DNA of 64,000 bases from Gilliamella sp. ESL0405. GTDB taxonomy: Bacteria > Pseudomonadota > Gammaproteobacteria > Enterobacterales > Orbaceae. The notes under the pieces are model-generated. The model was not told the origin of the DNA. It did not search any database and was given only the letters and a program-made list of their open reading frames with translations. The position numbers and the translations under genes are program-made. Position 1 is the first letter of the stretch; each line of letters opens with the position of its first letter. Positions 1 to 64,000 of the stretch are shown here, piece by piece. Location of the stretch: NCBI RefSeq assembly GCF_019469205.1, contig NZ_CP048265.1:1116001-1180000 (forward strand), in the 5' to 3' direction.

Positions 1-2
1 CC

Positions 3-128
3 ACTGATAATGGCAATACGCATCATGTGGTATTTATGTTAAACAGTGGCGTGCATAAAGTTGTAGGTAACAAGTGGACAGCAGTTCCTTTTTCTACGGT
101 ACATGAGGTGTGTAAAGAAGTTTGGTAA
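3..128 (+). CDS. C-terminal end of an unidentified protein (partial)
   Basis: An open frame enters from the left edge and ends at a TAA at 126-128. The visible 41 residues end in ...EVCKEVW. I do not recognise the family and no signal or membrane segment is visible. A good hairpin terminator follows about 40 bases later on the same strand, which supports a real gene ending here. The opposite-strand frame over this stretch looks like a shadow. Confidence 0.5.
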   Translation, partial: TDNGNTHHVVFMLNSGVHKVVGNKWTAVPFSTVHEVCKEVW

Positions 129-165
129 ACATTAAACCATTCATCGTTCAATAATAATTCATCCC

Positions 166-200
166 AAACCAACGTTATTTTAATAGCGTTGGTTTTATTT
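166..200 (+). terminator. Rho-independent terminator of the left-edge gene
   Basis: A 12-bp stem (166-177 with 184-195, one G-T pair) encloses a 6-base loop and is followed by a T-rich tail. It lies just after the stop of the partial gene. Confidence 0.7.
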
Positions 201-717
201 AAATATTGCTGCAATCCCCTTTCAAATCAAAAACCGTTAAGCAATATGATTTTCTGATAGCAACCAAAACATTGCAAAATCATCAATGAAATTAATAAAC
301 AGTTTAGATGAGTGGTCTTATCGGCTTAAAACGCTTTCAACCTACATTCTTTTCACTCATTATTAAAGACGTATCTATTTGGCGATATTCGCTAAAAAAC
401 TCAAACAAAAAGCGATCTGTTCATATTTTGATGGGTTGTTTTCATTTCTCAAAAATCAGTGCATTGCTTTGTCAATTAACGATAAACAAGTGTCTATCAC
501 TTTGTTTTTTAACATGACCCAATCCATTAGGGCGATTTTTGTTGTTATTAAGTCAATGCTATGAACATTTGTCTGACATTTTAAAAAGCGTTCATTTTGT
601 TAAAAGATCACAATAACAATAGTGAAATTTTGACTATTGGCATTTTCACCGTGATTTTCATCTGAAAAACAAAATGAATAAATATTTAGATCTTAGTCAC
701 AAATTTATTATAAAACC

Positions 718-746
718 ATTTTCGCCAAAACTTTATTCGATATAAT
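718..746 (+). promoter_or_regulatory. candidate promoter of the dha operon
   Basis: A perfect TATAAT lies at 741-746 with only a poor -35 (ATTTTC) 17 bases upstream, giving a leader of about 35 bases to dhaM. A weak -35 suggests an activator or regulator is needed; the SorC-type protein at the end of the operon is the obvious candidate. The rest of 201-787 shows AT-rich sequence with TCACAA half-sites near 608 and 695 that could belong to CRP, but no convincing gene. Confidence 0.35.
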
Positions 747-787
747 TGAACAAAAGATTATTAGGTAAACATTTGTTCGGAGGATTC

Positions 788-1171
788 ATGGTTAGTATCG
801 TTTTAGTATCGCATAGTAGAAAAATTACCGATGGTTTAAAGGAGATGATAGAAGAGATGGTTGATTCAACCGGAGATGTAGAAATTCATTCCGCAGGCGG
901 AACTGATGACGGGCGTTTGGGAACCGATGCAGTTGCGATTTACAACATTATTGAACAATCTAAAAATCATAAAAACATCCTAATTTTTGCTGATATTGGC
1001 AGTGCGATACTAAGTACTGAAACCGCTATTGACCTAATCGAAGATGAAGAGCTCAAAAGTAAAGTGACTTTAGTCGATGCGCCTTTGGTAGAAGGGGCGT
1101 TTGTTGCGTCTATACAAGCCATGGTAGATGACGATGTAGAAGGTATTTTAGCTGAATTACAAAATATTTAA
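788..1171 (+). CDS. dhaM: PTS-dependent dihydroxyacetone kinase, phosphotransfer subunit DhaM (EIIA-like)
   Basis: DhaM passes a phosphoryl group from the PTS (HPr) to ADP bound on DhaL. The 127-residue protein carries the EIIA-Man-like fold only; the active His is His9 in the VSHS motif. Unlike E. coli DhaM it lacks the fused HPr and EI-like domains, so it must be charged by the general PTS, as in Listeria and Lactococcus. I start it at the ATG at 788 because GGAGG lies 8 bases upstream; an in-frame TTG at 746 has no such site. It is the first gene of the operon with the two membrane proteins, dhaK and dhaL. Confidence 0.9.
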   Translation: MVSIVLVSHSRKITDGLKEMIEEMVDSTGDVEIHSAGGTDDGRLGTDAVAIYNIIEQSKNHKNILIFADIGSAILSTETAIDLIEDEELKSKVTLVDAPLVEGAFVASIQAMVDDDVEGILAELQNI

Positions 1172-1186
1172 GAAGAGAGCATAGCG

Positions 1187-1660
1187 ATGAAATTTTTTCG
1201 TAGTTTTGTTGGTTACTGTATTGCTGGAATGATCGTTATGTCGGTATGGTCTCAATTAGGGACTTACGGGATTTTTGGTGGATTTTTAGCGGCAGTCATC
1301 ATCATTGGACCTATGTGGTATATGAATCACTACATTAATTTAACCGGCAACGAAGATGATGCCGCCTTTGTTGATATGGGGCTTGCGATTGCTGTATGCG
1401 GGATTATGCGAGATACCTTTATTCAAGGTGGTGAAGCGTTTGTATCTTCAATGCCAACAATCATTCTGGTGACTTGCGGCGCAACCTTAGGGGGAATTAC
1501 CGCAGCCTATATTGAAAAAGACATGGCGAAGAAGAAAGAGTTTACTAATGAAAATCCAAGAGAGCCAGGCTTACGCCGCACTGATTTTGAAAAATTGAAA
1601 GAGGCAAAAGAGAAGATTTTGCGCAATAAACAAATCAAAGTTTTTCAAAAGAAGAGATAA
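1187..1660 (+). CDS. Lin0368-type small membrane protein, putative glycerol/DHA transporter subunit A
   Basis: A 157-residue integral membrane protein with about three to four hydrophobic segments up to residue ~110 and a charged cytoplasmic tail rich in Lys and Glu. It is paralogous to the next gene: both share a GG(F/W)xAA core, a W(Y/C)xNH motif and VDxGLA further on. Family members sit in Listeria-type dha operons between dhaM and dhaK and are called putative glycerol transporter subunits; the transport role is inferred from that context. It lies 15 bases after dhaM and 25 before its paralog, so the two probably form one hetero-oligomer. Confidence 0.75.
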   Translation: MKFFRSFVGYCIAGMIVMSVWSQLGTYGIFGGFLAAVIIIGPMWYMNHYINLTGNEDDAAFVDMGLAIAVCGIMRDTFIQGGEAFVSSMPTIILVTCGATLGGITAAYIEKDMAKKKEFTNENPREPGLRRTDFEKLKEAKEKILRNKQIKVFQKKR

Positions 1661-1685
1661 GTTACCGAATAAGGAGTAGTGAATC

Positions 1686-2033
1686 ATGTCAATAAAATTA
1701 GCGATTGCAACATTAATTGGGGGATTTATTTTTCCTTTCGTCATCCGAATGGCGTGGGGGCGAATGGTTGATAATTGGGGTCCAATTGGTGGTTGGATGG
1801 CCGCAGCCTTTATTGTTGGCACAGTTTGGTGCATTAATCATGGTATTGCAACGCCGATGATTACCCAAAGTGGATCCGTTTGGGTCGATCAGGGACTTGC
1901 GGCAGGTGTCGGTGTCTGGGTTGCCTCGGCGTTAACAGGTGGAAGCAAACGTAAATCAGTTAAAAATATCGTCGCTGCTGTGAGTGCAGGTATTGTCGGT
2001 GGATATGTGTTATCACTTTTCCTGGTAGGTTAA
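1686..2033 (+). CDS. Lin0368-type small membrane protein, putative glycerol/DHA transporter subunit B
   Basis: A 115-residue glycine-rich membrane protein, shorter than its neighbour because it lacks the charged C-terminal tail. The shared core (GPIGGWMAAA, WCINH, VDQGLAAGVG) aligns with the preceding gene, so the pair arose by duplication. AAGGAG stands 7 bases before the ATG. Its position between dhaM and dhaK suggests uptake of the substrate that DhaKLM or GldA uses. No biochemical role can be read from the sequence itself. Confidence 0.75.
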   Translation: MSIKLAIATLIGGFIFPFVIRMAWGRMVDNWGPIGGWMAAAFIVGTVWCINHGIATPMITQSGSVWVDQGLAAGVGVWVASALTGGSKRKSVKNIVAAVSAGIVGGYVLSLFLVG

Positions 2034-2069
2034 GTGTTAGGTTAAAAGTAAAAAGGTAGAGGTAGTGTA

Positions 2070-3071
2070 ATGAGAAGATTAATTAATGATGGCTATGATG
2101 TCGTTGAAGAGATGTTAGAAGGCTACTGTTTAGCGCACAGTGATTATGTCAAGCTTAAAGATGACTGTGATCGGGTTATTGTCAGTAAAAAGATAAGCGC
2201 TGAACCAAGAGTCAGAATTATCATCGGCGGCGGATCAGGTCATGAACCGGCTTTTTTAGGTTATGTCGGTAAAGATTTTGCTGATGCAGCAGCAGTGGGC
2301 AATGTCAATACTTCACCTTCGCCAGAATATTGCTATGAAGCGGTTAAAGCGGTTGATGCCGGTAAAGGTTGCTTGTTTGTTTACGGCAATTATGCCGGTG
2401 ATGTAATGAATTTTGATATGGGCGCTGAACTCGCTGCTCAAGACGGTATTCGTGTTGAAACAGTCACCACAACCGATGATATCTATTCTTCTAAAAACAT
2501 ACCCGATCGTCGTGGTGTGGCAGGTAACGTTTTTGTCTTTAAAGTTGCCGGTAGCGCCGCTGCTAAAGGATATGATCTCGACAAAGTTAAAGCCTTAACC
2601 CAAAAAGCAAATGCCAATACTTATTCAATTGGTGTAGCACTTTCATCATCAACACTCCCTGTAACTGGCGAGCCGATTTTTGAAATGCAAGACGGCGATA
2701 TGGAAGTTGGTATGGGCATTCATGGTGAGCCGGGTATTGAAAGAACAAAACTTGAAAAAGCCGATTATGTTGTTAGTCAACTCATTGATCATATCTTACA
2801 AGATTCCCAACTCAAATCAGGTGATGAAGTCCAATTACTCATTAATGGGCTAGGGGGATTAGCTTTAATGGATCAGTATGTCTGTTATCGTAAAGCTCAT
2901 CTGCTATTGGCGCAAAAGGGCATTAAAATTTACAACCCATTGGTTGGCAATTATGTCACTTCCATGGATATGGTGGGGATGTCTATATCTGTCATTAAAC
3001 TCGATGATGAACTTAAGCAGTTATTAGATCATCCATGTGACACCCCGTATTTCAAAGTTGCCTATAAATAA
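2070..3071 (+). CDS. dhaK: dihydroxyacetone kinase subunit DhaK
   Basis: The 333-residue DhaK binds dihydroxyacetone covalently through a hemiaminal to His218, visible here in MGIHGEPG at exactly residue 218 as in E. coli. The GGGSGHEP motif near residue 52 forms the substrate pocket. It pairs with DhaL and DhaM to make DHA phosphate in the cytoplasm at the expense of PEP. An AGAGGTAG ribosome site precedes the ATG. Full length and no missing key residues. The gene is 15 bases ahead of dhaL. Confidence 0.95.
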   Translation: MRRLINDGYDVVEEMLEGYCLAHSDYVKLKDDCDRVIVSKKISAEPRVRIIIGGGSGHEPAFLGYVGKDFADAAAVGNVNTSPSPEYCYEAVKAVDAGKGCLFVYGNYAGDVMNFDMGAELAAQDGIRVETVTTTDDIYSSKNIPDRRGVAGNVFVFKVAGSAAAKGYDLDKVKALTQKANANTYSIGVALSSSTLPVTGEPIFEMQDGDMEVGMGIHGEPGIERTKLEKADYVVSQLIDHILQDSQLKSGDEVQLLINGLGGLALMDQYVCYRKAHLLLAQKGIKIYNPLVGNYVTSMDMVGMSISVIKLDDELKQLLDHPCDTPYFKVAYK

Positions 3072-3086
3072 CCAAGGAGAGTAGAA

Positions 3087-3749
3087 ATGAGCGCGCTGAT
3101 GCTAACCAAGTCCTATTTTATCGAAACATTTAAAAAACTTGCCGAAATGGCTGAACAAAATCGTGATCATCTCAGTAAATTGGATTCCGATATCGGTGAT
3201 GGTGATCATGGTATTAATTTAACCATTGGCTTTCGGGAGGTCGAAAAACAGTTACCGACACTGTCTGAAACAACGGCGGATATTGCTGAATTGATGAAAA
3301 AAGTCGGCATGATTTTGTTAAGTAAAGTTGGCGGTGCATCAGGGCCTTTATACGGCAGTTTCTTTATGAAAATGGCGACTCATACCGTTGGAAAACAAGA
3401 GGTCACCTTTAAAGAATTTTGTCAAATGTATCAAGACGGCGTTGAAGCGGTGCAGTTTCGAGGCAAGGCCGAAGTAGGTGATAAAACCATGGTCGATGCC
3501 CTGATCCCCGGGTTAGATGTATTAAAAAATTATCAGGAAGGGGACGATCCGGTAAAGACACTACAAACCTGCGTAGATGAAATGAAAAAAGGGTCAGATA
3601 ATACCATTGCATTGATAGCTAAAAAAGGGCGTTCAATGCGACTAGGTGAAAGGGCGATCGGTCATCGTGATGCCGGTTCTGAATCATCGTGGATGATCAT
3701 AAATCAATTTTTGGAGCAATTAAAACTAGAAAATCAACAAAATGCCTAA
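3087..3749 (+). CDS. dhaL: dihydroxyacetone kinase subunit DhaL
   Basis: DhaL holds ADP as a permanent cofactor and shuttles phosphate from DhaM to DHA on DhaK. The Mg-binding aspartates appear as D33, D38 and D40 in the LDSDIGDGDHG stretch, and GGASGPLYG and GDKTMVD motifs of the nucleotide site are present. Length is 220 residues, typical for the family. An AAGGAG site 8 bases upstream fixes the start. The gap to gldA is 73 bases with no clear terminator, so gldA probably belongs to the same transcript. Confidence 0.94.
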   Translation: MSALMLTKSYFIETFKKLAEMAEQNRDHLSKLDSDIGDGDHGINLTIGFREVEKQLPTLSETTADIAELMKKVGMILLSKVGGASGPLYGSFFMKMATHTVGKQEVTFKEFCQMYQDGVEAVQFRGKAEVGDKTMVDALIPGLDVLKNYQEGDDPVKTLQTCVDEMKKGSDNTIALIAKKGRSMRLGERAIGHRDAGSESSWMIINQFLEQLKLENQQNA

Positions 3750-3822
3750 GCAATGTATTAATCATCATTCGATTTTTGGATGATGAAATGTGAGTAAAAA
3801 GTCATAAAAAGAGGTAGTAATT

Positions 3823-4935
3823 ATGGATAAGGTTTTTGTTAGTCCTAACAGATATGTACAGGGTAAAGATTTACTTACACGAGCAGATGTGTATATTAAA
3901 CCTTTTGGAACGCATTTTTTAATTCTTGCCGATCAAAACATCTGGAATATAGCGGCAAATCAACTGGCAGATTCATTAACCAACTCAGGATTAGACATTA
4001 CCAAAGCTGTGTTTAATGGTGAGTGCTCTATGGTTGAAATCAATCGACTGCTCGATGAGTATAAAGATAAAAAATTTGATGCCATTATTGGTGTCGGTGG
4101 CGGTAAAACGTTAGATACTGCAAAAGCCTTAGCCGCAAAATATAACATTCCAAAAGTGTGCGTACCAACCACCGCCTCGACCGATGCGCCAACGGCTAAA
4201 GTGTCAGTGGTCTATACCGAAGACGGCGTGTTTGATTTCCTATGGCACCATTATAAAAATCCGGATTTGGTATTGGTTGATACTCGTGTGATTGCTAATG
4301 CGCCAGTTCGCTCATTAAAATCGGGGATTGCTGACGGTTTAGCCACATGGGTTGAAGCACGAACTTCAATTCGTAGCTGTCATAAAACTGATGCTGGCGG
4401 CATTGCAACCATAGCCGGTGAAGCTATTGCCAGAGAGTGTGAAAAAACCATTTTTGAATATGCGCTTTTAGCAGTAGAAGCAAATGAAAAGAAATTGGTT
4501 ACCCCAGCTTTAGAAGCCGTGGTTGAAGCCAATACGTTATTAAGTGGTCTTGGCTTTGAAAATGGTGGATTAGGCGCCGCTCATGCAATTCATAACGGCT
4601 TTACTGCGGTACCGGGTGATGTGCATCATTTAACCCACGGTGAAAAAGTGGCGTATGGCACAATAGCTCAATTGGTTTTAGAAGGGCGACCGATTGCTGA
4701 ATTGGAGCGTTATATCGACCTCTATCTTAAACTCGGTTTACCAATTACGCTCGAGGAAGTTCACTTAGATAAAATTACCGATGAAGAGTTTGAACTTATC
4801 GGTAAAAAAGCGGTAGATCCGGTTGAAACTATTCATAGCATGCCTTTTGAGGTGACGGCTGATGATGTGATTCAAGCGATCAAAGCAACAGATTATCACG
4901 TTAAAAATTACAAAAAACGGTTAGGTCTTAACTAG
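3823..4935 (+). CDS. gldA: glycerol dehydrogenase (NAD-dependent, zinc)
   Basis: A 370-residue member of the iron-containing/GldA alcohol dehydrogenase family. The NAD-binding GVGGGKTLDTAKA stretch is near residue 90, and the zinc ligands are carried by D173-like Asp, H in GAAHAIHNG and H in LTHGEKVAYG. It oxidises glycerol to dihydroxyacetone (or the reverse), supplying the DhaKLM substrate. The operon therefore encodes the oxidative, glycerol-kinase-independent route. GAGG precedes the ATG by 8 bases. A strong terminator follows its stop. Confidence 0.93.
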   Translation: MDKVFVSPNRYVQGKDLLTRADVYIKPFGTHFLILADQNIWNIAANQLADSLTNSGLDITKAVFNGECSMVEINRLLDEYKDKKFDAIIGVGGGKTLDTAKALAAKYNIPKVCVPTTASTDAPTAKVSVVYTEDGVFDFLWHHYKNPDLVLVDTRVIANAPVRSLKSGIADGLATWVEARTSIRSCHKTDAGGIATIAGEAIARECEKTIFEYALLAVEANEKKLVTPALEAVVEANTLLSGLGFENGGLGAAHAIHNGFTAVPGDVHHLTHGEKVAYGTIAQLVLEGRPIAELERYIDLYLKLGLPITLEEVHLDKITDEEFELIGKKAVDPVETIHSMPFEVTADDVIQAIKATDYHVKNYKKRLGLN

Positions 4936-4947
4936 TCATTCATTTCG

Positions 4948-4990
4948 CACTTCATACCGGTATTGTTACTTGTATGAAGTGTTTTTTTAA
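4948..4990 (+). terminator. Rho-independent terminator after gldA
   Basis: A perfect 10-bp stem (4948-4957 with 4972-4981) is followed at once by seven T. It separates dhaM-gldA from tpiA-sorC, so the last two genes are probably read from their own promoter in 4991-5150 or by read-through. Confidence 0.82.
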
Positions 4991-5161
4991 TTTTTAAACG
5001 TCATTTTTAATAACGCTAAGTATTGATCTAATCACATAAGTTATTAAGCAATAGATACCAAACTGAATAGTCTGTTTTCGCTTATGTATAAGCTTGTTGT
5101 TTCTGATTAAAATTGAGCGTTGCCATTTACCGCCTAACTATTTTTAATTACAGGATGAATC

Positions 5162-5941
5162 ATGAAAAAAATCTATATTGGCACTAGCTGGAAAATGAAT
5201 AAAACATTAGCTGATGCGCTATTGTATTGTGAACAGTTAAGAACCTTCTATCCGGAAAATTTAAAAAAACAAATCCAACCTTTTGTTATTCCGCCTTTTA
5301 CCTGCGTTCGTGAAGTATCTGACTATATACAGCGCCATAATCTGAACTGTTTAACCGGCGTACAAAATATGCATTTTGAAGATTCAGGCGCTTTTACCGG
5401 TGAAATTTCGCCGATTATGGCAAAAGATACCGGCGCTAAACTGGTGGAAATGGGGCATTCAGAGCGGCGGGAATTTTTTGGCGAAACCGATATGACTGTC
5501 AATAAAAAGGTACATGCGGCATTAAAGCACCAGCTCACCCCTTTAGTATGCATTGGTGATAGTGCTCAAGAAAAAGCGTGGGGCGTGTCGCATGAAGCCG
5601 TAGTTAAACAGATGAAAATTGCCCTGCATGGCGTCGATAAAACGCAAGTTGAACAAGTTATCATTGCCTATGAGCCTATTTGGGCAATTGGTGAACATGG
5701 CGTTCCGGCTACACCGGAAGAAGCAGAATCTATTCATCATCGACTTAGACTTGCACTAACTGAAATGTATGGCACCGAGATAGCGAATAAAATAATTTTA
5801 TTGTATGGAGGCAGCGTAAACCTTGAAAATTCAACCTTATTGATTGCGCAACCAAACATCGATGGCTTATTTATTGGACGCAGTGCATGGCAAGCTAAAG
5901 GTTTTTGTAATATATTATCCGCTATTAATCAGCAAAGCTAA
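5162..5941 (+). CDS. divergent triose-phosphate isomerase (TpiA2/EryH type)
   Basis: A 259-residue TIM barrel with the catalytic His in EMGHSERRE, the Glu in AYEPIWAIGE and the phosphate loop LLYGGSV. The N-terminal motif is GTSWKMNKT, whereas housekeeping TIMs have GNWK; the catalytic Lys is kept (K11) but the preceding Asn is Ser. This GTSWKMN form is typical of accessory isomerases in Listeria dha operons and of EryH, which acts on an erythrulose phosphate. Here conversion of DHA phosphate to glyceraldehyde 3-phosphate fits the operon; a C4 substrate is the alternative. The sorC gene starts 21 bases downstream. Confidence 0.85.
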   Translation: MKKIYIGTSWKMNKTLADALLYCEQLRTFYPENLKKQIQPFVIPPFTCVREVSDYIQRHNLNCLTGVQNMHFEDSGAFTGEISPIMAKDTGAKLVEMGHSERREFFGETDMTVNKKVHAALKHQLTPLVCIGDSAQEKAWGVSHEAVVKQMKIALHGVDKTQVEQVIIAYEPIWAIGEHGVPATPEEAESIHHRLRLALTEMYGTEIANKIILLYGGSVNLENSTLLIAQPNIDGLFIGRSAWQAKGFCNILSAINQQS

Positions 5942-5962
5942 GATAAAACACAAGGCGCACCA

Positions 5963-6937
5963 ATGGATATATTCAATGATAAACAAGAGTCAGAACTACT
6001 TACCGAAATCGCAGTTGCCTACTATGAGTATGAACAGACTCAAGAAGAGATTGCAAAGCGATTTGGTATATCACGGATTAAAGTTGGTCGTTTATTAAAA
6101 AAAGCGAGAGCTGAAGGGATTGTTGAAATCAATGTTAAATATCATCCTGTCTTTAGCTCACGAATAGAACAGCAATTTGTTAATAATTTTGGTATCAAAC
6201 GGGCACTGATTGCTTTAGATCATCAAGATGAAGATGAACAACGCCGGCAAGTTGCTGCGCTAGTTTCTAATTACCTATCAAGCACCTTAAAAAACGGCAT
6301 GACCGTTGCCGTGGGACAGGGCCGTAATGTGGCTGCCATTGCCAGCCATATTGGCGTATTTCCCGAAAAACAGTGTAAATTTATTTGTGGAATTGGCGGT
6401 ACACAACGAGTTGGCGAGATTATCGATGCTGACCATATTAGTCGAAGCCTTGCCAGAAAATTTAATGCCACCAGCGAAACATTATATGCGCCAGCTTATG
6501 TTGAAAACCGTGAGTTAAAACGTGCATTTATGCAAAATCGAGTGATCAAAGATACCTTAGAAAGAGCCTCTAAAGCCGATATTGCTTTGGTTGGTCTGGG
6601 TGATATGAACGAAAATTGTTATATGGTTCAACTCGGTTGGTTTACCCCACAAGAGATCACCTACGCCACGTTAAATCAAGGGGTGATTGGTGATATTGCC
6701 GGTTATGGCTTTTTCGATATTCAAGGTAATCCGGTCGATACAGTGATGAATGATCGCGTTATTGGCTTAAGTATCGAAGAGCTACGCAATATACCGTGTG
6801 TGATTGCTATTGCCTCAGAAAATACCAAAGCCACCGCCATTCTAGGGGCGCTTCGCTCCGGTGTTATCGATATTATTGCAACCAGCGCATCAAATGCCAG
6901 AATGGTTTTAAGCCTGCAACAAAATACCAATAAATAA
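5963..6937 (+). CDS. SorC/DeoR-family sugar-binding transcriptional regulator
   Basis: A 324-residue regulator. Residues ~8-55 form a helix-turn-helix (TQEEIAKRFGISRIKVGRLLKKA), and residues ~60-320 form the SorC sugar-phosphate-binding domain with the GxGR-like AVGQGRNVAAIA and VGLGDM motifs. It follows tpiA directly and is the only regulator in the glycerol/DHA cluster, so it most likely senses a sugar phosphate (for instance DHA phosphate) and controls the dhaM promoter. Whether it activates or represses cannot be read here. It ends immediately before the large tandem repeat array. Confidence 0.88.
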   Translation: MDIFNDKQESELLTEIAVAYYEYEQTQEEIAKRFGISRIKVGRLLKKARAEGIVEINVKYHPVFSSRIEQQFVNNFGIKRALIALDHQDEDEQRRQVAALVSNYLSSTLKNGMTVAVGQGRNVAAIASHIGVFPEKQCKFICGIGGTQRVGEIIDADHISRSLARKFNATSETLYAPAYVENRELKRAFMQNRVIKDTLERASKADIALVGLGDMNENCYMVQLGWFTPQEITYATLNQGVIGDIAGYGFFDIQGNPVDTVMNDRVIGLSIEELRNIPCVIAIASENTKATAILGALRSGVIDIIATSASNARMVLSLQQNTNK

Positions 6938-6960
6938 GAAGGTGAATAAGAAACCGATAG

Positions 6961-8350
6961 TTTTTTTACTAAAACATAGGTATTTTCTGAAAGTTTTTGA
7001 CAAGGGTTTTTAACTTTTGCTGATGACTAGTTCCTAGTCGTTATTCTTTGGATGATTTGACAAAGCTTAGCTTTATAGATTTTTCTAAGCCGACAAAGCC
7101 TTTGATCTGTTTCTAAATCGATATTTATGTTTTTTACTTAAACATGGGTGTTTTCTGAAAGTTCTTGGCAAGGGTTTTTAACTTCTGCTGATGACTAGTT
7201 CCTAGTCGTTATTCTGTGGATGATTTGACGAAGCTTAGCTTTGTAGATTTCTATAAGCCGACAAAGCCTTTGATCTCTTTCTAAATCGATATTTATGTTT
7301 TTTACTAAAACATAGGTATTATCTGAAAGTTCTTGACAAGGGTTTTAACTTTTACTGATGACTAACCTTAGTCGTTATTCTTTGGATGATTTGACGAAGC
7401 TTAGCTTTGTAGATTTCTATAAGCCGACAAAGCCTTTAATCTCTTTCTAAATCGATATTTATGTTTTTTACTAAAACATAGGTGTTATCTGAAAGTTCTT
7501 GGCAAGGGTTTTTAACTTTTGCTGATGACTAGTTCCCAGTCGTTATTCTTTGGATGATTTGACAAAGCTTTGCTTTGTAGATTTTTATAAACCGACAAAG
7601 CCTTTGATCTCTTTCTAAATCGATATTTATGTTTTTTACTTAAACATGGGTATTTTCTGAAAATTCTTGGCAAGGGTTTTTAACTTTTGCTGATGACTAG
7701 TTCCTAGTCGTTATTCTTTGGATGATTTGACGAAGCTTAGCTTTGTAGATTTCTATAAGCCGACAAAGCCTTTAATCTCTTTCTAAATCGATATTTATGT
7801 TTCTTACTTAAACATAGGTATTTTCTGAAAGTTCTTGATAAGGGTTTTTAACTTTTACTGATGACTAGTTCCTAGTCGTTATTCTGTGGAAGATTTGACT
7901 AGGCTTTGCTTTGTAGATTTTTATAAGCCGACAAAGCCTTTGATCTCTTTCTAAATCGATATTTATGTTTTTACTAAAACATAGGTTTTTTCTGAAAGTT
8001 CTTGGCAAGGGTTTTAACTTCTGCTGATGACTAGTTCCTAGTCGTTATTCTTTGGATGATTTGACAAAGCTTAGCTTTATAGATTTTTCTAAGCCGACAA
8101 AGCCTTTGATCTGTTTCTAAATCGATATTTATGTTTTTTACTTAAACATAGGTATTTTCTGAAAGTTCTTGGCAAGGGTTTTTAACTTCTGCTGATGACT
8201 AGCCTTAGTCGTTAATCTTTGGAGGATTTGATAAAGCTTTGCTTTGTAAGGGTTTTTAAGCAGTTATATCCTTTGATTTCTTTCTAAAATCAATGTTAAT
8301 AGTTTTATACTAAAACATAGGTATTTTATGAAAGTTCTTGACAAGATAAT
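6961..8350. repeat. tandem array of ~168-bp units (eight full plus a partial ninth)
   Basis: The anchor AAACATAGG or AAACATGGG recurs at 6972, 7140, 7308, 7474, 7642, 7810, 7977, 8144 and 8313, so units are 166-169 bp long. Units differ by scattered substitutions and one-base indels; the last copy drifts and stops near 8350. Every unit holds a GACTAG...CTAGTC dyad and a second dyad around ACAAAGC...GCTTTGT. In the third unit (near 7360) the first dyad reads GACTAA...TTAGTC, a compensatory change. Stops occur in all frames, so it is not a coding repeat. It fills the gap between convergent sorC and pssA. Confidence 0.95.
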
Positions 8351-8518
8351 TTATCTTTTATTGAGATATGAGCGTATTGAAATAGCATAAATAAGTTTGA
8401 AAATTTATGCCCCGGTTAGGATTGGCTACCGGAGCATGGTTGGTATACTATTGCTGGTTTGGATAATTGTTATCAAACATAACTTAATTTGATAAATCAA
8501 AATCAGCAATTTTATTGG
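8351..8518. other. short spacer with two hairpins downstream of pssA
   Basis: A 9-bp stem with one mismatch lies at 8408-8436 (CCGGT/ACCGG core), and a perfect 8-bp stem at 8470-8477 with 8488-8495. Neither is followed by a proper T-run on the minus strand, so termination of pssA here is only suggested. Confidence 0.3.
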
Positions 8519-9874
8519 CTACAGTAAGCGCTTGATAATTCTATCAACCCGAATACGACTAAGTCTTTTAATCAGCTTGTGTACCTGCTTAGGGTAAAAT
8601 TGGCTAGCTTGAATTTGTTGGAAATGCGTAACCAATGTGGTTTTTTCACGAATAGTATCAAGTTCTTGTTGTAGTTGATGTTTTAGCTGGTGTTTTGGAT
8701 CGTGAACTAAAATGCCGTTTTCAAGATCTAAACGCCAAGCTCTCGGATTAAGGTTATTACCGGTTACCAGCATCCAGTCATTATCGACCCAAACCCCTTT
8801 TAAATGATAGGTTTGATCTTGATCTTTCCATAAACGAATAATCAATTGCTCTTTATCAACATACGATTGCAGACGTTCGATAAAGCGTCTTAAATTGATT
8901 TCATATAAATAAGGAAGCCCGCCGGAAATGTTAAATGGTTGATCTTCCGGTATATAAAAGTCATTTGCTACTTTATCACCAATAATAATCTCAACTTTTC
9001 GACCTTTACGTAGTAAACGAATAATGTCGCGTACTAAAATATTCGGTAGATTAAAGTACGGGGTGCAAAATATAATTTTCTTCTGAGTAATATTAACCAG
9101 ATGATGAATAATTTTATTTAACGCATTATTGCGTCCCAACCCTGCAATAGGCGCAACTGATAGCGATCTGTTATCAGTATTGTTGGTGTATTGATAATTG
9201 GCTCCGGAAATGTGCTGGCGTAACGATTTAATTGCCGATTTCAGTTGCTTACGGGTTTTATGATTTTCAATATCTAATCGTTGCAAACCTTCAAACGGTA
9301 AAAAGTTGTCATCAATGTACTTGATCATACTATCGGCTAACGCTTTATTGGTAATAAAGTGATATCGATCATAACGGTATTTATCGAGCTTATGCAGATA
9401 GACATTATTAATACTGGCACCGCTATAAATGACCGTGTCGTCAATGATTGATCCTTTTAAATGTAAAACACCGAGCACTTCCCGTCGATTAATTGGCACG
9501 CCATAGACCGGAATATCAATATCCGGATGTTGCTGTCTCATCTGATAATAGTAGCGTGCATTGGTGTTTGATTTATCTTCGCCAAATCGACCACGCTGCG
9601 CCCGATGCCAATCGACAAAGACTTTGATATCCAGACTAGGGTTGAGTTTTTTAGCTTGATAAAGGGCGGCAAGGATCTCTTTACCTGCTTCATCTTGTTC
9701 AAGATAAAGTGCCACAATATAGATTCGATATTGGGCTTTTTGAATATGTTCAAGTAACGCAGACCGATAACTTTGTGGATCATATAATATCTGATATTGT
9801 TCAGCATTTTGAGGAAGTTTGGCTAATTCATCAAGATGCTTTCGATGATTATATCTTATAAATGGTATTCGCAT
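8519..9874 (-). CDS. pssA: CDP-diacylglycerol--serine O-phosphatidyltransferase
   Basis: PssA makes phosphatidylserine, the precursor of phosphatidylethanolamine, at the inner face of the membrane. The 451 residues match the E. coli protein in length and throughout the sequence. It belongs to the phospholipase D superfamily: two HKD motifs are visible, His138 in HLKGSIID and His357 in HLKGVWVD, at the E. coli positions. No membrane helix is present; the family is a peripheral basic protein, and the C-terminus (RLSRIRVDRIIKRLL) is basic. It is transcribed toward the repeat array. Confidence 0.95.
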   Translation of the reverse strand: MRIPFIRYNHRKHLDELAKLPQNAEQYQILYDPQSYRSALLEHIQKAQYRIYIVALYLEQDEAGKEILAALYQAKKLNPSLDIKVFVDWHRAQRGRFGEDKSNTNARYYYQMRQQHPDIDIPVYGVPINRREVLGVLHLKGSIIDDTVIYSGASINNVYLHKLDKYRYDRYHFITNKALADSMIKYIDDNFLPFEGLQRLDIENHKTRKQLKSAIKSLRQHISGANYQYTNNTDNRSLSVAPIAGLGRNNALNKIIHHLVNITQKKIIFCTPYFNLPNILVRDIIRLLRKGRKVEIIIGDKVANDFYIPEDQPFNISGGLPYLYEINLRRFIERLQSYVDKEQLIIRLWKDQDQTYHLKGVWVDNDWMLVTGNNLNPRAWRLDLENGILVHDPKHQLKHQLQQELDTIREKTTLVTHFQQIQASQFYPKQVHKLIKRLSRIRVDRIIKRLL

Positions 9875-10002
9875 GATTCATATATCATTATAACTGGTAT
9901 AGATTGTAGAATAACACAATTTACATCAGAAAATAACACTCCTTTTTATGTGGGATAAGGTTTAAATCACTAATCATTATTATTTATTAATAAACAGATC
10001 AT

Positions 10003-11055
10003 TTAAGATTGTTCATCAACCCATGTTTGAATAATTTTATAAGTTAACGCAAGTACTACTGGACCAATAAACAGTCCCATAATACCAAAACCAAGTAGAC
10101 CACCAATCACACCAAATAAAATCAGTAAGAAAGGCAGATCAGCCCCTTTTTTAATTAGATAAGCTCGCATCACACTATCAAGGGTGGTTAAAATGATAGC
10201 CACCACAATAAGCACGATAGCGTAAACGGTGTGTCCATCCCAAAATTGCCAAATAATACAGCCTAGCATGACAACGACAGGTCCAATTTGAGCCACACAA
10301 CAGATAAATAAAATTAAGGTTAAAATACCCGGTAATGGCATTTTAGTTACAATAAAGCTTAAGCCACCAATTAACGCCAGCGTGATAGCGGTGACCACAA
10401 CGCCCAAAGCTACTGCTCGAATGGATTGGCCCGCTAAGGTGACCGTTGTTTTTCCGTATTGTTTAGATAAACGATTGGCAAACAGGTAGACATATTTTGT
10501 GGTACTTTCGCCTTTAAGGTAGAGTAAAAGGCTAAAAATAATCATCACCCCGGCATGAAAAATAAAGACGCTAATATTGGTTGCTTGTTCTAACAGCCAA
10601 CCAATGACGGTGCCAATATAGGGTTGAATATCTGAGATTAATTCTGAGCCGTCGGTCTTTCTAAGCTCTAACCATTTTTGATGCAATTCAGTACCAAACG
10701 TCGGTATGTTTTCTAACCAGTCAAATGTGGGTAACTCTTTGTAGGGTAACGTCCTTGCCCATTCAATCATATGATGCCCGTTTTGAGCAATGCTACTAAT
10801 GATTAAAATAAACGGAATGACGCAAACAAATGCTAATATCAATGCCATAACTAAAATTGACAGCCAACGTTTGTTAAACAATTTTTGTTGTATTTTTATC
10901 ATTAATGGCCAAGTTGCAATGACAACCATTACCGCCCAAAAGAAACCAAATAAGAAAGGCTCAATGACCCGATAAGTCACAATAATTAATAATCCAATTA
11001 GCAGTAAGTTAAGAATTAACTTTAATAGATCATAAGTATTTTTTTCAGCTGGCAT
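10003..11055 (-). CDS. ydiK: AI-2E family transporter YdiK
   Basis: A 350-residue polytopic inner-membrane protein with about eight hydrophobic segments; two lie at residues 15-55, one near 65-90, and the rest after residue 155. The soluble stretch between (residues ~95-150) matches the AI-2E/TqsA family layout. GLFIGPVVLAL near the C-terminus is a family signature. The substrate of YdiK is not established; the family includes the AI-2 exporter TqsA. It lies on the same strand as pssA with a 128-base gap and may be its own unit. Confidence 0.85.
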   Translation of the reverse strand: MPAEKNTYDLLKLILNLLLIGLLIIVTYRVIEPFLFGFFWAVMVVIATWPLMIKIQQKLFNKRWLSILVMALILAFVCVIPFILIISSIAQNGHHMIEWARTLPYKELPTFDWLENIPTFGTELHQKWLELRKTDGSELISDIQPYIGTVIGWLLEQATNISVFIFHAGVMIIFSLLLYLKGESTTKYVYLFANRLSKQYGKTTVTLAGQSIRAVALGVVVTAITLALIGGLSFIVTKMPLPGILTLILFICCVAQIGPVVVMLGCIIWQFWDGHTVYAIVLIVVAIILTTLDSVMRAYLIKKGADLPFLLILFGVIGGLLGFGIMGLFIGPVVLALTYKIIQTWVDEQS

Positions 11056-11167
11056 TTTTGTACCATGTTATTTGAGTAAGATAGTGTTATTATACGCTTT
11101 ATGCTTTAAAAAGCATATGATAAGGTGTTAATGGTCAATACATTCAATTTTTTGTTGGAGGCATAAT

Positions 11168-11662
11168 ATGAAAAAATTAATGTTATTAATGTTAATGGGT
11201 GTTGCATTATCTGCTTGTGCAAAATCACCAAACGTCCCCCAAGCAGTACAAAATATCAATGAAATTGCGCCTTATCCAGAGGCTAAAACGGGCTATACTC
11301 GTTATGTTATTCGTTTACCAAGCCTTGCTGATGAAAACAGTGCACAAGTTGAAGTTATGATCGGCAAAGAGATGAGTGTCGATTGTAATTCACGCAGTTT
11401 AACCGGCACGGTTAAGCAAGAAGAGCTCAAAGGCTGGGGTTACTCTTATTATGTTGTTGATAAAGTCAATGACGGCATTTCAACTTTAATGGCTTGCCCG
11501 CAAAGCGCTAACCATAATCAATTTGTCACTATGTATCACAATATTGGTTTATTAGGTTATAACAGCCGTTTACCAATTGTTTTTTATGTTCCAAGTGATC
11601 TCACTGTCAAATACCGTGTTTGGCAGCCAACTAGCAAACCTTTGCAGGCATCCGCTGAATAA
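11168..11662 (+). CDS. eco: ecotin-type serine protease inhibitor, predicted lipoprotein
   Basis: Ecotin dimers bind and block trypsin-fold serine proteases from outside the cell. The 164-residue protein keeps the core landmarks: IAPYP near residue 33, GWGYxYYVVDKV near residue 89, and the C73/C110 disulfide pair. The reactive loop reads STLMAC, so the P1 residue is Leu107, where E. coli ecotin has Met. The N-terminus ends in a lipobox LSAC with Cys17 and Ala at +2, predicting lipidation and outer-membrane sorting; E. coli ecotin is a soluble periplasmic protein. GGAGG precedes the ATG. Confidence 0.9.
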   Translation: MKKLMLLMLMGVALSACAKSPNVPQAVQNINEIAPYPEAKTGYTRYVIRLPSLADENSAQVEVMIGKEMSVDCNSRSLTGTVKQEELKGWGYSYYVVDKVNDGISTLMACPQSANHNQFVTMYHNIGLLGYNSRLPIVFYVPSDLTVKYRVWQPTSKPLQASAE

Positions 11663-11966
11663 TTACGTTAAATTATTTGTTAAGAGACTGCTAAAATCGG
11701 GCTGATCGGTTAAAATGTAATCATTCAGCCCAGATTCTCAAGATATTTGATATTTTATGTAGACATCTGGCAAAAAAAAGGTATTTTATCCCTCGTAATG
11801 CAAGGTTAGCTCTACTTGTTCATTATTATTAATGACTTGTGATTACCTGATTACCTCGGTTTCGCCATACGATTTAGAAATAGGTTATGGTAAAATTTGG
11901 GGGTTCGTTGTCAGTTAACAACGGGCTTGTGTCTAACATGTAATATCCCTAACTAGAGGAGAAGTG
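11663..11966. other. intergenic region before potF with two hairpins
   Basis: A 7-bp stem GGGCTGA/TCAGCCC (11699-11705 with 11725-11731) may end eco transcription, though no T-run follows. A second perfect stem CGTTGT/ACAACG (11906-11911 with 11918-11923) lies about 50 bases before potF and could shape the potF leader. I see no gene here. Confidence 0.35.
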
Positions 11967-11972
11967 GTGAGC

Positions 11973-13082
11973 ATGTTTACTCAACGTAAAACAATTCTTT
12001 CAATCATCGCTGGTGTTTCACTAGCATTATCTCAATCTGCTATCGCTAAAGATCGTGTCGTGCATTTTTATAACTGGGCGGGTCAAATCGGTAATCAAAC
12101 TATTGCTGATTTTGAAAAATCCACCGGTATTAAACTTGTTTATGATGTGTATGATTCCAATGAAGCGCTCGAAGGCAAGCTTATGGCTGGTCATTCTGGG
12201 TTTGATGTGGTCTCTCCGTCAGATAGTTTTTTAGCAAGACAAATCAAATCGGGTATCTATTTACCATTAGATAAAAGTAAATTACCGAATTGGAAAAATC
12301 TTGATCCAAATCTAATGAAATTAATGGCAAATCACGATCCGGATAACACTTATGCTATTCCGTATGTATGGATGACAACCGGTATTGGTTATAATATTGA
12401 TAAAGTTAAAGAGCGTTTAGGTGATAATGCACCGGTCGACAGCTGGGACTTAGTGTTTAAACCTGAAAATATGGAAAAACTTAAAGATTGTGGTGTGGCA
12501 TTTTTAGATGCGCCGACCGAAATCTTTGCCAGTGCGTTGCAATATTTAGGTAAAGACCCAAATAGTACCGATGCGAAAGATTATACAGGTGCCGCTTACG
12601 AGTTGTTAGAGAAAGTTAGACCTAATATTCGTTATTTCCACTCTTCACAATATATTACCGATCTTGCAAATGGTGATATCTGTGTCATTTTAGGTTGGTC
12701 TGGCGATATTTTACAATCACGTGATAGAGCTAACGAAGCTAAAAACGGTGTGCATATTGGTTATCAAATTCCTAAAGAAGGCGCATTAGTCTTTTTTGAT
12801 ACCTTTGCCATTCCAAAAGATGCCGCTAACGTAGAAGAAGCTCACGAGTTCTTAAACTTTGTTATGAAACCTGAAATTGCTGCACAAGTCACTAACGATG
12901 TTAATTTTGCTAGTGCAAACAAGGTAGCAAATGATCAGTTTGTTAAGCCGGAAGTGAAAAACGATCCTGCTGTTTATCCGAAACCGGAAGTTATGGAAAA
13001 ACTATTTACTTTAACAGTTAAAGAACCTAAGCTTGAACGTGTGATCACACGTACATGGACAAAACTCAAAACTGGTAGATAA
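11973..13082 (+). CDS. potF: putrescine ABC transporter, periplasmic binding protein PotF
   Basis: PotF captures putrescine in the periplasm for the PotGHI importer. After a signal peptide ending at SAIA|KD, the sequence follows PotF rather than PotD along its length (FYNWAGQIGN, DSNEALEGKLMAG, FLDAPTEIFASALQYLGKDPNS, NIRYFHSSQYITDLANGDICV). The start is uncertain: AGAGGAG lies 5 bases before a GTG at 11967 and 11 before the ATG at 11973; I prefer the ATG because it opens a standard signal peptide. A strong terminator sits between this gene and potG. Confidence 0.92.
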   Translation: MFTQRKTILSIIAGVSLALSQSAIAKDRVVHFYNWAGQIGNQTIADFEKSTGIKLVYDVYDSNEALEGKLMAGHSGFDVVSPSDSFLARQIKSGIYLPLDKSKLPNWKNLDPNLMKLMANHDPDNTYAIPYVWMTTGIGYNIDKVKERLGDNAPVDSWDLVFKPENMEKLKDCGVAFLDAPTEIFASALQYLGKDPNSTDAKDYTGAAYELLEKVRPNIRYFHSSQYITDLANGDICVILGWSGDILQSRDRANEAKNGVHIGYQIPKEGALVFFDTFAIPKDAANVEEAHEFLNFVMKPEIAAQVTNDVNFASANKVANDQFVKPEVKNDPAVYPKPEVMEKLFTLTVKEPKLERVITRTWTKLKTGR

Positions 13083-13122
13083 ACGTCAATTGAAAAATTG
13101 CGTTATTTACACGATATATTCT

Positions 13123-13162
13123 AGACGGAGAGATTGTTGAGTCTTTCCGTCTCGTTTTTTTT
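13123..13162 (+). terminator. intra-operon terminator between potF and potG
   Basis: An 11-bp stem with one G-T pair (13123-13133 with 13142-13152) is followed by CG and eight T. As potG starts only 26 bases later, partial read-through would leave PotF in excess over the ATPase and permeases. Confidence 0.85.
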
Positions 13163-13187
13163 GGCTTGTTGTTAAGAGGAAAAAAGA

Positions 13188-14324
13188 GTGAACGATAAAA
13201 CAACAAATCAGGTACAGCCTAAAAAAAAGATGATAACTCCATTATTGGAGATCAAAAATTTAACCAAAGTTTTTAATGATGATTATTATGCGGTTGATGA
13301 TGTGAATCTAACCATTTATAAAGGTGAGATTTTCGCATTATTGGGTGCATCAGGTAGTGGTAAGTCTACGTTATTACGTATGCTTGCTGGTTTTGAGCAG
13401 CCAACTTCGGGGCAGATTATTCTTGATGGTAAAGATTTATCACAAGTGCCACCTTATAACCGACCAATTAATATGATGTTTCAATCGTATGCTCTATTTC
13501 CTCACATGACGGTTGAGCAAAATATTGCTTTTGGTTTAAAGCAAGACAAATTAGATCCGAAAGAGATCAAACATCGTGTTGAAGAGATGCTCGCGCTAGT
13601 TCATATGGAACAGTTTGGCCGACGCAAGCCACACCAATTATCCGGCGGTCAACGCCAACGTGTTGCCTTAGCACGTAGTTTAGCTAAACGGCCGAAACTA
13701 CTGTTATTAGATGAGCCAATGGGAGCGCTGGATAAACAGCTACGTGATCGTATGCAACTGGAAGTGGTCAGCATTTTAGAGCAAGTCGGCGCCACTTGCG
13801 TTATGGTGACCCATGATCAGGAAGAAGCCATGACAATGGCAGGGCGAATTGCGATTATGAACAAAGGGCAATTTGTCCAAATTGGTGAACCAGAAGAGAT
13901 TTATGAGCATCCAAATTGCCGTTATAGTGCTGAATTTATCGGCTCAGTTAATGTTTTTGACGGTATTTTGCAAGAAACCTTAGAAGACGGATTAATTATC
14001 AATTGTCCGATGATCAAGCATCCAATCAAAGTTGATTATGATTCGCCAGCTGTCGAAGGTGTGCCAATTCAAGTTGCCTTACGTCCGGAAAAAATTAAAT
14101 TATGTGATGAAATACCGGAAGAAGGGTATAACGTTGCAACCGGTGAAGTGGTAGAAATTGCTTATCTTGGTGATTTGTCGATTTATCACGTTAAACTGGG
14201 CAGCGGACAAATTATCATTGCACAGTTACAAAATGAGCATCGCTATCGTAAAGGCATGCCAACTTGGGGGGATGTGATCAACCTAAGTTGGGAAGTTGAT
14301 AGTTGTGTTGTGCTTACCGAATAG
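13188..14324 (+). CDS. potG: putrescine ABC transporter, ATP-binding protein PotG
   Basis: PotG hydrolyses ATP to drive putrescine import. The 378-residue protein has the Walker A GASGSGKST near residue 52, the Q-loop MFQSYALF, the ABC signature LSGGQRQR, Walker B LLLLDEP and the switch His in MVTHDQEE. The C-terminal TOBE domain (from ~residue 260) matches E. coli PotG. It starts with GTG; AGAGGAAAAAAGA lies just before. The potH gene starts 18 bases after its stop. Confidence 0.95.
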   Translation: MNDKTTNQVQPKKKMITPLLEIKNLTKVFNDDYYAVDDVNLTIYKGEIFALLGASGSGKSTLLRMLAGFEQPTSGQIILDGKDLSQVPPYNRPINMMFQSYALFPHMTVEQNIAFGLKQDKLDPKEIKHRVEEMLALVHMEQFGRRKPHQLSGGQRQRVALARSLAKRPKLLLLDEPMGALDKQLRDRMQLEVVSILEQVGATCVMVTHDQEEAMTMAGRIAIMNKGQFVQIGEPEEIYEHPNCRYSAEFIGSVNVFDGILQETLEDGLIINCPMIKHPIKVDYDSPAVEGVPIQVALRPEKIKLCDEIPEEGYNVATGEVVEIAYLGDLSIYHVKLGSGQIIIAQLQNEHRYRKGMPTWGDVINLSWEVDSCVVLTE

Positions 14325-14342
14325 ACAAAAGAGGATAAAGTA

Positions 14343-15515
14343 ATGCGATCCATTTTATTGGGTTTGTTGTTAAATGCATTTGTCTTGCTTAATGTTTATT
14401 GGCGTTTTCAAACAACTGATGCATTTGATAACTTATTTTTAGATGCGCTCTTTACGGCAATGACATTAAGCTTCTTATTGTCATGCTTAGGATTATATTT
14501 AGCAAATTACAAACCATCAAAATTTGCTTATCGCTTAATTATTGCCGGAAGCATATTGTTCATTCCTGCTGGGTTAGTTGCCATTTATTTTGCTTATAAA
14601 AAAATGCGCCAACAGCGGGATGAATCCGATTTGATGACACTTTATGGTCGGTTAACTGTCATTGCTATTCCATATTTATGGATGTTATTGCTGTTTTTAC
14701 TGCCATTTTTAATTGTGTTTAGAATCAGTTTTTCCGAGATAGCTTCGGCTGTTCCGCCTTATACTGATCTGTTTAGCTATGATGACGGACTGCTCAATAT
14801 TGTTTTGAACTTCGGTAATTATGTCAATTTAATCACGGATACTATCTATCTTGATTCTTATTTGCAATCACTAAAAATTGCGGCGATTTCAACAATATTA
14901 TGTATTTTAATTGGCTATCCATTAGCGTGGGCAATTTCACAATGTAAACCGTCAACCCGTAACATTTTGTTACTTTTGATTATATTGCCTTCCTGGACTT
15001 CGTTTTTGATTCGGGTTTACGCATGGATTGGTATCTTAAATCCAAATGGCTTACTTAATCACTTTTTAATGTGGTTAGGCGTGATTGATCAGCCGCTGAT
15101 CATTATGAAAACTTATTTCGCCGTTTATATCGGTATTGTCTATTCTTATTTGCCGTTTGTGATTCTGCCAATCTATACATCACTAAGTAAAGTAGATACG
15201 ACCTTAATTGAAGCAGCGTTAGATTTAGGTTGTAAACCGATTAAGACCTTTTTCAAAATTATTGTGCCATTAACTAAAAATGGCGTTATTGCAGGGGGAA
15301 TGTTGGTCTTTATTCCGGCAGTGGGTGAATATGTCATTCCGGAACTATTAGGACCTTCAGAAGGTATTATGATTGGTACCCAGCTTTGGACTGAATTCTT
15401 CAATAACCATGATTGGCCAGCGGCATCGGCAGTTGCCAGTGTGATGCTTCTGATATTAATTGTGCCAATATATTATTTCAACAAATTTCAGAACAGCCAA
15501 ACGGGGGGTAAATAA
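14343..15515 (+). CDS. potH: putrescine ABC transporter, permease PotH, with N-terminal extension
   Basis: One of two membrane subunits of the importer. The conserved permease part starts around residue 100 (RLTVIAIPYLWMLLLFLLPF) and ends with six helices and the EAA motif (EAALDLGCKPIKTFFKIIVPL). At 390 residues it is about 70 longer than E. coli PotH: the first ~95 residues add roughly three hydrophobic segments not found there. The start has AGAGGA 9 bases upstream, and no later Met in the extension has a better site. It is directly joined to potI. Confidence 0.93.
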   Translation: MRSILLGLLLNAFVLLNVYWRFQTTDAFDNLFLDALFTAMTLSFLLSCLGLYLANYKPSKFAYRLIIAGSILFIPAGLVAIYFAYKKMRQQRDESDLMTLYGRLTVIAIPYLWMLLLFLLPFLIVFRISFSEIASAVPPYTDLFSYDDGLLNIVLNFGNYVNLITDTIYLDSYLQSLKIAAISTILCILIGYPLAWAISQCKPSTRNILLLLIILPSWTSFLIRVYAWIGILNPNGLLNHFLMWLGVIDQPLIIMKTYFAVYIGIVYSYLPFVILPIYTSLSKVDTTLIEAALDLGCKPIKTFFKIIVPLTKNGVIAGGMLVFIPAVGEYVIPELLGPSEGIMIGTQLWTEFFNNHDWPAASAVASVMLLILIVPIYYFNKFQNSQTGGK

Positions 15516-16517
15516 ATGAATAATTCATCACTTATTCTACGATCTGCTTTGATCGTCTTTATCTCTTCGCTACTTGGTGTGATGATTTTAACACTGTTGA
15601 TATCATCATCCGGACTGAGTTTATTAGGCTCAGCGAGCTACTATATTGGTTGCTTAACATTTAGCTTGATTGTAACGACACTCGTGACTATTGCGTTAGT
15701 TTGTCGTTGCTTAAAAGGGCTAATTTTATTGGTGGTATTTTCCTTTTTGTATATCCCAATGATTATATTGATTATCTATTCATTCAATAGTTCACGCTTA
15801 GTGACAGTATGGGCAGATTTTTCAACCAAATGGTACTTTGAGCTTATTCACAATGATACGTTGCTTAAAGCTGTCGGATTGAGCTTATCGATTGCCGCTG
15901 GCGCAGCAACGCTGGCTATTTTGTTAGGTACATTAGCCGCTTACGCCATTATTCGTTTCAGACGTTTCCGTGGCGCTAATTTGTTCTCATTTATGACAAC
16001 AGCACCGTTGGTTATGCCTGATGTTATAACGGGTTTAGCACTGTTATTACTATTTGTTGGTATCGGACAAGTGTTAGGTTGGCCTAAAGACCGTGGCGCA
16101 ATTACCATTTGGATGGCGCATGCCACATTTTGTACCGCTTATGTTACCGTGGTCATTAGTGCCCGTTTACGTGAATTAGATAAGTCGATAGAAGAGGCGG
16201 CACTCGATTTAGGTGCTAATCCGCTTAAGGTATTTTTTATTATCACCTTACCTATGATCGCCCCAGCGTTAGTATCGGGTTGGTTACTGGCATTTACCTT
16301 ATCACTGGATGATGTGGTGATTGCGAATTTTGTCACCGGACCGGGCGCAATGACTTTGCCTAAACTTATTTTCTCAAAAGTTAGGTTAGGGGTCGATCCA
16401 CAAGTCAATGCACTGGCAACAATTATTCTATTGATTGTCGGCATTATTGGTTTTATATCATGGCTGTGGATGCGTAAAGCTGAGCGACGTAAAATGCGGG
16501 AAATTCGTATGCAATAA
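15516..16517 (+). CDS. potI: putrescine ABC transporter, permease PotI, with N-terminal extension
   Basis: Second permease of the putrescine importer. The family part begins near residue 70 (LKGLILLVVFSFLYIPMIILIIYSFNSS) and carries the EAA loop EEAALDLGANPLKVFF. At 333 residues it exceeds E. coli PotI by about 50, with two additional hydrophobic segments at residues ~8-30 and 38-60. Its ATG follows the potH stop directly (TAA-ATG), with GGGGG in the end of potH as the ribosome site, indicating translational coupling. A terminator follows. Confidence 0.93.
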   Translation: MNNSSLILRSALIVFISSLLGVMILTLLISSSGLSLLGSASYYIGCLTFSLIVTTLVTIALVCRCLKGLILLVVFSFLYIPMIILIIYSFNSSRLVTVWADFSTKWYFELIHNDTLLKAVGLSLSIAAGAATLAILLGTLAAYAIIRFRRFRGANLFSFMTTAPLVMPDVITGLALLLLFVGIGQVLGWPKDRGAITIWMAHATFCTAYVTVVISARLRELDKSIEEAALDLGANPLKVFFIITLPMIAPALVSGWLLAFTLSLDDVVIANFVTGPGAMTLPKLIFSKVRLGVDPQVNALATIILLIVGIIGFISWLWMRKAERRKMREIRMQ

Positions 16518-16552
16518 CTTATTGCTTTTACTCAATATTGCTTTTATTAATT

Positions 16553-16577
16553 ATTGCCGCTATATGCGGCAATTTTT
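16553..16577 (+). terminator. Rho-independent terminator of the pot operon
   Basis: A perfect 8-bp stem (16553-16560 with 16566-16573), a 5-base loop and a run of five T follow potI. Confidence 0.8.
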
Positions 16578-16644
16578 CTTTAAAATGTCCGTGTTTTTTA
16601 ATGCATTTTGTATTATAGTGTTTTAAGTCAGTTTTCTGACAAAA

Positions 16645-16822
16645 TTCTCAGGGCGGGGTGTAATTCCCCACCGGTGGTTATAGCCCACGAGCGCTTAATC
16701 GTTTATTTTGTTGGTTTAGTGCGGTATGTTTCCGACTAAACACTCAATATCTTTAATCGATTAAGGTCTAGCAGATTTGGTGTGATTCCAAAGCCGACAG
16801 TTAAAGTCTGGATGAAAGAGAG
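16645..16822 (+). promoter_or_regulatory. FMN riboswitch (RFN element) controlling ribB
   Basis: The hallmark RFN segments are in order: the 5' strand with CAGGGCGGGGTG and CCCCACCGGTGG (16649-16676), the AGCCCACGAGCG block, a variable arm with the TTTAGT.../ACTAAAC stem, the CAGATTTGGTG...CCAAAGCCGACAG block (16771-16800) and the closing TCTGGATGAAAGAG. Bound FMN would lower ribB expression. Downstream, GCCCTGA at 16877-16883 is exactly complementary to TCAGGGC at 16648-16654 inside the aptamer, a likely part of the expression platform. I see no strong terminator before ribB, so control may be on translation. Confidence 0.93.
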
Positions 16823-17042
16823 TAGCTTATCTTTTCTATATTTACCGAAAGGTAAAATCACTATGGTCAAGCACTTGCCCTGATTCTGGTATTTAATTTA
16901 TTTATACTTAATTGAAAAAAAGCAAAGACAAAGCCCTAAATGCGCATACGGCGATCAGCCAGATATATTTACGGCATGTTCTTCGCAAATTGGATTTAAG
17001 TGTAAATACAATTAATTGTATATAACAGGATAGGTAACTACC

Positions 17043-17678
17043 ATGAATCAGTTTAATTTAAATGAGTTTGGCACACCGATTGAGCGTGTGAAAAATGCGA
17101 TATCTGCACTTAAAGCCGGTCAAGGTGTATTAGTGTTAGATGATGAAGATCGTGAAAATGAAGGCGATATTATTTGGCCAGCTGAAACAATCACCACAGA
17201 GCAAATGGCGTTGACCATTCGTTATGGTAGTGGGATTGTCTGTTTATGCATGCCAAAAGCCTATTGTGAAAAATTACAATTACCGATGATGGTGGCAAAT
17301 AACACGAGTAAAAATCATACCGCTTTCACGATTACCATTGAAGCGGCTGAAGGCGTGTCAACCGGTGTTTCAGCCGCCGATCGCGTCACCACTGTTCGAG
17401 CAGCCGTTGCGGATGATGCAAAACCCAGTGATTTAAATCATCCCGGTCACGTGTTCCCGTTAGTGGCTCAACAAGGTGGGGTACTGGCACGGCGTGGGCA
17501 TACTGAGGCTTCTGTTGATTTAGTGACTTTAGCCGGATTCAAACCTGCTGCGGTTATTTGTGAATTAACCAATGATGACGGCTCTATGGCAAGAGCGCCA
17601 CAAGTGGTTGAGTTTGCTAAAAAACACCATTTACCAGTGGTCACTATTGAAGATATTGTTCAATATCGTGAATCTTAA
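17043..17678 (+). CDS. ribB: 3,4-dihydroxy-2-butanone 4-phosphate synthase
   Basis: RibB converts ribulose 5-phosphate to the four-carbon precursor of riboflavin plus formate. The 211-residue protein is a single-domain RibB with no GTP cyclohydrolase II fusion. Metal and substrate residues appear in [10 protein letters not shown] (residues ~36-45), the SAADR stretch and the GHTEASVDL motif near residue 150. It stands alone behind the FMN riboswitch, as in enterobacteria. The ribosome site AGGATAGGTAAC is modest, consistent with control at translation. Confidence 0.95.
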
Positions 17679-17699
17679 GATCTTGCTAAATGGTGGAAG

Positions 17700-17730
17700 A
17701 TAACTATGCCGAATTTGTCGGCATAGTTAT
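17700..17730. terminator. long hairpin between convergent ribB and the peptidase gene
   Basis: A perfect 13-bp stem (17700-17712 with 17718-17730) with a 5-base loop, but no T-run on either side. The right arm is followed by a direct repeat of TAGTTATTGGC. It may stop or stabilise both transcripts; termination is unproven. Confidence 0.45.
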
Positions 17731-17773
17731 TGGCGTAGTTATTGGCACCATTATCGACATAGTTATGGTTAAA

Positions 17774-18874
17774 TTAACCTAAAACTTTTAGAGCACAAGC
17801 TTTAGTAATTTTGACACCGTTTTCTAAAGCGGATAAATCAAACTTCATTTCCGGATGATGTAATCCTGGTGTTAAATCACAACCTAATCCCCAAAATCCA
17901 GCTTTAACATTACGTTCTCTTGGGTAATTAAAAAAGTCCTCGCCACCCGGTGTGAAGATCGGATCTTTTAATCCTTCACTACCTAACACGTCAACGATAG
18001 CCTCAGTAATGATTTGGCTAACTTCGTTGTCGATCTCAGCAGCTGGGATCTCTTTTGATACTTCAATATCAGCTTTAGCGCCGATCGCTTCTACACTGAG
18101 TTTAATTGCTTGTAAGGTTTTGGCTTTTAACTCATCCATTGCCGGATTGGTCGGTGCTCTTAAATCCCAACAGACATAGGCTTTCGACGGAATGGCATTG
18201 GTGACGCCAGCATCACAAATACAGCGTGTTGCTTTTACGCTATAAGTTAAACTAGGCGCAAGATGAATGGTATTTACTGCTTGAATTGCCATCATAGCGG
18301 CATCTAGTGCATTGACGCCTAGATGTGGCCGTGCGCCGTGCGCAGGTATACCGTGGATATTAACTTCCACAGTGGTAGAAGCCGAATAAAACATTGCCGG
18401 CGATGCGAAGCCTTTTGGACATTCATCTTTAGGACGAAGATGTAGACCAATAATCATATCAACATCATCAATGGCGCCACCGGCAATCATCGCTAAAGCG
18501 CCAGAGCCTAGCTCTTCAGCGGGTTGAAAGATAAGCTTTAAACGGCCTTGCTTAATATTGCCTTCTTTTATTAGCTCTTCTGCTGCCGTTAACAAGATTG
18601 ATGAGTGTCCATCATGACCACAAGTATGTCTTGCACAATGTTCGCCATCAATAATATGCCCAAGCGCATCCATATCAGCCCGTAAGGTAAGTACCGGTCC
18701 GGGTTTGCCAGAATCATACTCCGCCACTATTCCGGTTGTATTATTAATATTACGAGTCACTTTATAACCTGCTTTTTCAAGCTCGTTTGCAATATAAGCC
18801 GCTGTTTGATGCTCTTGAAAACCAAGCTCAGGGATCTGATGCAAATGGTTATAGTGTTGTAAAACAGTAGACAT
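17774..18874 (-). CDS. M20 family metallopeptidase / amidohydrolase
   Basis: A 366-residue hydrolase of the M20D amidohydrolase group (peptidase and hippurate-hydrolase type). Metal and catalytic features are RADMDAL, the CGHDGHS motif with an active-site Cys ligand, FQPAEE and the C-terminal GLHHPEMKFD. It has no signal peptide and should act in the cytoplasm on an N-acyl amino acid or dipeptide. AAGGAG lies 6 bases before the ATG at 18874; the longer frame starting with TTG at 18892 would place this site inside the gene. It is read from the same unit as yjiH-yjiG, whose E. coli versions sit next to a different peptidase (IadA). Confidence 0.85.
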   Translation of the reverse strand: MSTVLQHYNHLHQIPELGFQEHQTAAYIANELEKAGYKVTRNINNTTGIVAEYDSGKPGPVLTLRADMDALGHIIDGEHCARHTCGHDGHSSILLTAAEELIKEGNIKQGRLKLIFQPAEELGSGALAMIAGGAIDDVDMIIGLHLRPKDECPKGFASPAMFYSASTTVEVNIHGIPAHGARPHLGVNALDAAMMAIQAVNTIHLAPSLTYSVKATRCICDAGVTNAIPSKAYVCWDLRAPTNPAMDELKAKTLQAIKLSVEAIGAKADIEVSKEIPAAEIDNEVSQIITEAIVDVLGSEGLKDPIFTPGGEDFFNYPRERNVKAGFWGLGCDLTPGLHHPEMKFDLSALENGVKITKACALKVLG

Positions 18875-18888
18875 TGATATCTCCTTTA

Positions 18889-19356
18889 TCAAACAATAAA
18901 CCGCATAACAGTCATGGCAATTAAACCATTAACAATACTGTTTACCATGAGTAATGGCCAGTATTTTTTCGGCACATCAGCAACGCCCAGCAATCGCCCC
19001 ATATATTGCAGTTGTGAGCCCATTAAGAAAATAGCGGGTGCCAAAATGGTAACATCGGTTGCGCTAAGTAAGCCTTGCGTAATTAAATTAACCGCCACAC
19101 CGGTACCTGCTGAAGCGGATAACCACGCTGTGAGTAAGACCGTAATGGCTTCTCCCGGTAGACCAAAAAGCCCCATAACCGGTGAAAAATAATCACCAAT
19201 TAGCTGCATTAATCCTAAGCGTTTTAAGATTTCGGTAATAACAAAAGCCATGATGATATTGGGCATTAAGTTATTAATGGCAATATTAAAGCCTTTACGT
19301 GCGCCAATAACAAAAATATCTAATGGGTTGTTGGTTTGATTTTGTGAATTACTCAT
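18889..19356 (-). CDS. yjiG: YjiG/SpmB-type membrane protein (nucleoside-recognition domain)
   Basis: A 155-residue membrane protein with four or five hydrophobic segments; TAWLSASAGTGVAVNL and GSQLQYMGRLLG match YjiG of enterobacteria, related to spore maturation protein B. Its start overlaps the end of yjiH by 8 bases, so the two are translationally coupled and likely form one complex. The substrate is unknown; the linked M20 peptidase suggests uptake or export of a peptide or amino acid derivative, which is inference. Confidence 0.82.
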   Translation of the reverse strand: MSNSQNQTNNPLDIFVIGARKGFNIAINNLMPNIIMAFVITEILKRLGLMQLIGDYFSPVMGLFGLPGEAITVLLTAWLSASAGTGVAVNLITQGLLSATDVTILAPAIFLMGSQLQYMGRLLGVADVPKKYWPLLMVNSIVNGLIAMTVMRFIV

Positions 19357-20005
19357 TACTAAAATCCTTCTTATAAACTGAGTTTAGAACCAGACGCACT
19401 AAAATGGCACCGACAAACTTAAGTACAATCATCAGTACTAAAGGAATAAAAATGGCAACACTCATCGAAGCGAATAGGGCGGAACCGATTGAAAAATAGT
19501 TATTAATCAATCCGGCGCCCGAATATTGCCAAGCGCTGATAATCACTAAATCTTTTTTGGTGATTTGCTTGTCATCATATAATTCTTTAGTTAAAACCGC
19601 ACCGGCGTCGGTACTTTGCAAATCAGTGATAAGCGCAAGCCCCGTTTTGCCCGGCACACCTAGGATAGGTTTAAGTAGCGGAGTTAATAATTTATGCGCA
19701 GCTCGAATGGTGCCATAGTGGGTAAATATTTCAAGAACGCCCAGGGCTAACATTACTGTGGGTATGAGCGAAAGGGCAAAGATAAAACCAGCTCGAGCAC
19801 TGATGCCGCCTTCACCCACAAAACTATTTTTTTCCGGATGAAGCATCGTACCAAATTTACCACTTAGGCTGGTAAAATCAAATGCACCCAGCCACTCTTT
19901 TCCCTCTACATTAAAAAATAGGCCGGAAAAAAACAGTATAGCCACAATAAGTGAAATATACGCTTTTATTCCGACTTTTACTTCATTGTCAGATTTTTTT
20001 GACAT
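19349..20005 (-). CDS. yjiH: YjiH-type membrane protein (nucleoside-recognition/Gate domain)
   Basis: A 218-residue integral membrane protein, the SpmA-like partner of YjiG. Hydrophobic segments lie near residues 12-32, 70-92, 108-130 and 150-210, with LITDLQSTDAGAVLTKELY as the family loop. GGAAGAT precedes the ATG. It opens the three-gene unit yjiH-yjiG-peptidase. Function in non-sporulating bacteria is not established. Confidence 0.82.
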   Translation of the reverse strand: MSKKSDNEVKVGIKAYISLIVAILFFSGLFFNVEGKEWLGAFDFTSLSGKFGTMLHPEKNSFVGEGGISARAGFIFALSLIPTVMLALGVLEIFTHYGTIRAAHKLLTPLLKPILGVPGKTGLALITDLQSTDAGAVLTKELYDDKQITKKDLVIISAWQYSGAGLINNYFSIGSALFASMSVAIFIPLVLMIVLKFVGAILVRLVLNSVYKKDFSNE

Positions 20006-20668
20006 GCGATCTTCCTTTTACGATTATTCAATCTTTTCATTTCAATATAAAAAAAATAATTACTGCACTTTTATCAACTTAATCTGTTATATTCTGTTTT
20101 ATTTCTAATCAGTTATAGACAAATTAGTGTTAAATAGCGATGTTAGCTATCAAAAGTAGCAGAAATTATTTTGGGTATTTTATACTGAATTTCGTTTAAA
20201 TTGAAAATGTGATCGTTTTTATACAGTTGTTTACCCTGAAAAGGTGGCTGTTTTTCCCATAATGATTACTAATAAAACAACCAATTATATTATGTTGGCA
20301 TCATTATATTGTCGGCATTTTGATCCTAGCGTTTTTTTAAAAGTTTTACTTTCGTTTGATTGGTAAAAATAATGGCAGCAACAGTCTTAAACATTGACTT
20401 ATAACAGTTTTAGCCTTGATATTTATTTTTCTTCGCTATAAAATCATTGAGTATGTTGAAATTTGTAATAAATTTTTTGTAAAAATGTTTCAGAAACTAC
20501 CTACGTTTTAGTAAAAAATTGCGTTGTTTCTCTACTTTTAAACATCACGATCTTTAGGTGGCAAATTTGTTTAATTTGCGAACCGTCTTTTTATTTTCAT
20601 CCAAAGCGTTAAGGTGAAAAAAGAAAATCAAGCAAAGCGAAAAAGTAATAAATTTCAGTGAGGTAGCT
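20006..20668. other. 663-base divergent intergenic region with a possible attenuator
   Basis: The stretch separates yjiH (leftward) from an SMR gene (rightward). A perfect stem GCAAATT/AATTTGC (20561-20567 with 20573-20579), extended by GGT/ACC, is followed by GTCTTTTT and lies about 90 bases before the SMR start, so it could act as an attenuator. I looked for guanidine riboswitch blocks, which are common before paired SMR genes, and did not find them. No gene is convincing. Confidence 0.35.
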
Positions 20669-20992
20669 ATGCATAGCAGGAATAAAGAGTGGGTATACGT
20701 TATACTGACCTGCTTTTTTGAATTGAGTTGGGTTCTTGGATTTACTATCGCAACCGAATTTTGGCACTGGATCATCATTGTGCTAGTGATTATTGTCGAT
20801 TTTACTTGTCTGACTAAAGCGTGTAAAACCATACCAACCGGCACTGTATATGCAATCTTTTCGGGTGTGGGTGCGATTGGATCGGTTGCGATTGATGTGC
20901 TCCTTTTCGGGCAAACATTTAATCTTCTTCAACTGTTTTTTGTATTATTAATCATTATTGGTGTTGTGCAGTTAAAACGTACTGATAGTTAA
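20669..20992 (+). CDS. small multidrug resistance (SMR) transporter, subunit 1 of a pair
   Basis: A 107-residue four-helix SMR protein. The essential membrane Glu is in helix 1 (CFFELSWVLGF), and KTIPTGTVYAIFSGVG in helices 2-3 is the family signature. Paired SMR genes of this kind (YkkC/YkkD-like) form heterodimers that export guanidinium or quaternary amines by proton exchange. GAGGTAGC precedes the ATG. The second subunit starts 125 bases downstream on the same strand. Confidence 0.85.
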   Translation: MHSRNKEWVYVILTCFFELSWVLGFTIATEFWHWIIIVLVIIVDFTCLTKACKTIPTGTVYAIFSGVGAIGSVAIDVLLFGQTFNLLQLFFVLLIIIGVVQLKRTDS

Positions 20993-21117
20993 AATGTAAT
21001 GATAGTTAATAAGTAAAAAAAGTTAACAGGTACAAACAGTTAACACATATAAACCGTGAGTGCATTTAGATAATTAGTTTTTATAGATAGTCAAAGCGTT
21101 AAATTAGGAACTTTATT

Positions 21118-21432
21118 ATGGGCTGGTTATTAATATTTACTGCATCGATTTTTGAGGTAGTTGGTGCTGTTGGGCTCAAACTCTATTCACAGCAAAAAAG
21201 CTTATTACGGATTGTACTGTATTGGGGCGGCTTTTTTGTTTCGTTTGCGCTCTTCTATTTTTCGTTACGTTATTTGGATTTAAGTATCGTTTACCCGGTT
21301 TGGGTCGGCCTTGGCACGTCCGGTGCGGTGTTAGCCAATATGTTTTTGTTTAATGAGCCTAAAAATATTCAGCGATTAATTGGTCTGACTATTATTATTA
21401 TTGGTGTGGTTGGTTTGCATCTCACCATGTGA
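21118..21432 (+). CDS. small multidrug resistance (SMR) transporter, subunit 2 of a pair
   Basis: A 104-residue SMR protein with the conserved Glu in ASIFEVVGAVGLK and the VYPVWVGLGTSG signature. It resembles YkkD/SugE-like partners more than EmrE. The 125-base gap from the preceding gene holds only AT-rich sequence with repeated AGTTAA motifs, so co-transcription is likely but coupling is not tight. Substrate unknown; guanidinium or cationic drugs are the family norm. Confidence 0.83.
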   Translation: MGWLLIFTASIFEVVGAVGLKLYSQQKSLLRIVLYWGGFFVSFALFYFSLRYLDLSIVYPVWVGLGTSGAVLANMFLFNEPKNIQRLIGLTIIIIGVVGLHLTM

Positions 21433-21602
21433 TATACCATTATTCACATTGATGAGATTAATCAAATATCGAGATCATTTTAGATACAACATACAACCAT
21501 TAAGATTCTTACCAAATTTCTGCCTTTATTATGCTGATTTGATTTATTGAATTTTCTTTATTTTCAATATCAACTTATTTTCTAATTTCAACTTTTGATT
21601 AA

Positions 21603-21631
21603 TTGCATTGCAGTCTAAATTTATATAGAAT
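21603..21631 (+). promoter_or_regulatory. promoter of tRNA-Lys
   Basis: TTGCAT (21603-21608) and TAGAAT (21626-21631) are separated by exactly 17 bases and stand 17 bases ahead of the tRNA. Confidence 0.6.
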
Positions 21632-21648
21632 AATCACACTGTCTTAGT

Positions 21649-21724
21649 GGGTTGTTAGCTCAGTCGGTAGAGCAGTTGACTCTTAATCAATTGGTCGCGG
21701 GTTCGATCCCCTCACAACCCACCA
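21649..21724 (+). tRNA. tRNA-Lys (anticodon CTT)
   Basis: A 76-base cloverleaf: acceptor GGGTTGT/ACAACCC, D-loop with AGCTCAGTCGGTAGAGC, anticodon loop CTCTTAA giving CTT at 21682-21684, T-arm GGTTCGATCC and an encoded CCA end. The T-stem contains the weaker pairing GCGGG/CCCTC. It lies between SMR genes and has its own promoter. Confidence 0.95.
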
Positions 21725-21837
21725 TATTTCTATTTTTCCTAAATTGAGTGATTATTTAGTTTTTTATTTATCATTTTTATCACTAAAATTAATGGCGAGT
21801 CTTCATTCTTTATTTCAACTAACTTATGAGTCATATT

Positions 21838-22170
21838 ATGAATTCATATCTATTACTTTTTTTTGCAATTATTTGTGAAGTTATTGCAACTTCTTCCTTA
21901 AAACTGTCAAATGGTTTTACTCATTTACTGTATTCAATCATTACCATTGTTGGTTATAGTGCTTCGTTTTATATTCTTTCTTTAGCCTTAAAAACCATTC
22001 CTGTTGGGATTGCTTATGCGATTTGGTCGGGGATTGGGATTATTATTATCAGTTTAATCGCTTGGATCTTTATGAAACAGTCTTTAGATTTGGCGGCTTT
22101 AATTGGTATGGGCTTTATTATATTTGGTGTGGTTATTATTAACCTATTTTCTAATGTTGCAGGACATTAA
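21838..22170 (+). CDS. emrE: EmrE-type small multidrug resistance efflux protein
   Basis: A 110-residue four-helix SMR transporter, the exact length of E. coli EmrE when started at the ATG at 21838 (an upstream ATG at 21826 adds four residues without a better ribosome site). The proton- and drug-binding Glu is Glu14 in AIICEVIATS; GIAYAIWSGIG carries the dimer-interface motif. It should export lipophilic cations as an antiparallel homodimer. It is the third SMR gene within 1.5 kb, separated from the pair by tRNA-Lys. Confidence 0.86.
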   Translation: MNSYLLLFFAIICEVIATSSLKLSNGFTHLLYSIITIVGYSASFYILSLALKTIPVGIAYAIWSGIGIIIISLIAWIFMKQSLDLAALIGMGFIIFGVVIINLFSNVAGH

Positions 22171-22257
22171 TTTTATTAATTAGTCTTGATAACTGGCTTT
22201 GATACTCATTGAATGTGATCTGACGGGATATTTCGTTGAGTTGATTAGTATTAGGAC

Positions 22258-22284
22258 ATAAAAAAGCCGGAGTTTAACTCCGGC
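22258..22284 (-). terminator. Rho-independent terminator of the peroxiredoxin gene
   Basis: A perfect 8-bp GC-rich stem (22266-22273 with 22277-22284) has a T-run on the minus strand (the A-run just left of it), about 50 bases after the peroxiredoxin stop. Confidence 0.82.
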
Positions 22285-22336
22285 AAGTGCTTTCCAAAAT
22301 ATAATTAGGCTAGTTATAATCGATTATTTGCTTAAT

Positions 22337-22939
22337 TTAAATTTCATTAGAATGTTGTTTTAAGAAGCTAGCTACACCATTTGGATTAGCTTTCATACCT
22401 TGTTTGCCTTTAGTCCATTGAGCAGGACATACTTCACCGTGCTCTTCGTGGAATTGGAAAGCATCGACGATACGTAGCATTTCATCAATGTTACGGCCAA
22501 TTGGTAAATCATTAATAGTTTCATGACGAACAATACCCGATTTATCAATAAAGAATGATGCACGAAGCGCAACACCTGCTTCAGGATGTTCTACGCCATA
22601 AGCTTGCATAATGCTATGTTTAATATCGGCAACGATAGGAAATTTCACTTCGCCAATACCACCTTTTTCTTGTGGCGTGTTGCGCCATGCATTGTGCACA
22701 TACTCAGAGTCCATTGATACACCAATCACTTCTACACCACGTTTTTTAAACTCTTCTAAACGATGATCAAAGGCAATAATTTCAGAAGGGCATACAAAGG
22801 TGAAATCCATTGGCCAGAAGAAAACGACAGCATATTTTCCATTAATGTGTTGAGCTAAATTAAAATTATTTACGATCTCACCAGAACCTAAAACAGCTGC
22901 AGAAGTAAAATCAGGGGCTTTGCGGGTGACTAATGTCAT
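22337..22939 (-). CDS. typical 2-Cys peroxiredoxin (AhpC/TSA family)
   Basis: A 200-residue thiol peroxidase of the Prx1 subgroup. The peroxidatic Cys lies in FTFVCPSE near residue 51 and the resolving Cys in GEVCPAQW near residue 170; the catalytic Arg is in ALRASFFID. It reduces H2O2 and alkyl hydroperoxides, but no ahpF partner is adjacent, so the reductant is unclear. The ATG at 22939 has AGGAGA 7 bases upstream; a longer frame beginning with TTG would include that site. The C-terminal YF motif of sensitive Prx is absent. Confidence 0.9.
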   Translation of the reverse strand: MTLVTRKAPDFTSAAVLGSGEIVNNFNLAQHINGKYAVVFFWPMDFTFVCPSEIIAFDHRLEEFKKRGVEVIGVSMDSEYVHNAWRNTPQEKGGIGEVKFPIVADIKHSIMQAYGVEHPEAGVALRASFFIDKSGIVRHETINDLPIGRNIDEMLRIVDAFQFHEEHGEVCPAQWTKGKQGMKANPNGVASFLKQHSNEI

Positions 22940-23058
22940 AAAATGTCTCCTTTTCAAACAAATATCAATTTAATTGGTATGCATTATAACAATTTAACGT
23001 GACGGTCACAGTTGTTATAAGCAATTAATTTCATAAGCACAAGCTATCAAGAAAGGTA

Positions 23059-24372
23059 TTATTGTTCGGTTTTTTTTATCGATTTTTTCGGTTTACCTTT
23101 ATTTTTTGTATCGCGATGACGCAGTTTTACCTTTTTCTTGTTAGTTTCTTCGTGTTTTTTACTGATACTTTTTGATTTCGCCTTCTGCGAAGGTTTTTTC
23201 TTGGTTACAGGTTTAGGCGCACGAGTTTTTGGGCGTAAATGGTCAATAGTTCTTAATTTAATCGGTTCATTGATGTAGCGTTCGATTTTTTGTAATAACT
23301 CGTTATCGTGCGCTTCTATTAGCATGATAGCGGTGCCTTTTTTGCCGGCACGAGCTGTGCGACCTATGCGATGTAAATAGACGTCGGCTGTTTTTGGTGC
23401 ATCAAAGTTGATCACATGCGTGATATCATCAATATCAATCCCTCGTGCCGCTACATCGGTTGCAACTAATACGTTAACAGTATTGTTGCTGATTCTTTTT
23501 ATCGCTTCGTTACGCTTTGCTTGCACCATTTCGCCTTCTAAATAGCAGCTATGGATCCCCGCTTGATGCAGCATTGATACCAATTCATGAACACGTTCAC
23601 GTTTGCGCACAAAAACAATTGTTTTTTTGAACTCTTCTTGTTTAAGCAAATGAGTTAATAGCGCCACTTTATGCGTTAAATCATCAGCTCGATAATAAAA
23701 TTGTAGGATTTTTTTGCGCTCTTTGCGTGAAGGATCGGCATTGATTTCAACCGGATTATTTAATATGCGATTAGCAAAGTCATACAAGCCTTTACCTTCT
23801 AGTGTTGCAGAAAATAGTAAGGTTTGTTTACGCCAACGTGTTTCAGCCGATATGGTTTCAACATCTTGCGAAAAGCCCATATCTAACATGCGATCAGCTT
23901 CATCTAAAATGAGCATTTCAACCGCACGACAATCAAAATTTTCTTCTTTGATGTATTGCAAAAGCCGTCCGGTAGTTGCTATTACGATATCTTGATTTTT
24001 GCTAAAGATCTCTGCATGGTTCATATAAGCGACACCACCGGTTATGGTTGCGATGCTTAAATGGGTTGATTGGGTAAGTTTTTGTGCTTGCTGAGCAATT
24101 TGCATGGCAAGTTCACGGGTTGGGGTTAATATTAAAATTCTTGGTGGCCCAGGTTTGCGACGAGGAAAATCCAATAGATGTTGCACAGCCGGGATAAGGA
24201 AAGCTAATGTTTTACCGGTACCGGTTGGGGCTGAGCCTAAAATATCTTTGCCTTCTAATGCCGCCGGAATAGTTTGCGCTTGAATGACTGTTGGGGTGAT
24301 GATGTTTTGTGCTTGTAAGTTCTCCACTAAAATATCATCAAGTTGTAGATCGGAAAATGTTTGTGTTGTCAT
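23059..24372 (-). CDS. srmB: ATP-dependent RNA helicase SrmB (DEAD-box)
   Basis: SrmB unwinds RNA during early assembly of the large ribosomal subunit, helpful in the cold. The 437-residue form has Q motif, motif I APTGTGKT, PTRELA, TGGVAYMNHAE, DEAD in LILDEADRMLD, SAT, and HRIGRTARAGKKG. The basic C-terminal tail (many KK and SK pairs) binds RNA. The E. coli protein aligns from MTTQTFSDLQL, so I start there; a longer frame from 24447 lacks support. No strong ribosome site is seen for either. Confidence 0.93.
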   Translation of the reverse strand: MTTQTFSDLQLDDILVENLQAQNIITPTVIQAQTIPAALEGKDILGSAPTGTGKTLAFLIPAVQHLLDFPRRKPGPPRILILTPTRELAMQIAQQAQKLTQSTHLSIATITGGVAYMNHAEIFSKNQDIVIATTGRLLQYIKEENFDCRAVEMLILDEADRMLDMGFSQDVETISAETRWRKQTLLFSATLEGKGLYDFANRILNNPVEINADPSRKERKKILQFYYRADDLTHKVALLTHLLKQEEFKKTIVFVRKRERVHELVSMLHQAGIHSCYLEGEMVQAKRNEAIKRISNNTVNVLVATDVAARGIDIDDITHVINFDAPKTADVYLHRIGRTARAGKKGTAIMLIEAHDNELLQKIERYINEPIKLRTIDHLRPKTRAPKPVTKKKPSQKAKSKSISKKHEETNKKKVKLRHRDTKNKGKPKKSIKKTEQ

Positions 24373-24781
24373 AGCTATCTTTTTATCAGAAATTTGAGAA
24401 GTATTATAGCGACAATGTTTATAACTACAATCATTATCATGTGACATATTTTGATTTGATTTAATTACCGCTTAGTAACGTTTATCTGTTGGTTATGGAT
24501 ATCGATGAACTACTTCAACTTTTTGTCATACAGCTTTGATTTGTTATTAATGGTTAAATTTTTTGTCAAGAAGTTTCAGAAAATGTATATGTTTAAGTAG
24601 AAACTTATCATCGTTTAGAGTTTGTGATAGAATGTGCGGCAAATTTGAAGGTATAGCTTTGAACAATATTTATTGTGTTGTCTGATTAAATGCTTAACCG
24701 TTCAGTTTTATCTTTACTAGTTGGATGTTGTTGTCCAAAAATCAACTCTCTGTTTTTTACTATAACGATCTGATAAACAAA
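24373..24781. other. divergent srmB/trmA intergenic region
   Basis: AT-rich sequence between two divergent genes. An in-frame extension of srmB reaches 24447 and one of trmA reaches 24725, but neither is supported by homology or a ribosome site. I see no other gene or strong hairpin. Confidence 0.3.
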
Positions 24782-25882
24782 ATGACTGAATATTTCACCA
24801 ACGATAATTACGAAGTACAATTACAAAATAAAATTACTCAATTAACAACATTATTGTCTGATTTTAACCTTCCTCAATTGGTCGTTCATTCCTCTCCAGT
24901 CAGTCATTATCGTATGCGAGCTGAGTTTAGAATATGGCATGATGGTGAAGATCTTTATCATATTATGTATGATAAAAAGACCAAAAAACGGGTGCGAATT
25001 GATACTTTCCCGATAGCGACAGTACTGATAAATCAAGCGATGCAAGCGATTTTACCACTTTTAAAACACAATGAAACCTTACGTCATTTGCTGTTTCAAA
25101 TAGATTATTTTTCAACCTTAAGTGGTCAGCTTTTAATCACACTTTTATATCATAAAAAGTTAGATGATAATTGGCTTGCGCAAGCCCAGCTTTTAAAGCA
25201 ACAATTAGCCGAACAAGGTATTGAGGCTAATTTAGTCGGGCGAGCCAGTAATCAAAAAATTTGTCTCGATGTGGATTATGTTGACGAAGTTTTACCATTG
25301 CAAGATCGATCACTGTCCTATCGACAAGTTGAAAATAGCTTTACTCAACCCAATGCGGCAATCAATATTAAAATGCTCGAGTGGGCGTTAGCGGTGACTA
25401 AAAATTCAACCGGTGATTTACTGGAGTTTTATTGTGGTAATGGTAATTTTTCTATTGCGTTGGCGCAGAATTTCCGTCAGGTTTTAGCCACTGAAATTGC
25501 CAAAGCTTCGGTTTATTCAGCCCAGCATAATATTAAAGTCAATCATATAGATAATCTGAAAATTGTCCGATTGTCAGCCCAAGAATTTACCAGCGCTATT
25601 AAGAAAGAGCGTGAGTTTAATCGTTTGAAAGGCATTAATCTTGATGATTATCAGTGTAATACGGTACTTGTTGATCCGCCTCGTAGCGGTTTAGATGACG
25701 ATACCATTACTATTCTTAAAAGCTATGACAAAATCATCTATATCTCTTGCAATCCTCAAACGCTCAAAGAGAATTTAAAACAGTTTTCACAAACGCACGA
25801 TATTACCCATTTTGCGATGTTTGATCAGTTTCCCTATACTGATCATGTTGAAACGGGTATTGTTCTACATAAAAAGTCGTGA
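24782..25882 (+). CDS. trmA: tRNA (uracil(54)-C5)-methyltransferase
   Basis: TrmA makes ribothymidine at tRNA position 54 using SAM. Started at the ATG at 24782 the protein has 366 residues, exactly the E. coli length, and aligns from MTEYF onward. The SAM site is [12 protein letters not shown] (residues ~210-222), the catalytic Cys is in YISCNPQTL and the C-terminal Glu in DHVETG. An upstream in-frame ATG at 24725 would add 19 residues not found in the family. Confidence 0.94.
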
Positions 25883-25983
25883 TATTCGTATTAAAAAAAC
25901 AGAAATCTTGTTAAAATAGGCAAGATTTCAAATCTCTTTATATTTTGTTTTATTGTTTTATTAAGATAAGTGCTATTTTAGAT

Positions 25984-26085
25984 AAAAAAAAACCCTAGAT
26001 AAACTAGGGCTGCATTAAATTGCAAGGAATGGATGAAAGGAAATAAAACAATGAAACAATACTGTCTAGCCTCATGAATCATTGT
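25984..26085 (-). ncRNA. candidate small RNA divergent from cusR
   Basis: On the minus strand a stem of CCCTAG/CTAGGG (25993-25998 with 26004-26009) with a 5-base loop is followed by nine T, an sRNA-type terminator. A -10-like TATATT (minus strand, 26092-26097) would start a transcript near 26085, about 100 nt long, with no minus-strand gene to serve. The body is U/C-rich and includes TATTTCCTTT (complement of 26036-26045), exactly complementary to the cusR ribosome-binding segment AAAGGAAATA at 26225-26234. Known families were not recognised. The alternative is that this is a terminator for unknown antisense transcription. Confidence 0.5.
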
Positions 26086-26140
26086 GGTGCTAATATAACA
26101 AACACAAACAAACGAATTAATGACACAAACATTACAAAAT

Positions 26141-26157
26141 AGTCATTACATTGTCAT
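26141..26157. promoter_or_regulatory. candidate CusR/OmpR-type operator
   Basis: Two direct GTCAT half-sites (26142-26146 and 26153-26157) are spaced 11 bases start to start, a geometry used by OmpR-family regulators. The second half reads TTGTCAT as in the E. coli CusR box. It lies 84 bases before cusR and about 45 before the minus-strand -10 of the candidate sRNA, so it could serve both directions. Confidence 0.4.
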
Positions 26158-26240
26158 GATTGCATTTGAGTTTTTCATATATCCTATAACCCATTATGCA
26201 AATTCGATAACCTGATAAAACAACAAAGGAAATATTCAAA

Positions 26241-26927
26241 ATGAAATTGTTAGTTGTTGAAGATGAACAAAAAACAGGAGAGTATCTTCGTCAGGGATTA
26301 GTTGAATCTGGATTTATAGTTGATCTGACTAATAACGGTCTCGATGGTTATCATCGAGCAATGACAGAAGACTATGATTTAATAATTCTCGATGTGATGC
26401 TTCCGGATATCGTCGGTTGGAAAATCGTTCAATCATTGCGAGAAGCGGGTAAAGATACTCAAATAATGTTACTAACTGCCATGGGCAGTGTTGAAGATAA
26501 AGTTAAAGGGCTAAATTTAGGTGCTGATGACTATTTAGTTAAACCTTTTTCATTTGCCGAACTATTAGCTCGGGTAAAATCACTTTTACGGCGTAATGTG
26601 CCACAAGTGAATAATTATCAATTAAGTATTGCTGATTTGGTAATGGACCTACCTAAACGAACCGTTACACGTGGCGATAAACGAATTGATTTAACCAATA
26701 AAGAGTTTTTACTATTGGAATATTTTTTACGCTATCCGGGCGAGGTATTGCCTAGATCGCTTATTGCCTCACAAGTGTGGGACATGAATTTTGATAGTGA
26801 TACCAATGTTATTGATGTTGCAATTAGGCGTTTACGTAACAAAATCGATGCCGATTTTGAGCCTAAATTAATTCATACTGTCCGTGGAATGGGATATAAA
26901 TTAGATGTATTGGATGAAGCAGAGTAA
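26241..26927 (+). CDS. cusR: OmpR-family response regulator CusR
   Basis: A 228-residue regulator: receiver domain with phospho-acceptor Asp51 in [10 protein letters not shown] and Lys in YLVKPFSF, then a winged-helix DNA-binding domain ending in [11 protein letters not shown]. The sequence follows E. coli CusR very closely, including [21 protein letters not shown]. It should respond to periplasmic copper or silver through CusS. AAAGGAAAT lies 8 bases before the ATG. No cusCFBA efflux genes are in the window; the divergent position is taken by the candidate sRNA. Confidence 0.9.
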
Positions 26928-28317
26928 AATTATATCATTTCGCTTACCACTTATTGTATGCCTACTTACTTGTGGGCTACTTTACTGTTTTAGTTATCTT
27001 ATCGAACGCTCTTTTGAGAAGTTTTCGATTCAACAAAATGTGACTGAATTAAATTCGGTTATTACTTCAGTTGAGCGAGAATTGACTTACTATTCTCCCG
27101 CTGATAATCGTGATGAGTTTTTCCAAAATCTGTTGTTAATTTTGACAGGTCACCATCATCTGTTTGTCTATATTTTAGATGATTCGGGAAAAATTGTTTA
27201 TCGAACACGCGGCCCTAATCTGGCAATCGCTTTATCACAACGTGAATTCGAACGGATTATTGCCGAAAATAGTACCGCCATTTGGAATGTCGATAAATCA
27301 TCTTACCGCATTGCTGCTTCAAGGGTTATGGTAGATGAAGGTAAACAGTTTACCACTATTGTTGCCGTTGGACGTGATTTGCAACTCGAGTTTATTTATC
27401 GCTTGCGCATTGGTTTAGGTATACTTATTGCAATTGCGTGTGTTTTGGCGTTAATTGGATCGCTAATCTCTATTTATTACACCCAAAAACCGATTAACCG
27501 ATTAATTAAGAAAATTGAGCGAATTAACTTAAAAAGCCTTAATTATCGAATCTCTACCGCCTCTGTGCCAACCAAATATGTGAGTTTAGTGAAAGCATTT
27601 AATAAGATGCTCAGCCGTATGGAAGATGTATTTCATCGGCAACGTAATTTCACAGCAGATATTGCTCATGAGATGCGTACACCAATTACTAATTTAACAA
27701 CCCAAACACAAATTGTTTTAAATAATGCTCGCTCTACAGAAGAGTACCGAGAGATTTTATACTCTAATTTAGAAGAGTATGAAAAAATGTCACAAATGAT
27801 ATCCGATATGCTGTTCTTAGCGCAGGCAGATAACCGCCAACTAGTGCCAAATCTGATCGATATTGATATTCATCAGATGTTGACGATGATGTGTGAATAC
27901 TTTGAACCGTTAACCGACGAGAAAAATATCACTATCGATTTGGAAGGTCAGTGTGCTCATATTCAAGGTGATAAGATGATGTTAGGGCGAGCGATTAGTA
28001 ATATTCTATCCAACGCTATTCGTTATACACCTGAAAACGAAACAATCCGAATAAGCTTGAGTCAAGTGACGCAAAAGCGAATAAAAATTATTATTTCTAA
28101 CCCCGGTAAAAAGATCGACAGTCGCCATTTACCGCACCTTTTCGACCGATTTTATCGTGTGGATGAATCACGTCATCGTAGCGGTAATGATTCATCCGGA
28201 GCGGGGATTGGGCTTGCGATCGTTAAATCGATTATTGAAACCCATAAAGGCTCGATTTATGTTGAATCGGACGATCAATCAACCCGCTTTGTGATTAATT
28301 TGCCAACGGCTATTTAA
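26905..28317 (+). CDS. cusS: two-component sensor histidine kinase CusS
   Basis: A 470-residue membrane kinase: TM1 at residues ~12-30, a periplasmic sensor domain to ~170, TM2 ~172-192, HAMP, the phospho-acceptor His in [16 protein letters not shown], and the ATPase with NAIRY and [11 protein letters not shown]. The cytoplasmic half is very like E. coli CusS. The sensor domain is shorter and lacks the His/Met-rich metal loop of E. coli; a GHHHLF patch near residue 82 is what remains, so the ligand may differ. It overlaps cusR by 23 bases; an ATG at 26914 is an equally possible start. Confidence 0.88.
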
Positions 28318-28510
28318 CATCAAAATCACTAATTAATAGATTAGCTGCTGCATAAGCAGCTTTATCTTTTAATTCTTGGGGAACGTGCTCGTTACGCACT
28401 ACTTCATCAAGAACTTGCATCACGGCACCTAGCGCATCATCAATATAACCGAGTTCGTTACTTCCAATTTGTGCATATTTTTGACGAATTGTTTCATGAT
28501 ACTGATTCAT
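28310..28510 (-). CDS. yaeP: YaeP family protein
   Basis: A 66-residue protein, the exact length of E. coli YaeP, with the shared stretches IRQKYAQI, LGYIDDALG and KAAYAAANLLISD. Function unknown. Its stop overlaps the convergent end of cusS by 8 bases, and it lies downstream of the waa genes on their strand, so it may be read with them. Confidence 0.88.
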   Translation of the reverse strand: MNQYHETIRQKYAQIGSNELGYIDDALGAVMQVLDEVVRNEHVPQELKDKAAYAAANLLISDFDVK

Positions 28511-28554
28511 TTAACTTTATCCTTTAATGTGTAAATTTGTCTTTCAAACATTGA

Positions 28555-29517
28555 TTATAAAAAGTGAGCCAATTTTTCATAAACTTGATTAGCGGTAATG
28601 CTTTGCATGCTTTTATCAGCGGAAATTATGCTGTGTTGATTTTTACCGTACCCACCAATTAGCTTAGGATCGGTTTGACCAAATAAGGTGATATTGGGTC
28701 TATCTAACGCCGCTGTTAAATGGCTCAATCCAGTATCAACCGATACTACTGCTTTTGCACCTGCGATGATAGTTGCAATTTCATCTAAGGCGAGTTTTGG
28801 CAATACTTGCACATGTTGAAAACCTTTAGCCAGCCTCAGTGCACGCTGCTCTTCATGCGGCGCACCCCATGGTAGTTTAATGGTTAATCCGGTTGGTTCA
28901 ATTTGTTTAATTAATTCTCGCCATGCATCTTCTGTCCAATGTTTTTCATCACGAGTGGTGGCATGGAGAAATACCAGATATTGCATAGCGTCTTCTGGTA
29001 GCACCTGAGTAAAATGACGAGCAATAGCATAATCGCCGGTGTGGTTAGGGAAGGTATAATTTAAACTTTTAGCAAACAGTAACCTAACTCGCTCAATGGC
29101 ATGCATCTGTTTGGGGACATGATGTTTAACATCATAAAACCAACTGGCAATAGGCTCTTTGATACTCTGACGATCTAAGCCATGTTTGATTCCACGGGCT
29201 TTACGAGTAATCAAAAAGGCACTTTTTATTAATCCTTGGGCATCGATGATACAATCATATTGTTGCTGGCGAAGTTGCTGGATAAATTGATGACGCTCTT
29301 TACGGACAGGGCGAGAAAACCAATTCTTTCGCCAGCGTCTGATTGCTACCGGTATGACCGTGTCAACCGCAAAATGCCAGCTAGGAATTTGGGCAAAATT
29401 TTCCTCAACAACCCAATCAAACGTGATATTGGGTATATGGTTTGCTGCATCGGTTAAGGCGGGTAAAGTGTGAAGCACATCACCCATTGAAGATGTTTTA
29501 ACGACCAGTACACGCAT
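28555..29517 (-). CDS. waaC: lipopolysaccharide heptosyltransferase I
   Basis: A GT9-family enzyme that adds the first heptose to Kdo2-lipid A at the inner face of the inner membrane. The 320 residues show the N-terminal VVKTSSMGDVLHTLPA motif and the donor-site stretch VSVDTGLSHLTAALDRPNITLFG. It is the last gene of the hldD-waaF-waaC unit, 2 bases after waaF, as in E. coli. Full length and intact. Confidence 0.94.
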   Translation of the reverse strand: MRVLVVKTSSMGDVLHTLPALTDAANHIPNITFDWVVEENFAQIPSWHFAVDTVIPVAIRRWRKNWFSRPVRKERHQFIQQLRQQQYDCIIDAQGLIKSAFLITRKARGIKHGLDRQSIKEPIASWFYDVKHHVPKQMHAIERVRLLFAKSLNYTFPNHTGDYAIARHFTQVLPEDAMQYLVFLHATTRDEKHWTEDAWRELIKQIEPTGLTIKLPWGAPHEEQRALRLAKGFQHVQVLPKLALDEIATIIAGAKAVVSVDTGLSHLTAALDRPNITLFGQTDPKLIGGYGKNQHSIISADKSMQSITANQVYEKLAHFL

Positions 29518-29519
29518 AA

Positions 29520-30566
29520 TTAATTACTCTTTTCACAGCGGACAATTAGCTTCATTAAACTTTCAAACACTTGATCGGGTTTAATATCTATCAAGCTTTG
29601 ATGATATCCCTGTTCCGCATCACCTCGACGAACTCGGTGATAACCGGTAATTAACCGAATCACTTCAGCCTTATTTGACAATGGTGGCGTAAAATCCGGA
29701 CTGCTTGGGCCATACAGCGCTACAAGCGGTCTATCAAGGGCTGCGGCAACGTGCATTAATCCTGAATCATTGGTTACCACTGCTTTACAAGCAGCAATTA
29801 GATTTATGGCCTGATCTAATTGAGTCTTTCCGGCTAGGTTAATGCATTGATCGCTGTGAGTCATTTTTGCCATAATCTGTTCACCGACTTGGCGATCATT
29901 GGCCGAACCAAAAATTAACACTTTAGCATGCTGTTTAACGATCATATCAGCAAGCGTTGCATAATGATAATCCGGCCAGCGCTTGGCTGGTCCAAATTCA
30001 GCCCCAGGACAAAAACCTATCAAAGGGGCATCTTGCGGGATATCAAAAGCGGTTAACGTTTCTAAAATTTCCGGCATGGTGACTTGCAGTTTAGGCCACA
30101 GTATAGGTTGAGGAATATCTTTAGCTGAGTGCATCTCTTGCTTTGGATAGGCAAGGGCAACATAGCGCTCAACCATTAACGGATAAGCTTGCTTATTTAA
30201 TTTACGAAGATCGTTGAGTAATCCGTAGCGCATTTCACCTTTCCAGCCTGTGCGTTTAGGAATTTTGGCAAAATAGGGGATCAAAGCAGATTTAAATGAA
30301 TTAGGTAAAACGATAGCCTGTTGGTAATGATTTTCCCGTAGCGATTTGCCTAATTGATAACGCTTAGATAAAGCAAATTCACCATGACCTAGCGGCATGG
30401 CAATAGCTTGGCTAACTTCCGGCATTTTAGCTAATAAAGCTCGGCACCATGAAGGCGCCATAACGTCAATTTCAATATCGGGGTTAAGCTGTTTTAATGT
30501 TCGATATAAACTTTGCGACATCATCATATCGCCAACCCATGAAGGACCAATAATGAGAGTTTTCAT
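29520..30566 (-). CDS. waaF: lipopolysaccharide heptosyltransferase II
   Basis: Adds the second heptose of the LPS inner core. The 348-residue GT9 enzyme opens with ILIGPSWVGDMMMSQSLY-like sequence and has GAEFGPAKRWP and NDSGLMHVAAAL donor-binding motifs. It sits 11 bases after hldD and 2 before waaC, so the three are cotranscribed and supply and use ADP-heptose in one pathway. Confidence 0.94.
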   Translation of the reverse strand: MKTLIIGPSWVGDMMMSQSLYRTLKQLNPDIEIDVMAPSWCRALLAKMPEVSQAIAMPLGHGEFALSKRYQLGKSLRENHYQQAIVLPNSFKSALIPYFAKIPKRTGWKGEMRYGLLNDLRKLNKQAYPLMVERYVALAYPKQEMHSAKDIPQPILWPKLQVTMPEILETLTAFDIPQDAPLIGFCPGAEFGPAKRWPDYHYATLADMIVKQHAKVLIFGSANDRQVGEQIMAKMTHSDQCINLAGKTQLDQAINLIAACKAVVTNDSGLMHVAAALDRPLVALYGPSSPDFTPPLSNKAEVIRLITGYHRVRRGDAEQGYHQSLIDIKPDQVFESLMKLIVRCEKSN

Positions 30567-30577
30567 TTTTTTCCTTT

Positions 30578-31504
30578 TTATTGTTCATTGAGCCATTTCA
30601 TATATTCGGTTGTGCCTTCGGTCACAGTTTTGAATTTTATTTGACAACCTGCTTGTCGGAATTTAGTTAAATCAGCTTGAGTAAAGGTTTGGTAACGTCC
30701 TTTTAACTGCTCAGGGAAGGGAATATACTCAATTTCGCCTGTTTGATGATAACTCATAACAGCATCTGCTACGGATTGGAAAGATTCCGCTTGACCGGTA
30801 CCGCAATTGAAAATCCCGGATACTTGATTTTTCCAGAACCATAAATTGACATCAACCACATCACCAACATAAATGAAGTCACGTTTAAAGTTATCGCTAC
30901 CGGCAAATAGTTTGGGTTTTTCACCCTTTTTCAATTGCTCATTGAGATGAAAAGCCACGCTTGCCATACTGCCTTTATGAGTTTCACGCGGTCCGTAAAC
31001 ATTGAAATAGCGAAAACCACAAACTTGCGATGTGGCTTGCGGTAAAATCTCTCTGACATATTGGTCAAATAAAAATTTAGAGTAACCATATACATTTAGT
31101 GGTTTTTCGTAGGCTCGCTCTTCAATAAAGTTATCACTACGACCGCCATAAGTTGCCGCTGATGAAGCATAAAGAAATGGGATATTGAAATCTAAACAGT
31201 AGTGTAAGAGATCTTTGGAATAGCTGTAATTGTTTTCCATCATGAATTTTCCGTCCCACTCAGTGGTTGATGAGCAAGCGCCTTGATGAAAAATAACATC
31301 GATATCAAGATTTTCATTAGAGATGATTGCAGAAATAAACTCATCTTTGTCCATGTAATCAGCGATGTCTAAATCAGCTAAGTTTGCAAATTTAGTTCCG
31401 TCAGTTAAGTCATCGACAACTAAAATATCTTTATGTCCAATACTATTTAAACCTTTAACAATATTGCTTCCAATAAAACCTGCACCGCCAGTGACAACAA
31501 TCAT
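30578..31504 (-). CDS. hldD: ADP-L-glycero-D-manno-heptose 6-epimerase
   Basis: HldD (RfaD) makes the ADP-heptose used by WaaC and WaaF. A 308-residue short-chain dehydrogenase fold: NADP-binding [12 protein letters not shown] at the N-terminus, the catalytic S in ASSAATYG and the YxxxK in YGYSKFLFD. First gene of the heptose unit. AGGTAGT precedes the ATG. The 260-base gap to cmoM shows only short imperfect dyads. Confidence 0.95.
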
Positions 31505-31766
31505 AATTACTACCTTTAAACGAATTAAATTTAATGCCTCTATAATACCGATTTATGACAAAATTTTCGAGTGTTCATTTAGATGCATATTGTTTTTTAT
31601 CCGTTTTGAGAATAATTAATTACCATTGTTTGGTAGTAAGCGGTTAATTGCTATTTTTTATATCGATTAATTCATGCTTTTAGCGATGTTTATCAAAAAT
31701 AGATGCAATGTAGAAAAATGGGTTGGGTAAAGAGATTGTCGTTTAAAACTCTCTCTTTTATTGAAA

Positions 31767-32543
31767 TTACTCATTATTATGTTTTGCAGTTAATAAAATG
31801 TATCTTGCTAAACTAAGATAGGGTTCGGTTTGACAATACTGTTTTTCAAGCGCTAATAGTTGGTCAAAGTGTGTTTCAGACTTGCTTTTATTGATTAAAT
31901 AATCATGAAAAACCCGGATGCCAATTTTATTTGTTATGGTAAAGTTAAGATCGGTTAACCAGGTATAAACTTCAGTTGGCTTTCTTGGAAAATCCGGCGA
32001 TAAGGTCTTTTTTTTGCGTTTAGCTAAACCTGCTTGAGTATAACCAAAATTACCCAGTGTCACCGTTTTAAATAACAGTGCATCATAATTATAAAACATT
32101 AACGATAAGTAACCGTCAGCTTTTAAATGTCTTTTTAAGGCGTTAATGACAGTTATTGGCTCAGCTACCCATTCTAAAACTGCATGGCAAATCACTAGGT
32201 CAAATTGTTCATCTGTCACTTGGTCAAGCGTTTGTATGGCACTATGTATACACGTTATCGGTAAGTTTTCCGCTATCGCGGTTTGTTTTGTCTGTTCAAG
32301 CATATGCGCTGAAATGTCACACAAGGTAATTTGATGCCCCAGTCTGGCAAGCTTACAAGCAATTTGTCCCTGCCCACCACCAGCATCAAGGATCTTTAGT
32401 GGTTTTTTAACACTACAGTCTGCTAAGATCTGTTCAAGTTCTTGCCAGACTATCGCCTCACGTATTTTACCTTTAGTTGTACCATAAATATTTTGTGCAA
32501 ATTTAGCACTGATATCGTCAAAATTTCTATCTTGCTTATTCAT
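31767..32543 (-). CDS. cmoM: tRNA U34 5-carboxymethoxy methyltransferase CmoM
   Basis: CmoM methylates cmo5U34 to mcmo5U in several tRNAs. The 258-residue SAM-dependent enzyme follows E. coli CmoM (formerly SmtA): DRNFDDISAKFAQNIYGTTKG at the N-terminus, SAM motif LDAGGGQGQIACKLA, and the Arg-rich KRKKKTLSPDFPR loop. It starts 3 bases after plsC ends, so the two genes form a unit. Confidence 0.92.
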   Translation of the reverse strand: MNKQDRNFDDISAKFAQNIYGTTKGKIREAIVWQELEQILADCSVKKPLKILDAGGGQGQIACKLARLGHQITLCDISAHMLEQTKQTAIAENLPITCIHSAIQTLDQVTDEQFDLVICHAVLEWVAEPITVINALKRHLKADGYLSLMFYNYDALLFKTVTLGNFGYTQAGLAKRKKKTLSPDFPRKPTEVYTWLTDLNFTITNKIGIRVFHDYLINKSKSETHFDQLLALEKQYCQTEPYLSLARYILLTAKHNNE

Positions 32544-32546
32544 ACG

Positions 32547-33278
32547 TTAGTTTTGATTATTCAGCTTTTGTACTTGCGCATTGATTTGCGATAATTTTTC
32601 AGACATTAATTGATAACACTGTTCCATTAAGGCACGAGTATCGTCTTTTTGAAGGTTTTTGGTTTCAATCGGATCAAGCATCTCAACAATCACATGTCCG
32701 TTATTTAAACGATTGAGTTTAATTGAATTGGTATCCGACACACAGATTGGCACAATAGGTACACCTGCGGCTATAGCGGCTTTAAATGCGCCTGTTTTAA
32801 AAGGTAACAATCCTCGACCTTGACTTCGAGTCCCTTCGGGAAACATCCAGATAGATATGCCTCGATTGTTGATCTCTTTTACCACTTGGCTAATGGTATC
32901 GTGTGCTTTAGATTTATTATTACGATCAATTAAAATATTACCGGTTAGATAATAAAGTTGCCCAAAAAATGGGATCCATGCCAAACTCTTTTTCCCTACG
33001 GTGACGGTTTTCGGTTGAACGATGTCAGCGGCAACAATCATGTCATAATTATTTTGATGATTGGCAATAAATACACAGCTTCCCATGTTTTGGATATTGG
33101 AATATTGGCGGGTTTCAACTTTAACGCCCAAAATGGGCTTGAAAAAAAAGCTAAATAGATGCGCAAAGCGTGCAACATTTTTTGGATTACGTGGATTAAA
33201 CAGGCAAAAAATAATACCTAAAACACAGATTATCACTCCTAAGATGACAACACTAATTAAGCGAAAAAGAAAAACCAT
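32547..33278 (-). CDS. plsC: 1-acyl-sn-glycerol-3-phosphate acyltransferase
   Basis: Second acylation step of phospholipid synthesis at the inner membrane. The 243-residue protein has an N-terminal membrane segment (residues 3-28), the catalytic HX4D as NHQNNYD and the substrate motif FPEGTRSQGRG. Length equals E. coli PlsC within two residues. Together with pssA in this window it belongs to phospholipid synthesis, but the loci are apart. Confidence 0.93.
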   Translation of the reverse strand: MVFLFRLISVVILGVIICVLGIIFCLFNPRNPKNVARFAHLFSFFFKPILGVKVETRQYSNIQNMGSCVFIANHQNNYDMIVAADIVQPKTVTVGKKSLAWIPFFGQLYYLTGNILIDRNNKSKAHDTISQVVKEINNRGISIWMFPEGTRSQGRGLLPFKTGAFKAAIAAGVPIVPICVSDTNSIKLNRLNNGHVIVEMLDPIETKNLQKDDTRALMEQCYQLMSEKLSQINAQVQKLNNQN

Positions 33279-33368
33279 AATTTACCTCATAAGTTAACTT
33301 AGCGTATTATATACGTAATCAGCATTAATATACAGTTTCCGCTACCGATAACAGCTAAAAGGACGGTT

Positions 33369-34079
33369 ATGCCAAAATCAACAATTATTTGGGATGAAAA
33401 CCAAACCGCAATTTCGACACATTTTGATGATGTCTATTTTAATACCCGTGGCGCAGTAGCCGAAACAAACTATGTTTTTGTTGAAGGAAATAATTTAGTT
33501 GAACGCTTTTTAACGCATCAGTCTGATACATTTATTGTTGGCGAAACCGGTTTTGGTTCTGGCTTGAGTTTTTTGGTACTATCCAAAGCGTTTTTAGCGT
33601 TTAAAAGACAATACCCTAATCACATTCTTCAACAATTGAAATTTTTCAGTGTAGAAAAATATCCATTATCAGCACAAGAGATGCTGCAAATGCATGAAAA
33701 TGTGATAGATGATGACAAGTTAGCGTTACTTGCTAAGCAGTTAAGATCTTATTTATTTCAATCTGAGCCGATTGAGGCGAATATCAGTTTAGCGATTTGT
33801 TATGATGATATTAGCGCCTATCCTGATTTCTTATCAAAATTTAATATACTTGTTGATGCATGGTTTTTTGACGGTTTTTCACCAGCAAAAAATCCTGATA
33901 TGTGGTCACAACATTTATTTCAAGATTGTTTTAAATTAACCCGACCAGCGGGAACTTTTGCAACTTTTACTTCAGCAGGTTTTGTGCGCCGTAATTTAAC
34001 CAATGCAGGTTTTCAAGTATTAAAGCGTAAAGGTTTTGGTATAAAACGTGAAATGTTAGTTGGCGTTAAGTCTTTATAA
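33369..34079 (+). CDS. stand-alone MnmC-type methyltransferase domain (MnmD)
   Basis: The 236 residues match the N-terminal methyltransferase domain of bifunctional MnmC: YFNTRGAVAETNYVF, the SAM site VGETGFGSGLSFL, DAWFFDGFSPAKNPDMW and GFVRRNLTNAGF. MnmC(m) converts nm5s2U34 to mnm5s2U34 in tRNA. The FAD-dependent oxidase half (about 400 residues) that removes the carboxymethyl group in E. coli is absent; the next gene is unrelated. The enzyme may thus act only on nm5U made directly by MnmEG with ammonium, as known for MnmD. Confidence 0.85.
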   Translation: MPKSTIIWDENQTAISTHFDDVYFNTRGAVAETNYVFVEGNNLVERFLTHQSDTFIVGETGFGSGLSFLVLSKAFLAFKRQYPNHILQQLKFFSVEKYPLSAQEMLQMHENVIDDDKLALLAKQLRSYLFQSEPIEANISLAICYDDISAYPDFLSKFNILVDAWFFDGFSPAKNPDMWSQHLFQDCFKLTRPAGTFATFTSAGFVRRNLTNAGFQVLKRKGFGIKREMLVGVKSL

Positions 34080-34201
34080 AATATGCTATAACGATTACGG
34101 AAATTACGGTAAACTTAGCCAATATTGCGATTTTAAATAAACATTTATCATTAATGGAATATAAATTGAGCTTAATTATTAATAAATAATAAGGAGTTAA
34201 G

Positions 34202-35131
34202 ATGAAAATATTAAATACAGTTGTATTTGTTGTTGCTATAGCATTAAGTTTGGCCGGTTGTGAGAAAAAAGATTATGAGTATTATTCAAAAAATCTCGAT
34301 GCTGCTGAAGCAAAAAGAGAAGAGTGTTCCAATGGAATAAGTAAAGCTCAGTTAGAAGGGGATCGCAAAGCATATGATAAATTAATCAATGATGAACAAT
34401 GTATTGCTGCAAAAAACGCAATTATCAACGATAAAAAGTTAAAGGCGCAATTGGAAAGAGAGCGTGAGGAAGCTGAGAAGCAACAAGCACTAGATGCAGC
34501 GAAGGCCATTATAGTAAAAGAAACAGAAGGACTTACTTGGCAACAAACTATAAACGAATATTTGAAGGATGATGAATGCCAAGAATTTACGTTTGGAACT
34601 AGTAGTGCTAAATGTCAAGCTTGGAAGATTATTTATGATGAAAAGGCTCAAGAGGGTAAAGATCAGTTAAAACAGTTATCATTTGATGAAATCAAAGGTG
34701 AAATGCTGTCTTTATGTAAGCTCGATTCTAGAACGAAATCTAACTGTCGTGTAGCTGAACAAGCGTTAGAAGAAAAGGCTACAACTGAATTAGCAAATGA
34801 TGATCTCAAAACCATTGAAGAAAAGGAATCTATTTATTGTTCTGATGATTTGAGATTTTCATCAGTTTGTAGAAGTAGCTGGCAAAAAGCTTGGGCAAAA
34901 CAAAATCAGGAAGTTGTGAAATTTTTTGTTGATAATCAAGCGGAATTTATCAGTACCTATAATGCATGCGTTGATAAAGTCGTGGCTATTGATTCTACCG
35001 TTGATGACTGGTCAAAGAGAATTGAATTAAATCAAAATATTAAAGACAGTTATCCTTGTAGCCAAATAAGAGAAGCTGCTATTAAGCGAGGAATGTCCTA
35101 TACCAATTTTAAAGAGAAAATTAGTAACTAG
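34202..35131 (+). CDS. EexN-like lipoprotein with repeated two-Cys segments
   Basis: A 309-residue predicted lipoprotein: signal peptide and lipobox LAGC with Cys20. Just after, YEYYSKNLDAAEAKREEC...DEQCIAAKNA is the pattern of EexN entry-exclusion lipoproteins of conjugative plasmids. A charged helix follows (residues ~75-100), then at least three degenerate segments each with a Cys pair (DECQ...KCQAW, LCKL...NCRVA, YCSD...VCRSSW). No conjugation genes are near, so exclusion is only a family resemblance. AAGGAG lies 7 bases before the ATG. A strong terminator follows. Confidence 0.7.
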   Translation: MKILNTVVFVVAIALSLAGCEKKDYEYYSKNLDAAEAKREECSNGISKAQLEGDRKAYDKLINDEQCIAAKNAIINDKKLKAQLEREREEAEKQQALDAAKAIIVKETEGLTWQQTINEYLKDDECQEFTFGTSSAKCQAWKIIYDEKAQEGKDQLKQLSFDEIKGEMLSLCKLDSRTKSNCRVAEQALEEKATTELANDDLKTIEEKESIYCSDDLRFSSVCRSSWQKAWAKQNQEVVKFFVDNQAEFISTYNACVDKVVAIDSTVDDWSKRIELNQNIKDSYPCSQIREAAIKRGMSYTNFKEKISN

Positions 35132-35140
35132 GATTCATCT

Positions 35141-35166
35141 AAAACCCCATGTTTAATGGGGTTTTA
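35141..35166. terminator. bidirectional Rho-independent terminator
   Basis: A perfect 10-bp stem AAAACCCCAT/ATGGGGTTTT (35141-35150 with 35156-35165). The flanking A and T runs make it work on both strands: for the lipoprotein gene and, at 120 bases, for tamB. Confidence 0.82.
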
Positions 35167-35285
35167 GATAATAGTAAATAATTGTGATTTGCCTATGTTT
35201 TTGATTGAATGATAAAACATTTATCTTCAGTCCAACCAATCCCAAGTATACTTTCAAGATTAACTAAAATTTTATTTTTACTGAG

Positions 35286-38200
35286 TTAAAAATCAAATTG
35301 GTAAATTAAATCCAATGTTTGAGCAAGACCCGAGGCCGCCTCTAAATATAAGCTAGGCAGAAGTCTATATCTTAAAGTAAATATTGCCAGTGAATCAAAG
35401 ATTCCAACACCATATTTAAGTTGTAAATTAGGTAAAATATAACCACTCACCACAACTTTGGAGTTGTTTCCTGCGCCTTGCGTATCTAACGAAAGATTTT
35501 TAATGCCAAATGCATTACCAATATCACCGATAAACTTACCTGTTTTGGCAGTTCCGAAACCAACTAATAATGCGGTCATCATATCGTTATCACTTTGATC
35601 TGAGCTATCAAGCCCTTGTCCTCGAACCAAATAAGATAAGGCTTCTTGTTGAGACATGGACGGATCGGAAAAGACCTCAATTTTTGGATCTTCTGAAGTG
35701 CCGGTCACGCGTATTCCGGCAGTGATATTATTATTGTCCATAGAGTCGGGATTACGGATTGCCTCAATTTCTAGCATAGCTTGATCAGTTGGGCCTGAGA
35801 AGGTAATAATGCCTTTGCGGATAATCAAATCTTGTCCATAAGCATGAAAGCGACCAGTTGGAACTAATATTTCACCATGTAAATCTAAACCTTTATTGGT
35901 TTGGGTTGCAATTAAATTGCCTTTTAACGAGGCATTTAAACCAAAGGCATCGACGGTTACTTTATCGCCAATGTTGATTTCAAGATGACTATTTATTTTC
36001 ATACCAAATTTTTGTGGTTCGATTTGCTTATAGTTTTTATCCAGCATGACTTCATCCGGTGAAACATCAATACTTGACGGTGGCAGTGATTCAACCGTGA
36101 TTTTTCCTTTAGGAATGGTGACCTTTCCTAGTAAAGTTAACTCGTCTTGATTAGCATTGATTTTTATATCTGGTATGACAGTCATTACAATCATTGGCGG
36201 TACGGTTACTTCCATAGCCGCACCGTTGACAACTAAGCTTGCTTGCCATTTATTCAAAGTGTTCCAACTGGCTTGACCATTAAGATTAATGTTACCTGCT
36301 TTTGTGGTTAAGTGACCTTTTAAGGTTGATGATTTGCCGTTAAAGTCGATATCAACAATAGCGGATTTAACATCGACAGGTAGTTGGCTGGATTTGATTT
36401 CGATATGTTTTAAGTTAATTCCACCATTTAAGTAAGGATCATTAAGTGTTCCGGAAAATTTAACAACCCCATTAATGGCACCTTTGGCATAATCATTCTT
36501 ATCAAGTAGCGGGTTTATAATCGCCAGAGCCAAATTATTAATCGCTAATTGACCACTAAGCCTTTTTTGTTGCATCGGGTCGCTAATGGTGAGATCACCA
36601 CTGATTTTACCTAGTTGATTCAACCCAAAATTCCAATCGACTTTCGCTTGTTGTTCATTAAATTCAGCATTGATGTTAAACAGATTAAAAGGGATAGGTA
36701 GTGCTTGATTGGTAATCATCTGCTTAACAAAAACTTTATTGCTGTTGATGTTGGCTTTGATATTCGGTATGGAACTACTGTTGTTAAAATTAATTTTTAC
36801 CGTACCATTGATATAGCCTTCTAATTTGGTTTCACCGTCATTCGGGATGGGTAATCGAGTTAAGTCGATATCTTTAAGAGTAATACTTGTATCGGTGTTA
36901 GGGGCGATGATTAATGGTTTATCCAGACAGATTGTTGAATTGTTGTTTCGCCAACAATGCGCGCCAATTGTAGGTACCTGTTTAGTTAAATCATAAGATA
37001 GCGGTAATGTATGGGTTAAATGCCACTGGTTGTTATCGCCTAACTTTAATAAAGCTTGTGGTAGATCGCCTGTCCATTTAGTGCGTTCATGATTAATTTG
37101 ACCGGTTAATGAGGTGGAAAATGATGCTGGCGTTCCGTTAAGATCAACCGTTAATGTGTGCCGGCTTTCATTCCCTGAAAGTTCGATAGTGGCTTTTTTG
37201 ATCGTTTCATTGGCGAGTTCAATGCCTTGTCCTAGTAGTTTTATCTCACCACTAATCTGATTTTGATATTGTACTTTACCGATAAGGTTAGCTTTAGCAA
37301 CAGATAGATTATTTAAACTTAAGCTATTAACATTTAAGTTGGTCATAATCATTGGCGCAGTGGCGGTACCACTCATTTTTATGTTGCCTTCGATTGAGCC
37401 GTTGATATCATCTACCAAAAGCGATAATGACGCCAAGTTCAGTTTAGCATTTAAATTGCCTTTATCTGATGAGCCATCGATATTGATCTGATTTTTGCCC
37501 CAATTTATTGCTAAATTGTTTGCAGATATGGCATTATTTGAGTTGGCAAAAATATTACCACTAGCGGTGAAAGGCGCTTGTTTAATACTGCCTTTTAATT
37601 GCAATTGTGGCAGATTTAATTGCCATGTATCACCAGCTAACATACCGTTGGTTTTAACTTGACCGGCAATGCGAATAGAGTAGGTCGGGTATTGTTTGGT
37701 TAAATCAACATTATTTATTTGGACATTTGCATCCCATTTCAACGCCTGTTGCCAATCAATCTGACCAGATGCAGTAACTTCACCTTGTGGCAATTTAATA
37801 TTCGCATGATCGAAGGTAGCGGATTGATTAGTACCATTACCGGCAATATCAAAACTTGTGTCGGGTAGGTTTTCACCTTCAACTGTGGCTTTAGCTGCTA
37901 AAGTATATTGTTGGACATTGCCGTCAATGCCAAAATCAAACTGATTTAATTGATATTGTGCTTTACCTTCAATTGGCCACTGAATATGATTACCAGTTAC
38001 TTTAGCCATCACCGGTAAATATTTCTCAATAAAATTGATATGGCCATTTAATGTAATTTGATTCAAGCCTTCTATTTGTGTATTGGTATCGAGTTGACCA
38101 AGTAAATGACCAGCAATCTGACTATTTAAATGATTTTGTTCTGTATCAGCTTTGATTAATGCTTTAAGTGGCCAATCATCGCCAAGTGTTATATCGCCAG

Positions 38201-39098
38201 TGATAAATGCATGCCCATTAGCATAAGGCGTTAAGACATCGGTATCGACTTTTTTGACCATGATATGATTGTCAACCATATCAGTTTGAATTGTGACGTT
38301 ATTAAAACGGTAATCTTGCCCACCGATATGCAGTAACCAGTTGTTCCCGCTTAAGCTCATAACATTAAAATCTAATGGAATACTGACTTGAGGAAGTGAA
38401 CTAATTAACGGCTGGTTAAATATTTGATTAATTTGTTCGTTAAGTGGTAATGCATTTTGCTGCGATAGCGTTGCAGGAGGTAATGCCGGATTATCGGCAA
38501 AGACTGCACTTAAATCTTTTGCTACGGAAGGAAATACATAGATTTTTTCATTTACCCATCTGCCATTACCGGTAAAATCTGACATGCCAAACTGCATATC
38601 ATTTACATTGACTTTGATATTGGTTAAATGGGTTTTTTTAAGCTCTATTGGTAAAGGTGTTTTGATAATTTCACGCTTTTCCGGAATAGGTTCATCAGGT
38701 GATAATTCAAGTTTATCGGTGTCTATCGATACCGTTACGTCACTTGCGTTAAATTGATCGACACATATCTTAGTTTGCAGTAAACATAAACCGGATAATT
38801 TAAACGTTGCATCATCGACGTTAACATAGATACCCGGTAGTTCAAGGGTTAAACCTTTGATATGCAGATCATGAAATGTTCCTTCAATTTGCGCTATTTT
38901 AAGCTCCGGAAGGAATTTATTTAGCACAAACGTTGTCAGCTTTACCCCTAAACTGGTGTAAATGATTGAAATAATGAAGGTAATAAGAAAAACAAAAATG
39001 GAAAGTAGAATAATACTACGTTTTTTCCATTTGCGTCTTTTTCTTATTTTGTTAGCTTTCTTTACTCTTATTGGATTTTTAGCCATATTATAATTCAC
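35286..39098 (-). CDS. tamB: translocation and assembly module inner-membrane subunit TamB
   Basis: TamB spans the periplasm as a long beta-taco and works with TamA in outer-membrane protein assembly and phospholipid transport. The 1270-residue protein has one N-terminal membrane anchor (residues ~28-50), a very long beta-rich AsmA-like body and the conserved C-terminal DUF490 region (GRFHAYGQDLIIRKGIITFSG, ending in an aromatic LIYQFDF). Length is close to E. coli (1259). Its start overlaps the end of tamA by 11 bases. Confidence 0.93.
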   Translation of the reverse strand: MNYNMAKNPIRVKKANKIRKRRKWKKRSIILLSIFVFLITFIISIIYTSLGVKLTTFVLNKFLPELKIAQIEGTFHDLHIKGLTLELPGIYVNVDDATFKLSGLCLLQTKICVDQFNASDVTVSIDTDKLELSPDEPIPEKREIIKTPLPIELKKTHLTNIKVNVNDMQFGMSDFTGNGRWVNEKIYVFPSVAKDLSAVFADNPALPPATLSQQNALPLNEQINQIFNQPLISSLPQVSIPLDFNVMSLSGNNWLLHIGGQDYRFNNVTIQTDMVDNHIMVKKVDTDVLTPYANGHAFITGDITLGDDWPLKALIKADTEQNHLNSQIAGHLLGQLDTNTQIEGLNQITLNGHINFIEKYLPVMAKVTGNHIQWPIEGKAQYQLNQFDFGIDGNVQQYTLAAKATVEGENLPDTSFDIAGNGTNQSATFDHANIKLPQGEVTASGQIDWQQALKWDANVQINNVDLTKQYPTYSIRIAGQVKTNGMLAGDTWQLNLPQLQLKGSIKQAPFTASGNIFANSNNAISANNLAINWGKNQINIDGSSDKGNLNAKLNLASLSLLVDDINGSIEGNIKMSGTATAPMIMTNLNVNSLSLNNLSVAKANLIGKVQYQNQISGEIKLLGQGIELANETIKKATIELSGNESRHTLTVDLNGTPASFSTSLTGQINHERTKWTGDLPQALLKLGDNNQWHLTHTLPLSYDLTKQVPTIGAHCWRNNNSTICLDKPLIIAPNTDTSITLKDIDLTRLPIPNDGETKLEGYINGTVKINFNNSSSIPNIKANINSNKVFVKQMITNQALPIPFNLFNINAEFNEQQAKVDWNFGLNQLGKISGDLTISDPMQQKRLSGQLAINNLALAIINPLLDKNDYAKGAINGVVKFSGTLNDPYLNGGINLKHIEIKSSQLPVDVKSAIVDIDFNGKSSTLKGHLTTKAGNINLNGQASWNTLNKWQASLVVNGAAMEVTVPPMIVMTVIPDIKINANQDELTLLGKVTIPKGKITVESLPPSSIDVSPDEVMLDKNYKQIEPQKFGMKINSHLEINIGDKVTVDAFGLNASLKGNLIATQTNKGLDLHGEILVPTGRFHAYGQDLIIRKGIITFSGPTDQAMLEIEAIRNPDSMDNNNITAGIRVTGTSEDPKIEVFSDPSMSQQEALSYLVRGQGLDSSDQSDNDMMTALLVGFGTAKTGKFIGDIGNAFGIKNLSLDTQGAGNNSKVVVSGYILPNLQLKYGVGIFDSLAIFTLRYRLLPSLYLEAASGLAQTLDLIYQFDF

Positions 39099-40833
39099 TT
39101 CCTAAACCAATATAAAGATGTATTGAGCCAGTGTCTTTTCTATTCAATGGTGTTGCTAAATCGACTTTTATTGGGCCAACAGGGGAAGCCCAGCGGACGC
39201 CAACACCAGTACCGGTATAAAATTTCGCTTTATCGACTTTATCGATCGCTTCACCGGTATCAATGAACATCGCTCCCCACCATGCGCCGGTAAAATTGTA
39301 TTGGTATTCGGCTGAGCCAGTGATGAGCTTCGATGCCCCTTTTAATTTGCCTTTCTTGTCTTCAGGAGAAATGGATTGGTAACTATAGCCACGAATACTG
39401 CGATCACCACCAGCAAAGAATCTAAATGAAGGTGGCACTCTATCAAAATTGCTAGCTTGTATTATGCCAAAGTTACCTCTTGCAATAAATCGATGTGATT
39501 GTTTTAAGGATCGAATCCAAGTTTGTTGGGCTTGAAATCGAACTAAATTAATATCTGAGCCAAGTGACTCGGATGCTAATTCGATGGAATAACGTTGGGA
39601 ATCTCCCCACATTGCTAATAAATTACCGTCTGTACGGATGCGCGAAATACTGAGGGAAGGGTAATAAAGAAATGTTCTAAAACTTGAGTCACCTTGTGTA
39701 AAATCGTCTCTTAATAGATTAAAACCCAAGGCGGTTTGCCAACCTTTGAAATTATCCCAGTTTCGCAGTGCTCCAAAAGTGTAGGAGCGTGAGTAGGTGT
39801 CATTATTATCAATCTTTTTATATCCACCTTGAATTGTATAATACTGTTCAAGCGGCGATTTTTTAAGTGGAATTTTATAACTCATGGTAATGAGTTGTTC
39901 CGGGGATGAAAGTGATAGATTGCTTTGAAAACTTTGCCCTCTACTATTTATCCAAGGTTTATTCCAACCAATTTTTCCATGTACGCCATTGTCGGTTGAA
40001 AATCCAAGACCTAAATCCATTGAATTTTTTTTGCGTGGTGTGGTGACAACATCAATGGGTAGGGCTTTATCAGCCGTAAGATGTGGAAAATCCGGAGAAA
40101 CTACCACTGAGTTGAACCAGTTGGTTGATGCCAGACGTCGATTCAACAAAGATAATTGCTCAGCAGTATATGCTTCGCCTTCTTTAAATGGGACGATGTT
40201 ATCTAAATAATCTTTTCGAATTTTGGCATCATGAAAATTAACTTTACCAAATTTGTAACGCTGTCCGGTGTTGAAATCAATGTTCCAGAATGCTTGATGA
40301 TACATATCGGCAACAGCTAATTGATGTTTGGTCATATCGGCATCAAAATAGCCTTTTTTAAGTGATATACTTTGTAAACTTTTTTTGAACGATTCATAAA
40401 CACCGTGATTTAATGTATCGCCAATTTTAGGTAAGTCTTGTGATAATAAAGCTTGAAAATCGGCATCATTTTGTCCTTCACCGGTAATGTTTACATTGAG
40501 TTTTTCAATCTTAACCGGCTCACCGGGTGAGACGTGCACAACTAATACTTTAGGATCCTGATTATCATATCGAAAAGTTGGCGAATAATAACCTAAAGCT
40601 CGTAACGCTTTTTTGGTTTCACTTTCAAAATAACGTTTGAAATTAGGGGTATTATCGATTTGATCTGGGGTAATTAATGAAATGCGAGCATCAACATTAT
40701 CTTCAAGTTCGCCGGATAATCCTTTGATAGATAACTTCATATCAGCATAACTTGATGCTGTGGTTATCGCTAAAAGTAAACACAATGAACCGGACAATCG
40801 TGACACAGGCACCTCGATAATTTTAAGATTCAA
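39088..40833 (-). CDS. tamA: translocation and assembly module outer-membrane subunit TamA
   Basis: An Omp85-family protein of 581 residues. A signal peptide ends near SSYA|DM, three POTRA domains follow to about residue 270, then a 16-strand barrel with the lid-lock motif [16 protein letters not shown] near residue 470. It is the partner of TamB. The gene overlaps hpt upstream by 11 bases and tamB downstream by 11 bases, so the three are tightly coupled. Confidence 0.93.
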
Positions 40834-41362
40834 GTAATGTTACATGACCAATATAAGGTAAATGACGGTAGTGTTGCGCGTAATCAATGCCATAACCAAC
40901 TACAAACTCATCTGGAATAGAAAAGCCGATATATTTAACCGGTACAGAAACCTCACGGCGTGACGGCTTATCTAATAGCGTACAAATTTCAATGCTGCGT
41001 GGGTGACGTAACTTTAATATCGCCAGCACTTTACTTAAAGTATTACCTGTATCAATAATATCTTCCACAATTAACACATCTTTATCACGAATATCTTCAT
41101 CTAAATCTTTTAATATTTTGACATCTCGATTACTGATTACCGCATTGCCATAGCTCGAGGCTGTCATAAAATCGACTTCGTGACCGACGGTAATTGCTCG
41201 GCTAAGATCGGCCATAAAAATAAATGACCCACGTAGTAAGCCAACTAAAATAAGTTCATTTTGACTATGCGCATAATCTTGACTAATTTGCTGACCTAGT
41301 TCGATGATGCGTTTTTGTATATCTTCCGCTGATATCATCATTTCCAATGTGTGTTTCTTCAT
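40823..41362 (-). CDS. hpt: hypoxanthine phosphoribosyltransferase
   Basis: Salvages hypoxanthine (and guanine) to the nucleotide with PRPP. Started at the Met at 41362 the protein has 179 residues, matching E. coli Hpt from [11 protein letters not shown] on; a longer frame from 41410 adds 16 residues unlike the family. The PRPP loop is [14 protein letters not shown], with [15 protein letters not shown] upstream. The overlap with tamA is unusual for Hpt and places purine salvage in front of an envelope operon. Confidence 0.93.
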
Positions 41363-41495
41363 TACTAATAACTCAAGTTGATATTTTAAAATTAGGTATG
41401 ATTTTAACAATTTTACCTGATAAAAAGAATAAGTAAGCTTATTTAATTAATGTCGATTAGAAAATCATCTTTAGACTTCCTACTTAAACGTATAC

Positions 41496-41993
<498 letters not shown>

Positions 41994-41999
41994 TTAATA

Positions 42000-42839
<840 letters not shown>

Positions 42840-43059
42840 TTATCATTGTCGAAAAGCAGTAATTATAGCTGAAATTAGCCGAGTTATACACTGCGTAAGT
42901 TTAAATTGATATACTTTTAATCGTTTAACTGTATTAAATATGGCGTATTTTTGCTCAATATTGCTGCTATTTTTAGTCGGTTAACTTTAGGCTATTTATC
43001 TCAACTGCTGAAAAAAAATATTTTATTTATTATCTATTAAAGCTAAAAGGCTAGCTTTT

Positions 43060-43311
43060 ATGGCATCAGTGCTGATTAAATTAAATGGTAATCGTTACGC
43101 TGGTATATTAAGTGGTTTAGTATGGGCATTGTCACTTTCTGAGCCAGTTGCTGCTATGTTTTAAGGGATAAAAATTATTGTTTTGCTTGTTGTGTTAGTA
43201 TTTTTGGTCATCAAATTGGGGCAATAAATGAATATTGATTAACAGGATTGGCTTATAATAATTGGTGTTGCTGTTTTTTTATTTTTTATATGGTATGTTT
43301 TCTATGACTAA
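43060..43311 (+). pseudogene. decayed small membrane-protein gene
   Basis: One frame reads through 84 codons with three internal stops (at 43162, 43225 and 43240) and stays strongly hydrophobic in each piece: GILSGLVWALSLSEPVAAMF, then IIVLLVVLVFLVIK, then WLIIIGVAVFLFFIWYVFYD. A strong plus-strand terminator follows at 43362. The pattern suggests a lost transporter-like gene; the family is not recognisable. Separate tiny membrane peptides are the alternative. The rest of 42822-43389 shows no gene. Confidence 0.4.
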
Positions 43312-43361
43312 TTGCTGTGAATAATGCTTATTTGCTTGCTTAACGGCAGATGCTTATAAAG

Positions 43362-43391
43362 TTGGACGCAGTAATGCGTCCAATTTTTTTT
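43362..43391 (+). terminator. Rho-independent terminator, plus strand
   Basis: A perfect 9-bp stem (43362-43370 with 43375-43383) with loop GTAA and eight T. The T-run is on the plus strand, although the only intact gene close by (fklB) is on the minus strand, so it probably served the decayed gene to its left. It abuts the fklB stop. Confidence 0.75.
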
Positions 43392-44001
43392 AAAGCACTT
43401 TCAATAATTCAACATCGAAAATTAATGTGCTATATGGCGCAATAGATGCACCCGCACCTTGGGCGCCGTAAGCTAATTCTTGCGGAATATATAATCGCCA
43501 TTTTGATCCCTCTGGCATAAGTTGTAATGCTTCAACCCACCCTTGAATAACACCATTAACCGGGAATTCAGCTGGTTGTCCACGTTGGACTGAGCTGTCA
43601 AATACAGTGCCGTCAATTAACTGTCCGGTATAATGGACTTGCACGCGATCGGTTGCTTTCGGTATTGCGCCATTACCTTCGGTAATAATTTCATATTGTA
43701 AACCTGATTCAGTGGACTTAACGCCTACTTTTTTCAGATTCTCAGCTAGAAAATCTTTACCCGCTTGTGCATTTTTTTCAGCTTGTTGCGCTTTTTCTTT
43801 AGCAGCTTGCTCATGAATATGACGCAATGCATCATGTAATTCTTGTAATGGTAATGCTGGTTGATTTCCTGCCAAAACATCTTGCATCGCTAATTTTAAT
43901 GCATCTAAATCCAGATTTTTTAAACCGGATTCTTTTAATTGTTGCCCAATTTGAAGCCCGATAGCATAACTTGCTTTTTGCTCAATCGATTCTAATTTCA
44001 T
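43390..44001 (-). CDS. fklB: FKBP-type peptidyl-prolyl cis-trans isomerase FklB
   Basis: A 203-residue proline isomerase, close to E. coli FklB (206). Residues 1-90 form the helical dimerisation part ([16 protein letters not shown]), residues ~95-203 the FKBP domain with [18 protein letters not shown] and [12 protein letters not shown]. No signal peptide is seen, so it should be cytoplasmic, unlike FkpA. Divergent from bamE. Confidence 0.9.
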
Positions 44002-44215
44002 TTTTTACCTTTTTAAAAGTTGAATTGTGGTGTTTATCAATAATAAGCTATTAAAGTGTTTGATGCGAGTTTAATTGTCAAGTCATCATGATTATTTCCA
44101 GGCTGGAATTACTTTACGATTACATAATTATGAAAGAATTTATTATTTTGGCTAGCGCTTAGCTAAAATATCGGCGATAATATGGCTATATTTTATTTTA
44201 GATGGATTATGTTAG

Positions 44216-44665
44216 ATGCCGTTTCGTAAATTTACCGCACTTGCAATTGTCACTAGTATATTTTTAACTGGTTGTTCTGTGGTTGATCGTTGGGTATATC
44301 GCCCGGATATTAACCAAGGTAATTATGTAACTAAAGAAGCCATTGATTTATTACAAGTTGGTCAGTCTAAAGATCAAGTTGTTTTTATAATGGGATCACC
44401 AATGTTAACTTCAGTTTTTGGGGATAATATTTGGTACTATGTTTTCCGTCAACAACCACAACATGGCGAATTAAGTCAAATTACTTATTCTATTTATTTC
44501 GACCAAATGGGTATCGTAACTGATATTAAAACATCAGCTTTAGAGGGTTCTCAAACTCTTGAAGAGATGAATAGACAAGGTATTTCCGACCCTATTGAAA
44601 CTAAGTCGGATGATTATAACGAGTCTTTGCCGCCGCCAAGTAGCGCTGAATCTCAATCTGAATAA
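44216..44665 (+). CDS. bamE: outer membrane protein assembly factor BamE
   Basis: A lipoprotein of the BAM complex. The 149-residue precursor has the lipobox LTGC at Cys19, and the SmpA/OmlA fold with YRPDINQGNYV, VGQSKDQVVFIMGSP and a DxWYYVFRQQ-like stretch (NIWYYVFRQQ). The C-terminus is longer than in E. coli (113 residues) by an acidic, disordered tail with PPPSSAESQSE. Confidence 0.92.
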   Translation: MPFRKFTALAIVTSIFLTGCSVVDRWVYRPDINQGNYVTKEAIDLLQVGQSKDQVVFIMGSPMLTSVFGDNIWYYVFRQQPQHGELSQITYSIYFDQMGIVTDIKTSALEGSQTLEEMNRQGISDPIETKSDDYNESLPPPSSAESQSE

Positions 44666-44685
44666 AACTCGTTCTATAACGAGTT
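44666..44685 (+). terminator. hairpin at the bamE stop
   Basis: A perfect 8-bp stem AACTCGTT/AACGAGTT (44666-44673 with 44678-44685), loop CTAT, starts at the base after the stop. The following tail is only GTTTAATT, so termination is likely but weak. Confidence 0.5.
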
Positions 44686-44727
44686 GTTTAATTATTGATG
44701 AATTAACACGTTCATCAATAATTAAAC
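44686..44727. repeat. 17-bp perfect inverted repeat
   Basis: Arms 44686-44702 and 44711-44727 are exact complements with an 8-base loop. It directly follows the bamE hairpin. The remaining sequence to 45015 is AT-rich with stops in all frames. Confidence 0.8.
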
Positions 44728-45015
44728 AGCAATTTAAATCCCAATCCCTAAACATAAATTTCGAAAACCACTTAAAAGTATTGAAGCTAATCGAGTAAAG
44801 CCATAAACTAGAGCGAAATTAGCAAAATATCAGTTAGAATGTTTTGATCACCTTTGTAATCATTTTATGCCGAAAGTAGCACCACAATGCCCCAATACAA
44901 TCTCACTGGGACTACAACAGTAAATCCAACAGGTAGTAAACGAATGTTCATATCGAACAGTTGAAAGGCTTCAGGTTTTATACACCAAACAACATCATCA
45001 ATTTAAAAATCCACG

Positions 45016-45306
45016 CTAACAATATTTATCAGCAAATAAATTTCTGTGTTCGGTAATCTGCGCCACTTCCTCAATTGAAAAACTTTGCTCAAGTAATTGC
45101 CTGGCATCTTCTTGTCATAGATCGTGATATCTTTAATTAGCTTTTCCTAAACTGTTTCAGACACGTTGAAAGCCAGCAGTAATTGAGCTAGAAATGAACG
45201 GAAATATAAATTTATGATGTTTTAGTTGTGATTGCAGAATAGTCCATGCTTCATTTAGCAAAGGGACAGCATATAATTGCCCTCTTTGTTTATGATATAA
45301 TGAGCC
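45016..45306 (-). pseudogene. remnant of a tyrosine recombinase/integrase (C-terminal part)
   Basis: One minus-strand frame reads GQLYAVPLLNEAWTILQSQ, HHKFIFPF, SSSITAGFQRV, then after stops YHDL-stop-QEDARQLLEQSFSIEEVAQITEHRN and ends ADKYC. This is the order of a tyrosine recombinase catalytic domain: YAVPL, the FP turn, HDLRHE and the G-to-E-altered ITGH motif. The catalytic Arg of HxxR is now TGA. Three in-frame stops mean it is dead. It lies just 5' of dusA and points away from it, the usual place of DusA-associated integrases. Confidence 0.72.
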
Positions 45307-45444
45307 ATAGCTTTAAACCAAAATTATTTTTGTCCTATTGTCATGGGATCCTGATAATGAAAAAATATAACAAAATGCGATAAAATAACCCAAAATAATA
45401 GTATTTAAAAATCAATCAAAACAGCATAAAACACTGGTGTATCA

Positions 45445-46407
45445 ATGAATTCAACCTTAAATAAATTTTCTATAGCCCCAATGCTCGATTTAACTGATAA
45501 GCATTGTCGATATTTTCATCGAATCTTAACGAAACAAACTTTGCTTTACACCGAAATGGTGACCACAGGTGCGATTTTGTTTGGTAAAGGTGATTATTTA
45601 GAGTTTAATTCTCAGGAACATCCAGTCTGTTTACAATTAGGTGGGAGCGATCCAAAAGCGTTGGCAAAATGTGCTAAATTAGCTGAGCAACGTGGTTATG
45701 ATGAGATCAATTTAAACGTTGGATGTCCTTCAGATCGCGTCCAAAATGGTATGTTTGGTGCTTGTTTAATGGCTAAGCCAAAATTGGTTGCTGATTGCGT
45801 AGCGGCAATGCAAGCACAAGTTGATATCCCAGTCACAGTTAAAACCCGAATCGGTATCGATGAATTAGACAGTTATGGTTTTTTATGTCAATTTATTGAA
45901 CAAGTATCGAGTTACACCAATACTTTTATTGTACATGCCCGCAAAGCTTGGTTGTCAGGGTTAAGCCCAAAAGAAAATCGTGAAGTGCCACCACTCGATT
46001 ACGAGCGTGTTTATCAGCTTAAACGAGATTATCCTCATTTAACTATCGCCATTAATGGTGGAATCAAAACGATTGATGAAATAAAACAGCACTTAAATTA
46101 TGTTGACGGGGTAATGATAGGGCGAGAAGCATATCAAAATCCTCTTTTACTAACCCAAATAGACTCGCAAATTTTCGGCCTACAAACGCCAATTATTGAC
46201 GCTAAATCAGCCATTTTAGCTCTTTATCCATATATTGAAAAACAGCTTGTACAAGGCGCTCAGTTAAATCATATTATGCGTCATACATTAGGCATATTTA
46301 ATGGAAGGAAAGGCGCAAAACAATGGCGGCGTTATCTTAGCGAAAATGCGCACAAAAAGGGGGCCGGATTAGAAATTGTTGAACAGGCTTTAACTTTTAT
46401 TCAATAA
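45445..46407 (+). CDS. dusA: tRNA-dihydrouridine(20/20a) synthase DusA
   Basis: An FMN-dependent reductase making dihydrouridine in the tRNA D-loop. The 320-residue protein follows DusA rather than DusB or Dus[18 protein letters not shown] at the N-terminus, [20 protein letters not shown] with the catalytic Cys, [22 protein letters not shown], and [15 protein letters not shown]. The 5' end of dusA is a known integration site for a family of integrases, and a relic of one lies upstream. The gene itself is intact. Confidence 0.94.
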
Positions 46408-46501
46408 AAGGTTTTTAAATAGTCTAATTTTAGTGCGTAATTGCACGCTGATTGTGAATCGGTATATACTATCGGGCAATTTTCATTATGGTTTTGATAC
46501 T

Positions 46502-48517
46502 GTGCGTTTAAATTCAAGTCAACAACAAGCGGTTGAATATGTTTCCGGGCCTTGTCTGGTTTTAGCCGGTGCTGGCTCTGGAAAAACTCGGGTTATCATC
46601 AATAAAATAGCTTATCTGATTCGTGTAAAAGAGTATTTACCACGTCAAATTGTTGCGGTAACTTTTACCAACAAAGCTGCTCGGGAAATGAAAGAGCGTA
46701 TTAGCCATTCTTTAAGTAAACAAGAAGCAAGAGGGCTAAAAATATCGACATTTCATACGTTAGGTCTTGATATCGTTCGTCGTGAATATAAACATCTTGG
46801 TATAAAAGCTAACTTTTCGTTATTTGATGATCATGACCAGACTGCATTGCTCACTGAGCTTACTCAGCAATGGTTAGAAGGTGATAAAGATCTTATCAAT
46901 CAATTGCGTTCAACAATTTCAAATTGGAAAAATGATATTGTTGATGCAACTGTTGCTATGGCAAGAGCACAGACCAATAAAGAAAAATTGTTTGCTCACT
47001 GTTATCAACTCTATGAAAAACAATTGAAAGCTTGTAGTATTCTTGATTTTGATGATCTCATTTTACTCCCAACTTTGCTATTAAAAAATAATGAAGAGGT
47101 ACGGGATAAATGGCAAACCCGAATTCGGTATTTATTGGTCGATGAATATCAAGATACGAATACCAGCCAGTATGAATTTATAAAGTTACTAGTCGGTGAT
47201 CGCGCTAAGTTTACTGTGGTTGGTGATGATGATCAGTCTATCTATTCTTGGCGAGGTGCTCGTCCTAAAAATTTAGTTTTACTTAAGCAAGATTTTCCCA
47301 CTCTTGAAGTCATTAAGTTAGAGCAGAATTATCGTTCTTCAGGCCGTATATTAAAAGTTGCCAATATTCTAATCGAAAACAATCACCATATTTTTGAAAA
47401 AAAACTTTTTTCAGAATTAGGATATGGTGAAGCGCTCAAAGTAATTTCTGCCGATAATGAAGAACATGAAGCTGAAAAAGTCGTAAATGATTTGATTGGC
47501 CACCGCTTTGCCAATAATAGTCAATTTGGACAATATGCGATTCTTTATCGCGGTAATCATCAAGCTCGATTAATTGAAAAAATGTTGATGCAGTATCGCA
47601 TTCCTTACCGAATATCGGGAGGGACTTCGTTTTTTGCTCGAACTGAAATTAAAGATCTCATGGCTTATCTACGTTTATTAACCAACCCCGACGATGATAA
47701 TGCTTTTATTCGTATCATTAATACCCCTAAACGTGAAATTGGCCCGGTCACAATTCAAAAGCTTGGCGAGTGGGCAAATCATCGGGCAGTGAGTTTATAT
47801 CAAGCAAGTCATGATATGGGACTGACAGAGTTATTATCCGGTAAACGCATGGAGTCATTACAACAGTTTATCCAGTGGTTTGACAGTTTAATTCGAAAAT
47901 CACAATCAGAACCAATGGAAGCTATCCATGAGCTGTTGCATGGTATTCACTATGAAAGTTGGATCTATGAAACATCTGCTTCACCCACAGCAGGTCAAAT
48001 GCGTATGCGAAATGTGGAACAGCTTGTTAGCTGGTTGAATGATATGCTAAATGGTGACGATCTTGATGAAGGAATGACTTTAGAGCAAGCCGTTGCCAGA
48101 TTCACGTTACGTGATATGTTGGAACGAAATGAAACGGAAGAAGAGCTTGATCAAGTACAATTAATGACCTTGCATGCCTCAAAAGGTTTAGAGTTTCCCT
48201 ATGTTTATTTGGTGGGAATGTCTGAAGGGGTGTTACCTCATCAAACGAGCATCGATGAAGATAATATAGAAGAAGAACGCCGCCTTGCTTATGTTGGTAT
48301 TACACGTGCTCAACAAGAGCTCACTTTTTCATTTAGTCGCCAACGTAAACAATTTGGCGAAACGGTATATGTTGAACCAAGCCGTTTTTTATTGGAGCTT
48401 CCACAAGATGATTTAGAGTGGCAAGATCAACGAAATGAACTATCACCAGAAAAGAAAATGCAACAAGGGCAAAGCAGACTCGCCATGTTAAAAGCGCAAA
48501 TTGCCAATGCGAAATAA
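46502..48517 (+). CDS. rep: ATP-dependent DNA helicase Rep
   Basis: Rep is the 3'-5' accessory replicative helicase that clears protein roadblocks and restarts forks. Started at the GTG at 46502 it has 671 residues and aligns with E. coli Rep from [14 protein letters not shown]. UvrD-family motifs: [42 protein letters not shown] and [14 protein letters not shown] longer frame from 46433 adds 23 residues not found in the family. It starts about 95 bases after dusA. Confidence 0.94.
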
Positions 48518-48695
48518 TTAAATTTTACTGGTTATAATAAATATCATCGATTAATGGGTATATAAAAATACATTATAAATATCCGAAAAGCACTTTGTTC
48601 AAAGTAGCTACAATCGTGAAGATATAATTTATTGTGTAATAAAAAATAAATTGATGATATTTTGTATGTTTAACCAGATAAACGATTAAAAATCA

Positions 48696-48723
48696 TTGAC
48701 GGATCGAAATAGCTTTATATAAT
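48696..48723 (+). promoter_or_regulatory. promoter of tRNA-Arg
   Basis: TTGACG (48696-48701), a 16-base spacer and a perfect TATAAT (48718-48723), followed by a GC-containing discriminator, 31 bases before the mature tRNA. The rest of 48518-48695 shows no gene. Confidence 0.8.
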
Positions 48724-48754
48724 ACTCTGCGTCTAATCAACAAATCATATCTTT

Positions 48755-48831
48755 GTCTCCTTAGCTCAGCTGGATAGAGCAACGGCCTTCTAAGCCGTAG
48801 GTCACAGGTTCGAATCCTGTAGGGGACGCCA
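48755..48831 (+). tRNA. tRNA-Arg (anticodon TCT)
   Basis: A 77-base cloverleaf: acceptor GTCTCCT/AGGGGAC, AGCTCAGCTGGATAGAGC D-arm, loop CTTCTAA with anticodon TCT at 48789-48791, GGTTCGAATCC T-arm and encoded CCA. The genes after it are accessory in character, so its 3' end may be an island attachment site, but I found no second copy of the 3' end in the window. Confidence 0.96.
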
Positions 48832-48956
48832 TTTCATCAACGACGTGTTACGACCGATAACGAAAAAAGTCTCTCCAGTCTGGATTTTTAGAGTTTTTTA
48901 CCCGACCTAGTACAATCTTAAACGGTAGATAACGACAACCTGCAAACGGTATATAT

Positions 48957-49277
48957 ATGGTATATTTCAATGCTGTAAATAAAACCAGGTCGAAATTATT
49001 TTCATTGAATGTGGTTTTCGTTGCGTTGGTGGCTACCGCTGTGTTGTATAGAAAAAAATTAATCGGTGCCTTTCATAATGCAATCGACAAAGCTAAAGAG
49101 TTGGCTACAAAAAAAGATGCGCTGTTCAAAATATCGCAAAAGGAGCTTAAGCAAACTGAACTTTATAAACGAGAAATGAGCAAAACAGGGTTGGCGTTTG
49201 ATAGTACCAAATCAAAAATGTTGGGAATATCGATTGAGCATAACGGAGATTTATACGTTACAAACTGGCATTGCTAA
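48957..49277 (+). CDS. hypothetical single-span membrane protein
   Basis: A 106-residue protein with one hydrophobic segment at residues ~17-31 (NVVFVALVATAVLY) followed by a Lys-rich helix (KAKELATKKDALFKISQKELKQ). The family is not recognised. The start lies in a TATA-rich stretch without a clear ribosome site, so the true start may differ. First gene of the accessory stretch after tRNA-Arg. Confidence 0.45.
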   Translation: MVYFNAVNKTRSKLFSLNVVFVALVATAVLYRKKLIGAFHNAIDKAKELATKKDALFKISQKELKQTELYKREMSKTGLAFDSTKSKMLGISIEHNGDLYVTNWHC

Positions 49278-49356
49278 CTAGTTTGCGACGGCGGAATGTT
49301 TGAAAAAGTATGATCAATTTGTTATTTTGTCATTTTTAATGGATGAGGAATAATAA

Positions 49357-50013
49357 ATGAAAAAAATACTAATAGGCTTAATATCTGTTGCATTACTGTC
49401 GGGTTGTAAGGTTGAGCTAGCGCCAACCGTAAATTTGAGCGATGTCAATAGCGAAACCGCTAAAACAATTCAGTCGAAACTTGTTGTTGAAGTTATGTCT
49501 TGCGCAGATTATAAAGACTCAAGAAAGGAATCATCTGATGTAACAGATGCAAAAGAAGCAATTTCAAATATTTTTACCGACGCAAAATATATAGAATGCT
49601 ATCGTGAAAAAATGGACTCGAAAGCATTATTTGAAATTCCTATAACTGTCGGCGGTAAAGATCTAACTGGGGATATACAAATACGAAACGGAGGATTTGG
49701 TGGAGGAATGATTGTATTGCTTTCTGACAATCTTAGAAGCAAAATTCAACAACAACAAAAAAATTCTTTTTCTAAATTTGAACCTTCTGTTCAAATAACA
49801 ATCAAAAATGATTTAGACAAAAATCAGGATATTGTGGTGCATGGTGTTTTGGCTGATGCTAAACATTATCTTCCGTATTCTTGGTATCAGTTAGTAGCTG
49901 GTAAAGCTCAGACATTTAAACTTTCTGATGTTTCTGTATTAGCGATAACTAAACACGGTGGTGCGCTAGTTTATGAAGATTATGACAAGCGATATCAAAT
50001 AAAGAAAGAATAA
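49357..50013 (+). CDS. predicted lipoprotein of unknown function
   Basis: A 218-residue protein with a clear lipoprotein signal: LLSGC, Cys17, Lys-Val at +1/+2. The mature part has two further Cys (MSCADY and YIECYRE), a glycine patch NGGFGGGMIV near residue 113, and a beta-rich C-terminal half. It resembles small lipoproteins found among phage and island genes, but I cannot name the family. GATGAGGAA lies 9 bases before the ATG. A terminator follows. Confidence 0.7.
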   Translation: MKKILIGLISVALLSGCKVELAPTVNLSDVNSETAKTIQSKLVVEVMSCADYKDSRKESSDVTDAKEAISNIFTDAKYIECYREKMDSKALFEIPITVGGKDLTGDIQIRNGGFGGGMIVLLSDNLRSKIQQQQKNSFSKFEPSVQITIKNDLDKNQDIVVHGVLADAKHYLPYSWYQLVAGKAQTFKLSDVSVLAITKHGGALVYEDYDKRYQIKKE

Positions 50014-50024
50014 AATATTTAATC

Positions 50025-50046
50025 AAACCCTCTAAGAGGGTTTTTA
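50025..50046 (+). terminator. Rho-independent terminator
   Basis: A perfect 8-bp stem AAACCCTC/GAGGGTTT (50025-50032 with 50036-50043) ends in five T; it follows the lipoprotein gene. Confidence 0.8.
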
Positions 50047-50193
50047 ATATCAGGCATTAATATTTTTGGGGGGAAATAGCTCTAAGCTTTTTCACTCCAG
50101 AAGTGATATAATTTAAAGCTCTTTCCATTTTCATTCTTGCAATTTCTTCATTTTTACCACTAGATAAAGAAAATACTTCAGCTAATTCGCTTT

Positions 50194-50451
50194 TTACGCA
50201 ACGTAGGAGTCTCTTAATTTACCATATTCGCTTGTAATAGCTTTAAGCTCATTTTTATAACGCTCAAGAATCAAAATTTCATATATAATTTCGCGTAAAT
50301 TTATTTGAGTAATATTTTTAATAACTCTAGTAACTTCAAGTCTATCAACTAACTCATTATTCAAGCTTCTTTTATTTACATTTGCTTTTTCTTCTAAATA
50401 ACTTCGTAAATCTGATGGCAATCTTGTTGGAAATGGTTTGATTGTAGTCAT
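50194..50451 (-). CDS. Arc-family ribbon-helix-helix DNA-binding protein, apparently frameshifted
   Basis: The 85-residue product has the Arc/Mnt phage repressor pattern at its N-terminus: PFPTRLPSDLRSYLEEKANVNKRSLNNELVDRL (beta strand, helix, helix). Just past its stop, a second minus-strand frame stays open to 50057 for some 45 codons and reads as coherent helix (KSELAEVFSLSSGKNEEIARMKMERALNYITSGVKKLRA). This suggests one longer gene broken by a one-base change near 50200. A phage or island regulator by family; targets unknown. Confidence 0.65.
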   Translation of the reverse strand: MTTIKPFPTRLPSDLRSYLEEKANVNKRSLNNELVDRLEVTRVIKNITQINLREIIYEILILERYKNELKAITSEYGKLRDSYVA

Positions 50452-50632
50452 TTCATGATTCCTTTTGATTCATAATGTATGCGAAATCAAACCATTTACA
50501 ACACGAATGCCCGATGAATTGAAAGCAATCCGTCTTCAAATCCAACATGAGTAGCGGGGGCTGCTAAACAAGCGTTGATATGTTTTGTTAAATCACATAC
50601 CATTGCCTTAAATTAATTATAAAGGTGATGGT

Positions 50633-51130
50633 ATGAAAAAGGTTATATTTGTCTTGTTGTTTTTTCCGTTTCTAGTTTTTGCTGATTCTAATTTAACTGA
50701 AAATGATATATCTGCATATTTAACTGATATCTGCAAGTCAACTCCATATTATTTTACAGTAAAAATGAATGGATTAATTACAAAAGATGATAGCGAAAGT
50801 TCTATCGGGAAAGTTTCACGTGGGGATATAGATAGATACAAATTAATAGAAAAATATAAAAACCTTGGCGATGACTCATTCAAAAGTTATTCAACATTGA
50901 TTGATATGCAAGGTAAAATAAATTTTAACAATATTAAATCAGAAACTAGAGTAGCGGGAGTGTGTTTGGTCTTAATTGCTCAAGACGATATAGTGGATGT
51001 AATTGCTGATTATGTGATGGTAACTGGTGCTGGTAGTTCAAAATTACCTAATGAGCTCATGAAAACTGTATTAAATAAAAATGTAAATGAACTAAAAACA
51101 TTATTAGAGAAAATAAAGGCTCTATATTAG
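50633..51130 (+). CDS. hypothetical exported protein
   Basis: A 165-residue protein with a cleavable signal peptide (FVLLFFPFLVFA|DS). The mature part has two Cys (DICKST and AGVCLVL) and ends in a helix rich in Leu, Lys and Asn. Family unknown. AAAGGTGAT lies 4-12 bases before the ATG. Its surroundings (Arc-type gene, IS256 remnant) mark accessory DNA; it may be a periplasmic immunity-type protein, but nothing shows this directly. Confidence 0.6.
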   Translation: MKKVIFVLLFFPFLVFADSNLTENDISAYLTDICKSTPYYFTVKMNGLITKDDSESSIGKVSRGDIDRYKLIEKYKNLGDDSFKSYSTLIDMQGKINFNNIKSETRVAGVCLVLIAQDDIVDVIADYVMVTGAGSSKLPNELMKTVLNKNVNELKTLLEKIKALY

Positions 51131-51233
51131 CTAAATCTGTGTCATCGCTATTTTTGACAGTGAACATTGTATTTTAGAATAAATTTCTAAATTGAATTAC
51201 CTATTGACTGCCAAAGCAATTTAATTGGATATT

Positions 51234-51263
51234 CTTTGTTTAGGTTTCGAAATCTAAACAAAG
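51234..51263. repeat. 30-bp near-perfect palindrome
   Basis: CTTTGTTTAG (51234-51243) mirrors CTAAACAAAG (51254-51263) around a TTTCGAAA centre; only one central pair is G-T. No T-run follows. Confidence 0.75.
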
Positions 51264-51282
51264 CGGATTATATGAAAAATTA

Positions 51283-51308
51283 ATTAGTTTTATGCATCAT
51301 AAACTAAT
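51283..51308. repeat. second dyad beside the palindrome
   Basis: ATTAGTTTTATG and CATAAACTAAT form arms with one bulged base around a CAT centre, 20 bases after the 30-bp palindrome. The two dyads lie between an exported-protein gene and the IS256 left end. Confidence 0.5.
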
Positions 51309-51403
51309 AATTGTGCGATAACTGAAGTGAAAAGTTGGGAAGTGGATCGAGAAAAGTGTAAGAATAATCGACGTATATAAAATCTATCTTTAAATATTTT
51401 TTA

Positions 51404-52281
51404 GACCCTGTAAATAAATTTTTGTATTTGCCTATATTTGAACTACTCTAATGGGAAAAAATAGATAGATATAAAATGAACGAAAAAAACTAAGAGAAAT
51501 GGCCGCAGCGCTCGCCAATGGCATAAAAACTCTGGAAGATTTAGGTCAATTAACGGGCTTTATGAATAAACTGGTGATTGAAACGGCGTTAAATGAAGAA
51601 ATGGCACAGCATCTAAGTCATGAAAAACATCAGAAAAAACCAGGTAGCAATACTCGTAACGGTTGTAGTAAAAAAACGGTTATAACTGATGATGGTGAAT
51701 TAGAGCTTGCCATTCTACGAGATAGAGAAAGCAGTTTTGAACCTTAGCTAGTTAAAAAGCATCAAACACGCATCGATAAATTAATCATCAAATTCTCTTT
51801 TTATATGCCAAAGGTATGACAACAAGGAAAATTACTAACACATTTAAAGAGATGTATGATGTTGATATCTCTCCAACGCTGATTTCTAAAGTGACAGATT
51901 CAGTAAAAGAGCAGGCACTCGCTCATTTTGAGGAGATTTGGGATGATAAGTACCCGTATATTGGTCAATCCTGGCGCAGACATTGGGAAAATCTCAGCCC
52001 CTTCTTTGTTTATCCTCAGGATATTCGCAAAGCGATTTATACCACTAATGCAATAGAGTCTTTAAATAGTGTTATTCGTCATGCTATTAAGAAAAGAAAG
52101 GTATTCCCGACCGATGACTCAGTTAAAAAGGTCATCTATTTAGCGATACAACAAGCTTCTAAAAAATGGACAATGCCAATTCAAAACTGGAAGAGTGCGA
52201 TGAATCGATTAATTATAGAATTTGGTGACAGAATGACTCGTCACCTCTTACTGGCAAATACACAAAATTTAGGATAGGGTC
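51404..52281 (+). mobile_element. IS256-family element, internally deleted copy A
   Basis: Bounded by GACCCTGTAAA... at 51404 and ...AGGATAGGGTC ending at 52281; the ~29-bp ends are imperfect inverted repeats of each other (both start GACCCT and end TATTTGCC inward). At 878 bp it is shorter than a normal IS256 element (about 1.3 kb). No target duplication is visible (ATTTTTTA left, AGATAATT right), suggesting later rearrangement. Its right end cuts the neighbouring minus-strand gene. Confidence 0.88.
51476..52277 (+). pseudogene. IS256-family transposase, broken (copy A)
   Basis: The start (MNEK...) is frameshifted in a run of A at about 51482. The next frame from 51499 reads MAAALANGIKTLEDL... 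up to a TAG at 51745 that replaces a Gln codon, then shifts again before KGMTTR. From 51816 the frame continues to SVKEQ, then jumps to ALAHFEEIWDDKY: the catalytic core with the first two Asp is deleted. The C-terminal part (TTNAIESLNSVIR, KKRKVFPTDDS) is intact to 52277. It cannot make active transposase. Confidence 0.88.
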
Positions 52282-52753
52282 AGATAATTTGTTCGCTGGG
52301 TAGTAACATTGCGTATACTTCATAATGGTCAGCAGCTATAACTTCGACCTCATCCCCTTCTTTAAATTGATAAAAACCAAGCCAACCTTTCAAACAGATA
52401 TTATTATTCAATTTAGCTGTAATATGCTGAGCTTTAAAATAGTTGCTATTATAAATTTTGTCACCGTTATTAAGTGCTGCCAAAGCTGTTGTTCCATTAC
52501 CCGCTATGGTTGCCAGCACTGCTCCTTTACGTATTTTTACTAATTGTTTTTTTCTTTCTTCTTTGCTCATATAAGCACCATCAAACAATGGTGCATAACA
52601 AAATATTCCTTTGAATTCAGTCAAAGTACTGGTTAGTTTAACCAGTTTTTTAGGAGGGAGTATAGGATCAGAAATACTAATACCCGTTTTTTTTAATAAC
52701 TCTTCTTTATCTTTATAGGTTTTATCTGTTCCATCATATTTGGCATAGGGCAT
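52280..52753 (-). pseudogene. truncated duplicate of the adjacent T6SS-linked membrane protein
   Basis: The 157 residues align with the first ~160 of the next gene (MPYAKYDGTDK, LPPKKLVKLT, FCYAPLFDGAYMSKEERKK, GWLGFYQFKEGDEVEV) but stop at SEQII. The TGA stop is formed by the last bases of the IS256 copy, so the insertion removed the C-terminal half including both membrane helices. Two internal residues of the HADHYEV region are also deleted. It may still yield a soluble N-terminal domain. Confidence 0.82.
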
Positions 52754-52815
52754 AGTTAAATTCCGTTTATCTATGTTGTAACAAAAATGTTTTAAATCTA
52801 TACGTTTTCAGAAAA

Positions 52816-53775
52816 CTATTTTTTTCTTTTAGCTTTTACCATTTTTTTAGACGGCTTTTTAGGTGTTTTTTTACATACAATTTCGGGATTGTAATAGAAA
52901 AAATACCAACCAGCGCCTGATTTTGGAGGTCTTTCATAATAATCATTTGAATTGCAATTATATTCAGTGGAATATTTACCTTCTTCAATTCGTTTTTTGA
53001 CTTGCTGTTTACTCATTGAAACTAAATCGATATTTTTAACATTTTGCCACCCAAAAGTTGTAAATATCCGCTCAGCCAGTGTTATATAAGTTGCAATATC
53101 TCTTTTATAGGTAATAAAAATTGCCGGGATAAATAATATTCCGAGACCAGTAAATGCCGGAAACAGATTATCTAATGTGAACGAACTAAAAAAATAAACC
53201 ATACAAAGAGTAAATAATATGTATACAATGAAATAGAGTAAGAGTTCACCCTTTAAAGATTGCTTTCTCCCTCCTGTACAAGGAGGAATGATAGAGATTA
53301 TTTGTTCGCTGGGTTTTAACATTGCGTATACTTCATAATGGTCAGCATGCTTTTCGGCCACAACTTCGACCTCATCTCCTTCTTTAAATTGATAGAAACC
53401 GAGCCAACCTCTTAATATAAGATTATTATTTAATTTAGCTGTAATATATTGCCCATCAAAATAGTTACTCCGATGAATATCATCACCATGACCAAGCGCT
53501 GCCAGTGCTACGGTGGTATTACCTGCTACCGTTGCCAACGCTGCTCCGCTGCGCATTTTTGCTTGTCGTTTTTTTCTTTCTTCTTTACTCATATAAGCAC
53601 CATCACAGAGTGGAGCTTGACAAAACATACCTTTAAAATCAGTCAAAGTACCGGTTAGTTTAACCAGTTTTTTAGGAGGGAGTATGGGATCAGGAATACT
53701 AATACCGGTTTCCTTTAATAACTCTTCTTTATCATTATAGATTTTATCTGTTCCGTCATATTTGGCATAGGGCAT
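52816..53775 (-). CDS. membrane protein linked to the T6SS effector cassette
   Basis: A 319-residue protein. Residues ~35-160 form a beta-rich domain (LTGTLTDFKGMFC, NLILRGWLGFYQFKEGDEVEVV), residues ~182-225 two membrane helices (LLYFIVYILFTLCMVYFF and LGILFIPAIFITY), and the C-terminus is very basic (KKTPKKPSKKMVKAKRKK). Similar proteins are listed near vgrG genes as putative T6SS effectors, but I cannot assign toxin or accessory function. A second, truncated copy lies 62 bases downstream. Confidence 0.6.
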   Translation of the reverse strand: MPYAKYDGTDKIYNDKEELLKETGISIPDPILPPKKLVKLTGTLTDFKGMFCQAPLCDGAYMSKEERKKRQAKMRSGAALATVAGNTTVALAALGHGDDIHRSNYFDGQYITAKLNNNLILRGWLGFYQFKEGDEVEVVAEKHADHYEVYAMLKPSEQIISIIPPCTGGRKQSLKGELLLYFIVYILFTLCMVYFFSSFTLDNLFPAFTGLGILFIPAIFITYKRDIATYITLAERIFTTFGWQNVKNIDLVSMSKQQVKKRIEEGKYSTEYNCNSNDYYERPPKSGAGWYFFYYNPEIVCKKTPKKPSKKMVKAKRKK

Positions 53776-54188
53776 AGTTAAATTCCGTTTTTTTGTTTAC
53801 TAGCAATTTTTTAGTAAAAAGCCAGCTTATATCAGATAGCAGGAAACATTCTCCTTTTAAGGATAATTTTAGGCATACTCGTGATTTTTGGGATCCCTTT
53901 CACTGCTTAATAATTCTATTCAATCTTACTATCTATTTCAGGGAATATGAATTCAAATCCAGTGTTTTTTGATAAATTTTCCGCTGAAATATTTAGTAAA
54001 AATTGTTTGAAAATCTCATCGAATATTAATTAGATCACAATAAATTTTAACTATAATACCTTTTGCTAACTTATAAGACATTATAGTTATTTGCGTAGCA
54101 ACGATATAACCTATCAATAAAAAAATACAATGAAATGATGAGTTATCTATTAAATATTGATTTTTTTATTGTCCATTATGGTATTTTC
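53776..54188. other. intergenic decay zone between immunity stub and membrane-protein gene
   Basis: AT-rich sequence with stops in all frames. GGCCTCATA near 54200 matches the spacer between the two intact immunity-like genes (near 55427), consistent with loss of a gene copy by deletion. Confidence 0.35.
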
Positions 54189-54284
54189 CTAGAGACTAGG
54201 CCTCATAATATAAAAAGTGAGTTTGAGTGCGAGGGTATTTACGCTTAGGCTTAATAGACCGATTAAAAGAAGCGTCTTTTTCAT
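54189..54284 (-). pseudogene. stub of a third immunity-like paralog
   Basis: After GGGAGAAAATGAG the frame gives MKKTLLLIGLLSLSVNTLALKLT, a signal peptide and first mature residues like those of the two upstream paralogs (MKK...NTTLAVELT). It then runs into FYIMRPSL and a stop; ATTATGAGGCCTA at this join matches the spacer after the first paralog. So a complete copy seems to have lost all but its first ~25 codons by deletion. Confidence 0.6.
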
Positions 54285-54343
54285 CTCATTTTCTCCCTTT
54301 TTTTTACCTTATATTCCATGTTATTGCTTACGTTAATTACTAG

Positions 54344-55396
54344 CTATTGTTCTGTCTCTCTAAGTTTTATTGACGCTTCAATGGTTTTCGCTATTTGGTA
54401 GATTTCATCTTTAGTTAAAGGTGTTTTCCCTTTTGATTCTTTTTGTTTCCCAACTACTAGAAGTTGTAACCATGGATTATGACCCTCTTTTTTAGTTTGA
54501 TAAGGTTCAACTACAGCATAATAACCATAGTCGGACGGTGATTTATCTTTATAACGTATTTCAACAAAACCCGCTAAGCCATTCCGCCCATCCATTTTGA
54601 TATCCCGATACTTTATGGGGAAGCCTAGTAATTTAATATTTTTAATATTTCGATTACTTATATCGTAATTACTGTTCCAAAATAGATTGATTTCTTCTTT
54701 GGCATCATAGCGCAAGAGATTGGTAAAAGGACTTGTATTTTCGGTAAACGAAATAACGATATCAGGGTGCTCTTTTAACCGAAAAGAGACGGTTAAAATA
54801 AGGGGTATGTTGGAATTATCACCAGCGACAAAGCCAAATGGAATACATTTTCCTGCGGTAGGCGGTACTTCAAACAGTTCACGAGGCGAAAAACCGTTAA
54901 TAATTGCTTCGACGTTATCTTTATAAAAATCAAAATTTTTTTCTTCCGCTTGGCGATAATCATTTGTAAAAAAAGAATAAATTCTATTTTTGTCTATAAA
55001 AGTTACACGAGCTCCATTTTTTGTATAAAACCCCAAATTATTATCTTTTTCCCATATTTCTACCATATCATTGAAATTGCTGTTTTTAACATTACTATTC
55101 TCTATAGCTATTTGATGCTTTGCTTTTTTTAACTCTTCATCGTTCCATTTTGCAGTAATTGATAAATTATTTTGGTTATAATTAAAAGCTGATAAAATGG
55201 TCCATTTACCATCTTGAAAATAGATAGGGAAACGGGATTTTGGTTTAAGGTATTTATTTGTCGGATAAAGTGCTACCTCAAGATTGTCAGGTAAATCTAA
55301 GGTATATGAGCCAATACACTCGGTTTTATAGGTGAGTTCTACCGCCAGAGTTGTATTAAGGCTTAAAACACCAAATAAAAAAATCATCTTTTTCAT
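54344..55396 (-). CDS. periplasmic T6SS immunity-like protein (Tli4-like), copy 2
   Basis: A 350-residue exported protein with a signal peptide ending NTTLA|VE. It shares most residues with the next gene over its whole length (TYKTECIGSYTLDLPDNLEVALYP, GKCIPFGFVAG, SFRLKEHPDIVISFTEN, MDGRNGLAGFVEIRYKDKSPSDYGYY). The TECIG...LDLP opening is typical of the Tli4 group of lipase-immunity proteins. It should protect the periplasm against the effector encoded just upstream. I start at 55396, where AAAGGAAAAAAC precedes the ATG. Confidence 0.72.
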   Translation of the reverse strand: MKKMIFLFGVLSLNTTLAVELTYKTECIGSYTLDLPDNLEVALYPTNKYLKPKSRFPIYFQDGKWTILSAFNYNQNNLSITAKWNDEELKKAKHQIAIENSNVKNSNFNDMVEIWEKDNNLGFYTKNGARVTFIDKNRIYSFFTNDYRQAEEKNFDFYKDNVEAIINGFSPRELFEVPPTAGKCIPFGFVAGDNSNIPLILTVSFRLKEHPDIVISFTENTSPFTNLLRYDAKEEINLFWNSNYDISNRNIKNIKLLGFPIKYRDIKMDGRNGLAGFVEIRYKDKSPSDYGYYAVVEPYQTKKEGHNPWLQLLVVGKQKESKGKTPLTKDEIYQIAKTIEASIKLRETEQ

Positions 55397-55452
55397 TTTG
55401 TTTTTTCCTTTATTTGCCTTAGGCCTCATATTATTAATTGCTTGTAATGCCA

Positions 55453-56517
55453 TTATTGTTCTGTTGCTCGACGCTTTATTGATGCTTCAATGGTTTTTGC
55501 CATTTGGTAGATTTCATCTTCTGTTAGGGGGATTTTTCCTTTTGCTTCGCTCTGTTTGCCAATAACAGATAGCTGTAACCATGGGTGGTTGGTTTTGCTG
55601 TTTGGCGTGTTTCGGGAATAGTAAGACACTACGCCGTAATAACCATAGTCGGACGGCGATTTATCTTTATAACGTATTTCAACAAAACCCGCTAAGCCAT
55701 TACGTCCATCCATTTTAATATCCCGATACTTTATAGGAAAGCCTAGTAATTTAATGTTTTTTATATTTCGATTACTTATATCGTAATTACTATTCCAAAA
55801 TAGATTGATTTCCTCTTTGGCATCATAGCGCAAGAGATTAGTAAATGAGCGTGTATTTTCAGTAAACGAAATAACGATATCAGGGTGCTCTTTTAACCGA
55901 AAAGAGACGGTTAAAATAAGGGGTATGGAGGCATCATTCCCGGCGACAAAGCCAAAAGGGATACATTTACCAGCAATTTGTGGCACCTCAAACAGTTCAC
56001 GGGTAGAAAAACCATTAATAATTGCTTGGGCGTTCTGCTTATAAAATTCAAAATCTTTTTTTTCGCCTTGGTAGCGATTAGTTGTAAAAAATGAATATAT
56101 TGTATTATTTTTAATAAAAGTTACAGATGCTCCCTCTTTTGCATAAAAACCCAAATTATTATTTTCATTCCACAATTCCACCATATCATTAGAATTATTA
56201 GTTTTAACAATCTGATTTTCTATAGTTATTTGTTGTTTTGCATTTTTTAATTCTTCATCGTTCCATTTTGCAGTAATCGATAAATTATTTCGATTATAAT
56301 TAAAAGCAGATAATATTGCCCATTTACCATCTTGAAAATAGACAGGAAAACGAGATTTAGGTTTAAGGTACTTATTTGTCGGGTAAAGTGCCACTTCAAG
56401 ATTATCGGGTAAATCTAAGGTATAGGAACCAATACACTCGGTTTTATAGGTGAGTTCAACTGCTTGGGCTAGATAACTAAAACAAGTAAGACTGACTAAT
56501 AAAAAAAATTTTTTCAT
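55453..56517 (-). CDS. periplasmic T6SS immunity-like protein (Tli4-like), copy 1
   Basis: A 354-residue exported protein (signal peptide ...YLAQA|VE), the first gene after the phospholipase effector (12-base gap). It is a close paralog of the downstream gene; the middle 90 residues (120-170) and the variable loop near residue 320 differ most, as expected for regions that touch different effectors. The gene order effector-immunity supports an immunity role; the exact match between Tli4-type immunity and a PLD effector is inference. Confidence 0.75.
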   Translation of the reverse strand: MKKFFLLVSLTCFSYLAQAVELTYKTECIGSYTLDLPDNLEVALYPTNKYLKPKSRFPVYFQDGKWAILSAFNYNRNNLSITAKWNDEELKNAKQQITIENQIVKTNNSNDMVELWNENNNLGFYAKEGASVTFIKNNTIYSFFTTNRYQGEKKDFEFYKQNAQAIINGFSTRELFEVPQIAGKCIPFGFVAGNDASIPLILTVSFRLKEHPDIVISFTENTRSFTNLLRYDAKEEINLFWNSNYDISNRNIKNIKLLGFPIKYRDIKMDGRNGLAGFVEIRYKDKSPSDYGYYGVVSYYSRNTPNSKTNHPWLQLSVIGKQSEAKGKIPLTEDEIYQMAKTIEASIKRRATEQ

Positions 56518-56529
56518 GATAGGAAATCC

Positions 56530-59028
56530 TTAAGTTAATAACCGAATATGATAAGCAATCGCGTTATTTTCATCTTCTGTCCAATGGATGGGCACTAATG
56601 TGATATGGCCTTGAATGTTTTGTAATGTGTCAGGTTGATTGATGGCATAATTTTGCCAAAAAATATCATTAAAAGGCATTAATAATTCTTCTGTAAAATA
56701 TTTCTTCGTAAAGATTTTTTTTACTAATGTTTCCTCATCTTCAACAATCACTATATGAATGTCTCCATATGATCCATAATATTTATTAATTTCTTCTTTT
56801 ACTAACTTTTTATCTTTATATTTTTCATTATTTTGTTTGTCTAATTCTTCATAATCCAAAACAGGCCAAATTGAGGCAAATATAACTTCACGTTTCGTGC
56901 CGTTAATAACTTCTTCACTTAAATAATTCCTCGGTATAAATGGGAAAACCGATTCAAAAATATCAGTATTACTTTTAGCTCGGGAGCGGATTGCAGTAAC
57001 ACTACTGGCAAGTTCAGGGACGTTAATCGCTTGCTCTAACCCTTGACCATATAAACCTTGCCAAATTTTGGTTCGTAATTCATAGGCAAATTTTCTAACC
57101 GGTATAGGTATGCCACGTTCAGGACAATTAATGGTTTGTGAATCATTATCTACAATTAATGCCGCAAGCTCTGAATCCCGCCCACCTAATAAGCTGCGGT
57201 CATTAATATTGGCACTGCCGACTAATACATACAGATCATCCACAATGGTTAATTTGCTATGAACATAGATTTGTTCAGTAAGTGTGCGATCATCTAACTG
57301 AGCCCAACTGCGCAGATTAAGTAAGGTAACATATTTATCACACTCTTCTAACTCTATTGTTTTGTATTCCTCGCCCATTTTATCGTAATAGGTTGGTCGC
57401 AATTTTTGCCAGTTTTTTCGTGGTACTTCATCTTTAACCAGTTGTTGATAAACCCATAAATGTTTGCGAATGCGGTTAAGCAAACTATCGCTACCAAATA
57501 CGATTGTTTGCATGGTTTGATGGATGGTCGCCATAGTAGAGCCCACATTTAATAATCCTTCTGGGTGTACAGGTAAGGTTATGTAGACATGAAATGGTTC
57601 GGGTTTAAAAGCAAAAATGACACTGGCAATTTTATCGCTTAAAGCTTGAACAATTTTATTTTCAGGCAAATCATTAGCCGTTGCCGATAACACTCTTGTC
57701 GCCCACGGTTTAAGTGGCAACTCTATTTGTGCAGCCTCGGATAATTGATCATTTAATGAAACATCAGACGGACTACCATAATCAGAGATAAAAAATTGAT
57801 TTTCCAAATAAATATAGCGTTTGGCTTTTTTTATTAATTTTAGCATCACCTGATAAATATCAGATTGTGGCTGCAATGTGAAGTTAGTTTTATGCCGAAC
57901 ATTCGGTGCCAGCTTGTTAAGACCTTCAATCCCATTATATAGGTCTATATCGCTACCCATTAGTACCGACATTGTTTCCTTAGCACGCATAGAAAGAGGC
58001 GCACTTCTTAATATCTGTACACTAACATTACCTTTATCTACCATTTCATCATATTCTTGCTGTGTGGGTAATGATAGTGATTTATTTATACAATAATCAG
58101 ATACATTGTCATTTTTTTGCTCACCGTTAGTGCCAGCTTGCCTCCAACGTAATACAAAATTTAATGTTAAATCGAATACCGCTTTACCTTCAATCTTAAC
58201 GTGAATATCTTGCCATGGCATAATTGGTTGATTGTCGGCTAATGTTGTTTTGGTTTTTTCAAAATATTTTTTATCAAATATTTGTGTTTGGCTAAGTTTA
58301 TCATAGCTAAGCGTTGAACGATCTCTAGGTCTGAATGATAGACTTATTTCTTTTCTGTCATCGCCCATCAATGCAACACAAGGATTATAACGATTCAAGA
58401 CTTGTCTATTGTCTGCATTCGGATCGATATCATAACCATGGCTATAACGACCATAAGCTAAGTCTATTCCACCTACGTATGCTTTTTTTCTATCAATAAT
58501 AATACACTTTTGATGATGAGAGAAAAACATTTGCGTTGCAATACTGTAGAATGGCTCATCATTTTTTGAACTATGTAATCTGACAAAAATTGCTTCTCGC
58601 TGAATATATTCATTTATGTAGTTTCTTAATACGTTTCTAGTATCTTGATCATTGGTATCGACGGCGATTGACTGCGATTTCCAAGGTAAAACAAATATTT
58701 CCAATTTTTTATTTTTCTGCACCACTTCAAGTATTAAATCAACTAAACGTATATTTGGTGTTAGCATTGCATCCCAGTTTACCTGCCAGCCAGTGATATA
58801 GATTTCTCTTTCAGCACTACGAATATCAGCAATTAAATCCTGAAAATAGTCATAACTTTGTACATAAGCTTTTACACTATTTTTATGTGTAGGTTCCGCA
58901 AAATTATCTCTATTACCATATTTATTGATATCATATAACCAAATATCCTCAGTTACTGTCGAGGTATAGTTTTCCTCGCCTTTTTCATCAAACAAGATAT
59001 GTGTTTTATTATGTTCCATCATTAGCAT
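56530..59028 (-). CDS. T6SS phospholipase D effector (Tle5/PldA-like)
   Basis: An 832-residue protein with two HKD catalytic motifs: H172-K174-D179 (HQKCIIID, followed by YVGGIDLAYGRY) and H590-K592-D597 (HSKLTIVD, followed by LVGSANINDRSLLG). This matches the eukaryote-like PLD group of T6SS effectors that cleave phosphatidylethanolamine in the target periplasm. There is no signal peptide, as expected for cargo loaded on VgrG. It starts 4 bases after vgrG, and two immunity-like genes follow. Low G+C like those genes. Confidence 0.88.
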   Translation of the reverse strand: MLMMEHNKTHILFDEKGEENYTSTVTEDIWLYDINKYGNRDNFAEPTHKNSVKAYVQSYDYFQDLIADIRSAEREIYITGWQVNWDAMLTPNIRLVDLILEVVQKNKKLEIFVLPWKSQSIAVDTNDQDTRNVLRNYINEYIQREAIFVRLHSSKNDEPFYSIATQMFFSHHQKCIIIDRKKAYVGGIDLAYGRYSHGYDIDPNADNRQVLNRYNPCVALMGDDRKEISLSFRPRDRSTLSYDKLSQTQIFDKKYFEKTKTTLADNQPIMPWQDIHVKIEGKAVFDLTLNFVLRWRQAGTNGEQKNDNVSDYCINKSLSLPTQQEYDEMVDKGNVSVQILRSAPLSMRAKETMSVLMGSDIDLYNGIEGLNKLAPNVRHKTNFTLQPQSDIYQVMLKLIKKAKRYIYLENQFFISDYGSPSDVSLNDQLSEAAQIELPLKPWATRVLSATANDLPENKIVQALSDKIASVIFAFKPEPFHVYITLPVHPEGLLNVGSTMATIHQTMQTIVFGSDSLLNRIRKHLWVYQQLVKDEVPRKNWQKLRPTYYDKMGEEYKTIELEECDKYVTLLNLRSWAQLDDRTLTEQIYVHSKLTIVDDLYVLVGSANINDRSLLGGRDSELAALIVDNDSQTINCPERGIPIPVRKFAYELRTKIWQGLYGQGLEQAINVPELASSVTAIRSRAKSNTDIFESVFPFIPRNYLSEEVINGTKREVIFASIWPVLDYEELDKQNNEKYKDKKLVKEEINKYYGSYGDIHIVIVEDEETLVKKIFTKKYFTEELLMPFNDIFWQNYAINQPDTLQNIQGHITLVPIHWTEDENNAIAYHIRLLT

Positions 59029-59032
59029 ACCA

Positions 59033-61948
59033 TCATTTTCTTATTGATTTGATCAATTGATTCTTTTCAATTTGTGAGTTACTTTCAACCGCATTTAAGA
59101 AACTTTTCTGCTCTTTTAATAAATTGGCTTTGTATCCCATTGCTTGCGCTGCTTTAATATTTTTTGTTGAATTATCAACATCCCCTAATGTCGACATCTG
59201 TAATTGATAAGCAATATTATTATTCACAATCCATAAACGGCCTGGATGCTTGTTATACTGCGCAACGATATCTTTCGATTCTTCCGATGAGATTTGTAAT
59301 TCGCCAGTCTGTGTTGTTTTACCTTCATAAATAACTTCATCAGTCATTAAAGCATCTTCAACACAATTAGCCGTGACAATTCGCCATTGTGAATTGCTAT
59401 AATGAATTCCATTACTACCTGGAATATCACTAATTTTCAGATTTAACTGGCATGGTAACGATTCGGCAAATTCTACCATACTTAATGGTAACTCAATTGT
59501 TGTCGGAAATAATGATGTGGGTCCCATCTTCTGCATCACATTACATTTAAGCTTAACGTTATCTGGTGTGCCCAGCTCTATGCCTTTACTGCTGATTTTG
59601 ATATACGAGCCGCCACAGATTAAGGTTAGCTCTTTGCTGGCGGTAATGGTCAGTTTGCCGTCAACACTGTCAATGTGGATATCTTGTTTTGCGGCCATAT
59701 TCAGGTTGGCATTTTGGGCTTGCAGGTTGATATCCCCTTGATTGGCAAAAACCTTCATCCCCGATTTGTGGGCAAATAACCCTATTGCTTCTCCCGATGA
59801 TACCGTGATGTTTTTTAATGCCGTGATGTCGGTTTGGTTTTCCGCCGTGATACTCACGCTGTTACCGGTTGATAGCTGAATGTTTTCCGGACTGGTTAAT
59901 GCAATGCCTTCTTGCGCATAAGCTAAGATGCCACTTTGCGCCAGTTCAGTTAAGTTGGCCTTGAGCTGGTCCTGACTGTCGGTATCGGCATCGTGGGCTT
60001 CCGATTGTTGAGCTGCTTGCTGGAGTGATTTGGCTATCGATAAGGCATTTTCCAGCTGGGTAATCGCGCCTTGCATATCCAGTTGTTTGCCTTGCGCTTT
60101 TGGCTCGGTTTGGCTGGTCAGGTATAAGCCCTTTTCAGCTGCAATGGCACCCCAGTCATCCGTGCGAAGTTCAAACCCTTCACCCCGTGGTGTTTTGTTT
60201 TGGTCTACTAAGTGACCCAGATTGAGTTGCGTTTTACCGTATTCGGTTGCCAGTTTGATATGCTCCTGCCCCCGTTTGTCATCCATGCGCAATTTATTAT
60301 TGGCCGGGGTGCGTATCACATTACGATGTTTGTTTATCGTGGTGACATGGTCAGGGTGGGCACTGTCGTGCATGGCATGGGCAATATACGGTCTGTCGGG
60401 GTTGCTGTCGGTAAAGGCTATCGCCACTTCTGTGCCGTCAATTAACGGAAAGTGAAAGCCATAGGTGTTGCCGGCATACGGTTTGGCTAATCTGACCCAC
60501 AGGCTCTCTTCACCGTTTTTCCAGTTTTTTAAGTCAAAGTTGAATTTGACCCGATAGCGTCCTTGCGTATCGATATAACCGTAGGTGTCATTATCCGGAC
60601 TGGTGACCCGTGCCGGTAATGTTCCGCCGACTGTCGGCCAGGCTATCGGTTTTGGCCGGTAAGGTTTGAAGGCTTGATACGGTATCGCCGTAAAGCGCAG
60701 CTCATAAGCATCGGTGCGGTTACCTTGTCCTTCCACACTTAAAATAATCACGCCGTCATCGATATCAGCCAGCGGGCTGCCTTTTATGTGAACCCGTTGC
60801 CCCGGTGCCAGATTGTAGTGGTTGCTGGCGCCGCTGATGATGATTTTTTCACTGATTGCACGTTCATGACGAATACGTGCATACCATTGCCCGCTTTCAA
60901 TATGGCGGCTATTATCTTTTTCATCAGCGCTGTCATCATTGTCACTTGCTTGGCTTTCATCATCACCCTGCGCGGTTTTTACGCCATTTGCATTTAAGCC
61001 TTTATAGTGCTCAGCATAGCGGTAATCTGTCCCGTAGGTGGTGGTCTCTTTCGGTTGACTGTTGACATCACTGAGTAAACTGGCTTTGGCATCCCGGTAG
61101 TTATAATCCTGCACCCTGACTGAGGACTCGACCACCTGACTGTCTAACCGGATATCCCATACGCTTTCAACGCCGTCATCGGTCATACCGCTCGGCTGTT
61201 TGTACTCAATATCGGCCGCCTGATGATAACCTTGTTCATCATCACTGATAACAATGACATCACAATGATGCTCGGCATGCGTTTCAAAACGAAACCAGAC
61301 ACCGATATCGGCTAACAGTCGCTGAATAAAGGCTAAATCACTCTCCTGCCATTGGGTGATAAATTCTCTTTCCGGATAGGCCGCTTTTAATTCTAAACGG
61401 TAATCAACACCGGTAAATTCATGGCTGCGTAACACCGCTTCAACCACACTAATGACACTTTGGTTTTGAAAGATAGCGCTGTTACGGCTCAGTGACAGTC
61501 GGGCTAATCTTGGCGATAACACCACCCGATAATGCGCTTCATCCCGGCTGACCGACAGCAGACTAAATGCAGTAATTACCCCATAAAGGGTGCGAGCTTG
61601 TCCTATTGTCGGTAAGTCCGTTAAGGAGCGTATCGCTGTATTCAGCAAATTGCCGCTAAACGGGTTAAAGCAGAACGAAGCTTTTTGATTCAGCAGGGTT
61701 TCAATCGATAGTTGTTTATCAGTACAGGTAAACTCTATTGTGTATTGCCACGGCTGGTTTAACTGCTCTTCACCATTAACCTTTAATACTGAAACAGGTG
61801 CATTTAACCCGTCAACCGTTAAGGTATAACGATTATGACTGACAGCTAAGCCTGTTATTCCATGGAGTCCATTGAGTAACTGTTTACCAAATTGCTGTAC
61901 CTGTTTGACGGGGTCGTTTAAAATAAAGTTGGTCGGGTCCTTCGCCAT
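59033..61948 (-). CDS. vgrG: type VI secretion system spike protein VgrG with C-terminal extension
   Basis: VgrG caps the Hcp tube and carries effectors. Of 971 residues, ~50-480 are the gp27/gp5 base and OB-fold (WQYTIEF, EREFITQWQESDLAFIQRLLAD, GYIDTQGRYRVKFNFDLK, FHFPLIDGTEVAIAFTDSNPDRPYI), ~560-790 the DUF2345 beta-prism spike, and ~795-971 an extension unlike standard VgrG. The core is clearly G+C-richer than its surroundings while the extension is AT-rich like the effector gene, suggesting that tail and cargo moved together. AAAGGA precedes the ATG. No other T6SS structural genes are in the window. Confidence 0.93.
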   Translation of the reverse strand: MAKDPTNFILNDPVKQVQQFGKQLLNGLHGITGLAVSHNRYTLTVDGLNAPVSVLKVNGEEQLNQPWQYTIEFTCTDKQLSIETLLNQKASFCFNPFSGNLLNTAIRSLTDLPTIGQARTLYGVITAFSLLSVSRDEAHYRVVLSPRLARLSLSRNSAIFQNQSVISVVEAVLRSHEFTGVDYRLELKAAYPEREFITQWQESDLAFIQRLLADIGVWFRFETHAEHHCDVIVISDDEQGYHQAADIEYKQPSGMTDDGVESVWDIRLDSQVVESSVRVQDYNYRDAKASLLSDVNSQPKETTTYGTDYRYAEHYKGLNANGVKTAQGDDESQASDNDDSADEKDNSRHIESGQWYARIRHERAISEKIIISGASNHYNLAPGQRVHIKGSPLADIDDGVIILSVEGQGNRTDAYELRFTAIPYQAFKPYRPKPIAWPTVGGTLPARVTSPDNDTYGYIDTQGRYRVKFNFDLKNWKNGEESLWVRLAKPYAGNTYGFHFPLIDGTEVAIAFTDSNPDRPYIAHAMHDSAHPDHVTTINKHRNVIRTPANNKLRMDDKRGQEHIKLATEYGKTQLNLGHLVDQNKTPRGEGFELRTDDWGAIAAEKGLYLTSQTEPKAQGKQLDMQGAITQLENALSIAKSLQQAAQQSEAHDADTDSQDQLKANLTELAQSGILAYAQEGIALTSPENIQLSTGNSVSITAENQTDITALKNITVSSGEAIGLFAHKSGMKVFANQGDINLQAQNANLNMAAKQDIHIDSVDGKLTITASKELTLICGGSYIKISSKGIELGTPDNVKLKCNVMQKMGPTSLFPTTIELPLSMVEFAESLPCQLNLKISDIPGSNGIHYSNSQWRIVTANCVEDALMTDEVIYEGKTTQTGELQISSEESKDIVAQYNKHPGRLWIVNNNIAYQLQMSTLGDVDNSTKNIKAAQAMGYKANLLKEQKSFLNAVESNSQIEKNQLIKSIRK

Positions 61949-62465
61949 GTGTGTTCCTTTCAGTTATTTTAACAATATAGGAACCAACAATAAGGGAAGC
62001 ATGGGAAAAGCACACTTGATATTAAGTGTGTAAAAACGATTAGCAAACTATCCTTGATGCTATGTCTGTCCTAAGTGTTTAAAACAAAGAATAATATTAT
62101 CGAAATATAACTAATAATTTACGTGGTTTCGATATATTTTGCAACTGTTTTTGTTTATGTTTTCTATCTTCCCATCATGATAGATATGATAAGTCACAAT
62201 TCCCGCTTAAGAAAAATAATCCACCATTGCGACGAGGTGAATAAACCAGGCTTTACCGTCTTTTGATAGTTTAGTTAGTGTCGGTGCATTGTTGTTAGTA
62301 TTGGTTGATTAAGAGGATTGTTTGTCTGTAACGCCTTTCCACCATAAGTAGATCAAATTGATTATTATATGATGAAGTTATTAACAATAAAGCTAAGACC
62401 AAAATGTTTGTTGTAAATTAGTTGCATATATTTTTACCAAGACTACTATCATAATGACACTCAAA
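61949..62465. other. vgrG upstream region
   Basis: A 7-bp dyad CACACTT/AAGTGTG (62011-62017 with 62024-62030) lies 63 bases before vgrG; on the minus strand it is followed by CTTTT, so it could be an operator or attenuator. No gene is seen between it and the IS256 end at 62466. Confidence 0.35.
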
Positions 62466-63483
62466 GACCCTATCCTAAATTTTGTGTATTTGCCAGTAAG
62501 AGGTGACGAGTCATTCTGTCACCAAATTCTATAATTAATCGATTCATCGCACTCTTCCAGTTTTGAATTGGCATTGTCCATTTTTTAGAAGCTTGTTGTA
62601 TCGCTAAATAGATGACCTTTTTAACTGAGTCATCGGTCGGGAATACCTTTCTTTTCTTGATAGCATGGCGGATAACACTATTTAAAGACTCTATCGCATT
62701 GGTGGTATAAATCGCTTTGCGAATATCCTGAGGATAAACAAAGAAGGTGCTGAGATTTTCCCAATGTCTGCGCCAGGATTGACCAATATACAGGTACTTA
62801 TCATCCCAAATCTCCTCAAAATGAGCGAGTGCCTGTAATGCCTGTTCTTCGGTTGAAGCCTAATAAATCATCTTTAAATCTTTGGTTAGTTCTTTGTAAT
62901 CTTTCCAACTCACCAATTTTAGACTATTGCGTACCATATGGATGATACAGAGTTGAATTTTAGTATCTGGATACAATGCATTAATCGCATCAGCAATTCC
63001 CTTTAATCTATCCACACAAGCAATTAAGATATCTTCGACACCTCGATTTTTAAGCTCTCTGAGTACTGACAACCAGAATTTGGCACTTTCATTTTTTGTC
63101 ATCCTTAAGCCAAGGCGTTCCTTTTTTACCTTTCAAATTTATGGCTAGAGCAAGAAAAACAGATTTATTGATGATACTTCCATCTTGTTTCACTTTGACC
63201 ACAATGCAGCCAAATAAATAATTGGATACCGATTCTCAAGCGGACGATTTTGCCATTCGACCACTTGCTCTTTTACTGAATCTGTCACTTTAGAAATCAG
63301 AGTCGGAGAGATATCAACATCATACATCTCTTTGAATGTGTTGGTAATTTCCCTTGTGGTCATGCCTTTGGTGCGCTCTGCGGCCATTTTTCTTAGTCTT
63401 TTTTCGTCCATTTATATCTACCTATTTTTTTCTCGTTAGAGTAGTTCTAATATAGGCAAATACAAAAATTTCTTTACAGGGTC
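62466..63483 (-). mobile_element. IS256-family element, internally deleted copy B
   Basis: Bounded by GACCCTATCCT at 62466 and ...TTTACAGGGTC at 63483, the same ends as copy A but in the opposite orientation. Length 1018 bp, so it too is internally deleted. Flanks show no duplicated target (CACTCAAA versus GAATTACG). With copy A it brackets 52.3-62.5 kb, the complete vgrG/effector/immunity cassette. Confidence 0.88.
62470..63411 (-). pseudogene. IS256-family transposase, broken (copy B)
   Basis: The frame starts MDEKRLRKMAAE and jumps directly to RTKGMTTREITNTFKEMYDVDIS, losing the ~90 residues that copy A keeps. A frameshift follows after RYPIIYL, another before NESAKFWLSVLRELKNRGVEDILIACVD, and a TAG replaces a Gln codon at IY-stop-ASTEEQ (62860). 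The C-terminal third matches copy A. The two copies retain complementary parts of one ancestral transposase. Confidence 0.87.
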
Positions 63484-63750
63484 GAATTACGAAGCATACT
63501 TTTTCTCCTAATAAATCTCTGTCGCATATATACCTTTTTCAAATATTTCTCGTTCATTCTTAAGCGTTCTACTGACAATTAATTTTCTATTTATCTATTC
63601 GTTTCGCTCATGCTGATGAAACACGTTTTTCGATTTTATCAAGTAATACTGGTTTTCAGAACTAAAAAGTACCTTAAAATCTGATTCACTTGAACATCTA
63701 AAATTCAATACTATTCAAATCTTAATTGATTATCATTTGAAGTAACTTAT
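63484..63750. other. spacer beyond IS256 copy B with a short minus-strand frame
   Basis: A minus-strand frame ending at 63595 is open for about 40 codons and reads CSSESDFKVLFSSENQYYLIKSKNVF. It has no convincing start and could be the tail of a lost gene. Confidence 0.25.
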
Positions 63751-64000
63751 TTAATTGAAACTATTCAAAATCATTGGTTCAATAGTATTCGGATTACATT
63801 CAAACTTCTTAAGGTGCATCTCTTTTCTTTTTATTTTAAGACCTTCTTTTCCTGGATTTGTATCCACTAAATAATCAGTGTCTATATTGGTAAAGGTTAT
63901 TACAGATTTTTCCTTATCTTTATCATCGATTATTTTTACTAATTGCAATTCTAATTTTGACTGGCTACCAAGCCTATAGAATAACTTAGAATTAATATAA
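63751..64000 (-). CDS. unidentified protein, C-terminal part (continues off the right edge)
   Basis: The minus-strand frame is open from the right edge to the stop at 63751, at least 82 residues, with no need for an internal start: SQSKLELQLVKIIDDKD, VITFTNIDTDYLVDTNPG, KRKEMHLKKFECNPN. It is hydrophilic with mixed charge and no recognised domain. Position upstream of the T6SS cassette suggests accessory content. Confidence 0.45.
   Translation of the reverse strand, partial: YINSKLFYRLGSQSKLELQLVKIIDDKDKEKSVITFTNIDTDYLVDTNPGKEGLKIKRKEMHLKKFECNPNTIEPMILNSFN

Follow-up and report, generated by a model that had tools for sequence, protein, structure and literature searches.

The window, a 64,000-nucleotide stretch of the chromosome of Gilliamella sp. 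ESL0405 (genome G000 in our comparisons), contains a tandem array between two convergent genes. One gene (positions 5963 to 6937, plus strand) encodes a SorC/DeoR/LsrR-type regulator, for which the best E value, 2e-50, lies under the curated cutoff. The other (8519 to 9874, minus strand) encodes a CDP-diacylglycerol--serine O-phosphatidyltransferase with a domain score above the cutoff. Tandem Repeats Finder places the array at 6962 to 8345 (period of 168, 8.3 copies, 90% matches, score of 2216), and no ORF of at least 80 aa is present on either strand from 6938 to 8518. The first-pass annotation had described eight noncoding units of ~168 bp in a gap between convergent genes; the repeat and ORF searches and the flanking gene calls agree with it on each point, as do the AAACAT anchors, all nine of which occur at the positions it gave.

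Read on the plus strand, the array is composed of nine copies of a 42-bp core that alternate with eight inserts of 124 to 127 bp, giving eight full units and a terminal ninth core. Core starts were taken from profile matches, and the sixth core was lengthened by one base. The cores lie at 6963 to 7004, 7131 to 7172, 7299 to 7340, 7465 to 7506, 7633 to 7674, 7801 to 7842, 7968 to 8009, 8135 to 8176, and 8304 to 8345. The inserts occupy 7005 to 7130 (126 bp), 7173 to 7298, 7341 to 7464, 7507 to 7632, 7675 to 7800, 7843 to 7967, 8010 to 8134, and 8177 to 8303, the last being the most diverged. The same profile detects three solitary cores elsewhere in the window, at 20477 to 20517 (minus strand, 34 bits), at 24563 to 24603 (minus strand, where the matching locus of G001 and G011 also has a core), and, more weakly, at 41481 to 41517 (plus strand, 19 bits). 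The window also includes an FMN riboswitch at 16640 to 16827 (Rfam RF00050, 107 bits).

The core consists of a left arm, TTTATACTNAAAC, a variable middle of 10 to 11 bp, and a right arm, CTGAAACTTYTTGNCAA(G); the consensus can be written as TTTATACTNAAAC, then 10 to 11 variable bases, then CTGAAACTTTTTGACAA. The motif CTNAAAC occurs in it twice as a direct repeat, 17 to 18 bp apart, and the arms are thus direct, not inverted. A search of the array against its own genome, in which 40 of 110 first-look candidates were scored, returned at least 143 matches, and all of those outside the array comprise the core plus at most about 30 bp. With a 21-bp right-half pattern and up to two mismatches, 240 core copies were found in 2.81 Mb, compared to 1 for the reversed control. 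From all 97 minus-strand copies and the first 100 of the 143 plus-strand copies, we located 75 sites, of which 45 have one core and 30 have several; 19 of the 75 are short-spaced tandem groups in which every spacing is 90 to 300 bp. Arrays in this genome range from 2 to 11 cores. Each of the short-period arrays that were read (units of about 104 to 287 bp) has its own insert, and by eye these inserts are unrelated between arrays. The insert of the window array resembles nothing else in the genome among the matches listed and has no match in the loci of 29 relatives, and its similarity to the flanks of the array is not above the control. The search of the unit against the genome and its relatives that the first-pass annotation had proposed recovered the 42-bp core, ~240 copies of which are present in this genome, but, among the matches listed, neither the inserts nor their dyads.

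Gene context was scored for 54 core blocks, 4 of which lie at stretch ends and were left unclassed. The remaining 50 are convergent (11), codirectional (28), or divergent (11), so the core has no preferred gene orientation, and on this basis a role as a promoter or terminator was rejected. A replication-oriented site was rejected informally because cores of both strands occur on both chromosome arms; the origin was placed near the contig ends from the GC skew of 40 stretches and from an ORF near the contig end that we presume to be mnmG/gidA-like. Four of the 54 blocks begin one base past an ORF end (L010, L015, L035, and L037). At L024, L025, L030, and L034, cores occur in pairs separated by about 50 bp, and by eye the variable middle of the second member resembles the reverse complement of that of the first (e.g., ATAGGTGT and ACACCTAT). 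A hairpin between the core and its upstream flank was also rejected as a general feature, as pairing in 349 copies barely exceeds that with permuted flanks (mean z of 0.18, 9% above 2). For 21 single copies of G000, the mean z is 0.35 with 19% above 2, and a weak tendency toward core-flank pairing may exist in this subset. L219 and L205 score high; at L205 (1655 to 1700) the upstream flank and the middle of a single core form a 14-bp inverted repeat, which is not general.

The variation within arrays and between species was used to assess constraint on the core. In all 12 arrays with three or more inserts (7 of the 19 groups had too few), conserved core positions vary less than inserts, with mean differences of 0.050 and 0.124, respectively (Wilcoxon P = 0.0005); the remaining core positions give 0.105. 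The conserved set comprises the 27 positions with an identity of 90% or more across 43 copies drawn only from other genomes, and the value of 0.050 refers to internal cores, rising to 0.064 when end cores are included. Between G001 and G011, 17 of the 18 shared ortholog pairs were compared: 6 of 442 arm positions, 11 of 221 remaining core positions, and 198 of 2,673 flank positions differ. The comparison favors conserved arms in that pairs were picked by the presence of the pattern, with up to three mismatches, in both genomes. The window array by itself gives 0.067 for internal cores, 0.084 for all cores, and 0.094 for the insert. Since this contrast is small, the case for selection on the arms rests on the family. 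Arms more conserved than their surroundings, as a family of binding sites should have, are thus seen across the family and weakly in the window array alone. The core arms look to be under selection, and the slower change of the arms at the family level is the firm part of this sequence-based case.

The core is widespread in Gilliamella, but not uniformly so. A profile built from 65 copies of core-rich genomes, which a diverged variant in core-poor genomes could escape, detects 21 to 161 copies in 24 of the 35 genomes of Gilliamella, against 0 to 8 in the other 11; up to 147 candidates were scored per genome, so that the high counts are to be read as "at least." At least 50 copies are present in 19 of the genomes and 21 to 33 in five. 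Outside Gilliamella, the same profile finds 0 to 1 copies in each of nine genomes from the rest of the family. Two variant core patterns each match 13 of the 35 genomes, with controls of zero. Database records with the 21-base core motif come from Gilliamella and one Frischella, and around the motif some of them are identical to loci of the genomes compared here (e.g., L057 and L081); matches of this length in unrelated organisms are presumably due to chance. In a midpoint-rooted tree of a single protein, PssA, from 30 genomes, the core-poor species form two groups among the core-rich ones.

Many sites are shared between species. For 18 of 20 sites in G011, the surrounding DNA matches a core locus of G001 at 85 to 98% identity; for the other two, the G001 loci retrieved contained no counterpart. 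Comparison of 142 loci of relatives with 52 pieces of G000, which span part of its sites, shows that some G000 arrays (L016, L035, and L009) occupy loci where relatives have one core match; L016 matches loci of G007, G016, G017, and G001, and L035 matches loci of G034 and G001. At the window locus, the flanking gene pair is within reach in 12 of 29 relatives' loci, and none of the 12 has an array. Six of the 12 have a gap of about 100 bp or less and no core. Core-like sequence in the opposite orientation is found there in G001, G006, G011, and G014, and the G011 and G001 copies match pattern C exactly or with one mismatch. The incomplete genomes G004 and G014 give conflicting results between loci, and their assemblies may be mixed. 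An inverted core pair in G014 was considered as a RAYT-type unit and rejected because the ORF that it encloses, 78 aa, is not RAYT sized.

The site next to trkH is the one that we traced through the genus. Across 29 genomes, mismatches to the 29 arm positions rise as core copy number falls (rho = -0.66, P = 0.0001), and flank mismatches also correlate with copy number (rho = -0.57), with G013 contributing most. Genomes with at least 50 cores have 0 to 5 arm mismatches except for G014 (13), and four of the five intermediate genomes, in which the site was seen, have 2, 3, 9, and 13. The eight core-poor genomes of 11 in which it was seen have 5 to 13, against a background of 14 (standard deviation, 1.6). 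Most of these copies, with 12 to 13 mismatches, are near background; only those of G012 and G029 (5 mismatches) and of G024 and G026 (8 mismatches) look like remnants of a core. In 28 of 30 genomes, core-poor ones among them, the trkH stop codon and the next conserved block are 59 to 62 bp apart, which indicates that nothing the size of a core was inserted or removed there. In G000 the distance is 406 bp because an array occupies the site, and in G013 the next conserved block is gone. Core-poor species thus carry at trkH a sequence of the same length that is decayed or unrecognizable.

On balance, we favor the reading that the window array arose by tandem multiplication of a genus-wide DNA recognition site for a putative trans-acting DNA-binding factor. 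The 42-bp core is present at dozens of inherited intergenic places, and its arms would be the contacts for this factor. Lineages that lost the putative factor would have let their core sites decay, and in this species 19 of the 75 sites located are now short-spaced tandem groups of the core with its adjoining DNA.

The first alternative is that the array is a neutral minisatellite, produced by slippage of ordinary intergenic DNA in which the core is an old hitchhiker. In 10 of the 19 short-spaced groups (chance would give about 2), insert-like sequence runs past the outer core and exceeds the signal of every control flank, as is expected of plain tandem duplication of the core and its flank. 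Inserts drift freely, core and insert diversity differ little in the window array, and copy number may be without consequence. The first-pass annotation had held that dyad arms varying without compensation would mark a neutral minisatellite, a description that suits the dyads of the inserts but not the core arms. In all 12 arrays the latter are less variable than the inserts, and between species they have changed less than the flanks; we consider neutrality of the whole array unlikely.

We regard as quite unlikely a second alternative, that these are recombination-site arrays of the NIME or integron kind, with the core as a recombinase site and the inserts as cassettes that are gained or exchanged between cores. 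Consistent with such arrays, the core has two arms that flank a variable middle, and in the other 9 of the 19 groups, that of the window included, no insert-like sequence above the control is found past the outer cores. The trkH array of G000 also fits, as the flank known from relatives resumes intact after the last core and the insert is unlike either flank, and between cores at several loci there are recurring modules of roughly 400 to 1,500 bp that carry a GC-rich element. On the other side, the short inserts look unrelated between arrays, that of the window has no counterpart among the matches listed, 10 groups extend into the flank like ordinary duplications, single sites are mostly common to G001 and G011, and the core arms are direct. 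Among recombinases, the domain scan covered the IS110/Piv type, to which that of neisserial intergenic mosaic elements (NIME) belongs; the IS110-type domain PF02371 occurs in a single one of the 35 Gilliamella genomes, which is not G000. Separately, a phage or plasmid origin of the array was rejected, as there was no match in phage or plasmid collections; of two viral-contig scans, one was empty and the other gave a single match, in DNA that looks chromosomal.

The longer modules, with core spacings of about 400 to 1,500 bp, carry the GC-rich element and in some cases CRISPR-like repeats. The element is hairpin rich, about 300 bp long, and recurs between cores at several loci (L034, 2600 to 2950, and similar); subthreshold Rfam matches do not explain it, and in G013 a stretch that begins like it comes after trkH. 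CRISPR arrays similar to type I-F are multiplied in this genome (L026, L030, L013, L024, L009, L025, and L199), with about 130 CRISPR-like repeats in 7 of 30 stretches by a lax pattern used without a control. Several lie in modules of roughly 0.8 to 1.5 kb that consist of two cores, the 300-bp GC-rich element, a leader-like stretch, and a mini-array. A genuine type I-F cas operon is present at L199 (2486 to 11514), and at L222 of G011 three cores lie amid CRISPR-like arrays that repeat approximately every 61 bp.

A third alternative would make the dyads of the inserts the working part of an RNA element, either repeated terminators or small-RNA genes. Both dyads are present in the array units, and 97.1% of 136 dyad cells are paired. 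Breaks affect 3 of 56 cells in dyad 2 (one pair each in inserts 1, 6, and 7) and one pair of dyad 1 in insert 4. In unit 3, dyad 1 changes from G-C to A-T on both arms (GACTAA/TTAGTC), and 1 nt of the loop is deleted; the same deletion occurs in unit 8, where that pair is G-T, and the break in unit 4 is at the adjacent pair. The first-pass annotation had taken the two-arm change in unit 3 as a hint of selection for RNA pairing or for a symmetric protein site and had proposed a covariation test. The change itself is real, but covariation is no better than in shuffled alignments, the count of two-sided changes being reached in 205 of 500 shuffles with one compensatory cell observed. Folding of three units gives z scores of -1.9 to -3.4 on the plus strand and -0.4 to -1.1 on the minus strand, and there are 7 terminator-like matches versus 0.9 expected, although these are copies of two motifs. 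Promoters show no excess (6 found versus 5.6 expected), an Rfam scan at the gathering score identifies no family in the array, and the dyads occur only here, with no match elsewhere in the genome among the matches listed and none in the 29 relatives' loci. Given the lack of both an orientation preference of the core and covariation of the dyads, a repeated RNA is very unlikely.

Mobilization of REP/BIME-type elements by a Y1 (RAYT) transposase is hardly credible, since the core is indeed short, intergenic, dispersed in singlets and clusters, and of species-specific consensus, but two defining features have already failed: the consensus has no visible palindrome and pairs little with its flanks, and a scan of the 35 Gilliamella genomes for Y1_Tnp (PF01797) matched a single genome, other than G000.

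A multiplied recognition site thus remains the reading that we prefer. Of the terminator or small-RNA array, protein-binding array, and recombination hotspot that the first-pass annotation had offered, a protein-binding array fits best, although the shared part is the 42-bp core that contains the anchor rather than the dyads. A more specific version, which we put forward tentatively and hold to be possible rather than probable, is a genus-specific chromosome-organizing system: a putative protein whose bipartite site of 42 bp occupies roughly 50 to 150 inherited intergenic places. It would have been lost in at least two lineages, where the sites were left to decay, and many sites would have become tandem clusters in this species. 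The site is noncoding, dispersed, inherited, and apparently selected, shows no tie to gene direction, and is all but missing from some lineages, a combination that points to a trans-acting factor, as yet undescribed, in a major bee gut symbiont. A presence/absence comparison of core-rich and core-poor sister species could reveal the gene for the putative factor, and the arrays of 2 to 11 cores provide a natural series on the effect of site number. A full-text literature search, judged by titles and the openings of abstracts, returned no description of such a repeat in Gilliamella or Orbaceae.

Among known systems, the nearest organization is the NIME, of which the Gilliamella array is not a member. 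As outlined in PMC3898611, the NIME repeat dRS3 is a 20-bp sequence with inverted ends (ATTCCC N8 GGGAAT) that is used by a phage integrase and alternates with sequences of 30 to 160 bp in intergenic arrays of 200 to 2,700 bp, with hundreds of copies. As far as that outline goes, the two share a short repeat whose ends are fixed and whose middle varies, intergenic alternating arrays, and hundreds of copies, and most short Gilliamella arrays pair a short repeat with elements of 30 to 160 bp. The core consensus lacks the inverted ATTCCC/GGGAAT ends of the 20-bp dRS3; the Gilliamella repeat is 42 bp with direct arms that look selected, each short array has one insert type, many sites are inherited singly across species, and PF02371 is lacking in 34 of the 35 genomes. 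REP/BIME elements and their RAYTs, in the account of PMC2817692, likewise involve a dispersed, high-copy-number intergenic repeat that forms clusters and has been suggested to provide protein-binding sites, but the Gilliamella core is not visibly palindromic and its genome has no Y1 transposase. CRISPR arrays also alternate repeats with spacers and have a repeat at each end, but their spacers are unique and of constant length, whereas those within the Gilliamella array, at 124 to 127 bp and with a mean mutual difference of 0.094, are copies of one sequence. The matS, SBS, and parS sites are sparse chromosomal families, each serving one chromosome-organizing protein at tens of inherited sites. 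Those sites are shorter and their proteins are known, whereas the Gilliamella site is 42 bp and its protein putative, but inheritance at tens of sites is common to all of them.
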